Shown one piece after another: positions 1 through 35,467 of a stretch of DNA of 35,467 nucleotides (position 1 is its first letter; every line of letters starts with the position of its first letter). The stretch lies in IMG/VR virus record IMGVR_UViG_3300005600_000058, positions 1 through 35,467 of that record. The stretch is one strand, 5' to 3'. A model generated the notes under the pieces. That model saw only the letters and a list, made by a program, of their open reading frames with translations. It ran no database searches and had not been told where the DNA came from. Made by a program: the position numbers and the translations under genes. This DNA is from a virus.

Positions 1-2
1 TC

Positions 3-53
3 AATCCGCAACAGGCCGCGGTCTTCATCGAGGCGTTCTCCAATGTCACCTAG
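3..53 (+). CDS. C-terminal end of an upstream gene (cut by window edge)
   Basis: Reading from base 3, sixteen codons (NPQQAAVFIEAFSNVT) run without interruption to a TAG at 51-53. The text is protein-like, and the next gene starts inside it at 43, the same overlapping style seen through the rest of the window. No function can be given from so short a tail. It shows that rightward genes continue beyond the left edge. Confidence 0.45.
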   Translation, partial: NPQQAAVFIEAFSNVT

Positions 54-225
54 TCAACAAGCACTTTATCGCATGTGTGGCGTTGTTGATCGCCAGCTTG
101 TCGAATCTGCTTTGGAAACGCTCAAGCGGGGTCGCGGCGGCGTGGGATATCTGACCACACGGGCCGCGCTCGCGCTGTTCTTGGATCCGACATACAAGCC
201 GGGGATTGACCGCACCGGGCAATAA
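43..225 (+). CDS. small hypothetical protein, 60 aa
   Basis: ATG at 43 has a GAGG about nine bases upstream and overlaps the end of the preceding gene by 11 bases. The product begins MSPSQQALYRMCG and carries a basic, glycine-rich middle (KRGRGGVG) followed by a hydrophobic helix-like stretch. No signal peptide or clear membrane segment is seen and the family is not recognised. It sits directly upstream of the TetR-like gene and shares its orientation. The antisense frames over the same bases look like shadows with implausible composition. Confidence 0.5.
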   Translation: MSPSQQALYRMCGVVDRQLVESALETLKRGRGGVGYLTTRAALALFLDPTYKPGIDRTGQ

Positions 226-259
226 CTGATAACTAAGGTCAACGAAAGAGGGGACACCC

Positions 260-520
260 ATGACCGAAATTGTCCGACTGACACCGGAACAGCGCGAGCG
301 CGTCATAATCGATGCCGCCGTCACCGCGTCCGAAACACACGGCCTATGTGGCTGGACGCGCCGCGTGCTGGCAGAGGCGTGCAGCGTCAACACGTCGCCG
401 CAATTGACAAAGCACTATTTTCCGAACCTGGAAGATCTGCGCAAGCGTGTGTTGCTGCATCCGAACTGCACGGATGACATGCGCGCACAGGCTCGCGCTA
501 TGGGTATTTCCTACCGCTAA
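260..520 (+). CDS. small TetR-type helix-turn-helix regulator, 86 aa
   Basis: The product resembles only the N-terminal DNA-binding domain of TetR-family regulators: a first helix around TPEQRERVIIDAAV, then RRVLAEACSV and a recognition-helix-like segment running into LTKHYFPNLEDLRKRVL, which matches the family pattern of an aromatic-rich segment followed by an acidic-start helix. Full TetR proteins are about 190-220 aa with a ligand-binding domain; here that part is absent, so the protein would bind DNA without a typical effector pocket. An AGAGGGG ribosome site (247-253) sits six bases before the ATG. It precedes the primase-helicase gene and is a candidate regulator of the phage early or late switch; this role is inferred. 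Confidence 0.65.
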   Translation: MTEIVRLTPEQRERVIIDAAVTASETHGLCGWTRRVLAEACSVNTSPQLTKHYFPNLEDLRKRVLLHPNCTDDMRAQARAMGISYR

Positions 521-622
521 CCACTACATTTCGTGTCAACAGATGCGGGAAAAATAAACTCGTTGCCGACCACGCGGGCAGCGGGGTAGCAAATTATACT
601 CTGACGCAACAGGTGACGTGTA

Positions 623-3262
623 ATGGATTCCGCAGAATTTCTTGCGAACTGGTACGGCGGTGCGCCGTTCACCCTCACAACGATACCGGTGGACGGCGGC
701 GGACCGACCGGGCAGACGTTTACAGACCCCGCAGCGGCGGCACAGTGGGCCAGTCTGCAAAACGCAGCGCGTCGCAACGTCTATTTCCACGTCAACCCTG
801 GAGCCGACACCAATAACAGCGGTAAGCTGACGAAATCCGAACTGTCCGCCCTGATCGGCTGGCACGTCGATCTTGACCCGCCTGCGGGTATGGGTCCAGG
901 GCCCAACTATGACGCATGGCGCGCCGATGCGCTGGCAAGGGTGACGGCCTGCAATCCGTCGATCATCATTAACAGCGGGCGCGGATTGCAAGCTTACTGG
1001 AGATTGCGGGACGCCGCGGAAGCGACGCCGGAAAACATCGACCGCATCGAGCAGATGAACCGCGCAACCGTACGGCTGGTCGGCGGCGATAAAGCAGCCG
1101 TGGACGCCTCCCGGATCATGAAACTGCCCGGAACCATCGCCTATCCGAACCCGGATAAATCCGCCGCGGGCTGGCAGCCATCGACCGCGGCGGTGATCGG
1201 CGGCACGGGTGGTCGGTTTGATCCAAATCAATTTACAGCGTTCGAATCCTGGCTGCACGCAAGCGCCCCCGTTCCGCCCGTCATGCCGACGCCCGCTGCG
1301 ATCGATGACGGGCCGATCAGTCCCGAAGAATTCCGCGCGCTCTGTGATCGGGTGACGCGGAAACTGCGCGGCGGGCGCAACGCCATGCTGCTAGACCTCG
1401 GCATTCCGGACCGGTCCGGCGGCGATGCGTCTGACGTCTGGGGCTGGATGATGCGGGCGACAGCGGAAGTCACCAGCCGAAACGATGTGGCGCGCGAGGT
1501 GCTGCTGAACTTCGGGTTCGTTGACAAAACTTATCCGCCGTCTGGCAGCGAAACGCGGCGTCAGAAATGCGAACGGGAATTGCGCGAATACTGGCAGGCG
1601 CAGGTGACAGCAACCGCCGACCGGCGCGCGACCGGATCGCTCGAAGGTTTGAAGGAACTTGCTCAGCGCACCGATCCCGACGCAGTTGACGAACTCGCAA
1701 GTCACGCGGCGCGGCTGTCTGCGGCGGAACGTGACGCGCTGCTGACCGAAGTCAAACAGACGCGTCCCGATATTGCCAAGCCGTTGCAGGCAGCCATCGG
1801 TGCGGAAATCGACGCGTTCCGTGTCGCCCAGGGCGAACAGCAATTTGACGCGATACGGGGCGGCGAGCTCTCCCGCTGGTTTATTGTCGGCGACGACGGG
1901 ACCGGATCACCAGCGGCCATCAACCGCCACACGGGGCGGGCGGTAACGTTCGGAAATTTCCTGATCCGGTTCAAACATCTCCCGACAATTGCGGTTCCGG
2001 CCGGTGACAAAATCAAACTGGTCGAGGCTGCCGCGCACTGGTGGTCAGACCCCGAAACCGAACGATACGCAGAACTCGCTTTCGATCCCGACAAGCCCGT
2101 ACAGTGGCGGACCGATCACGGGGAAATGCTGCGCAACGCCTATCTGCCGGCGCATCGCGCATCGGCGCCGACCGGGCAGGACGTTTCGCCATATCTGCAC
2201 ATCCTCGCATCAAACTATCCAGATCCGGGCGATCAGGAGGTAATACTCGGCGCACTGGCGTTTGCGGTTCAGAACCCCGGAAAAATGCTGCTGTGGGCGC
2301 CCGTGCTTCAAGGGGCTCAAGGTTGCGGCAAGGGTCTGCTGATCAAACAACCACTGTCGCACTGCATCGGTGGGAACCTTGGCGTTGTCAGTCCGAAGGC
2401 GCTGGTGGCCGAATACAACGGCTATATGTACCGGAAAACAACGGTCGTGGTGGACGAAATCGGGGAACGTTCCAAGGCTGCCATGACGGACCTGATCGAG
2501 GAACTGAAAGAGCCCGTAGCGGAAAGCGTCGTACCGTACCGCCTCATGCGAACCGATCCGTTTAGCGGCCAGAATTTCACATGCTGGTTTTTCATGACGA
2601 ACCACATTGACAGCATGTTAGCAAACGACCCAAGCGAACGGCGCTGGGCGCAACTGGTTAGCGTCCTGCAAACGCCGGAAGCCATCGAGGCGGCATTCCC
2701 TGCCGATCTGTGGGACGGATACCCCACTGTGATCGAGGCGGCAGGCGGGCTTGGTCAGAACTGGTTCACCTATTACCGCACCTGGTGGAATATGGGCGGC
2801 AACGAGGCGGTGCGGGGGATGCTTGAGACGCGCGCTATGGCGACACCCGGTCGTGCGCCGATGACAACCACACGGGCGGACGCTGTGGCCGCCTCCGAGC
2901 CGGATCTGATCCGCATTGCGCGGGAATGCATCGCGGCAGGTGATCCGGGCTTTCGCGGCGGGTTCGTGTCCAGCAATGCGATCCGTACAGCGATGGAAGG
3001 CGAGGGGTTACGGGTGCCTGCGGGTCGGTGGATGGCCCAGCACATGCGCCGCCTCGGCTACTGTGACAGCGTGCGGTTCCGCCCCACACCGGCAGAGGAT
3101 ATGCGGTTCCCGGCGGCTAAGCAAGCACGGCTCTACTTCAACGACCCGACACTTGCCGAATGTGAAACGCAGCGGGTCGTTGAACTATACGACGCCGCCC
3201 AGGCCGAAGAACTTCAGCCGAAACGTTCGAATATTGTGCCGATGAAACCGCCGGGGACTTGA
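623..3262 (+). CDS. primase-helicase fusion (RepB/AEP-type primase plus phage P-loop helicase), 879 aa
   Basis: The N-terminal third looks like an archaeo-eukaryotic-type primase of the RepB/PrimPol group: HVDLD at 81-85 gives the DxD metal pair, SGRG at 118-121 follows, and DASRIMKLPGT (161-171) matches the third acidic residue and the RxxxLPGT signature. The C-terminal half is a P-loop helicase of the kind found in phage primase-helicases (DUF5906-like): Walker A GAQGCGKG at 564-571, Walker B VVVDE at 608-612, and a sensor-like FFMTNHIDS. It would open the duplex and lay primers (or polymerise) at the phage origin. AGGTGA at 611-616 fixes the ATG. The gene is followed by two terminators and the iteron region, so initiator and origin are neighbours. 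Whether it also polymerises cannot be told from sequence. Confidence 0.88.
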   Translation: MDSAEFLANWYGGAPFTLTTIPVDGGGPTGQTFTDPAAAAQWASLQNAARRNVYFHVNPGADTNNSGKLTKSELSALIGWHVDLDPPAGMGPGPNYDAWRADALARVTACNPSIIINSGRGLQAYWRLRDAAEATPENIDRIEQMNRATVRLVGGDKAAVDASRIMKLPGTIAYPNPDKSAAGWQPSTAAVIGGTGGRFDPNQFTAFESWLHASAPVPPVMPTPAAIDDGPISPEEFRALCDRVTRKLRGGRNAMLLDLGIPDRSGGDASDVWGWMMRATAEVTSRNDVAREVLLNFGFVDKTYPPSGSETRRQKCERELREYWQAQVTATADRRATGSLEGLKELAQRTDPDAVDELASHAARLSAAERDALLTEVKQTRPDIAKPLQAAIGAEIDAFRVAQGEQQFDAIRGGELSRWFIVGDDGTGSPAAINRHTGRAVTFGNFLIRFKHLPTIAVPAGDKIKLVEAAAHWWSDPETERYAELAFDPDKPVQWRTDHGEMLRNAYLPAHRASAPTGQDVSPYLHILASNYPDPGDQEVILGALAFAVQNPGKMLLWAPVLQGAQGCGKGLLIKQPLSHCIGGNLGVVSPKALVAEYNGYMYRKTTVVVDEIGERSKAAMTDLIEELKEPVAESVVPYRLMRTDPFSGQNFTCWFFMTNHIDSMLANDPSERRWAQLVSVLQTPEAIEAAFPADLWDGYPTVIEAAGGLGQNWFTYYRTWWNMGGNEAVRGMLETRAMATPGRAPMTTTRADAVAASEPDLIRIARECIAAGDPGFRGGFVSSNAIRTAMEGEGLRVPAGRWMAQHMRRLGYCDSVRFRPTPAEDMRFPAAKQARLYFNDPTLAECETQRVVELYDAAQAEELQPKRSNIVPMKPPGT

Positions 3263-3329
3263 CGCAGCGTCCTGCAACGCGTAGCGTGGAAAGCATCGGA
3301 ACCACCACTCACTTCCTCCTGTTGAAACT

Positions 3330-3356
3330 GACCCGCTTCGGCGGGTCTTTTTTTTT
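3330..3356 (+). terminator. rho-independent terminator after the primase-helicase gene
   Basis: A 7-bp GC-rich stem (GACCCGC / GCGGGTC) closed by a TTCG tetraloop is followed immediately by nine T residues. It lies about 70 bases after the stop of the primase-helicase gene and points rightward, closing the first rightward transcription unit. Confidence 0.93.
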
Positions 3357-3369
3357 GGCTGACTGTTAG

Positions 3370-3429
3370 CTTACACGGGTCGCACGGGACGCCCAAGAAC
3401 AGAAGCTGCGGGAAATGCTGGCTGAATAG
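3370..3429 (+). pseudogene. short coding-like remnant between the two terminators
   Basis: Between the two terminators one frame reads LTRVARDAQEQKLREMLAE and then TAG, a strongly helix-like, protein-like text. It begins right after a stop codon (3367-3369) and has no usable start upstream, so it looks like the tail of a deleted gene rather than an active one. Chance cannot be excluded for nineteen codons. Confidence 0.2.
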
Positions 3430-3453
3430 TGGCACATAAACGGCTAATAAACG

Positions 3454-3474
3454 GGGCGCTTCGGCGCCCTTTTT
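3454..3474 (+). terminator. second rho-independent terminator
   Basis: GGGCGC / GCGCCC with a TTCG loop (3454-3469) followed by five T residues. It stands about 100 bases after the first terminator and directly before the first iteron. The tandem pair would keep transcription of the early unit out of the putative origin. Confidence 0.85.
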
Positions 3475-3475
3475 G

Positions 3476-3655
3476 CTGTGCCGATAGACCGAAATTCTAT
3501 CGGCACAGGCGATTCTATCGGCACAGCAAAATTTTATCCGTGTGCCGATAGAACCGATTTGTGCCAGTAGTGTGCCGATAGAATATTTCTATCGGCACAG
3601 CACAAGTGGCTGTTTTTCATATGTTTCTATCCTTCTGTGCCGGCTGTGCCGATAG
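3476..3655. repeat. iteron array: seven of eight perfect 11-bp repeats in both orientations
   Basis: Direct copies TGTGCCGATAG start at 3477, 3541, 3571 and 3645; complementary copies CTATCGGCACA start at 3497, 3515 and 3589 (the eighth, at 3794, lies across the AT-rich gap). A degenerate copy TGTGCCAGTAG is at 3560-3570 and a half copy at 3636-3643. The pair at 3571-3599 forms a 13-bp perfect inverted repeat with a 3-base gap, and the pair at 3476-3508 a 12-bp inverted repeat with a 9-base gap. Mixed orientation differs from simple tandem plasmid iterons. Confidence 0.9.
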
Positions 3656-3814
3656 AATAGGGGGTATCCACTGTCAGAGAAAAATATACGAAAAGGTTAA
3701 TTTATAATTTCGTATTAGCCGATATTGTCTGATTTTATCCGATTTTATCCGTTATTATCTGGGCGTTTGTTTTTTGCCAGAGTGAAATAGAATCTATCGG
3801 CACAGCCGGCACAG
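3635..3814. repeat. 21-bp perfect inverted repeat flanking the AT-rich segment
   Basis: The left arm at 3635-3655 (CTGTGCCGG followed by CTGTGCCGATAG) is the exact reverse complement of the right arm at 3794-3814. The arms enclose 138 bases of AT-rich DNA. Each arm is one full iteron plus one shortened iteron, so the symmetry may place initiator molecules on both sides of the melting region. Confidence 0.92.
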
Positions 3815-3897
3815 ACCCCCCCGTGGCAGCCGTCTTGCGCGGGGTCGCATTTGCCCGTATATTGACCGCAACTGATAACAATCTGGACCCATGCGAA

Positions 3898-4416
3898 ATG
3901 ACACCGAAACAGGAACGTTTCGTCCAAGAATATTTGAAAGACCTGAACGCCACGCAGGCGGCTATTCGTGCGGGCTACAGTGAAAACACGGCTGGAAAAA
4001 TTGCCCACGAAAACTTGACGAAACCGGAAATCGCCGCAGCCGTCGCCAAGGCCCAGATGCAGCGGGCCGCACGGACCGAGGTGACACAGGACCGGGTGAT
4101 CCACGAACTGGCGAAAATTGCGTTCAGCGATCTACGGCAAGTGGCCGATTGGTCCGGTGGACGGATCAACACAAAAGACAGCGGGCAGATTCCGGATAAG
4201 GTCGCGGGTGCTATCTCTGAGGTGCGGAACACCAAGGAAGGGATTGTGGTCAAGATGCATGACAAGATCGCCGCGCTGGATCGCCTCGGCAAGCATCTGG
4301 GCATGTTTGTAGAGAAGGTGGACCACACGTCCAGCGACGGCAGCATGACGCCAGCAGCGCCCGACACGGTGACACCCGCAGCCGTGGCCGCCCTGGTCGA
4401 TAAGCTGACAGGCTGA
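3898..4416 (+). CDS. terS: terminase small subunit, 172 aa
   Basis: The N-terminus (MTPKQERFVQEYL, then NATQAAIRAGYS and a PEIAAAV segment) matches the Terminase_2 family DNA-binding domain that recognises the packaging site. The frame could be extended to a GTG at 3823, but the family start and the iteron repeats upstream favour ATG 3898; a second ATG at 3891 is out of frame. No good ribosome site is seen, which is odd for the first gene of the late operon. The C-terminal part is helical and ends in a low-complexity proline/alanine segment, the usual oligomer or large-subunit contact region. Its TGA overlaps the ATG of the large subunit. Confidence 0.87.
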   Translation: MTPKQERFVQEYLKDLNATQAAIRAGYSENTAGKIAHENLTKPEIAAAVAKAQMQRAARTEVTQDRVIHELAKIAFSDLRQVADWSGGRINTKDSGQIPDKVAGAISEVRNTKEGIVVKMHDKIAALDRLGKHLGMFVEKVDHTSSDGSMTPAAPDTVTPAAVAALVDKLTG

Positions 4417-5975
4417 TGGCCGTCCCCCCGATTGAATGGGACGGGCTGTCGGCGGTTGAGCGGCTGGCCATAGCGGCGGCTGGCGAACAGAACCCGCTAG
4501 CCTTCACTGCGGCATGGTTCAACATTACCCAGGGCGAAAGTTTTCAAGCGAACTGGCATCATCACTATTATGCATGGGCTGCTGAAAAGCTGCTGTCCGG
4601 TGCTGCAAAATGCGTTGTGATCAACGTGGCACCCGGTGCGACCAAGACAGAATTTTTCAGCATCCACTTACCAGTCTACGCAATGGTGAAATTTCCGAAA
4701 GTCCGCGTCCTGAACGGATCGTATTCGAAAGACCTCGTGGACGAAAACAGCGGACGCAGCCGGGAACTGGTCCGGTCTTCTGAGTTTCAGGAGATCTATG
4801 GATTTCAGATCGGCAAGGATAAGGTGGACAACTGGACGGTCCAGAAAGACGGCAAGCGGGCGCACCAGCTTTTCAGTCGGTCCAATGGCGGGCAGATTAC
4901 CGGGGCGCGGGGCGGATATATGGGTCCGGGCTTTTCCGGCTACGTCTCGGCCGATGATTGGGACAAGCCGGACGATATGTTCAGCGATCCGAAGCGCAAT
5001 CGCTCACACACGCGCCTTGTTAACACGCTGCGGTCGAGGCGGGCTCAATACGACACACCCTTCCTGTTTATCCAACAGCGCCTTCACACCGACGATAGCA
5101 GTGCGTTCATTTTGTCCGGCGGCATGGGGCTATCGGTCGATCTGCATATTGAGATACCGGCCTTGATCGATCAGGACTACATCGACAAGCTCCCGGATGC
5201 CGTCCGGGAGCGTTGCATTCGGGACGTTTGCGGGCATGACCCTGTTGACGGGTTGTGGAGCTACTGGCCCGCCAAGGAAAGCATTGCCGACCTGCTGGCG
5301 TTGCGCGAGGCGCACCCTTACACGTTTTTGAGCCAATACATGCAGGCGCCGAACAAGCTGGATGGCGGGATTTTCACCGAGGGCGGCTTTCTGTATTTTG
5401 GTGATGAAGATGGCGGCGCCGACCTACCGCTACCCCGCAAGTGGGAATATCGATTCATCACGGCAGACACCGCGCAGAAAACGAACACTTGGAACGATTG
5501 GACCGTGTTTGCGGAATGGGGCGTGTTTGAGGGCCGTATCTATCGCCTGAACTATCAGCGCGCCCGAATGGAAGCGCCCCAGCTACGGCGGGATTTTACG
5601 TCATTCGTGAACGCCTGTTGGGAGAAAAATAGCGGTTTAGCGGGCAACCTGCGGGCGGTGCTGGTCGAAGACAAGGTGAGTGGTACCGGTCTGATTCAGG
5701 AAGTGCAGGGCAAACTGCCGTTGCGGATAACGCCGGTCCCGCGCGAACGCGACAAGCTGACCCGCGCGCTGGACGCCCAGGGCCATCAGGCGGCGGGTAA
5801 GGTGGTGCTGCCGCTTGACGATCCGCAGAATTTCGAGTTCGTGGCAGAGGTGGCCAGTTTCACCGCCGACGACAGCCATAGATTCGACGACCAAACTGAT
5901 GTAATGATTGATGCGATTGATTATGCTATCATCAAGCCCGCAACCGCTGCTGATAAAACGAAGGTGACATGGTGA
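4416..5975 (+). CDS. terL: terminase large subunit, 519 aa
   Basis: This is the DNA-packaging motor: an N-terminal ATPase and a C-terminal RNase-H-like nuclease. The P-loop is deviant, APGATKTE at 72-79, with Thr before the Lys where most P-loops have Gly. Walker B is around SADDW (178-182), and the coupling region is QQRLHTDD (220-227), equivalent to the usual RW..DDL motif. Nuclease acidic residues are D351 with D361 nearby, E418/D419 and D495/D499 near the end. Length is normal for the family. The start overlaps the small subunit stop (TGATG), so the two are translationally coupled. Confidence 0.93.
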   Translation: MAVPPIEWDGLSAVERLAIAAAGEQNPLAFTAAWFNITQGESFQANWHHHYYAWAAEKLLSGAAKCVVINVAPGATKTEFFSIHLPVYAMVKFPKVRVLNGSYSKDLVDENSGRSRELVRSSEFQEIYGFQIGKDKVDNWTVQKDGKRAHQLFSRSNGGQITGARGGYMGPGFSGYVSADDWDKPDDMFSDPKRNRSHTRLVNTLRSRRAQYDTPFLFIQQRLHTDDSSAFILSGGMGLSVDLHIEIPALIDQDYIDKLPDAVRERCIRDVCGHDPVDGLWSYWPAKESIADLLALREAHPYTFLSQYMQAPNKLDGGIFTEGGFLYFGDEDGGADLPLPRKWEYRFITADTAQKTNTWNDWTVFAEWGVFEGRIYRLNYQRARMEAPQLRRDFTSFVNACWEKNSGLAGNLRAVLVEDKVSGTGLIQEVQGKLPLRITPVPRERDKLTRALDAQGHQAAGKVVLPLDDPQNFEFVAEVASFTADDSHRFDDQTDVMIDAIDYAIIKPATAADKTKVTW

Positions 5976-7270
5976 CAGACGAACCGAAGACCGGAACAGT
6001 CCGTGTGAATAGCGAACTGGTGTCGCGCAATCGCCTGTCAAATCTGGCCGGTGTGACCCACGGCGGGGAGCGAGATCTTTACGCAACGTTTGGTTATGTG
6101 CGCAACCTCGATCCGCAAGATTACGTCAACGCCTATCTGCGACAGGACATTGCGGCCCGTGTGGTCGATGCCTACCCGGATGCGACATGGCGCGAGGCGC
6201 CCAAGGTCAAGGGGTCTGGCGAATTCGTCCAAGCCTTTGCCGATCTGGACAAGAAGCTGAACCTCTGGCGCGCGATGCACCGCGGCGACCGGCTGGGCAA
6301 CCTTGGACACTATGGCGTGCTGCTGCTGGGCCTCGATGGTGGTCAGCCCATGGATCAGCCGGTGCGGGGGACGGGGTTCAATTTGCTGTACGTGCAGCCA
6401 CATTCGGAGCGCACAGCACAGATCACCAGATGGAATGATAACCCGCAATCGCCCCGGTTCGGCAAGCCTGAACTGTATCGGCTGACTACCGGCGTCAACT
6501 GGACGGGATCGGGCGCAGGCCAAAAGTCGATCACCGTTCACCATTCGCGCGTGATCCATTTTGCTGAGCGGGCGCTTGAAGATGAAAGCATCGGGACGCC
6601 GCGGCTTGAACGCGTCTGGAACCGTTTGCAGGATCTGGATAAGCTGCTGGGTGCCGGTGCTGAAATGTACTGGCAGAATGCGGCGATGATCATGCACCTG
6701 AAAGCTGAACTTGACGTCCAGTGGGATCCGGCGGAAGCCGCCGCGCTAAAATCCCAGATCGATGAAATGCAGAACGGCCTGACCCGTTGGCTGAGAACGC
6801 GCGGCGTGGACGCCCAGAACATCGCCCCGGGTCTGCAAGGTGCCGATCCGTCAAATTTGATCGATTGGAATTTGAAGGTTATCGGCGGTTCGGAAGGCAT
6901 CCCAGCCCGTATCCTGATTGGTTCGGAGCGTGGCGAACTGTCGTCGCAGCAGGACGAAAACAATTTCACCGGCCGCGTCGAGGAGCGGCGCGAGCAATAC
7001 GCCGGTCCGTCCATCGCCGAGGCGACGATTTCCCGCCTGTCCGCGCTGGGCGTCCTGCCCGCCGGTTATGAGGGCATCGAGTGGCCCGAGAACGACACAC
7101 TGGGCGAGGCGGGGCGCGCTGAAATCGCGTTCAAGAATGCTCAGGCCATCGCGACCTATGCCAATGCGCCGGGTTCCGAATTGCTGGTGAGTCCTGCCGA
7201 GTTCCGCAAGGGGCTGGGTTATGAGGGGGCGTTGCCCGGATTCAGCGAAGACGAGCCGCTTGATGTGTAA
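5969..7270 (+). CDS. portal protein (DUF1073-like), 433 aa
   Basis: The product sits right after the large terminase and resembles the DUF1073 portal family, with the segment DLDKLLGAGAEMYWQ and the stretch GSERGELSSQQDENNF typical of the group. It would form the dodecameric ring through which DNA is packed and the tail is attached. The start overlaps the terminase gene by 7 bases. AAGGTGA at 5961-5967 is only one base from ATG 5969 but four from GTG 5972, so translation may really begin one codon later. Confidence 0.85.
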   Translation: MVTDEPKTGTVRVNSELVSRNRLSNLAGVTHGGERDLYATFGYVRNLDPQDYVNAYLRQDIAARVVDAYPDATWREAPKVKGSGEFVQAFADLDKKLNLWRAMHRGDRLGNLGHYGVLLLGLDGGQPMDQPVRGTGFNLLYVQPHSERTAQITRWNDNPQSPRFGKPELYRLTTGVNWTGSGAGQKSITVHHSRVIHFAERALEDESIGTPRLERVWNRLQDLDKLLGAGAEMYWQNAAMIMHLKAELDVQWDPAEAAALKSQIDEMQNGLTRWLRTRGVDAQNIAPGLQGADPSNLIDWNLKVIGGSEGIPARILIGSERGELSSQQDENNFTGRVEERREQYAGPSIAEATISRLSALGVLPAGYEGIEWPENDTLGEAGRAEIAFKNAQAIATYANAPGSELLVSPAEFRKGLGYEGALPGFSEDEPLDV

Positions 7271-8132
7271 GGCGTGCGATCAAATCACCACCAACGCGGC
7301 GCGCCGATACGACCCGACGCAGACCACCACGCTGCGTCAGCAGTTTGAGGCGGACTTGGCCCGTCGGTTCCGGGCCATTGCGAAAGAGATCAGGAAACGC
7401 GTCGGACAGGATGACGGGTTCGGCCTGAAAACGAACCGGGGTGAATTCGAATTCGCCAGATCCGACCAGAAAGTCGCGGCGTTCATGGAGTGGCTGCAAC
7501 AGCAGGTTAATGCTGGCGTTCTGGAAATCCGCCGTGGCGAGACGATGCAGCAAGCGGGCCAACGCGCCTGGACAAACGTGTATATCCGCAGCGCGTACCA
7601 GAAAGGCATCGCACAGTCGGCGTCCCGGATGCGGGCCGAAGGCGCACAGGTTGCGCCGGAATGGGTTGAGACGGCATTCACGCGACCGTTCCATGCAGAT
7701 CGGGTCGGGCTCGCCTACACCCGGACGTTCAACGACCTGCGCGGCATCACTGCGGAAATGGACAAGCAGATCAGCCGTACGCTCGCCGCCGGTCTATCAG
7801 AGGGTAAAGGCCCAATGGATATCGCCCGCGCTCTGGTGGATCGGGTCGAAAAGATCGGCATCGTCCGGGCTCGGATGCTGGCCCGGACAGAAGTTGTGGC
7901 CGCCCACGCCGAAGCGAGCCTGAACGTTTTTGATGAGGCCGAGGCCGAAGGCGTATCGTTAGAGGCGGAATTCACCACGGCACAGGACGACAAGGTCTGT
8001 CAGGAATGCCAGGCGCTTGCGGAAAAAACTTTCACGATCCGGGAGGCGCGCGGTATGCTGCCGGTGCACCCGAACTGCCGCTGCACATGGCTGCCGGTGG
8101 TCAAGAATCCGAGAGAGGTGAATTTGCGATGA
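7263..8132 (+). CDS. MuF-like minor head protein, 289 aa
   Basis: The C-terminal third carries the Phage_Mu_F / SPP1 gp7 signature: ARTEVVAAHAEA near 207-218, QDDKVCQECQ with C246 and C249, and HPNCRCTW at 269-276. The four cysteines and the histidine suggest a metal site. Family members are head proteins that attach to the portal and enter or line the capsid. ATG 7263 overlaps the portal stop by 8 bases; an earlier in-frame start at 7221 lies deep inside the portal gene and is less likely. Confidence 0.88.
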   Translation: MCKACDQITTNAARRYDPTQTTTLRQQFEADLARRFRAIAKEIRKRVGQDDGFGLKTNRGEFEFARSDQKVAAFMEWLQQQVNAGVLEIRRGETMQQAGQRAWTNVYIRSAYQKGIAQSASRMRAEGAQVAPEWVETAFTRPFHADRVGLAYTRTFNDLRGITAEMDKQISRTLAAGLSEGKGPMDIARALVDRVEKIGIVRARMLARTEVVAAHAEASLNVFDEAEAEGVSLEAEFTTAQDDKVCQECQALAEKTFTIREARGMLPVHPNCRCTWLPVVKNPREVNLR

Positions 8133-8293
8133 TCTGGGGCTTTTTGTTTGCCGTGTTTGTGATCTGGGGCTTCCTGAAAACTGCGCAGGCTGCCGGTGAT
8201 CGGGTCAATGGTGGCGACTGGGGGCGCCTTGCGATTGCTGGCGCTGCGCTCGTCGCGCCGTTACTTTTCGCAATGCTCTGGGGGATCAATTGA
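8129..8293 (+). CDS. small membrane protein, 54 aa
   Basis: Two hydrophobic segments (WGFLFAVFVIWGFL at 3-16 and a second around IAGAALVAPLLFAMLWG) separated by a short polar loop suggest a two-span membrane protein. GAGAGGTG lies eight bases before ATG 8129. It overlaps the MuF-like gene by 4 bases and its TGA is followed immediately by the ATG of the next gene. A membrane protein between head genes is unusual; function unknown. Confidence 0.6.
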   Translation: MIWGFLFAVFVIWGFLKTAQAAGDRVNGGDWGRLAIAGAALVAPLLFAMLWGIN

Positions 8294-8851
8294 ATGGCAC
8301 TGGAATACCCGCCATTCAATACGCAGACAGTGCGCGAATGGATTTCATTTCAGCGCCAATTCGATACGTTTTGGCAGACCGCAAGCAACGGGGCTGAACA
8401 GATCACGCTGCGCACAACCGGGATTCCCGAACTATCGACGTATTATTACGGCTTTACGGTTCCGGTGGGTCGCGTTTTTGTGCTGTATCGGAGGGATCTG
8501 ACGCTAACCGAAGGCGCCTACAACGTCGATGTTGTTTCGTCGGCGGGAGGTTATACCGGCGGCACCCCTGCGCTGCGAACAACTTTGCGGGCGGGCGCCG
8601 GACAAACTGTCCAAACGCAAATCTTTGGCGGCGTAACCCCTGTCGGAGCATTGACCGTCCGCACGAATGGATTTATCGACAACGGCCTCGGGCAGGGTAG
8701 CGGGATTGATAGCGGCGGGACGGATAGCGAAGATGTTTTCAAAATGTTTCCCGCCGGATCGTCCCTGTTGCGCGTCCAGCAGACAGCGGGAAGCGGCACG
8801 TATACATCCAATATCCGAATCATTTGCTGGGAGCTTCCGGCAGAGAATTGA
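8294..8851 (+). CDS. hypothetical virion-type protein, 185 aa
   Basis: The start abuts the preceding stop codon. The sequence is rich in Thr, Gly and short beta-prone stretches, with glycine-rich loops such as GLGQGSGIDSGGTD, as in phage beta-sandwich structural proteins. No family is recognised. Position between the MuF-like and protease/scaffold genes suggests a head or decoration component; this is inference only. Confidence 0.65.
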   Translation: MALEYPPFNTQTVREWISFQRQFDTFWQTASNGAEQITLRTTGIPELSTYYYGFTVPVGRVFVLYRRDLTLTEGAYNVDVVSSAGGYTGGTPALRTTLRAGAGQTVQTQIFGGVTPVGALTVRTNGFIDNGLGQGSGIDSGGTDSEDVFKMFPAGSSLLRVQQTAGSGTYTSNIRIICWELPAEN

Positions 8852-8855
8852 CAGT

Positions 8856-8883
8856 TTGCGATTTGCATATTCCATGTTATAAA
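8856..8883 (+). promoter_or_regulatory. possible sigma70-type promoter before the protease/scaffold gene
   Basis: TTGCGA at 8856-8861 and TATAAA at 8878-8883 are separated by 16 bases, inside a 61-base AT-rich gap in an otherwise overlapping operon. It would give extra transcription of protease, cement and major capsid genes. Only sequence resemblance supports it. Confidence 0.35.
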
Positions 8884-8912
8884 TTTGCAAAACGTTCTGA
8901 CACGGGCACGAA

Positions 8913-10103
8913 ATGACGCTGCACACAATCACTGCAAATTTCCAATCCGCCCCGGACGGCGTTCGTCGGGACGTGTTCGAAGGCGTCGAACATCTCGTCG
9001 TGCCGGTGGTGATGATCTGCGAAGGCGTTCTGAATGACGCCCTGGTCCCTGCCGCAGAGTTCGGAAAATACCCCGAAGCGTGGAACGGCCGCCCGATCCC
9101 TGTCCTGCATCCACAGGAAAACGGGGCGTATATCAGCGCGAACCGCCCGGACGTTATCGAGCGGAACACGATCGGCACGATCTTCAATGCGCGCGTTGTG
9201 GACGGCAAGTTGAAGGCCGACGCCTGGATCAACACCGAAAAATCGCGGCGCCTCGGCTATGGCGACCTGATCACGCAGCTCGAAGCCGGTGAGATTGTCG
9301 AAGTCTCGACCGGCTATTTTTCGGACGATGAAATGCGGGCCGGGGATTACAACGGCGCGCCGTATTCATCCATTCATCGCAATATCCGCCCGGATCATTT
9401 GGCCCTTTTGCCGGGGGAGATTGGCGCATGCAGCGTTCAAGACGGCTGCGGCACGCGGGTCAACAGCAAGAAAGGATCGTTTGCCATGAAGGTAAATGAA
9501 GCGATGGTCACGCTGGCGAAAGCCCTTGGCCTCAAAAGCAACTGTCAATGCGAAGAGGATCAAGGCATGGACATTCTGAAAGAGGCGGAAGGTCTGGTGA
9601 AAGCCAACATGATCGACGCCAAGCAACTCGCGGCCATCCAGAAGATGGACCCCGCCGACCGCGAGGTCATGGCCGCTTTCATTGGCGCCCTTGGGAACAT
9701 GGGTGGCGAAATGGAAGAGCCGGAAGGCATGGAAGACATGCCGGGCGAAGAAGAGGACATGCCGCTGATGGCACAGAGCGAAAAGAACAAGGGTGACGCG
9801 CCCAAGGTGATGACCGAAGCCGACATCAACAAGCTGATCGCAAACGGCGTCGCCGAAGGCGTGAAGAGCGAAATTCGCCGGATCGAAGTTCTGGGCAAGC
9901 TGGCGACCAACTCCGCCAATAAGCTGACCGAGGACCAGATGAATGCGATGAGCGTCGAACAGCTGGAAGCGGTCGAACAGATGATCCGCCCGGTGGACTA
10001 CTCGGGCGCTGGTGGTTTCGCGACGAACTCGGACGCCATCGACAACAACGTCCAGCCGATGCCGCTGCGCGGCGTTCTCGGCGGCAAGAAAAAGGAGGCG
10101 TAA
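8913..10103 (+). CDS. DUF2213-like head maturation protease with scaffold domain, 396 aa
   Basis: The first ~185 residues match the DUF2213 pattern. LHPQ with H66 and VSTGY with S132 resemble the catalytic His and Ser of HK97-type prohead proteases, and DHLALLPG (161-168) is typical. The remainder is a helical, acidic, methionine-rich region (for example EEPEGMEDMPGEEEDM) of the kind found in scaffolding proteins. A fused protease and scaffold just upstream of the major capsid gene is the expected layout for capsid assembly. Catalysis is inferred from motif likeness. The ribosome site is weak (ACGGGCACGAA). An internal start at 9486 may give scaffold alone. Confidence 0.8.
   Translation: MTLHTITANFQSAPDGVRRDVFEGVEHLVVPVVMICEGVLNDALVPAAEFGKYPEAWNGRPIPVLHPQENGAYISANRPDVIERNTIGTIFNARVVDGKLKADAWINTEKSRRLGYGDLITQLEAGEIVEVSTGYFSDDEMRAGDYNGAPYSSIHRNIRPDHLALLPGEIGACSVQDGCGTRVNSKKGSFAMKVNEAMVTLAKALGLKSNCQCEEDQGMDILKEAEGLVKANMIDAKQLAAIQKMDPADREVMAAFIGALGNMGGEMEEPEGMEDMPGEEEDMPLMAQSEKNKGDAPKVMTEADINKLIANGVAEGVKSEIRRIEVLGKLATNSANKLTEDQMNAMSVEQLEAVEQMIRPVDYSGAGGFATNSDAIDNNVQPMPLRGVLGGKKKEA
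9486..10103 (+). CDS. possible nested in-frame scaffold protein, 205 aa
   Basis: ATG 9486 (residue 192 of the protease gene, MKVNEAMVTLAKALG) follows an AAAGGA at 9471-9476 by nine bases, a better ribosome site than that of the full-length gene. The start falls exactly at the border between protease-like and scaffold-like parts. Lambda C/Nu3 and herpesvirus protease/scaffold genes use the same arrangement. Expression is not proven by sequence. Confidence 0.45.
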   Translation: MKVNEAMVTLAKALGLKSNCQCEEDQGMDILKEAEGLVKANMIDAKQLAAIQKMDPADREVMAAFIGALGNMGGEMEEPEGMEDMPGEEEDMPLMAQSEKNKGDAPKVMTEADINKLIANGVAEGVKSEIRRIEVLGKLATNSANKLTEDQMNAMSVEQLEAVEQMIRPVDYSGAGGFATNSDAIDNNVQPMPLRGVLGGKKKEA

Positions 10104-10106
10104 GAC

Positions 10107-10568
10107 ATGACGTCCGCAACCACCCCAAAGGTGATCGAGCTTTACGGCTACGGGATCCAGAACGAGGCGACCGTAACCGACGCTGTCGTCACCCCCGGCA
10201 TGCTCCTGACCCGCACCGCAACCGGTGTTCGCCCCCACAATGTCGCGGGCGAGACCGCAGCACCGGCAATCGCGCAGGAATACGGTCTGACCGGGCGCGG
10301 CATCGATGACAACTACGCCATTGGCGACCAGTGCATCTACAAAACCTATGCGCCCGGCTCATCCGTCTACGCCCTTGTGGCCGCCGGGGCGACCGCCATC
10401 ACGCAGAACGCCTATCTGGCCTCGGCCGGTGACGGTACGCTGGCAATCGCCGGCCTTGATGACGTCGTCGTTGCGCAGGCGCTGGAAGCCGTGGACAACT
10501 CGGGCGGCGGAACTGCCGTTCGTATCAAAGTCGAAATCATCCCGGCGCAGCGCACCGCACCGGCATAA
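10107..10568 (+). CDS. probable head decoration (cement) protein, 153 aa
   Basis: The product has the composition and segment order of small capsid-stabilising proteins: an N-terminal arm, a VVTPGMLL turn, and beta-rich repeats around GSSVYALVAAGAT and LASAGDGTL. It lies directly before the major capsid gene, the usual place of cement proteins. AAAGGAGG at 10091-10098, eight bases before the ATG, is one of the strongest ribosome sites in the window, consistent with a product needed in hundreds of copies. Confidence 0.7.
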   Translation: MTSATTPKVIELYGYGIQNEATVTDAVVTPGMLLTRTATGVRPHNVAGETAAPAIAQEYGLTGRGIDDNYAIGDQCIYKTYAPGSSVYALVAAGATAITQNAYLASAGDGTLAIAGLDDVVVAQALEAVDNSGGGTAVRIKVEIIPAQRTAPA

Positions 10569-10579
10569 GGAGAGGCAGC

Positions 10580-11656
10580 ATGTCTTTTGAAAGCTTCATG
10601 AATTCGGGCATGGCGGGCGGCGAAAACGACGTTCTCGCAAAGCGCCCGTACATCGCCACCAATGGCCGTTACGCTGGTCATCCGGTGGTTACTGTCAACA
10701 CCGGGCAGCTGGACGAAGGCGGAAACCCCGTCTACGCCGAACGCCCGATCAACACGAACGCCACGCTGCGCAAGGACGAATGGATCGATCTTGAAGATCA
10801 GATCATCGAAGCCGCCCGCGAACGCCTGGTTATCGTTGACGATCTGCAATCCGCTGACCTGACTTACAACGTCGGCGGGCTGGGCACGATCATCAGCGAA
10901 TGGGAAACCGGATCGGAAATCACCGACGCCGAAATCACCATGGATGGCGAAACGGTCAACAACAAAGATCGCCAAGCGTTCGGCCTGAATGGCGTGCCGA
11001 TCCCGATCATCCAGAAAGATTTCACCATCGGCGAACGGATGCTGCTGGCCTCCCGTCAGCGCGGCGCGTCCCTGGACGTGACCACTGGCACCGAGGCGGC
11101 CCGGGCCGTTGCGCGCAAGTCGGAAAGCATGGTGTTCTTTGGCGCAAACATCGGCGCGTCGAACAGCGCGGGCACCAGCTACAGCATTCCCGGCCTGACC
11201 ACTTTTGCAGATCGCGAAACCTACACGATCTCGGATTGGTCGTCCGCGCTTGTGACGCCCGAAACGATCTTCACCGAGATCCTGGCAATGGTGCAGGCGC
11301 TCGAAACTAACCAGCGGTCTTACGGCCCATTCAACCTGTACATCCCAGGCGTCTATGCGTCGCGTTTCCGCGAGGATTTCAAAGAGTTCTCCGACAAAAC
11401 GCTGATGGAACGCGTTCAGGACGAGGACAGCATTGCCCGGGTTCGCGTTTCCGACGTGCTGACCGACGGCAACGTGATCCTGCAGGAAATGAACCGCCGC
11501 GTTATCGATCTGGCTGTGGCTGCCGACGTGACCACCGTTCAGTGGCAATCTGGGTCCGGTTTTACCAACAACTTCAAGACCTATGCCGCATGGGCGCCGC
11601 GTCTGAAATCGGACTATGACGGCCGTTGCGGCACTTGCCACGGGAGCACCGCATAA
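10580..11656 (+). CDS. major capsid protein (HK97-fold type), 358 aa
   Basis: Position after the protease/scaffold and cement genes, the length and a strong AAGGAG site seven bases before the ATG identify the major capsid protein. Internal features fit an HK97-fold subunit: a long helix-forming stretch (RKDEWIDLEDQIIEAARERL), a central acidic beta region, and the ALETNQRSYGPFNLYIPG segment that resembles the peripheral-domain core of encapsulin-like capsid proteins. No N-terminal delta domain is present, which agrees with a separate scaffold. Two cysteines near the C-terminus (GRCGTCHGSTA) are unusual. Confidence 0.83.
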   Translation: MSFESFMNSGMAGGENDVLAKRPYIATNGRYAGHPVVTVNTGQLDEGGNPVYAERPINTNATLRKDEWIDLEDQIIEAARERLVIVDDLQSADLTYNVGGLGTIISEWETGSEITDAEITMDGETVNNKDRQAFGLNGVPIPIIQKDFTIGERMLLASRQRGASLDVTTGTEAARAVARKSESMVFFGANIGASNSAGTSYSIPGLTTFADRETYTISDWSSALVTPETIFTEILAMVQALETNQRSYGPFNLYIPGVYASRFREDFKEFSDKTLMERVQDEDSIARVRVSDVLTDGNVILQEMNRRVIDLAVAADVTTVQWQSGSGFTNNFKTYAAWAPRLKSDYDGRCGTCHGSTA

Positions 11657-12033
11657 TGTCTGATTCCAAAAAGATCAAACTACGCGTGACGCGTCGCCAC
11701 CACACGGTCAATGGCAAGAAATACGGCCCTGGCCAGCCCGACGGCGATACGTTTATGGGAACCGAGAAAATGCTGCAGGCGATGCCCGATCGCCTGCAGC
11801 TGGCATCGGCCCCGGTCGGCGTTTCGGCAGATGCTTCCACTCTGGCCGAGGCCGAGAAAGGTCGCGATCTGTACAAGGCCGCCGCCGACGAAGCGCAGAA
11901 GGAACTGGGGGAGGTCAAAGAGAAATTGGCTGCGGCCGAAGCCGAACTGACCAAGCTGAAAGCACCGGCTGGTGGCATGCCGTCGCCTGGCGCGAAAGGT
12001 TCGAAGAATGCCGACACTGCCAACGGCAAGTGA
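11656..12033 (+). CDS. hypothetical protein with C-terminal coiled coil, 125 aa
   Basis: ATG 11656 overlaps the capsid stop (TAATG). The N-terminal third is basic and beta-like (KIKLRVTRRHHTVNGKKYGPG), followed by an alanine/glutamate/lysine-rich helix (about 60-105) with heptad character and a glycine/proline tail. It stands between the major capsid and the connector genes, where phages often place small head-completion proteins. No family is recognised with confidence. Confidence 0.7.
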   Translation: MSDSKKIKLRVTRRHHTVNGKKYGPGQPDGDTFMGTEKMLQAMPDRLQLASAPVGVSADASTLAEAEKGRDLYKAAADEAQKELGEVKEKLAAAEAELTKLKAPAGGMPSPGAKGSKNADTANGK

Positions 12034-12388
12034 AGTCATTGCGCTCACGGCAACCGATTTTTCGGAGACCGTGGTTGACGCAATCATTGCGGATGCAGCC
12101 CTCATTGCCGAGGGCTGCGTTTCGGCGTATTCCGATGCGCGCCAAACGGCGATCATCAAATGGTTAGCCTGCCACCTGATCGCAAGCACAAACGGGGCCA
12201 GCGGGTCAGGGTCCGGGTCGCTGGCCAGCTTCAAGATGGGCGATGCGTCTGAAAGCTATGCAAAATCGTCACTGAGTGGCGAGGGATTGAAGGCCACGCA
12301 CTACGGCCAGCAAGCTTTGATGCTGGACACTGACGGATGTCTTGCGCGCCTCGGGCGCCCGCCTGCCACGGTGGAGGCGCTTTTCTGA
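12008..12388 (+). CDS. head-tail connector (gp6/DUF4054-like), 126 aa
   Basis: The helical N-terminal part with VVDAIIADAALIAEG, followed by DARQTAIIKWLACHLIA and a serine/glycine-rich loop, then a C-terminal segment ending CLARLG, follows the pattern of the adaptor proteins that sit below the portal. ATG 12008 overlaps the preceding gene by 26 bases, with an AAAGG about seven bases upstream. The following gene starts in its stop codon. Confidence 0.68.
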   Translation: MPTLPTASEVIALTATDFSETVVDAIIADAALIAEGCVSAYSDARQTAIIKWLACHLIASTNGASGSGSGSLASFKMGDASESYAKSSLSGEGLKATHYGQQALMLDTDGCLARLGRPPATVEALF

Positions 12389-12702
12389 TGACCATCTACA
12401 CCCGGAACATGAACCAGGATGCGATCTATTATCCGCCGCTCGGGCAGGATGGGTTCGGCGATCTGTCATGGGGCCCGGGTGTGGCGATCAAATGTCGCTG
12501 GCAAGACAAGGCCGAATTGTTTCGCGACACGCAGGCCCGCGAGGTCGTGTCGTCGTCAGTCGTTTATCCGGCATACGACTGCCGGGTGGGCGGAAAGATC
12601 GGGCTTGGCGCCGCAACTGTGGACGAGGCCATAGAGATCCGCCAGCGCGGTTCCAGCCCGTCGCTGAAAGCCGGTCAGGAGCTTATCAAATTATGGCTGT
12701 AG
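12388..12702 (+). CDS. head-closure / minor capsid protein, 104 aa
   Basis: A short beta-rich protein (YTRNMNQDAIYYPP, IKCRWQDKAELFRD, then VVYPAYDCRVGGKI) with the layout of phage head-completion or Minor_capsid_1-type proteins. The tryptophan-containing IKCRWQDK segment near residue 35 is typical. Its ATG overlaps the upstream stop (TGATG), and the order connector, head closure, gp10-like tail completion, tail terminator is the standard siphovirus neck order. Confidence 0.65.
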   Translation: MTIYTRNMNQDAIYYPPLGQDGFGDLSWGPGVAIKCRWQDKAELFRDTQAREVVSSSVVYPAYDCRVGGKIGLGAATVDEAIEIRQRGSSPSLKAGQELIKLWL

Positions 12703-13097
12703 GAATTGAGGTTGAAGGGCTGGACGACCTGAACCGCCAGCTGCAAAAGATCGCCAAAACGGCCCCGGTGGCGGTGCGCCGCGCATCGTTCGCGGGCGGC
12801 CTTGTGATCCAGCGGGCGTCACAGGAAAACACTCCCGTCGAGTATGGGAACCTCAAAGGCTCTGCATACACGCAAAGGACGCAGCTTGGCGCAGAGGTCG
12901 GCCACACCGCGGCATATGCCCTGTTTGTCCATGAGAATATGGAGCAGGTTTTGAAGGGCGAGCCGCGCCCGTCTGGCCTCGGAACATACTGGAATCCCGG
13001 CGGGCCGAAGTTCCTGGAACGCGCCGTGAATGAGAATGCCGAAGAGGTCCGCGACATCGTGGAAGCCTATCTTGAAGAAGCAATCAACGGAGTCTGA
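12693..13097 (+). CDS. HK97 gp10-like neck/tail completion protein, 134 aa
   Basis: VEGLDDLNRQLQKIAK at the N-terminus, a central AGGLVIQRASQENTPVEYGNLKGS segment and the AAYALFVHENME core are characteristic of the HK97-gp10 family. Members help complete the head-tail interface. ATG 12693 overlaps the previous gene by 10 bases, with an AGGAG about 12 bases upstream. Confidence 0.83.
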   Translation: MAVGIEVEGLDDLNRQLQKIAKTAPVAVRRASFAGGLVIQRASQENTPVEYGNLKGSAYTQRTQLGAEVGHTAAYALFVHENMEQVLKGEPRPSGLGTYWNPGGPKFLERAVNENAEEVRDIVEAYLEEAINGV

Positions 13098-13099
13098 CC

Positions 13100-13507
13100 A
13101 TGGTCGACATTACAATCACCCCCGCAAGCGTCATTGCCGGAACTGGCACAATCCAGAAGGCCGGCACATCCGGCGCGACAATTGTCGCCGGGAACATCGT
13201 CTATCTGGATCCGACCGATAGCAAATATAAGCTTGCCGATTCCGATGCCATGCCTGCCGGTGTGACTGTCGTTTATCTCGCTTTGAATGGCGCGTCAGAC
13301 GGCCAGCCGATCACCGTTCTGCAGCGGGGCGACGTCGCGCTGGGCGCGGTGCTGACCGCCGGGGCGCGCTATTATCTTTCGGAGACCGCCGGGGGCGTGC
13401 AGCCCGAGGCCGATCTCGGCGTCGGCGAAGACGTCATTTTGCTAGGATTGGCCAGCGACGCCAGCACCTTGCAATTCAATCCACAAAACCCGGGCGTTAC
13501 GCTTTAA
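13100..13507 (+). CDS. small beta-rich protein resembling a cement protein, 135 aa
   Basis: The sequence is made of short beta strands and turns (ATIVAGNIVYLDP, ITVLQRGDVALGAVL, ARYYLSETAGG) and resembles DUF2190-like capsid-stabilising proteins, although it lies between the neck genes rather than before the capsid gene. It would be the second such protein in the window. Start ATG 13100 follows the preceding stop after two bases. Head spike, fibre or decoration are all possible. Confidence 0.55.
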   Translation: MVDITITPASVIAGTGTIQKAGTSGATIVAGNIVYLDPTDSKYKLADSDAMPAGVTVVYLALNGASDGQPITVLQRGDVALGAVLTAGARYYLSETAGGVQPEADLGVGEDVILLGLASDASTLQFNPQNPGVTL

Positions 13508-13917
13508 TGAGGACGCCCGCGCACGATACCGCTCTGACACTGTCGGCGCTGGCCGGGTTCGGCGCATTCGGCGGCGCGGACGACTGGTCAACGTATGTGG
13601 GTCGCGAACCGCTGGCGGCCGACGGGCCAGTGAACTGCGTGACCGTTTACGACACGGGCGGCGCGCAAAACATTCTTGCCGATCTGCGCAATCCGTCGAT
13701 CCAGGTACGCGTCCGGTCCGCCTCGTATGTCTCGGGGTGGCAAAAAGCGAACGAAGCATACGAGGCGCTCGTAAATGACCTGCAATCTGCGGTCGAAGAT
13801 GCTACTATCCTGACGTGGGTCGCGATTTCCGACGTGACTTTCATCGGACGTGACGACGGCGACAGATGCCTGTTCACCGTGAATTTCAACATGCTGCGCG
13901 ATGGCGCGGCGGCATAA
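13507..13917 (+). CDS. tail terminator-like minor capsid protein, 136 aa
   Basis: The arrangement of an N-terminal helix, a beta strand with a YDTGG turn, a RNPSIQVRVRS strand, and a long helix with YEALVNDLQS resembles the tail terminator fold used to cap the tail tube. It is directly followed by the tail tube gene, the usual neighbour. The start overlaps the preceding stop (TAATG). Confidence 0.7.
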   Translation: MRTPAHDTALTLSALAGFGAFGGADDWSTYVGREPLAADGPVNCVTVYDTGGAQNILADLRNPSIQVRVRSASYVSGWQKANEAYEALVNDLQSAVEDATILTWVAISDVTFIGRDDGDRCLFTVNFNMLRDGAAA

Positions 13918-13929
13918 GGGGGCCACATC

Positions 13930-14322
13930 ATGGCAGCTTTCAATGGGCGCCTTGTCACCATCGACAAGAACGCCGTAACAATCGAAGACGAACTGCGCAC
14001 CAAAACGGTGAACTTCAACGGCGAGCTTGTGGACGTCACCACCTCGGGCGATTCCGGCTGGACGACCACGCTCGACGGTGTGTTCAACACCAACAACGTG
14101 ACGCTTGCGATCGACGGCGTGATCAAAAACACCACCCTGTCGGACATGGCGTTCAGCGGCGCGCAGGACACTTTCACGATCACCGTTTCGGATCTGTTCA
14201 CGCTGACCGGAACCTGGCAGTTTCAGGCTGGTTTCAGCATCGGCGCGCCGTATGATGGAGAAAGCACGATCAGCGGCACCCTGCAATCCGTTGGCGAAAT
14301 CACCAAGGCGCCGGTTGTCTGA
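13930..14322 (+). CDS. major tail tube protein, 130 aa
   Basis: A small, cysteine-free, beta-rich protein with alternating polar/hydrophobic strands (KTVNFNGELVDVTTSG, WTTTLDGVFNT, DTFTITVSDLFTLTG) located between the tail terminator and the tail chaperones. That position and composition are those of the tail tube subunit of siphoviruses, which stacks in rings around the tape measure. An AAGGGGG lies about seven bases before the ATG. Confidence 0.8.
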   Translation: MAAFNGRLVTIDKNAVTIEDELRTKTVNFNGELVDVTTSGDSGWTTTLDGVFNTNNVTLAIDGVIKNTTLSDMAFSGAQDTFTITVSDLFTLTGTWQFQAGFSIGAPYDGESTISGTLQSVGEITKAPVV

Positions 14323-14693
14323 TGGGCGGCGTATTTCGTGAAATCGAACTGAAATGGAAAGGCGAGGTGTACACCATGACGCCCAGCCTTTCCATTCTTC
14401 GCAGCATCAAATCGCACGGTCTGAACAACGTGCAGCTTGCCAGCGAATGCTTCCACGGCGGCGTCGATCCGTGCGATCTGGTGATTGTCCATCGCGCATT
14501 CTTGGGCGCGGCTGGCGTGTCGATCACCGAAGAGGAAAGCTACGAGTTCCTGACCTCTGGCGCATCGGAAGTTGTCGAATTTCAGCTGGCGTATGTGCAG
14601 GCCGTCATTCCGTCGGTGGACCTCGGAAAAAAGCCCGCAGCCCCCGCGCCGAAGAAAAAGAAGTCGAAGCCGGGGCGCCGCAAGAAGACCTAG
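14322..14693 (+). CDS. tail assembly chaperone (short, unshifted product), 123 aa
   Basis: The gene between tail tube and tape measure is normally the tail assembly chaperone. The product has an N-terminal beta/helix part with WKGEVYTMTPSLSILRSI, then ends in a Lys/Pro-rich tail (KKPAAPAPKKKKSKPGRRKKT) that lies after the slippery site, so the unshifted product gets a basic tail while the shifted one gets an acidic then helical domain. This is the equivalent of lambda gpG. The start overlaps the tail tube stop (TGATG). Confidence 0.82.
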   Translation: MGGVFREIELKWKGEVYTMTPSLSILRSIKSHGLNNVQLASECFHGGVDPCDLVIVHRAFLGAAGVSITEEESYEFLTSGASEVVEFQLAYVQAVIPSVDLGKKPAAPAPKKKKSKPGRRKKT

Positions 14694-14920
14694 ACTTCAA
14701 CGTCATGTATATGGCGGCGCGGGGCTGGGAATTGGCCCCGTCCGAAATCTGGCAAATGACCATGGCCGAATTCATTCTCGAATTCGAAACGCGCCGCCCG
14801 CACGCGCCGACAGATTACGCCGGGAACTTGACCGAGGGCGATTTGGAGGCCATCAAGGAAGAGGCCGCGAAAGCCCGGGCAAAACGAGAGGCGAAAAAGA
14901 ATGGCCCTGAAACCGCTTAA
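14322..14920 (+). CDS. tail assembly chaperone, -1 frameshift product, 199 aa
   Basis: Ribosomes slipping back one base at A AAA AAG (14627-14633) continue in the frame that reads ARSPRAEEKEVEAG, then MYMAARGWELAPSEIWQMTM and a charged C-terminus to the TAA at 14918-14920. This yields 104 shared residues plus 95 new ones, equivalent to lambda gpGT, where the extra domain recruits the tail tube protein. The downstream frame contains the WELAPSEIWQMT motif usual for T domains. Its own ATG (14705) lacks a ribosome site, which favours frameshifting. Confidence 0.8.
14627..14633 (+). promoter_or_regulatory. programmed -1 ribosomal frameshift site
   Basis: The heptamer A AAA AAG is positioned correctly in the zero frame (Gly-Lys-Lys codons GGA AAA AAG), the same slippery sequence used in Escherichia coli dnaX. 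A GC-rich segment downstream (GCCCC near 14639, GGGGC near 14675) could pair weakly as a stimulator; this part is uncertain. Confidence 0.82.
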
Positions 14921-17021
14921 AGTCATCATTGGCGGCGACACTTCACAGCTGGACCGCGCATTGGACCGCGCCGGGCGGAATATCAAAGGGTTCGCTGTCG
15001 CCGCTGCCGGGGCTGCTGTGGCGGCGGCTGGTGGCCTTGCCGTGCTGACGGCGCAGGGTGTGGGTCTGGCGAAACAGATCGACGTCTTGGCAAAGCGGGC
15101 GAACAGCACGCCGCGGGACTTCCAGAGAATGGCGGCCGGGGCGCGTTCCGTCGGCGTTGACATGGAAAGAATGTCCGACATCCTGCAGGATGTGAACGAC
15201 AGGGTGGGCGACTTCCTTGTCACCGGCGGCGGCCCGATGGCGGATTTCTTCGAAAAGATCGGGCCGCTGGTCAACGTGACTGCCGAAGACTTCAAAAACC
15301 TGTCCGGTCCGCAGGCGTTGCAGCTTTACGTTTCGTCCTTGGAAAAAGCGGGCGCCAGTCAAGCACAGATGACGTTTTTTATGGAGGCCTTGTCGTCCGA
15401 GGCCACGTCCCTCCTGCCACTGCTGCGCAATGGTGGCGCGGAAATGCTGCGCTTTGGAAACGCCGCGCAGGAGGCGGGCCAGATTATCGACGATTCGGTC
15501 ATCGCCAGCGCCAGCCGCGCCCACACCGCGCTCCAAACGATTACGCTAACTCTCGACAGCCTGAAACTGCGCCTTGCTGCTGAGGTTGCCCCCGCGCTTG
15601 AAGAGGTTGCGGAGCGGTTCAACGTGCTCGCCAGAACGACGCTTGCCGCCGCGGTTGAACGCTTGTCGAAAGCATTCGGCAACCTGGTCGACGTGATCCT
15701 AAAACCCGAATTTATCGACGCCGTAGCGGGCGCGTTTGAGGGTCTGGCGAATTTCACCGCCGGGGCAGCAGAGGCGTTTGTGATCGCATCGCAAAACGTT
15801 GAAGTTTTAACCGTTGCGTTTGGTGGTCTTGCTGTTGCCGTGGCCGCCGTGGGCGGCCCCTTGACGCTGGTTGCCGGTGCTCTGGCGGCAGCATTGGTGG
15901 GAATTTCAACATGGCGTGGTCGGCTGAACGATGTATCGACAAGTGCGGAAGCGGCGAAACAGGCGCAAGAAAACCTGAACACTGCGCTGGGGACGTTTAG
16001 TCAAACCGGCGCACCGTCGGCAGCCTCGGAAGCTTTGGGCTATGCGCAGGACTTGAAAACGCAGGCTGAGGCCGCGCTTGCCGCCGCCGAGGCGGAGCTT
16101 GCTCTGCACCGTGCCGAAGCAGTGCGAATTGGCGACATGGTGAAAAACGGCCATTTGCGCAACTTGACGATGGAAGAACAAGCCAAGGCGAGCGCAAAAG
16201 AACACCGCCTTTTGACCCAATTGACGCAGGCTACAGGGGATCTTGCAAATGCGCGATTGACGGTCGCGAATCTTCAACTTGGCGCGGCAGATCGCCCGAC
16301 GCTTCCGGGAACTGATGGTGACAGCGGAGACCCGCCCGAGGACCTGCCGATTCTACCCGGCGGCGGTGGTGCGGATGAGATTGCCGCCCGCCTGGAAGCA
16401 TTGCAGCAGGGTCTGATGACGGAACGCGAGTTGCTGGAAACATGGCGGGAGGAAAATCTTGAAGCGTTGAAATCCGCAACCGATCAGGAATTGGAGGCGA
16501 TCGGCGGGGTGAACGCGGCCAAGTTGCGTCTTGAAGAGGAATATCAGCGGCGGCTTGCCGAAATCCGCAGCACCGAGCAATCGCAGACATTGAACAGCTA
16601 CGGGACGCTGTTCGGCAATCTCGCCACGACGTTTAAGGCTGGTAGCGGCAAACTGTTGAAAATCTCCAAGGCGTTCAGCGTCGCGCAAGGCCTGATCAAC
16701 AGCTACCGCGCCTTCACCGAAGTGCTGGCCGACCCATCACTGATTGGGCGACCGTTCCTGCGTACGGCGCTGGCCACCTCGACGCTGGCGTCCGGCTTGG
16801 CACAGGTGGCGAACATCAAGAGCGTGTCCGACAACGGCGGGGGCGGCGTGGGCGCAACCACACCGGCGGCGGGTGCCACCGCACCACAGCAGCCCGGGCA
16901 AAACATCGTGATCGACTTTCAAGGCGACACGTTCAGCCGGGAAAGCGGCATTGCGCTGATCGAACGCATCAACGATGCTGTCCGAGACGGCGGGCGAATT
17001 GAGGGGATCCTTGCGCAATGA
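14901..17021 (+). CDS. tape measure protein, 706 aa
   Basis: The longest late gene follows the frameshifted chaperones, overlapping them by 20 bases. It begins with KVIIGGDTSQLDRALDRAG, has an alanine/glycine-rich hydrophobic stretch near 30-55, further hydrophobic segments in the middle (around AFGGLAVAVAAVGGPL), and long Ala/Glu/Gln-rich helices. By the usual relation of about 0.15 nm per residue, this predicts a tail of roughly 100 nm. No peptidase or lysozyme domain is evident. The C-terminus contains a glycine/proline linker before a final conserved-looking block. Confidence 0.92.
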   Translation: MALKPLKVIIGGDTSQLDRALDRAGRNIKGFAVAAAGAAVAAAGGLAVLTAQGVGLAKQIDVLAKRANSTPRDFQRMAAGARSVGVDMERMSDILQDVNDRVGDFLVTGGGPMADFFEKIGPLVNVTAEDFKNLSGPQALQLYVSSLEKAGASQAQMTFFMEALSSEATSLLPLLRNGGAEMLRFGNAAQEAGQIIDDSVIASASRAHTALQTITLTLDSLKLRLAAEVAPALEEVAERFNVLARTTLAAAVERLSKAFGNLVDVILKPEFIDAVAGAFEGLANFTAGAAEAFVIASQNVEVLTVAFGGLAVAVAAVGGPLTLVAGALAAALVGISTWRGRLNDVSTSAEAAKQAQENLNTALGTFSQTGAPSAASEALGYAQDLKTQAEAALAAAEAELALHRAEAVRIGDMVKNGHLRNLTMEEQAKASAKEHRLLTQLTQATGDLANARLTVANLQLGAADRPTLPGTDGDSGDPPEDLPILPGGGGADEIAARLEALQQGLMTERELLETWREENLEALKSATDQELEAIGGVNAAKLRLEEEYQRRLAEIRSTEQSQTLNSYGTLFGNLATTFKAGSGKLLKISKAFSVAQGLINSYRAFTEVLADPSLIGRPFLRTALATSTLASGLAQVANIKSVSDNGGGGVGATTPAAGATAPQQPGQNIVIDFQGDTFSRESGIALIERINDAVRDGGRIEGILAQ

Positions 17022-17845
17022 GCGTTTACATCCAAACCGGGTTTACAGGTCTCGCTTACGATCTGAACCACCCGCGCATTGCACACCGGCGGCGCGGCGC
17101 GGCAAACGCTGTCGCATCGACTGAGGCGAGTGGATTTGCTGCACTTAATGCGGGCAACGTGCGCGTTGATAGCGCCTGGCGCCCGACCGCGTTGCCCGCC
17201 AACTGGTCCACCATCTTCAATTTACCACGGGCTGTCGGTTATGTCGGCATCGCGGCGCACGACCTCGGCACACAGAACGCCGACATAACGATACAGACCA
17301 CATCGGACGCGGGGTCTACATGGGACACCGTAGCCGGCCTTGCTAATCTGACACCGACCGACGACAGCGCGATCCTGTGCCTGTTTGAACAGGAAACGTT
17401 TGACGGCTACCGAGTGCTGATCAACAGCGCCGACAGCGAACCGACTATCGCCAGCATCGCGGGCGGCCCGATCATGGAATGGCCGCAAAAATCGGTCTGG
17501 ACCGGCACGCCGATCACCGAAGGCGACAGGATCACGTTTGCCGACAATATGAGCGACACCGGGCTATTGGTCGGGCGCACAGTAGTCAGTGACGGTCTGG
17601 AATTCCAAGTACAGATCGACAACCTGTCCGAAGCGTTTCGGACAGGAGATTTTGCCACGTTCAAGGCGTATGCCAATGGTGAGGATGCGCTGTTTTTCAT
17701 TGCCACCCGACCGGGAGATTATCCGAACGAGGTGGCCTATGCATGGTCGTCGTCATTGGTCCGCATGTCGCGCGACCGTCCGAACAAGCAAATATCCGGC
17801 AGCGTGACGCTGGATCTGATGGGATATAGGCAAGACCTTGGCTGA
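17018..17845 (+). CDS. tail tip protein (distal-tail-like), 275 aa
   Basis: The gene follows the tape measure (ATGA overlap) and precedes the cysteine-cluster hub gene, the place of a distal tail or minor tail protein. The sequence has a beta-sandwich character, with DITIQTTSDAGSTWDTV resembling carbohydrate- or discoidin-like strands in its first half and a second beta domain ending in QISGSVTLDLMGY. No specific family is assigned. Confidence 0.65.
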   Translation: MSVYIQTGFTGLAYDLNHPRIAHRRRGAANAVASTEASGFAALNAGNVRVDSAWRPTALPANWSTIFNLPRAVGYVGIAAHDLGTQNADITIQTTSDAGSTWDTVAGLANLTPTDDSAILCLFEQETFDGYRVLINSADSEPTIASIAGGPIMEWPQKSVWTGTPITEGDRITFADNMSDTGLLVGRTVVSDGLEFQVQIDNLSEAFRTGDFATFKAYANGEDALFFIATRPGDYPNEVAYAWSSSLVRMSRDRPNKQISGSVTLDLMGYRQDLG

Positions 17846-19634
17846 CGAATCCGCATACGGCCGCGAGACGGTTCAGATTGTCGAAATTGAGCAGCCGCGC
17901 TGCGTCAATCGCTTCGGCGTGGCGCCTTGCACTGCGACGGGCACCCCGAAGTGCTACAACGTTTATTGGACCTGCCTAGACACGCCGAACTATAACGGCA
18001 CGGGGTCGATCAAGTGGCGGTTCAGTCGCCCTCAAGATCAATTGCGTTGGGTCTATGAGGAGACCGACGCGAACAACATCGCGACGAACTGCATCCCGAT
18101 GGTGCGCAGCGTGTCGGCAACGTCCAGTCGGATCAATATCGGTGCGAACCGCAAGGGTGAAAGCCCACTGGGTACGCGCGCATCGGTGCGGATCCAGATG
18201 CAGGATATCCCGTGGGACGATCACGTCGGTGATTTTTACCTGGCCGACCGCACAGCGCCCGCCAAGCGTCCGGGTTTCTGGGCACTGTGGACGGTTCGCA
18301 ACCCGTTTTATCCGAATATCAAGATCCGGGTCTATGAGGGCTACAAGGGGCAGGCGTTGTCAGCTATGCAGGTGCGCCTGTATGATCTGGAAAATGTAAG
18401 CGGCCCGGACGCCAACGGCAGGGTGACGATCACCGGGCGCGACCCTCTGGATAAAGCGCGCCGCCGCAAGGCAAAATTCCCGGCGGTATCACAGATTGAT
18501 CTGGCCGCAGATATTGACGCGTCCACGCAGGTCATTCCGGTGACGTGCCTTGAAGCGCAGCTGACCGCGGCATACGGCAACACCGGCGCCACAAAATTTA
18601 TCGCCATTGACGACGAAATCATCGAGTATACCGGCTATTCCGGGACGGAGCCGGATTTGACGCTGACCGGGGTACGCCGCGCCCGGCTTGGCACCGCACC
18701 GGCGGAACACTCGGAAAATGACGCCGTGCAGCGGGTTGGCCGGTATGTGAACATCCGCCCGTATGAGGTCGCCGAAGATCTGCTGAAAAATCACACCGAA
18801 GTCGATAACAGCTATGTGAACACCGGCGGCCAGTGGGACGATGAGGGGCAAAGCTACCTGTCTACCATCAAGGTTAGCGCGACAATTCCCGAATCCGAAG
18901 CGGTCGAGGATCTGCTAGGCGAACTTTGCCGCGACGGTCTGTTTTCGATCTGGTGGGATGAACGTTTGCAGCGCATCCCATTGCTGGCCGTCAGGCCGCC
19001 CGGGCAAACCCCCGTGGTCTGGACGGATGCCGAAAACGTGCTGCAAAAGACCTACAGCAAGACCGTGAAACCGGACGATCGGCTGACCCGTGTCAGCATA
19101 TTTTTCAAGCCGCGCGACCCGTTCGCCGCCCAGGATGATGTCAAAAATTACGAAAACCGGCGCGTCCGCATAGACGGCGAAGTTGAGCTTGCCGAGGCGG
19201 CCGGGGGCGAAATCGTAGAAAACGTCATCTATTCGCGGTGGCTGCAGACGTTCGGCAATGCGTTGCTTGTGGGCGCGTCTCAGCTGCTACGCTACCGCCT
19301 GCCGCCCGAATACGCGACGGTGACAGTGGACGCCAAAGACCGGGACGCCTCGATCGGCGACGTGATCGATCTGGAAACCCGCCACCAGTTGGATACCGAG
19401 GGCAACCGCGTGTCCAAGCGTTGGCAGGTGATCGACGCCACCGAGACGAAAGCGGGTGAGAAATTGCAGGTCGAAATGCAGTCCTATCTATACGTCGGCA
19501 AGTTCGCTATAATCATGGAAAACACCGCGCCCATTTACTCGCTGGCGACTGCCGAAGAGCGCCTAAACGGATGTTGGATCGCTGAAAATACCGGGCTAAT
19601 GCCTGACGGAACGGAGCCTTATCTTTTGCAATGA
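17838..19634 (+). CDS. tail hub/tip protein with N-terminal four-cysteine motif, 598 aa
   Basis: A TTG at 17838 is the only plausible start, since no ATG occurs before the conserved N-terminus; it overlaps the previous gene by 8 bases. Residues 20-50 contain C22, C31, C39 and C46 in the arrangement PRCVNRFGVAPC ... KCYNVYWTC, a pattern recurrent in tail-tip proteins of siphoviruses and likely to bind metal or an iron-sulfur cluster. The rest is beta-rich with an EFYTGYS-like barrel segment (IIEYTGYSG) and a C-terminal part with RYRLPPEYATVTVDAKDRD, resembling baseplate-hub cores. It would join tail tube and fibres and guide membrane penetration. Confidence 0.7.
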   Translation: MADESAYGRETVQIVEIEQPRCVNRFGVAPCTATGTPKCYNVYWTCLDTPNYNGTGSIKWRFSRPQDQLRWVYEETDANNIATNCIPMVRSVSATSSRINIGANRKGESPLGTRASVRIQMQDIPWDDHVGDFYLADRTAPAKRPGFWALWTVRNPFYPNIKIRVYEGYKGQALSAMQVRLYDLENVSGPDANGRVTITGRDPLDKARRRKAKFPAVSQIDLAADIDASTQVIPVTCLEAQLTAAYGNTGATKFIAIDDEIIEYTGYSGTEPDLTLTGVRRARLGTAPAEHSENDAVQRVGRYVNIRPYEVAEDLLKNHTEVDNSYVNTGGQWDDEGQSYLSTIKVSATIPESEAVEDLLGELCRDGLFSIWWDERLQRIPLLAVRPPGQTPVVWTDAENVLQKTYSKTVKPDDRLTRVSIFFKPRDPFAAQDDVKNYENRRVRIDGEVELAEAAGGEIVENVIYSRWLQTFGNALLVGASQLLRYRLPPEYATVTVDAKDRDASIGDVIDLETRHQLDTEGNRVSKRWQVIDATETKAGEKLQVEMQSYLYVGKFAIIMENTAPIYSLATAEERLNGCWIAENTGLMPDGTEPYLLQ

Positions 19635-19978
19635 TACAGACAAACGTTTGGTACAACACGACAAACAACCACCAGTACGAAGAAGGCGAACTCGGACACC
19701 GCTTGAATGGCAACCCGGTCGAAACCCGCCCGGATTGGGTTAGCGGGTTGCCGGATTACGTATTTGGCCCGCTGTCGCCTTGGTCTGGCGGTGATTGCCC
19801 GATCCCCCCGTCTGCAGAGGTGCGCTGCTTGTTTCGCGGTCGGCGACCATACATCGGTCCGGCGATCTGGCCTGAGCTGCCCGATTCTGGCAAGGCGGCA
19901 ATGTGGCGCCATGCACCAGCACCGGGTCGGAGCAACCCGGCGTCTGACATCGTGGCATTTCAGGCGAGGATTGGCTAA
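19631..19978 (+). CDS. hypothetical tail-region protein, 115 aa
   Basis: Both ends are linked to neighbours: ATG 19631 overlaps the hub stop (ATGA) and the TAA at 19976-19978 overlaps the next ATG (TAATG). The product is proline- and tryptophan-rich (RPDWVSGLPDYVFGPLSPWSGG) with two cysteines. No family is recognised. Coupling and position suggest a minor tail component. Overlapping frames in the same bases are less likely because they lack such junctions. Confidence 0.6.
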   Translation: MIQTNVWYNTTNNHQYEEGELGHRLNGNPVETRPDWVSGLPDYVFGPLSPWSGGDCPIPPSAEVRCLFRGRRPYIGPAIWPELPDSGKAAMWRHAPAPGRSNPASDIVAFQARIG

Positions 19979-20511
19979 TGGCGTGGACAACACCAGATCT
20001 GAACGACTATCTACCAGGTGAGCCGTGGACATCCGCAAAGGCGCTGCTGGTCGTCGAAAACCCTATCGCAATTGCGAACGGCGACGATGGTGCGCCGCGC
20101 GTATCACCGAAGGCCTGGGGACATACTGCGTTCACTGATTCTGCGGTCGGCACCGTCACCCTGTCGGATTTCACCGGCTACGGCGGCGCCCAGATCGAAA
20201 TCAAATATCGCAACGTCGCGGTCGGCACCACGTCGCTCGTCCTGTCTCTAAGCAACGACGGATCCACGTTCGGAAGCACTGCTGTGGTCGCCGATGTCCT
20301 CGGAAATGATTCTGGGACTGTGACACTGTTCGTTGACTTTGCCACCGGCGCCGTGCCGTCGGTGTGGCAAATGGCTGGCGGCGCCGGGACATATTCGAAT
20401 AGTGCTGGCGTGCCGGGCGCCGACATATCGCACATTCGTTTTTTCGCAGGCGGGACAACCACAACGACGATCGCGGCGCAGGCTTTTGCAAACGCCGGAA
20501 TCGTGGCATAG
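19978..20511 (+). CDS. hypothetical beta-rich tail-region protein, 177 aa
   Basis: The middle (IEIKYRNVAVGTTSLVLSLS, DGSTFGSTAVVADVLGND) reads as a beta-sandwich of the carbohydrate-binding or discoidin-like kind, common in phage adhesion proteins. The N-terminal segment DLNDYLPGEPWTS is likely an attachment region. It lies between the tail hub and the tailspike. Function is inferred from position and composition only. Confidence 0.62.
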   Translation: MAWTTPDLNDYLPGEPWTSAKALLVVENPIAIANGDDGAPRVSPKAWGHTAFTDSAVGTVTLSDFTGYGGAQIEIKYRNVAVGTTSLVLSLSNDGSTFGSTAVVADVLGNDSGTVTLFVDFATGAVPSVWQMAGGAGTYSNSAGVPGADISHIRFFAGGTTTTTIAAQAFANAGIVA

Positions 20512-20520
20512 GGGTCAGAC

Positions 20521-20934
20521 ATGCCGACAAAAGCCGAACTGCAGAAAAGGCTGACCGCAGCGCGGGCCGACATTGAACGCGGTCGCAACCTGCGTGCGGA
20601 TTTGGCCAGATCCCAAAAGGAACTGCATGCTGTTAAGCAGGAGCTTGCCGCGTGGAAAAATACCGCCGCACAGGAGGCCGGTCGCAAGCTGGCCGAGGCG
20701 ATGACGGAGAATTCCAAATTGCGCACCGCGGCGCAGGAGGTGGGTCGTGAGTTGACCGAGGCGCTGGCGGAGAACTCCGAATTGCGCTCGGCAGCACAGG
20801 AGGCCGGTCGTGAGTTGACCGAGGCGATGGCGGAGAACAAGATGCTGCGCAGCCAGTATCGGCCGACAAGCGAGCAGGTAAAATCGTGCCTTGCGGAAAT
20901 TGATCGCCTCAAAGCAATCATAGGGGGCGGCTAA
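20521..20934 (+). CDS. coiled-coil protein with 21-residue repeats, 137 aa
   Basis: Almost the whole protein is predicted helix with heptad spacing. Residues 49-111 are three near-identical 21-residue units of the form AAQEAGRxLxEAMxENSxLRx; twenty-one is exactly three heptads, so repeat number can change without breaking the coil. The end (SCLAEIDRLKAIIGGG) is also helical. It could form a trimeric stalk or spacer in the tail fibre network. GGGGTCAG lies just before the ATG. Confidence 0.7.
   Translation: MPTKAELQKRLTAARADIERGRNLRADLARSQKELHAVKQELAAWKNTAAQEAGRKLAEAMTENSKLRTAAQEVGRELTEALAENSELRSAAQEAGRELTEAMAENKMLRSQYRPTSEQVKSCLAEIDRLKAIIGGG
20665..20853 (+). repeat. three tandem 63-bp repeats within the coiled-coil gene
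   Basis: The three units start at 20665, 20728 and 20791. Units share long words such as GAGTTGACCGAGGCG and GCGGAGAAC, with scattered substitutions, indicating duplication followed by divergence or slippage. Confidence 0.85.
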
Positions 20935-21389
20935 TGGCGATCTATGTATCAACAGATCCGACATTGCCGACGCTGGCGGGCGCGGTCGTTTGCACGTATA
21001 CTATCCGGGAAAACGCGACCCAAACTGCAAGGATCGATTACATGTCATGCGGATGCTCGCAGAAACTCGACCTATGCATCGCGCAGGGTGCCGACAAGAC
21101 AATCACCCTGCGCGATGCGCCCACGGTGGATTATTCGTCAGCTACTGAGATCATATTCCTGCTTAAAGAGTCCATCGACGGCGTTCAGATTTTCAGAAAG
21201 ACGCTCACTGGCGGCGATATTGTCCTGGCGAATACGTATTCATTTACGTTCGATGTCGGCGGGACCGAAAGCGCGGCCATGACGCCCGGTCCAAAATACT
21301 GCGAGGCGTGGGTAATTTTGTCGGGCGACGAGCGCCGAATGGTTGGGAAGGGCGTGTTTCGCGTCGAAGATACTGCGGAGTTTGATTAA
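20934..21389 (+). CDS. hypothetical baseplate/fibre-region protein, 151 aa
   Basis: The product has a short N-terminal part with a CGC pair (SCGCSQKLDLC) and then a beta domain (ADKTITLRDAPTVDYSSATEIIFLLKE ... in short strands) resembling the upper-baseplate (BppU-like) N-terminal folds of siphovirus fibres. Junctions on both sides are TAATG overlaps. The resemblance is weak; treat as a tail-associated unknown. Confidence 0.6.
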   Translation: MAIYVSTDPTLPTLAGAVVCTYTIRENATQTARIDYMSCGCSQKLDLCIAQGADKTITLRDAPTVDYSSATEIIFLLKESIDGVQIFRKTLTGGDIVLANTYSFTFDVGGTESAAMTPGPKYCEAWVILSGDERRMVGKGVFRVEDTAEFD

Positions 21390-23422
21390 TGGCGTTGACC
21401 GGTCACACAGAATGGGCGCGAACGAGTGCTGGCAGCATCATTGCTGGCGCCGCCGTCGAGGTACGACGGACCGCTGACAACAGCCTTGCGACGCTTTACA
21501 CGGACGTCACGGGCAGCACGCTGATCAACAACGGCGTTGACTTTGTATCGGACGAAAACGGACGCTATGAATTCTACACCGAGCCGGATCGGTATTACAT
21601 CCTCGTCGGTGTGGGCGCATCGCAAGTCAACAAGCCGCTTGACCTGACAGACGGTCGCGCGCAAGTTCCGTGGCCCAGCCGTGCGCAAGCTGTAACAGAC
21701 ATCGCCGGTGGATTTGAAGCCGCCGATGGGACGATAAAAAGCGACGGAACCGTGTTTTACATTGCGAAAGCAGGCGAGACAGTAATCAGCGATATGCCGG
21801 GCTGGCTGCCGTTTGGTCGCTTGTCGTCTTTGCATTTCAAGGAAAACACTACGCCGGGGACTACCGATATGACATCAGCCGTCCAGTCGGCGCTTGCATA
21901 CGGATCTACCATCAAGCAGCCCGTGCAGATCAAAGGTGCCCAGGCGTTTTCATCTCGCATCACCATTCCGAACGATACCGGCCTGGCCGGAGATAATGAG
22001 CACGAAGACTATCTGTATGCTTTGGCGTCTGGCTTCACCAACACAGATGTCACCGCCCCTATTGGCGACGCCAACCTCTGCTTGGATTTCTCTGGTGAAA
22101 CAGGAGGTGCGTTCACGCCCAAGGAAAATCAGACCTGGCGGGGCGTCGGTCTTGTTTATGAGACAACAGAGGGTCGTGTGGTCAATGCCGCGCAGGCACA
22201 AAACTGCAAGAATTTCAATGTGGATAAAATTCGGTTCGAGGGCTTTCCTACGGGTCGACTGCTGAAATGCGGAACGCTGACCGGCGATTGGAGCATAACA
22301 CGCGTAGAGGCTCGTGATTGCACGAACTCCACCGCGCATGTTGGCGGCACCGCGACCAACATGCAGATTACAGCTGTTGAACTGGACAACGATATCACAA
22401 ACAGCGTCCTGTCCACCAGCGGAACCATTCGATCCGTCTATGGCTACAATCTTCGCAACCTTGGCGCCGCCGCAACCCTTGCAGGGGGGATGCAGTCTGA
22501 CGTTGTAAATGTGCAGCGCGGAGACAGACATCACATTGAAGATATCCACGGAGAAGACGTGGGCGAAGTGGTTGACACCTTCGCCAACAAATGCACAGGC
22601 GGCGGGTTTCGAGGTGTTCGAACCGAAGGAAGCGTCCTAAAGGCAGGGCACGGGGCATCTTGGAATACGTTCTACGGCGTTTCCGGCGAGGATTGTGGCC
22701 AGCAGGTGGTAGTTTTTTTTGAGGGAAACGGCGGATACCTTTCCCAAGCCACCGCAGGAAACCGGGTGTATGGTGTTTCCGCCACAGATATTGACCCTGA
22801 TGGAGTGTACGGCGGCAGCTACACCACGGCATGTGTCAGGTTCGATGGCGGTGGAGGCGGCGTTGGGTGCTATGACAACGCAGTGTACGGCCTGAATGCA
22901 GATCCAGGCGTCAACGGTCGATACGCGGTTCACGCGGAGTCTGATACAGAACGGAACCTAGTCGAGGTCAATTCGTTTGTTACTGGAACTGACGGAATAT
23001 TCAACGGCCCCGTTACGGTTAAGTTAGCGGTCCCGTCGAATGTGGTCGCACGCAACTCTGGGACTCAGTCTGTCCCGGTATCGACGCCTACTGTGGTCAA
23101 CTTTGGGACGGTCATTTACGATGCGCGCGGGGATTACTCGTCACCGACTTTCACGGCCCCAATCGCAGGTCGTTATTCCATTGATGCCACTGTTGAATTC
23201 AATGCCAACACGTCCGGGAACATCGCCATTTATGTCGGCGGTGTTGAAATTGAGCGTGACAGCGTTAGCGTGGCGGCGGAGAACCCAACATTCAGCATCA
23301 GCAGAACGATGGACATGAGCGACGGCGACACTTTGACAATTGCCGTTTTGCAAACAAATGGAACACGGAACATCACAGCGACTTCTGGGCGTACGAAATT
23401 TTCTGCACGCATGGTTGTTTGA
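21389..23422 (+). CDS. tailspike/tail fibre with beta-helix and C1q-like tip, 677 aa
   Basis: The first ~110 residues form an attachment domain (GSIIAGAAVEVRR, DENGRYEFYTEPDRYYI) typical of fibre N-termini. Residues around 150-540 are glycine/asparagine-rich with repeated short strands, as in right-handed beta-helix tailspikes. The last ~125 residues (SVPVSTPTVVNFGTVIYD, then FTAPIAGRYSIDATVEF and a final TKFSARMVV) match a C1q/TNF-like jelly-roll receptor-binding tip. It is the largest fibre gene and the most likely host-range determinant. Depolymerase activity cannot be decided from sequence. Confidence 0.8.
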   Translation: MALTGHTEWARTSAGSIIAGAAVEVRRTADNSLATLYTDVTGSTLINNGVDFVSDENGRYEFYTEPDRYYILVGVGASQVNKPLDLTDGRAQVPWPSRAQAVTDIAGGFEAADGTIKSDGTVFYIAKAGETVISDMPGWLPFGRLSSLHFKENTTPGTTDMTSAVQSALAYGSTIKQPVQIKGAQAFSSRITIPNDTGLAGDNEHEDYLYALASGFTNTDVTAPIGDANLCLDFSGETGGAFTPKENQTWRGVGLVYETTEGRVVNAAQAQNCKNFNVDKIRFEGFPTGRLLKCGTLTGDWSITRVEARDCTNSTAHVGGTATNMQITAVELDNDITNSVLSTSGTIRSVYGYNLRNLGAAATLAGGMQSDVVNVQRGDRHHIEDIHGEDVGEVVDTFANKCTGGGFRGVRTEGSVLKAGHGASWNTFYGVSGEDCGQQVVVFFEGNGGYLSQATAGNRVYGVSATDIDPDGVYGGSYTTACVRFDGGGGGVGCYDNAVYGLNADPGVNGRYAVHAESDTERNLVEVNSFVTGTDGIFNGPVTVKLAVPSNVVARNSGTQSVPVSTPTVVNFGTVIYDARGDYSSPTFTAPIAGRYSIDATVEFNANTSGNIAIYVGGVEIERDSVSVAAENPTFSISRTMDMSDGDTLTIAVLQTNGTRNITATSGRTKFSARMVV

Positions 23423-23446
23423 TGACACAATAAGGGAACTGACGAA

Positions 23447-23683
23447 ATGGCAACAGAACTTGAAGAAATCCGCAACGCACAAGTTGCGCTGATCGAATTC
23501 AAACGCGCGATGAAGGCGATTCAGAAATTGAACGCTGCAGCCGGGCGGCCCGATGCGGCGAACGCGGCCATGGGTATTTACGGCGCGGCGGTGGTCCTGC
23601 ACTCAGAGGCGACAAAGGCACTGATCGAGCACTATCCGGAACAGTCCGGCGACGTGATCGCATTGGGTGGCGGTGACCGCTGA
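23447..23683 (+). CDS. small helical protein, 78 aa
   Basis: TAAGGGA about ten bases before ATG 23447 supports translation. The product is alpha-helical, alanine/glutamate-rich (NAQVALIEFKRAMKAIQKL) with a glycine-rich C-terminus. It follows the tailspike gene, where chaperones of tail fibres are often found, but no family is recognised. The next gene begins in its stop codon. Confidence 0.62.
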   Translation: MATELEEIRNAQVALIEFKRAMKAIQKLNAAAGRPDAANAAMGIYGAAVVLHSEATKALIEHYPEQSGDVIALGGGDR

Positions 23684-24141
23684 TGTGGTGGTTTGAGCAC
23701 GCAATTATGGGGGCGGTGTTCGCAGCGTTCGCCGCGTTTCTGCTCCACCGTCGGAATTACCTGTGGCTCGGGGCCGCGGGGCTGTCGCAGGTTCCGTTCT
23801 GGTGCGGCTTGGGCGCCTATCTCGCGACAGGGGATCGGACACCTGTCGAAATGAACCTGGCCCTAAATCTGATCGCCGCCGGAATGTTTGTCGAATGGGG
23901 GCACAGGCTGCGCGATAAGAAAAGTGGCGGCGTCGTCCACATTTGGCTCGGTCTATTGTTCATTTTTGCCGCGAGCCTTGATATACTCCAAGTTGTGTCA
24001 AGGTATCCGGGTTACGTCCTGAGCCAGGAGCTTGTGCACTACACCGCATTTTTGTTGATTGGTGGTCGCGCATATGTTCGAAAGCTTGATGGCAGTCATG
24101 GGCGCGATAGCCATTCATTTCGTTCTCAGACGGGTGGTTGA
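23683..24141 (+). CDS. multi-span membrane protein of the lysis region, 152 aa
   Basis: Four or five hydrophobic segments are visible (IMGAVFAAFAAFLL, LWLGAAGLSQVPFWCGLGAYL, NLALNLIAAGMFVEWG, IWLGLLFIFAASLDILQVV, YTAFLLIGG). Charged loops and a hydrophilic C-terminal tail suggest an inner membrane protein. It is coupled to the upstream gene (TGATG) and precedes the holin and endolysin genes. It may be a holin, antiholin or superinfection-exclusion protein. Confidence 0.65.
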   Translation: MWWFEHAIMGAVFAAFAAFLLHRRNYLWLGAAGLSQVPFWCGLGAYLATGDRTPVEMNLALNLIAAGMFVEWGHRLRDKKSGGVVHIWLGLLFIFAASLDILQVVSRYPGYVLSQELVHYTAFLLIGGRAYVRKLDGSHGRDSHSFRSQTGG

Positions 24142-24211
24142 TTGGTATGAGCGCAGAAAGAACAGTGATTGCGGCAGTCGGGGCAAACGCGGCGGCACAG
24201 GGCGGGACTAG
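24074..24211 (+). CDS. possible small membrane peptide overlapping two lysis genes, 45 aa
   Basis: In a third frame, ATG 24074 opens a 45-residue product beginning MFESLMAVMGAIAIHF followed by a strongly basic tail (RRVVDWYERRKN). One membrane helix plus a basic tail is the form of small holins or antiholins. It overlaps the membrane gene and the next holin candidate, and no clear ribosome site is present, so it may be a shadow. Confidence 0.25.
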   Translation: MFESLMAVMGAIAIHFVLRRVVDWYERRKNSDCGSRGKRGGTGRD

Positions 24212-24374
24212 CGCGGCATCCCCCGTTGTTCCGTTCCTTGACGTGACATTGTGGACGTGGACTATCAACGGTTCTGTTGCCGCAATAACCCCGCAGGCCC
24301 TGATTGTCGTCACCACCGGCGTTTTGTCATTGGCGGCGCTTGGGCGGTCTATTTGGAAAGGTGGCAAGGCGTGA
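24147..24374 (+). CDS. candidate holin, 75 aa
   Basis: The C-terminal half (QALIVVTTGVLSLAALGRSIWKGGKA) forms one membrane span followed by a basic end; a weaker hydrophobic stretch lies at 30-45. Size, the basic tail and an overlap with the endolysin start (GTGA) are typical of holins, which make the lethal membrane holes that release endolysin. ATG 24147 is favoured over TTG 24138. Confidence 0.6.
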   Translation: MSAERTVIAAVGANAAAQGGTSAASPVVPFLDVTLWTWTINGSVAAITPQALIVVTTGVLSLAALGRSIWKGGKA

Positions 24375-25024
24375 AAACCAGCGACAAGGGCGTCATTGCC
24401 CTGATCGGGCACGAAGGGATTGTGCCCGGCCCGTATCTCGATTCCGTCAAGGTGCTGACCTACGGCGTCGGCCACACGGCGGCGGCGGGATCGCCTGACC
24501 CGGCCCGCATGGCCCCCGGCATGCCTGACGATCTAGACGCGGAGCTTGTGCGCGTGTTTGATGTGTTCCGGCGCGATCTTGAGAAATACGAGGCCGCCGT
24601 AGCCAGGGCGATCACGGTGCCGGTTGAGCAGCACGAGTTTGACGCGGCTGTCAGCTTCCATTTCAACACCGGAGCGATCCATCGGGCGAGCTGGGTCAAG
24701 TCGCTGAATGCTGGCGACCGCTCCAAGGCGACGGCGCAGATCATGAACTGGACAAAACCGCGCGAAATCATCCCCCGGCGCCAGTCCGAGCAGGAGCTTT
24801 TCGCAACCGGCAAATACCCGGCGCAGGGCGTGACCGTCTGGGCCGTGACGCCTGACAAGCGCGTGGAGTGGGTTCCGGCCCGCAGGCTGGATCCGCAGGA
24901 GGCCTTGGCGCTCCTGCGCGGGGCAGTGCGACCGGACAACGAGGTTGCGCACGGGAGCGCCGTTCCGTCGATCTGGTTGACCATCATCAACGCAATTTTC
25001 AAACTGTTTGGAGTGAAGAAATGA
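24371..25024 (+). CDS. endolysin, GH24 lysozyme (muramidase), 217 aa
   Basis: The T4-lysozyme-type catalytic triad is complete: E15 in GHEG, D24 eight residues later and T30 in LTYGVGHT, giving E-x8-D-x5-T. The enzyme cleaves the glycan strands of peptidoglycan. Translation starts at GTG 24371 within the holin stop. No N-terminal signal or SAR helix is present, so release depends on a holin. The C-terminus (IWLTIINAIFKLFGVKK) is hydrophobic and amphipathic, an extension absent from T4 lysozyme that could touch the membrane. Confidence 0.93.
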   Translation: MKTSDKGVIALIGHEGIVPGPYLDSVKVLTYGVGHTAAAGSPDPARMAPGMPDDLDAELVRVFDVFRRDLEKYEAAVARAITVPVEQHEFDAAVSFHFNTGAIHRASWVKSLNAGDRSKATAQIMNWTKPREIIPRRQSEQELFATGKYPAQGVTVWAVTPDKRVEWVPARRLDPQEALALLRGAVRPDNEVAHGSAVPSIWLTIINAIFKLFGVKK

Positions 25025-25218
25025 TGATTTATATTCGCATGGCGCTATACCTGATCGGCGGCCTTCTGGCCGGTCAGGGTCTGGCAATCTTCGACGCAGA
25101 AGCCGGGACGATCACGTTTGAAATCGACAACCTAGCGCACGCGCTATCCGGCCTTGCTGCGTTTGTCGGAACGTTCGCTGTAAGCCGCGTTGCGAAGCGC
25201 AGAGGCGGCGCAACATGA
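25021..25218 (+). CDS. small two-span membrane protein, possible holin or antiholin, 65 aa
   Basis: Hydrophobic segments at about 5-23 (IRMALYLIGGLLAGQGLAIF) and 42-55 (LSGLAAFVGTFAV) separated by an acidic loop, with a basic end (RVAKRRGGAT). It starts four bases before the endolysin stop and its own stop overlaps the i-spanin start. Position between endolysin and spanin suits a second holin component. Confidence 0.6.
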   Translation: MMIYIRMALYLIGGLLAGQGLAIFDAEAGTITFEIDNLAHALSGLAAFVGTFAVSRVAKRRGGAT

Positions 25219-25454
25219 TTGGATGGCTGCTATCCGAGGCAGGTGGCTACATCGCAGCGTTTGTCGCTCTGGTGGCGTCTCTGGGCGCTGTGTGGCTGTC
25301 TGGAAGGTCTAGCGGGAAACGTAAGGCGCAGAACGATGCGCTGAAAGACCGGCTGGATACTGTGCAGAAGGCGAAGGAAATTGACGATGACGTTGAAAAA
25401 AGCAGCGACGATGCTGTGCGCTCTGAGCTTGATCAGTGGGTGCGTAAAGAATGA
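25215..25454 (+). CDS. inner-membrane spanin (Rz-like), 79 aa
   Basis: An N-terminal membrane helix (about 9-29) is followed by a charged coiled coil rich in Lys, Asp and Glu (KRKAQNDALKDRLDTVQKAK and onward). This is the i-spanin arrangement: anchored in the inner membrane with a periplasmic coil that contacts the o-spanin and fuses the membranes at the last step of lysis. The o-spanin gene starts inside it in another frame. Confidence 0.78.
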   Translation: MIGWLLSEAGGYIAAFVALVASLGAVWLSGRSSGKRKAQNDALKDRLDTVQKAKEIDDDVEKSSDDAVRSELDQWVRKE

Positions 25455-25572
25455 ATGCGACTGGGCAACGCCGATCCGCCCTAGCGCCGCAGATGCGCTG
25501 ACTGATGATCTTGCGCGCCAGATCCTAACCAACAACAAAAAGGGCGCCCAGTTTTGCGGCTGGACGCCGTAG
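25387..25572 (+). CDS. outer-membrane spanin lipoprotein (Rz1-like), 61 aa
   Basis: A short basic N-terminus (MTLKKAATML), a hydrophobic core and a lipobox ISGC with C19 as the lipidated residue indicate a signal-peptidase II lipoprotein. The mature part carries CDWATPIRPS, a DALTDDLARQIL segment and a final CGW, a pattern that recurs in small phage lysis-region proteins. AAGGA lies eight bases before ATG 25387; a TTG at 25381 is less likely. The gene overlaps the i-spanin by 68 bases in a different frame and ends one base before the leftward operon. Confidence 0.78.
   Translation: MTLKKAATMLCALSLISGCVKNECDWATPIRPSAADALTDDLARQILTNNKKGAQFCGWTP
25537..25568 (-). terminator. leftward rho-independent terminator inside the o-spanin gene
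   Basis: Read leftward, a nine-pair stem (GGCGTCCAG / CTGGGCGCC, with one U-G wobble) and an 8-base loop are followed by CTTTTTGTT. In the rightward RNA the wobble becomes a C-A mismatch and no T-run follows, so the signal fits leftward termination just past the last early gene. Confidence 0.72.
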
Positions 25573-25573
25573 G

Positions 25574-25927
25574 TTATTTTCCATTCAGTGCTGCGCGCAG
25601 ATTGTTGCGAATGAGTATCGCCACCCCGCGAACGTCCTTGTCTGCTACTTGGTTCGTCTCTACGGCACCGCGTATTCCGTCCGCGTATCTTGCCGCCCGC
25701 TCCATTGCCTCCCGGAGCCGCTTGTTCTCCTCCTCTAGGGCGGTGATGGTGTCGGCGCGGGTGTTCCAAGCGCGATGAGGTGCGTACTCGTCATTTCTTG
25801 GTTGCCCTTTCTTGGCGTCTGGGCCGTAACATCCGCATTCAAGGCACTCCAAATACAGGCGCGACGTCTGAATGGTGTTGCTCTGGCCGCAGAACGGGCA
25901 CGGTTTCAGTTCCGGTGCGTCACCCAT
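25574..25927 (-). CDS. Lar-like zinc-ribbon protein, 117 aa
   Basis: The N-terminus has LKPCPFCG with C10 and C13 and a second pair C28/C31 (CLECGC), the zinc ribbon of the Lar family, whose founding member modulates type I restriction. Family membership is short-motif based and many phage members have unknown roles. A Glu/Arg-rich helix (ALEEENKRLREAMERAAR) follows. It is the last gene of the leftward operon, and overlaps its upstream neighbour by 8 bases. Confidence 0.7.
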   Translation of the reverse strand: MGDAPELKPCPFCGQSNTIQTSRLYLECLECGCYGPDAKKGQPRNDEYAPHRAWNTRADTITALEEENKRLREAMERAARYADGIRGAVETNQVADKDVRGVAILIRNNLRAALNGK

Positions 25928-26783
25928 CGCTCTGCTCCTCCTTGGCTAGGGCGCGGAGGCCCGCTTGCATTACACCGTCATAGAACGACGCCGGGAACGG
26001 CATCCGGCCTTGCTCGTCGTGAACGTAGTTGCACATCGCCTGCATGGCCTTTGAGTTGCCGTATCCTGCCCAGCGGTTTGCCAGCAGCACCCGCGCCGCC
26101 TCCTGCACGGTTACTTCGCGCTGTGCCGAACCGCGTATAATAGCCGATGCCTTGTCTGCGTGTTCCTGCCAATCTTCGCTCGGGGCGTCCATCTGGATGC
26201 TGCGGCTAGAGACAAATAGCGGGGCAGGGGTGGTGTCCTTGAGGGCGTCGATGGCAGCAGAAATTGAAGCGCACGTCGTCATGGAGATTAGGCGACATTG
26301 AGCGTCTTCGTCGTTGTTGCACAGTAGGCTTGCGTTCCGATAATCCTTGTGCATTTCATACTCGATGTCCACCACGCGCGCAGCTTCCTCCAGCGTCTCA
26401 TTCCGGGCCGCTGCGAGTTGGTCGCGCAGGGCGTCGCGCTCAGCTTTCACCGCATTGAACTCCCGGCGCAGCTGGCGCAGTTCTTCCGTGTTGTCCTTGA
26501 GGGCCTTTTCGCGGAGAAGGGCGGCGTCGCGCTCGGCAACCACTTTATTGTGTCCGCCGATCATGCCTAAGAGGCAATCCCACGCGGCTTTCGCTGTATC
26601 TTCTGGGGACAGCTTGTCACTGACCTTGATCCGGCCATTTTCGAAAAATGTAAAGGCTGGCTCAGGAGAATCAAAGCGGTCAAACGCTACCCCCTTTGGC
26701 GGAGACTGCAGTCCGAAACTTTCGCTAACATCCTTGACAAAATCAACGCCTTCCCGGCTCGTGTCTGTGGTTGGTGGGGTCAT
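25920..26783 (-). CDS. hypothetical protein with central coiled coil, 287 aa
   Basis: Residues about 80-135 form a long charged helix (VAERDAALLREKALKDNTEE and onward) with an EETLEEAARVV-type block, common in phage accessory proteins. The C-terminal ~80 residues (VQEAARVLLANRW ... ASFYDGVMQAGLRAL) look like a small separate helical domain found in several phage proteins. No catalytic motif is seen. Start and stop are linked to neighbours by ATGA-type overlaps. Confidence 0.7.
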   Translation of the reverse strand: MTPPTTDTSREGVDFVKDVSESFGLQSPPKGVAFDRFDSPEPAFTFFENGRIKVSDKLSPEDTAKAAWDCLLGMIGGHNKVVAERDAALLREKALKDNTEELRQLRREFNAVKAERDALRDQLAAARNETLEEAARVVDIEYEMHKDYRNASLLCNNDEDAQCRLISMTTCASISAAIDALKDTTPAPLFVSSRSIQMDAPSEDWQEHADKASAIIRGSAQREVTVQEAARVLLANRWAGYGNSKAMQAMCNYVHDEQGRMPFPASFYDGVMQAGLRALAKEEQSDG

Positions 26784-26977
26784 TGGTCGTCTCCGATAAG
26801 CTGGTATCCATTTGGCATTAAGGCAGAATATCCGACTTCGCGCACAAGGTTCGCCGCATCATTTCTCAGTGGTTCGTCACTGATCCACCAGCGCCTGAAA
26901 AACGATCTCCACCCCTTCCGCTCGACGGCCATGTTATGAAGAATAGTGAGCGCTCTAATTTCTTGCTCTCTTGTCAT
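26780..26977 (-). CDS. small hypothetical protein, 65 aa
   Basis: ATG 26977 overlaps the upstream stop (TGATG) and is preferred to a GTG one codon earlier. The product is basic and tryptophan-rich in the middle (GWRSFFRRWWISDEPLRND). No family recognised. Conserved overlap at both ends supports translation. Confidence 0.62.
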   Translation of the reverse strand: MTREQEIRALTILHNMAVERKGWRSFFRRWWISDEPLRNDAANLVREVGYSALMPNGYQLIGDDQ

Positions 26978-27342
26978 CACTTCACCCCTAACGATGCGAG
27001 GATGCGGCGGGAATAGTCGGCTTGGGCAATCGCCTGAAACTCTTCGGGGTCAATGTACTCGTGCCATTCCACGGCATATCTAGTGCAAGCTCCATCGTCA
27101 GTCAGGTGAAGATACATCAGCAACGCTCCGCCAGCGCTGTCTTCGTCTTGGTGTATCGAGTATGTGCCGATTGGGGTCTTCGCTTGGCAAATCATTCCGT
27201 ATTCACAGGCCCAACCCCACTCCAAAGGCTTCACCGCGCCCTTGAGCAGTTCGTAATCCGCATCGGTGGCGTTCCAGTTGTCTACAGCCCTGTTGCCGCA
27301 AATGGTTGATGCAATCTGTTCTCTCAAGCTCAGGTCAGTCAT
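26977..27342 (-). CDS. hypothetical early protein, 121 aa
   Basis: The product contains VKPLEWGWACEYGMICQAKTP and later YAVEWHEYIDPEE, the W/E-rich arrangement seen in many small uncharacterised phage proteins that begin a beta domain with KPLEW. No active-site motif. ATGA overlaps on both sides. Confidence 0.66.
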   Translation of the reverse strand: MTDLSLREQIASTICGNRAVDNWNATDADYELLKGAVKPLEWGWACEYGMICQAKTPIGTYSIHQDEDSAGGALLMYLHLTDDGACTRYAVEWHEYIDPEEFQAIAQADYSRRILASLGVK

Positions 27343-27644
27343 GGTGTCACCTCAACGCTATCGGCGCGACCCTGGGCAGTTTCGCGCATGTAGAACTGCC
27401 GCAGCTTATTGATCGCAGTCGGTTCGTCGGCACCTGTGGTCGTCAGCCACACGCCGTTATATTTCAATCGCACCAGATAGAGTGGGCCGTTCGTTTGCCG
27501 ATACGCCTGGATCTCGGGGGTCGGACGGGCGTCCGGTTTCAGCACGCGCCGCGGCTGTCCGGGATCGTCCGGCGGTGCGGGCATCATGACAGCAGCGGGT
27601 CGTTTATCGCCAAACGTTTGCGATTTCGGTACGGGCATTTTCAT
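27339..27644 (-). CDS. hypothetical early protein, 101 aa
   Basis: A proline-rich, unstructured N-terminal half (MPAPPDDPGQPRRVLKPD) precedes a compact beta/helix part (GPLYLVRLKYNGVWLTTTG, then AINKLRQFYMRET). The N-terminal hexapeptide MKMPVP is the same as in the gene just upstream. ATG overlaps the upstream stop. Confidence 0.64.
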   Translation of the reverse strand: MKMPVPKSQTFGDKRPAAVMMPAPPDDPGQPRRVLKPDARPTPEIQAYRQTNGPLYLVRLKYNGVWLTTTGADEPTAINKLRQFYMRETAQGRADSVEVTP

Positions 27645-27943
27645 TCTTCCACCGCCTTTTCCAGATCCTCATGGATGCTTTTCAGTTTTTCGGTCGCGTC
27701 GTCGGGAATCTCACATTCGGCAATAACTTCCCAGAGCGCGTCGGCAATCTTTTCGACATCGGAAAGGAGGTTGTCCAATGCGTCCTGTGCCTCGCTTTCG
27801 TCCGCACTGGCGCGCAGGTCGTCCAGTTCATCCCACACCCGTACCAGGTTCGGATGGAGTTCGCGCAGATAGTCGGTCGTGTCGGTCTGGTACTCGGTCA
27901 GCACTTCCAACTTGCGAGCGCTCCACGGCACAGGCATTTTCAT
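27641..27943 (-). CDS. hypothetical acidic helical protein, 100 aa
   Basis: The product is acidic and helical (LDDLRASADESEAQDALDNL, DVEKIADALWEVIAE), with no cysteine pairs or membrane segments. A longer reading from 27997 is possible, but ATG 27943 overlaps the stop of the small membrane gene upstream, the usual junction type here. Acidic helical proteins of this size in early operons are sometimes inhibitors of host factors; nothing specific is visible. Confidence 0.65.
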   Translation of the reverse strand: MKMPVPWSARKLEVLTEYQTDTTDYLRELHPNLVRVWDELDDLRASADESEAQDALDNLLSDVEKIADALWEVIAECEIPDDATEKLKSIHEDLEKAVEE

Positions 27944-28056
27944 GGCTGAAACCCCCACATCACGAACCCAACGGCAACCCAGCCGCCGACCAGACACAGC
28001 GCGCCGATCACGTCGCCCAGCGCCACATTGCGCATCGCTTGCTTGATCTGTTTCAT
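27940..28056 (-). CDS. tiny membrane protein, 38 aa
   Basis: A 38-residue product (MKQIKQAMRNVALGDVIGAL, then CLVGGWVAVGFVMWGFQP) has a basic amphipathic N-terminus and one membrane helix. Its ATG follows the upstream stop by one base (TGAGATG) and its TGA overlaps the next ATG, so it fills what would otherwise be the only gap in this part of the operon. A GGATGTGAG precedes the start. Confidence 0.62.
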   Translation of the reverse strand: MKQIKQAMRNVALGDVIGALCLVGGWVAVGFVMWGFQP

Positions 28057-28057
28057 C

Positions 28058-28336
28058 TCACATCCCCAACGCTTCGCAATACATGTACAGCACCGCCTCT
28101 TCTTCGGCGATGTCGTCCTTGTCCCGCTTGCGCAGGGCGATCACCTTGCGCATGACCTTGGTGTCATAGCCGCGCGCCTTGGCTTCGGCCATCACCTCTT
28201 TCTGCTGTTCGGCGATGTCCTTCTTCTCCGCGTCCAGACGTTCGAAACGTTCGACGAACTGGCGCAGTTCGCCAGCGGTCACGCGGTAGTTTTCCGACTT
28301 CTCGTCGGCGCCGCTGTTGTGCCCGATAGTGCTCAT
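28058..28336 (-). CDS. GapR-like DUF2312 DNA-binding protein, 92 aa
   Basis: The sequence from LRQFVERFERLDAEKK through DIAEQQKEVMAEAKARGYD and KVIALRKRDKDDIAEEEA is the full DUF2312 domain. The family includes GapR of Caulobacter, a nucleoid protein that clamps overtwisted AT-rich DNA ahead of replication forks and assists topoisomerases. A phage copy may support phage replication or chromosome takeover. The first ~17 residues (STIGHNSGADEKSEN) are a short disordered tail. Confidence 0.92.
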   Translation of the reverse strand: MSTIGHNSGADEKSENYRVTAGELRQFVERFERLDAEKKDIAEQQKEVMAEAKARGYDTKVMRKVIALRKRDKDDIAEEEAVLYMYCEALGM

Positions 28337-28731
28337 TCCGCTGTCTCCTTAATAGTCAAAATCGTTGCGGCGGCGTATATAATCGCCCCGCGCAGTTCGT
28401 TGATCGCCCGATCCGGTTCGCCGCGCTTGCACATGCCCAGCGCCTCCTGCGTCTTTTTCATGACCTGTTGGGCCGGGCCGCCCGGGCCGCACATACGCGA
28501 CAGGTCCATGATCGGCTGATCCATGAACGGCTTGTCGTTGGCGTGCCGCTCCTTACCTTTGCCGTCCTGCGACTGTTTCAGCGCCTCGATCAACTCGCTA
28601 AACAGGGGCTCGTATCCTGGCACGACGCGGACGGGTAAATAATCGGTCGGGCAATGCTTGGCAAACTCGGCCAGCGGCGACGGTTCGCCATCCCAGTCGA
28701 GCGGTTCGAGTGCTTGGGGGTCGTCAGACAT
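28333..28731 (-). CDS. hypothetical early protein, 132 aa
   Basis: The middle (RHANDKPFMDQPIMDLSRM, then GPGGPAQQVMKKTQEALGM) is a pattern shared by uncharacterised proteins of other phages; the C-terminus (AINELRGAIIYAAATILTI) is helical and somewhat hydrophobic. No enzyme motif is visible. The gene sits between the VRR-NUC and GapR-like genes with overlaps at both ends, suggesting a role in DNA metabolism. Confidence 0.66.
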   Translation of the reverse strand: MSDDPQALEPLDWDGEPSPLAEFAKHCPTDYLPVRVVPGYEPLFSELIEALKQSQDGKGKERHANDKPFMDQPIMDLSRMCGPGGPAQQVMKKTQEALGMCKRGEPDRAINELRGAIIYAAATILTIKETAE

Positions 28732-29251
28732 TGTTGAAAATCCTTCTCATATCGTCCGCAGATTGCGCGAATCCGGCAACGCCGCCGAATGCTGTTACGC
28801 TGTTCATAAACGCCGCCTGGGCCTGCGCGCGCCTGTCGCCGGGGGTCAGGTGCCACCCGGGCGTCTTGACCTCCACAGCGGCGAATACGCCCAGCGTCCG
28901 CCCGATGTGGTCGCCAGTGACCAGTGTCGGCACGATCCCGATCAGGTCTGACGATTTCCACGCAGCGTTTACCCGTGCGCTGTCGTTGCCCAGACCGAAC
29001 CGTACATGGCGCGGCGGGGCGTTCGGGTTCTTCGGGTCGACGATCTGCGCCGCGCCGTTGTTGTTGCGCCACAGCGGCGCCCGGTACTCTTTCGAGGCGG
29101 TCAGCCTGATATCCGCCTGGATGGCGCTTTCCGACCGCTGACCCGGTTCGGGCTGCACGTAACTGTGCGGCTGAACCATTTCGTCAAACTCCTGTTGCGC
29201 TTGCGGCGGCAAGACGTGCCACCAGCGACGGGACCATTCATGCAGGTTCAT
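28724..29251 (-). CDS. VRR-NUC-type nuclease, 175 aa
   Basis: The PD-(D/E)XK core of the VRR-NUC family is readable: E41 in ESAIQADI, the WRNNNG turn (61-66), S101/D102 in SSDLIG, the EVK of AAVEVKT (127-129), and a QAAFMN helix with Q145. Family members act on branched or flapped DNA. It lies between the HD phosphohydrolase and a conserved unknown gene. A role in resolving replication or recombination intermediates before packaging is inferred. Confidence 0.82.
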   Translation of the reverse strand: MNLHEWSRRWWHVLPPQAQQEFDEMVQPHSYVQPEPGQRSESAIQADIRLTASKEYRAPLWRNNNGAAQIVDPKNPNAPPRHVRFGLGNDSARVNAAWKSSDLIGIVPTLVTGDHIGRTLGVFAAVEVKTPGWHLTPGDRRAQAQAAFMNSVTAFGGVAGFAQSADDMRRIFNNV

Positions 29252-29777
29252 TGTGCAACTCCTGCATGATCAATTCGAACCGCTGGCGCATGGCGCCTTG
29301 CCAGTAAGGGAAATCATCGGCCAGCCATTCGGTTGCCGTAACCCGCTGACCAAATGCCACATGCAGCGGGTCGGCGGAATCATACGGCTCCCAATCAGGT
29401 TGCGGATTGGCGATAAACTCGGCCTCGGCGGCAAGAATCGCCTGATCGTAAACGTGAACATCGGGCGCTTGCAGGGCGTTCATCCCCGCGACGCGACTGA
29501 TGTTCAGAGCGTGACAAATTCGAGTCATAACGCGCGATTCAATTGGCGCATATGCTGCCGCAATCTCGGGCACCTTTTTCACAATCGGTAGCAGATCGCC
29601 GGTAAACGCCTCGGGCGCATCGTGCAGCCACAGTGCAAGCTGCAACGCTAACGGGGCGCCGTCCTTTCGCGCCTGATCGACCATGTGGACGGTGTGTTCG
29701 GCGACGCTGTAAAAGCGCCGCACGTCACCACCAAACCGACACTGCATCGATAGGTTTTTGCAAATTTTATCGAGCAT
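29238..29777 (-). CDS. HD-domain nucleotide phosphohydrolase, 179 aa
   Basis: H28 in AEHTVH, the HD pair H52-D53 in LWLHDAPEAF and D111 in YDQAILAAEAE form the metal site of HD phosphohydrolases of the YfbR / dATPase group; CRFGGDVRRFYSVAEH is the family N-terminal signature. Such enzymes remove phosphate from deoxynucleotides and reshape the nucleotide pool. Some Z-genome phages use an HD enzyme (DatZ) to deplete dATP. ATG 29777 in the upstream stop is preferred over an upstream GTG. Confidence 0.85.
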   Translation of the reverse strand: MLDKICKNLSMQCRFGGDVRRFYSVAEHTVHMVDQARKDGAPLALQLALWLHDAPEAFTGDLLPIVKKVPEIAAAYAPIESRVMTRICHALNISRVAGMNALQAPDVHVYDQAILAAEAEFIANPQPDWEPYDSADPLHVAFGQRVTATEWLADDFPYWQGAMRQRFELIMQELHNEPA

Positions 29778-30406
29778 CACACGTTCCACCGATAACCCAT
29801 AAGGGTACCACTCATGCGGTCAGATGCTTTGAACTCGACCGCCATCGGCGCGCCTTCTTCCGCACCCGGCCAGATCTTGACCGCCTTTTTCGGCTCGATT
29901 ACATCCGACGCCTTCATCAGTTTTTGAAACACCTTCGGGTCAAACGCGCACGGCCCGCCGACCTCTTTTTTCGCAATAACGCGCCTCCAGTCCGGGAACG
30001 TTCCGTCGATCTGCTCGAACTCACAGACCCCGACGCGCGGGCAGGTGTCGCCCGCGTTGTACGCCACGAATTGAAGAATGCCGGTCGCGGTGTCGCCGTA
30101 CACCCAAATATCGCCCGCTGACGATTTCGCTTTAAACGCCTTGTCGGTCACATCGGTCGAGAGGATAAACCCCGACTCCTGCGTGGCACAGTCTTCGCCG
30201 ACAAATGCGGCGTCCAAGGCCTCGATTGCCACCATCACATGCCCGTCAAGACCGACCAGCTTGATTGCGACATCGGCCCAATCAACAAACACGCCCCGCA
30301 GATAATAGCGCGTCTGTTCGGTGCTGGCGCATTGAAAAGCCGCACGAATGTCGTCCGCAGGTAGGAAAAATGTCGTCGCGGTGCGTTCGATTTTAACAGT
30401 CTTCAT
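29777..30406 (-). CDS. beta-clamp-like protein (short, about two domains), 209 aa
   Basis: Three signatures of bacterial DnaN domain II and III appear in order: TRYYLRGVFVD (32-42), IKLVGLDGHVMVA (48-60), and DGTFPDWRRVIA (134-145); the last residues (SGTLMGYRW) align with the C-terminal VxMPMR region. The protein therefore resembles a sliding clamp lacking domain I. AGGAG at 30413-30417 is six bases from ATG 30406, while ATG 30412 would have no spacing, so 30406 is the start. It lies downstream of the DNA polymerase gene and has its own promoter. Clamp function is inferred from likeness. Confidence 0.75.
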   Translation of the reverse strand: MKTVKIERTATTFFLPADDIRAAFQCASTEQTRYYLRGVFVDWADVAIKLVGLDGHVMVAIEALDAAFVGEDCATQESGFILSTDVTDKAFKAKSSAGDIWVYGDTATGILQFVAYNAGDTCPRVGVCEFEQIDGTFPDWRRVIAKKEVGGPCAFDPKVFQKLMKASDVIEPKKAVKIWPGAEEGAPMAVEFKASDRMSGTLMGYRWNV

Positions 30407-30421
30407 AATCATCTCCTGTTT

Positions 30422-30454
30422 CTGTTATCCTTTATTAGCCGGTTTAGATAACAG
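30422..30454 (-). promoter_or_regulatory. operator-like inverted repeat over the clamp promoter
   Basis: CTGTTATC at 30422-30429 and GATAACAG at 30447-30454 are exact 8-bp complements separated by 17 bases. One half touches the -35 box, the other lies around the expected transcription start, so a bound dimer would block polymerase. Which protein binds is unknown. Confidence 0.55.
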
Positions 30455-30460
30455 TGTCAA
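30432..30460 (-). promoter_or_regulatory. strong sigma70-type leftward promoter
   Basis: On the reverse strand TTGACA (30460-30455) and TAATAA (30437-30432) are separated by 17 bases, the ideal spacing. Transcription would start near 30425 and give a leader of about 20 bases holding only the AGGAG ribosome site of the clamp-like gene. It overlaps the end of the zinc-ribbon gene and drives genes 30406 to 25574. Confidence 0.78.
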
Positions 30461-30839
30461 CGCCGATCGTGGAAATTTTCGACGGATCGTGCCCGAACCG
30501 TTCGCACAGCCTGCGCAACTGATCGTGCGTCCCGGACCAGGCCAGATCCCGCGACCGCGTGTAGCCCCGACCGGACAGGTGGACATAGCCGTCCGGCGCA
30601 ATTGCATTGACCATAGCCAACCGCCGTCGTTTTGCAGCGGCGACTTTCGTCACGTCTGCTTTCTGCGGACTGCGCACTGGCGCACGCATCAGGCACTCCT
30701 GCGCCGTTATCGTCCCCGCGCCGCTCTTGTGCCTTGAAAACTTATCGATGCACGACCGGCACCACGCGTTCAGATTGTTGTTCATGACCGACCGGAAATC
30801 GGCGACCGGTTTGTCCTGCTTGCACCTAGCGCATTCCAT
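30444..30839 (-). CDS. zinc-ribbon protein of unknown role, 131 aa
   Basis: C3/C6 and C27/C30 (ECARCKQDK, WCRSCIDK) form a four-cysteine zinc ribbon like the N-terminal part of phage endonuclease VII-type proteins, but the HNH catalytic residues are not present. The middle is basic (KVAAAKRRRLA), the C-terminus ends in a GHDPSKIST stretch. It overlaps the polymerase stop by 14 bases. A DNA- or RNA-binding role is plausible but not shown. Confidence 0.66.
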   Translation of the reverse strand: MECARCKQDKPVADFRSVMNNNLNAWCRSCIDKFSRHKSGAGTITAQECLMRAPVRSPQKADVTKVAAAKRRRLAMVNAIAPDGYVHLSGRGYTRSRDLAWSGTHDQLRRLCERFGHDPSKISTIGVDTVI

Positions 30840-32793
30840 CGTAAAACCCCGCTTTCTCTACAAGTTCATTAGCTTTCTGGATGTAATAGTCCCGATCCAA
30901 CCGGGACCAGTCGAAATCGTGCAAGTCGTTGCACATCGCAACCGACACGCCTTTTTCAATCGCCTGCGGTCGCTCGTGGTGTGGCAGCTTTTTCAGCGGC
31001 GCCATGATCTTCCACAGTTGCGCACCGTCACGGGCCGCATAGAACCGCCCGACGCGCTGTTGCTGCGCGCCGCCGGTGTGTCGAGTTCGTGTCGGGTGTT
31101 TACCGGTCTTGGGATGCGCTGGCGACAGCGCGTCGATATAGTCTTCAAGCTGGCCGCCCAGCATAACCCGGTCGCTGCGCTGCACCTTCAAAGAGTGCAT
31201 GAATCGAAACGGATCGTCGCAGTCGTTCACGGTATCCGCGACCGGTACGCCGTTGATCATGAATTCCTCAGCGGCAATTGCGATGATCTTGCACGACTGG
31301 TTTTTGTGCCAGTTGCTGCCGGTGTCGAGTCCGTGCCGCCACTCATAGGCGCCCTTGCCCTTCACCTTGCCGCCCGGTTCAACTGCAAGGTAATTGTTCA
31401 CGTCCCGCTGATAAATCGCCTGCCAGTGGTCCACGTCGAGCGACAGGCGAGTGATACCCTCCCACCATTCCTTGACCGCCATCACGGCACCCATGTGGTC
31501 GTCATCGACCGCCAGCGTCACGCCGTCCGTGTTGACGTTGAAGACCTCGACAGTTGGGATTACGGCCAATTTTTCAGCCAACATGCACAGCATCAATTGG
31601 CCGTTGACGGTAATCCCCAGCATGAATGCGTTGTCGTGCATGCAGCTATATTTCGAACCACCTTTGCCGAACACAGCGTTCAGGCCCAGTTTTGATGCTG
31701 TTTGCTTCACGTCTTCGCCCGCGCGCTTGTACGCCATCCGGCGCTCATACAGCGCCGCATATTCATCGACGAAACCCTGCCCGAGGTGTTCCGGCGCCAG
31801 CCCGTTCTTGATCGCGATGTTCGGGTAATAGCTGGACACATCGACGGTGATCACCTGGCGGCCCGGACGCGCCCGATACGTGCGATTGTGGGTCGCGGCG
31901 TGAATCCCGCCAGTGCCGAACACAAATTCAAGACCATGGCACGTCGCGGCTAGACCCTCGAAGACACCCTTAGTTTCGGTGATCGGCGGCGTGGTTTGAA
32001 AGTGCCGGTGGATTTCCTGAAACTCTGGTGTGTCGAACTGGATGTAGGGGAGGAGGATTTGCGACAGATCAATCTGCGCGCGCGGCGTCGTCCGTTTCGG
32101 GCCGCGCGATTTCGTGCCGGTGATCCCCGGCGTGTGTTTTTCCAGCGCCTCGATAAACAGGCGCTCGCCCATATCAATGTCAGATTTGTTTTCCAGATCA
32201 ACACCGAGTTCCTGCCCAATATCCCACCGCATATCGTAGAGCTCTTTCGACCGCTTGTGAAATTCGGTTGTGGCGGCCACATCGTGCCGGTTGTACGCGA
32301 TCAGGTCGGGGATCTTTTCGACCGGCAACGGCGCGTCAAAGTCCAATTCGAATTCGACCACGCAGGGCATTTTGAGCGCAATTTCCAGTTGCTTGAGAGA
32401 CGTGCGCCGCGCTTGGTTGTCAAACCCGTGGATTTTCATCAGGTCACATTGGCGCACAAGCTGCCGATCTTCCCAGATCACATGCTTGAACCGGTCTGAG
32501 AAAGGCGCGTTCATGATCTGCTTCGATTTCATGAACGCATCGCCGGCGGTAAAAGACTGGTAGCCTAACAGGAAATTAATCACCGGCCAGTCATACGCCA
32601 TGTTGTTGTACCCGACCATCCGCACTTGCGGAAACTGCATCAGCGTCCGAATGAATGACAGAAATTGGACGGATTGGTTTTTGCGCTCGCTGACCTCAAA
32701 CAGCCATTCGGTGCCGCTTTCGACGTGGGCAATCACGCAAGTAAAAACGTTCGGCAAACATTCAATGTCGTAGGTGTAGAAAATGCGTCCCAT
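30826..32793 (-). CDS. family-B DNA polymerase with 3'-5' exonuclease, 655 aa
   Basis: Exonuclease motifs come first: DIE (9-11), YNNMAYD (62-68) and YNRHD (167-171). Polymerase motif A is DVSSYYPN (318-325), motif B is K363...K368 with NAVFGK (372-377), motif C is VNTDGVT (420-426), where the usual first Asp is Asn but the second, metal-binding Asp (D423) is kept. A KVKGKG segment (476-481) matches the KxKG region. Length is short for family B and no terminal-protein regions of protein-primed enzymes are evident, consistent with priming by the primase-helicase. GAGGGG sits four bases before the ATG. Confidence 0.87.
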   Translation of the reverse strand: MGRIFYTYDIECLPNVFTCVIAHVESGTEWLFEVSERKNQSVQFLSFIRTLMQFPQVRMVGYNNMAYDWPVINFLLGYQSFTAGDAFMKSKQIMNAPFSDRFKHVIWEDRQLVRQCDLMKIHGFDNQARRTSLKQLEIALKMPCVVEFELDFDAPLPVEKIPDLIAYNRHDVAATTEFHKRSKELYDMRWDIGQELGVDLENKSDIDMGERLFIEALEKHTPGITGTKSRGPKRTTPRAQIDLSQILLPYIQFDTPEFQEIHRHFQTTPPITETKGVFEGLAATCHGLEFVFGTGGIHAATHNRTYRARPGRQVITVDVSSYYPNIAIKNGLAPEHLGQGFVDEYAALYERRMAYKRAGEDVKQTASKLGLNAVFGKGGSKYSCMHDNAFMLGITVNGQLMLCMLAEKLAVIPTVEVFNVNTDGVTLAVDDDHMGAVMAVKEWWEGITRLSLDVDHWQAIYQRDVNNYLAVEPGGKVKGKGAYEWRHGLDTGSNWHKNQSCKIIAIAAEEFMINGVPVADTVNDCDDPFRFMHSLKVQRSDRVMLGGQLEDYIDALSPAHPKTGKHPTRTRHTGGAQQQRVGRFYAARDGAQLWKIMAPLKKLPHHERPQAIEKGVSVAMCNDLHDFDWSRLDRDYYIQKANELVEKAGFYDGMR

Positions 32794-32816
32794 GTCGCCC
32801 CTCGTAGGCCCGCAAT

Positions 32817-32849
32817 GTCACCGGCGACGGGTGTAGCGTCGCCGGTGAC
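32817..32849. promoter_or_regulatory. 12-bp perfect hairpin in the polymerase leader
   Basis: GTCACCGGCGAC and GTCGCCGGTGAC are exact complements around a 9-base loop. It ends about 14 bases upstream of the polymerase ribosome site and is not followed by a T-run on either strand. It may be an RNA processing, stability or attenuation element, or a protein site. Confidence 0.6.
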
Positions 32850-32854
32850 GGTCC

Positions 32855-32891
32855 GCTGGCGGCAAGCGCGGGAGGAAAACCCGCCGCCAGC
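32855..32891. promoter_or_regulatory. second hairpin between SSB and polymerase genes
   Basis: GCTGGCGGC and GCCGCCAGC form a 9-bp stem, with a competing inner pair GCGGG/CCCGC (32868-32872, 32880-32884). It follows the SSB-like stop in the leftward direction but lacks a T-run. Two stable hairpins in the only sizable gap (110 bases) of this operon suggest uncoupled expression. Confidence 0.55.
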
Positions 32892-32903
32892 TACCGCAGG
32901 CTA

Positions 32904-33824
32904 TCAGCCTTGCGGGTTCATGTAACCGCCGTATTGCCCCGGCGGCTGATTACCAGGGGATCCAGTCTCCCCAGGCTGACCACTCGGCGCGGGCATTTGC
33001 GCGCCAGAGTTCATAGGGTCCGGCTGCTGCGTCTGCATGGGCTGCTGCGTCTGCATGGGCTGCTGCGTCTGCATGGGCTGCTGCGTCTGCATGGGCTGCT
33101 GCGTCTGCATGGGCTGCTGCGTCTGCATGGGCTGCTGCTGGCCCATGCCGCCCAGTGCGCCGGTCGGCGCGAGAGGTGTCTGTGACATACCGGCGGGGAC
33201 GTAACCGCCCGTGCCGCCCTGAAACTGCTGTTCAAGCGACGGGCCGCCGGTGATCGGTTCGCCGTGTCCGATCAGGCAGATTGTTTTCGGGTTCAGGTAG
33301 ACCCCGGCGGTGTGGTCGATATTCCCGTTCGCGCTGGCCGAATAGGAAATCTGCGCAAAACAGCCCTTGTACAGCTCATCCTCGCCGCAATCGACAGGTA
33401 CGTTCGCACCCGGCGGAAATTTGGCCGCGCGCATCGGGATAGTGGTCGAAAACTTGAAGATCCAGCAACCTTGGCCGTGCGGCGTGCGCGGCTCCTGTTG
33501 GCCGGTTTCAGGGTTGACGATCATTTCGTCGCCGTCCTGCACCTTCCAGGAAAATGCAGTCGCGCCAAGGCCTATTTGAATCTGCTGCATCACCTGCGGG
33601 TTCGACGCGTAACCGGCCATTGCCGCTTTTTGCAAAATGCCAAGCATCTCGTTCACGCCGGGGGCGGACTTTTCCACGGCCAGCCCGACAAAATATCGTT
33701 GCTTGTTCGGCTCAATCGGGCGGTTGTGCTGGTCGGTTGTCCCTTTCTGAAACAAACCTTCACGCGGGTGCATGATGATCCGGCCGACCGGGGTCGTACC
33801 GTATTCTGTTGGATAGTTAGCCAT
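32904..33824 (-). CDS. probable single-stranded DNA-binding protein with repeat tail, 306 aa
   Basis: The first ~200 residues resemble phage DUF2815/Enc34-like ssDNA-binding proteins: an OB-fold-like arrangement with RYFVGLAVEK, then a WKVQDGDE strand, GCWIFKFSTT and LYKGCFAQISYSASA, a string common to this group. The C-terminal third is disordered and has six tandem PMQTQQ units. Unlike classical SSBs it ends in GYMNPQG with no acidic tip. Neighbours are a nuclease and the DNA polymerase. AAAGG lies about ten bases before the ATG. Confidence 0.72.
   Translation of the reverse strand: MANYPTEYGTTPVGRIIMHPREGLFQKGTTDQHNRPIEPNKQRYFVGLAVEKSAPGVNEMLGILQKAAMAGYASNPQVMQQIQIGLGATAFSWKVQDGDEMIVNPETGQQEPRTPHGQGCWIFKFSTTIPMRAAKFPPGANVPVDCGEDELYKGCFAQISYSASANGNIDHTAGVYLNPKTICLIGHGEPITGGPSLEQQFQGGTGGYVPAGMSQTPLAPTGALGGMGQQQPMQTQQPMQTQQPMQTQQPMQTQQPMQTQQPMQTQQPDPMNSGAQMPAPSGQPGETGSPGNQPPGQYGGYMNPQG
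33022..33129 (-). repeat. six tandem 18-bp repeats in the SSB-like gene
   Basis: Six identical copies of GGCTGCTGCGTCTGCATG (forward strand) are followed by a partial unit. They encode the hexapeptide PMQTQQ. Identity between units indicates recent slippage, so copy number is expected to vary among relatives. Confidence 0.95.
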
Positions 33825-33827
33825 TTC

Positions 33828-34919
33828 TCAACCTTTCTTGAATTGCCGCGCAAGGTCGCGCGGGTCGAGGGGTTCCAGTTTGTGACCAATCGTCGGACGA
33901 ACCGACAAAACGGACAGCTGCTTTTCGCTTGCGCCCGCCGCCTTCAATTGGGCGGGCGTCATGTCGGCCTCTCTTACCGGGTCGATGCCGGTCAGCGCGC
34001 GGATCGTTTCTCGCGATGCTGTCAACTTCCGGTGTCCAAGCCGCTCTTTCAGACCCCAACCAGGGATGTGATCGCCACCAGTATGCCGCGCCAAAGCCTC
34101 AGCCTCCACGGCACTGGCCGCTGCGTCAATCACCTTTTTCGCATCGCGGATGAACGCAAGGCGCTGGGCGATTTCTGCCGGGGTCATTTCACGGTGGCGC
34201 GTGTCTTCCACCATTGCGATTAGATTTGCCGATGTGGCTGCCAACGCCGCGCACCCGGGCGCACCGTCGCAATCGAGGCAATGCGCGCCCGGTGTCGCAA
34301 CCGGGTTCGGTCGGTGACATTCCCCGGCCCGTTCCGCAATCCACGCGCACCGTTCCTGAATTTCCGCAACCGTCCAGCACTGCCGCCTGTGGATGCCGTC
34401 CGGATGAAACCCGCGCGGTTGATAAATTTCCGTCCACACCTCAGTCACGATTCCGCCACTTGCCAGCAACTCGGCCAGCAACGCTCCGGCATAAATCACA
34501 AGCTGATTGGAATCGGCCTCAATTGTGCGAAACCCGTATTTCAAATCACGCACTTTAAGGACGCCGTTCAGATACGACGCAGCGTTGTCCAGTGTCCCGG
34601 CAACTTTATCCGACAGCCTGACAAACCGTTCCGCGCTGACGAAACCGCCATCAGCGCGGATCATGTCAACGTAGCCCTGAACGCGCCCGACCATTTCGTC
34701 GTCCACTTCCCAGCCGTTTTCGTGGCACTCGCCGATCAGGTCGGAACAGCGTAGGGCGCGCCCGGTCAGCACCAGTTCGGCAACCCACGCCGCGCATGTA
34801 CCTTCCCGCGCCGGATCGCCTTCCGGCCTGACCGGCGCGCGGCTGGCGAACAGGGGCGCCGCTGAACATTTCGTCCAGCGATTTGCCCCTGACGGTCTGG
34901 TTTCAACCGGGCGCGTCAT
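33828..34919 (-). CDS. DUF2800-like RecB/Cas4-type nuclease, 363 aa
   Basis: Motifs of the PD-(D/E)XK RecB-like group are present: E39-G-T, GTLD with D111, DLK with D125/K127, and QLVIYA with Q139/Y143. Cysteines C201, C214, C217 and C223 (CLDCDGAPGC) have the spacing of the iron-sulfur cluster in Cas4/AddB-type nucleases. It would process DNA ends in phage recombination or degrade host DNA. It is coupled to the SSB-like gene downstream. Confidence 0.8.
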   Translation of the reverse strand: MTRPVETRPSGANRWTKCSAAPLFASRAPVRPEGDPAREGTCAAWVAELVLTGRALRCSDLIGECHENGWEVDDEMVGRVQGYVDMIRADGGFVSAERFVRLSDKVAGTLDNAASYLNGVLKVRDLKYGFRTIEADSNQLVIYAGALLAELLASGGIVTEVWTEIYQPRGFHPDGIHRRQCWTVAEIQERCAWIAERAGECHRPNPVATPGAHCLDCDGAPGCAALAATSANLIAMVEDTRHREMTPAEIAQRLAFIRDAKKVIDAAASAVEAEALARHTGGDHIPGWGLKERLGHRKLTASRETIRALTGIDPVREADMTPAQLKAAGASEKQLSVLSVRPTIGHKLEPLDPRDLARQFKKG

Positions 34920-35467
34920 CAGCCTGCCGCCGCCATTGCGCGCTGCACCGCGTCCGGGTGTCCGGCGCCTGCATCAATCGCAGTCATGTACTGCCACAGC
35001 CGGTCGATGCTGGTGAGGTTCGTTTCGAGATCTGCGTGATTGATCGCGAGATCACGATACACCGCCTCAAAGTCTGCGATTTTCCCGGCGTTCATCATGC
35101 CGACAAAGCGGTTTGCCATTTCCTCATAGCCGACCGGCGCTTGCGGCGTTGTGGGTTCGGGTGCAGCGGGCTGCGGCGCAGGCATCGGCATGCTGCCCGT
35201 CGGGGCGGGTGCGGCGGACTGCTCCGGTTCAGTCGTCGGGACCATCGCAGCGCCGGACGCTTCGGTTTGCTCTGCCTTATGGGCGGCGATTGCGGCTTCG
35301 TATTCGTCCGACCGCCCTTTGCGTGCCCGCCAGGAACCATCGGCGTTTTTCGCTTTGGTCGATGCGTGAATTTCACCGTCCCACACCATACCGTGAATAT
35401 CCACCTCTGCCGGATCTGCGGCGGGTGCCGGATCTGCGGCGGGTGCCGGATCTGCGGCGGGTGCCGG
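34919..35467 (-). CDS. partial gene: C-terminal part of a DNA-metabolism protein with PAPAAD repeats
   Basis: The frame is open from the right window edge to the TGA at 34919. After hexapeptide repeats (PAPAAD), a motif AEVDIHGMVWDGEIHAST, then KNADGSWRARKGRSDEYE matches a short domain seen in several phage early proteins (WDxxIHxxxKxKNxDGxWRxRxG). A second proline-rich linker (around SMPMPAPQPAAPEPTTPQAP) leads to a C-terminal helical part. A GTG at 35404 could serve as an internal start but the upstream repeats are in frame, so the gene most likely begins outside the window. Function unknown. Confidence 0.68.
   Translation of the reverse strand, partial: PAPAADPAPAADPAPAADPAEVDIHGMVWDGEIHASTKAKNADGSWRARKGRSDEYEAAIAAHKAEQTEASGAAMVPTTEPEQSAAPAPTGSMPMPAPQPAAPEPTTPQAPVGYEEMANRFVGMMNAGKIADFEAVYRDLAINHADLETNLTSIDRLWQYMTAIDAGAGHPDAVQRAMAAAG
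35408..35467 (-). repeat. 18-bp tandem repeats at the right edge
   Basis: TGCCGGATCTGCGGCGGG occurs three times from 35408 and a fourth copy is cut by the edge. In the leftward frame each unit encodes the hexapeptide PAPAAD. The true number cannot be seen here. Confidence 0.93.

Follow-up and report, generated by a model that had tools for sequence, protein, structure and literature searches.

A mixed-orientation iteron array between the primase-helicase and terminase genes of a phage is a probable replication origin of the Pri-Rep type

We analysed a virus record of 35,467 bases (hereafter the window) and found that positions 3477-3815 carry an array of short repeats which, with a probability that we put at roughly 0.73, is a replication origin of the Pri-Rep type, recognised by the winged-helix-like domain at the C-terminus of the primase-helicase encoded next to it. 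Of the readings considered, that of a phage replication origin, put forward in the original prediction, is the best supported, by the relatives and by the fold and profile of the putative initiator; what did not stand is the accompanying claim of an unusual layout. The array is ordinary in principle and informative as a class.

A second contig (IMGVR_UViG_3300010392_000031; 32,874 bases), 100% identical to the window over the stretches compared, bridges both window ends across about 4.0 kb; the map is therefore permuted, with a short piece missing from the window. As read from translations, this missing piece of about 4.0 kb, in which no iteron word was found, encodes helicase-like, pentapeptide-like-repeat (3247-3831 of L009, a 14.6-kb stretch of the same phage) and methyltransferase-like proteins. 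The window end (35408-35467) lies inside an 18-bp tandem repeat of 3.3 copies, through which the second contig reads and which is the likely cause of the assembly break. Further tandem repeats were seen at 33022-33138 (perfect, 18 bp, 6.5 copies, within the coding sequence of a Gp2.5-like ssDNA-binding/annealing protein, 32904-33824 on the minus strand) and at 20662-20838 (63 bp, 2.8 copies, 83% matches). A family search also revealed a portal and a Mu F-like head gene. The features that frame the array are the following.

260..520, plus strand, small TetR-like protein upstream of the primase
623..3262, plus strand, primase-helicase (AEP-type primase, SF3 helicase DUF5906, C-terminal winged-helix-like domain), proposed initiator
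3330..3347, plus strand, intrinsic-terminator-like hairpin 1
3453..3470, plus strand, intrinsic-terminator-like hairpin 2
3898..4416, plus strand, terminase small subunit (TerS; Terminase_2, PF03592)
4416..5975, plus strand, terminase large subunit (TerL; PF17289; about 48% identical to T1 TerL)
30826-32793, DNA polymerase

Family matches and the hairpin search thus bear out the predicted position of the array, between the primase-helicase and terminase genes and behind two terminators; with the primase stop at 3262 and the first iteron at 3477, it sits just 3' of the primase-helicase gene. ATG 3898 is the likely TerS start, since the PF03592 match begins at residue 26 of the open reading frame from 3823. 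The protein encoded at 260-520, for which no Pfam match of its own was found, gave weak tblastn matches to a protein of OLIVR4 (E 6e-4) and to the product of the gene immediately preceding the primase gene in Agrobacterium phage 7-7-1 (E 6e-3), and the protein two genes upstream of the primase in Klebsiella phage MEW1 carries PF00440; it is possibly an accessory DNA-binding protein.

An exact word search recovered the 11-mer TGTGCCGATAG in eight copies, four per strand (3477+, 3497-, 3515-, 3541+, 3571+, 3589-, 3645+ and 3794-), just as predicted, and the partial copies that had also been noted are three shortened ones (3560+, 3636+ and 3813-). Taken as the 12-mer TGTGCCGATAGA, the word occurs at the same eight sites only in the whole record, even when up to 1 mismatch is allowed, in the order + - - + + - + - and with unequal spacing.

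3477..3488, plus strand, full iteron TGTGCCGATAGA (word search, as for the next four)
3496..3507, minus strand, full iteron
3514..3525, minus strand, full iteron
3541..3552, plus strand, full iteron
3560..3570, plus strand, degenerate iteron TGTGCCAGTAG
3571..3582, plus strand, full iteron, left half of a palindrome with 13-bp arms shared with 3588-3599
3588..3599, minus strand, full iteron (word search)
3634..3656, plus strand, left 23-bp arm: shortened iteron TGTGCCGGC from 3636, then full iteron 3645-3656
3657..3792, no strand, AT-rich core, proposed unwinding element (67% A+T vs 41% in the window)
3713..3759, plus strand, 4.7 tandem AT-rich decamers, consensus TATTATCCGA
3793..3815, minus strand, right 23-bp arm: full iteron 3793-3804, then shortened iteron to 3813

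In 1000 dinucleotide-preserving shuffles of the intergenic region (3263-3897; 635 bp), the most frequent 11-mer reached a count of 1 (746 shuffles) or 2 (254 shuffles), against 8 copies in the real sequence, which excludes a chance origin of the array. The long inverted repeat, first described as two 21-bp arms around 138 bases, is real, although the arms measure 23 bp (3634-3656 and 3793-3815) with 136 nt between them; in 300 shuffles, exact inverted repeats reached at most 18. A 29-nt palindrome (3571-3599) consists of two 13-bp arms around 3 nt. GATC is absent from the same 635 bp, while the whole window contains 267 such sites. The possibility of repressor operators scattered over the genome, which would have spoken against the original prediction, is ruled out, as the word is present at one locus only in the window and nowhere else in L009.

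The presence of AT-rich, repeat-containing DNA inside the arms was likewise upheld. The core is the least stable stretch of the window at 60, 100 and 130 bp (about 5 sd at 100 bp), and its tandem decamers resemble the AT-rich repeats of unwinding elements. The word ATTTTATCCG has exactly 3 copies in the window, all within the array (3531, 3732 and 3742).

The primase-helicase matches PF19263 (DUF5906; E 1.3e-10) and PHROG DNA primase families. A primase profile built from 59 primases, with the window sequence first, retrieved from the PDB (i) the chains named Primase 6k9a, 6a9w, 7rr3 and 7rr4 (E 2.7e-39 to 5.3e-39), which we take to be NrS-1 primase, (ii) the SaPI5 DNA primase 7ola (E 2.4e-37), and (iii) the NrS-1 CTR (6k9e and 6k9c; E 7e-21). 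The predicted full model, of mean pLDDT 64.7 and poor across much of the N-terminal half, aligned with the NrS-1 CTR 6lrb (Z 23.9; 333 aligned; rmsd 6.4) and with the SaPI5 primase-helicase 7ola (Z 17.9; 290 aligned; rmsd 4.2). Profile and predicted model thus show the protein to be kin of the SaPI5 and NrS-1 primase-helicases. When the C-terminal domain was modelled alone (mean pLDDT 80.8; about 92-94 at fragment residues 31-80 and about 72-77 in the wing), the predicted order of elements was helix-strand-helix-helix-strand-wing-strand, with a short helix within the wing, which is that of a winged helix. Many of its top-ranked PDB matches are winged-helix domains (MCM8 WH, HFH-1, Fur, ORC); since all PDB matches have Z < 5 (best Z 4.7; best Foldseek E 0.069), the winged-helix assignment rests on topology.

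Comparison with known systems disposes of the notion that a symmetric, mixed-orientation layout is unusual, because the P4 type 1 repeats occur in both orientations and the PICI iterons flank an AT-rich region. In the annotation of the P4 record, type 1 repeats of both orientations are present in crr and in ori, and crr directly follows the alpha gene with its terminator; our array detector, run on P4, found one cluster, in crr, and missed ori. The likeness to P4 thus lies in short repeats running both ways and in the place of crr, 3' of the primase-helicase gene and behind its terminator as here; the differences are that P4 has its repeats, 8 bp long, in two regions (crr and ori) and that its primase is of the Toprim type, compared with one region, a 12-bp word and an AEP-type primase, and that the window, unlike satellite P4, encodes a terminase, a portal and a head protein. 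According to PMC4234260, the winged-helix domain of the P4 initiator binds the repeats, after which the protein unwinds and primes. In PICIs, PMC6092414 describes an AT-rich region with a set of iterons on either side, directly after the 3' end of the replication gene, and a pri-ori unit tested for plasmid maintenance; for SaPI Rep and SCCmec Cch2, PMC7581432 has the C-terminal domain binding the origin or putative origin. The present phage resembles PICIs and SaPIs, as described there, in having iterons on both sides of AT-rich DNA 3' of an initiator gene whose product falls in one profile and fold family with theirs (SaPI5 7ola), and differs from them in its terminase, portal and polymerase genes and in that no integrase was found among the proteins searched. 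The array thus shows the features of the P4/PICI type, namely both orientations, a flanked AT-rich core, a position 3' of the initiator gene, and a Pri-Rep-kind primase with SF3 helicase.

Two further systems are close in protein and distant in DNA. NrS-1 PrimPol is the best structural match of the helicase half and is matched by the primase profile, but the recognition sequences that PMC8718748 describes for it are sites on the template at which priming occurs; PMC7102993 describes its Tail region as a new fold. The pRN1 ORF904 and the replication protein of Bordetella phage BIP-1 combine AEP, SF3 and winged helix, with a proposed origin just 3' of the gene; that origin, however, is in the same account (PMC4234260) a large stem-loop (about 100 bp in pRN1) and not a set of iterons.

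The array could work as follows. The primase-helicase would bind the asymmetric 12-bp words through its C-terminal winged helix, as monomers, so that both orientations and unequal spacing would be allowed. The inverted word pairs at both ends of the core would place helicase rings face to face, and these could melt the AT-rich core together with its decamers. Primers would then come from the N-terminal primase domain, and the phage DNA polymerase may extend them in both directions.

Relatives of the primase were collected by a search with an alignment of four primases, of which the best 80 loci of 182 were taken, this phage's own second contig included. Under a loose rule, 25 of these best 80 (own contig among them) have a mixed-orientation word cluster, some of these clusters being one-sided or in coding repeats, and the other 55 have none within the flanks examined. 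L086 has an array of 10 words ACGTCACA, L098 one of 6 words TGTCACAA, and arrays of a TACCCCG family occur in L088/L089, L091, L099, L107, L143, L160 and L161. In L091, L099 and L161 the array lies directly 5' of TerS and 1.4-3.4 kb from the primase; in L143 the gene next to it is ParB-like, not TerS. Several arrays share a further short word, about TAGAATCAA, towards their right side: it is seen in L091, L099, L205, L216 and L222, and in reversed form in L086 and L088. Klebsiella phage MEW1 (L234) carries two TACCCC-type arrays, at about 3646-3970 (before TerS) and 38075-38343 (before a neck gene), which in an alignment of 242 positions are 95% identical; among the 15 stretches of 100 bp richest in A+T, 13 are in the two array cores and the other two, including the richest, at the record start. 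The array stretch of phage JD001 was matched in 71 phage records, at 160 places in all. No report of a Jedunavirus replication origin, or of phage iterons serving as origin in the intergenic region at the terminase small subunit, was found in the open-licence literature.

Outside this primase family, L064, L047 and L035 show comparable layouts between other primase/helicase genes and the terminase, which suggests, as far as sequence can, that the array design extends beyond one primase family. These arrays or inverted repeats (L035 4846-4981, L047 4389-4677 and L064 3872-4129) have other words, and the primase/helicase genes next to them are of the DUF3987 or PriCT_2 kind. Scanning L011-L080 with 9-mers returned 9 loci besides the own copies, with the comparable layout in L035, L047 and L064, a mixed array in L056, and direct or scattered repeats in the rest. 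Among the distant-primase loci of named phages (L052-L056), 1 of 5 has a mixed array (Curvibacter PCA1; 5 words, 1.6 kb off). A terminase synteny scan (38 of 41 loci, up to 3 kb upstream of TerL, 10-mers) showed at least 4 copies of a word, among 37 loci from other phages, only in L035, where the word is AT-rich, and in L047, where it is poly-A. A scan with 14-mers for arrays of the TACCCC type gave at least 120 stretches, few of them array-like, and is unsuitable as an unbiased test. By primase search alone, IMG/VR gave only the second assembly of the same phage, and genome_contigs gave no relative (10 stretches fitting a pattern, 0 related).

We next asked which protein goes with the word. 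The wing motif GRV[NH] was tested on all 80 primase loci with longer flanks, the motif and threshold having been chosen after the first examples and the own contig being counted among the 28 loci without the motif. A TACCCC array is present in 21/52 loci with the motif and in 2/28 without (Fisher P = 0.0017), both of the latter being HPAL..GR[AT]NN variants. For loci with at least 5 kb of downstream DNA the figures are 13/28 and 0/20 (P = 0.0002), and 29 permuted control words reached at most 2/52 and 1/28. The association held after dereplication, by which alone these P values are corrected for kinship, at 90% (15/36 vs 1/24; P = 0.0011), 80% (11/30 vs 1/24; P = 0.0068) and 70% (9/24 vs 0/22; P = 0.0016) C-terminal identity. 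In the 21 motif loci with an array, its distance to the primase is about 1.0-5.2 kb; by the strict rule, 31 of the 52 have no TACCCC array, some with little downstream DNA and others with nearly 10 kb.

Usable primase open reading frames numbered 73, with 58 relatives in set A3 (14 left out to thin similar ones, and L100 for a stop in its translation) and 56 in set A4. Over the C-terminal 150 residues, the primases of 14 TACCCC-type phages (picked by eye; L173, L216 and L143 fail the strict cluster test) are 45-99% identical to one another; their identity to the primase of the window is 28-35%, to that of L086 31-45% and to that of L098 38-46%, so that the ranges touch (45% as the lowest within the group, 46% as the highest to L086 or L098). 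The TerS N-terminus behaves otherwise: identity is 16-100% within 13 TACCCC-type phages, and that of the window shares 63% with L216, of the TACCCC type, and 68% with L064, whose word is GTGGTGCA, both being phages whose words are unrelated to its own; for unrelated pairs these end-gap-free alignments are rough. The array word thus appears to follow the C-terminal wing of the primase and not TerS, an association that is strong but not independent proof, because the motif was picked once the first examples were known and descent is shared; as word and wing descend together, the actual binder could be the product of a different gene in that lineage.

These results bear on the alternative that the array is a regulatory region, from which a phage or host transcription factor (e.g. 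the TetR-like protein of 260-520) controls the late operon starting at terS. The array does lie behind two terminators and ahead of the first late gene, each MEW1 copy precedes a late gene, and annotated promoters lie under the homologous stretch in 2 of the 25 Klebsiella phage matches listed (H113 and H119); together with the arrays immediately 5' of TerS in the three relatives named above, the MEW1 positions keep a late-promoter role alive. Nevertheless, no sigma-70-like promoter was found in 3100-4100 (0.7 in shuffles), which leaves room for other promoter types; asymmetric words in both orientations with unequal spacing are unlike dimer operators; and the word, which follows the primase wing, has no copy in the window outside this locus. 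We regard this alternative as unlikely.

A slightly smaller chance is given to a pac site, at which TerS would bind the repeats and start headful packaging. TerS begins 83 bp downstream of the array, as it directly follows the arrays of L091, L099 and L161, TerL is T1-like, and the ends of the two contigs fall at separate places on a single permuted map, a pattern compatible with headful packaging. Yet sequence comparison pairs TerS N-termini 63-68% identical with unrelated words, and one word type with TerS identities down to 16%; the second MEW1 copy (about 240 bp) is away from TerS, L143 has its ParB-like gene in the place of TerS, and a pac site has no need of a melting core.

Equally improbable, and overlapping with the main reading, is an origin read by another protein of the lineage, or a joint site of replication and late transcription. 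Minus-strand genes of phrog_1081, whose function is not known, lie left of the arrays in L088, L091, L099, L107, L143 and, weakly, L161, and their product is possibly a second DNA-binding partner in the TACCCC phages; in 19.7 kb of the present phage (L162, array included), however, tblastn with four such proteins (E 1e-5) found no relative.

Other identities were rejected: attP, as the neighbours are a primase and a terminase and no integrase was found among 19 + 10 proteins searched; a DnaA-dependent origin, as 3263-3897 holds no full TTWTNCACA and one site with 1 mismatch; an origin of the iteron-plasmid kind, which has tandem direct repeats, in view of the word order, the unequal spacing and the lack of a full DnaA box; and a PICI as element, given the terminase, portal and Mu F-like head genes.

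Cumulative GC skew, proposed in the original prediction as a check on the start site, shows no turn at the array. Its minimum in L009, at 1050 (about 35135 of the window), is about 7.8 kb from the array and near a divergent gene junction, which speaks partly against an origin here; yet the skew follows gene direction, as both this minimum and the window maximum (25465) are near gene-direction switches, and it is therefore unusable as support. In MEW1 the minimum (9005) falls outside both arrays.

To our knowledge, the replication origins of many phages are not known. What is probably new here, judging from sequence, is that an origin of the PICI-like kind belongs to a phage encoding its own terminase and portal, and that its 12-bp word turned up nowhere else: among 50,697 phage records none matched the array DNA, and a search of IMG/VR for two closely spaced inverted copies of the word led back to this phage alone. 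Related arrays occur in cultured Klebsiella phages. We tentatively suggest, at somewhat less than even odds, that a large class of phages with PrimPol/DUF5906 initiators, lytic ones among them, shares with satellites (PICI, P4) a portable origin design, with inverted words on both sides of an AT-rich core, in which the word is set by the wing of the initiator's C-terminal winged helix, and that Klebsiella phages of the MEW1/JD001 kind carry two origins. If so, word and wing could be read from sequence to locate origins, and to predict and test cross-talk and separation between phages and their satellites.
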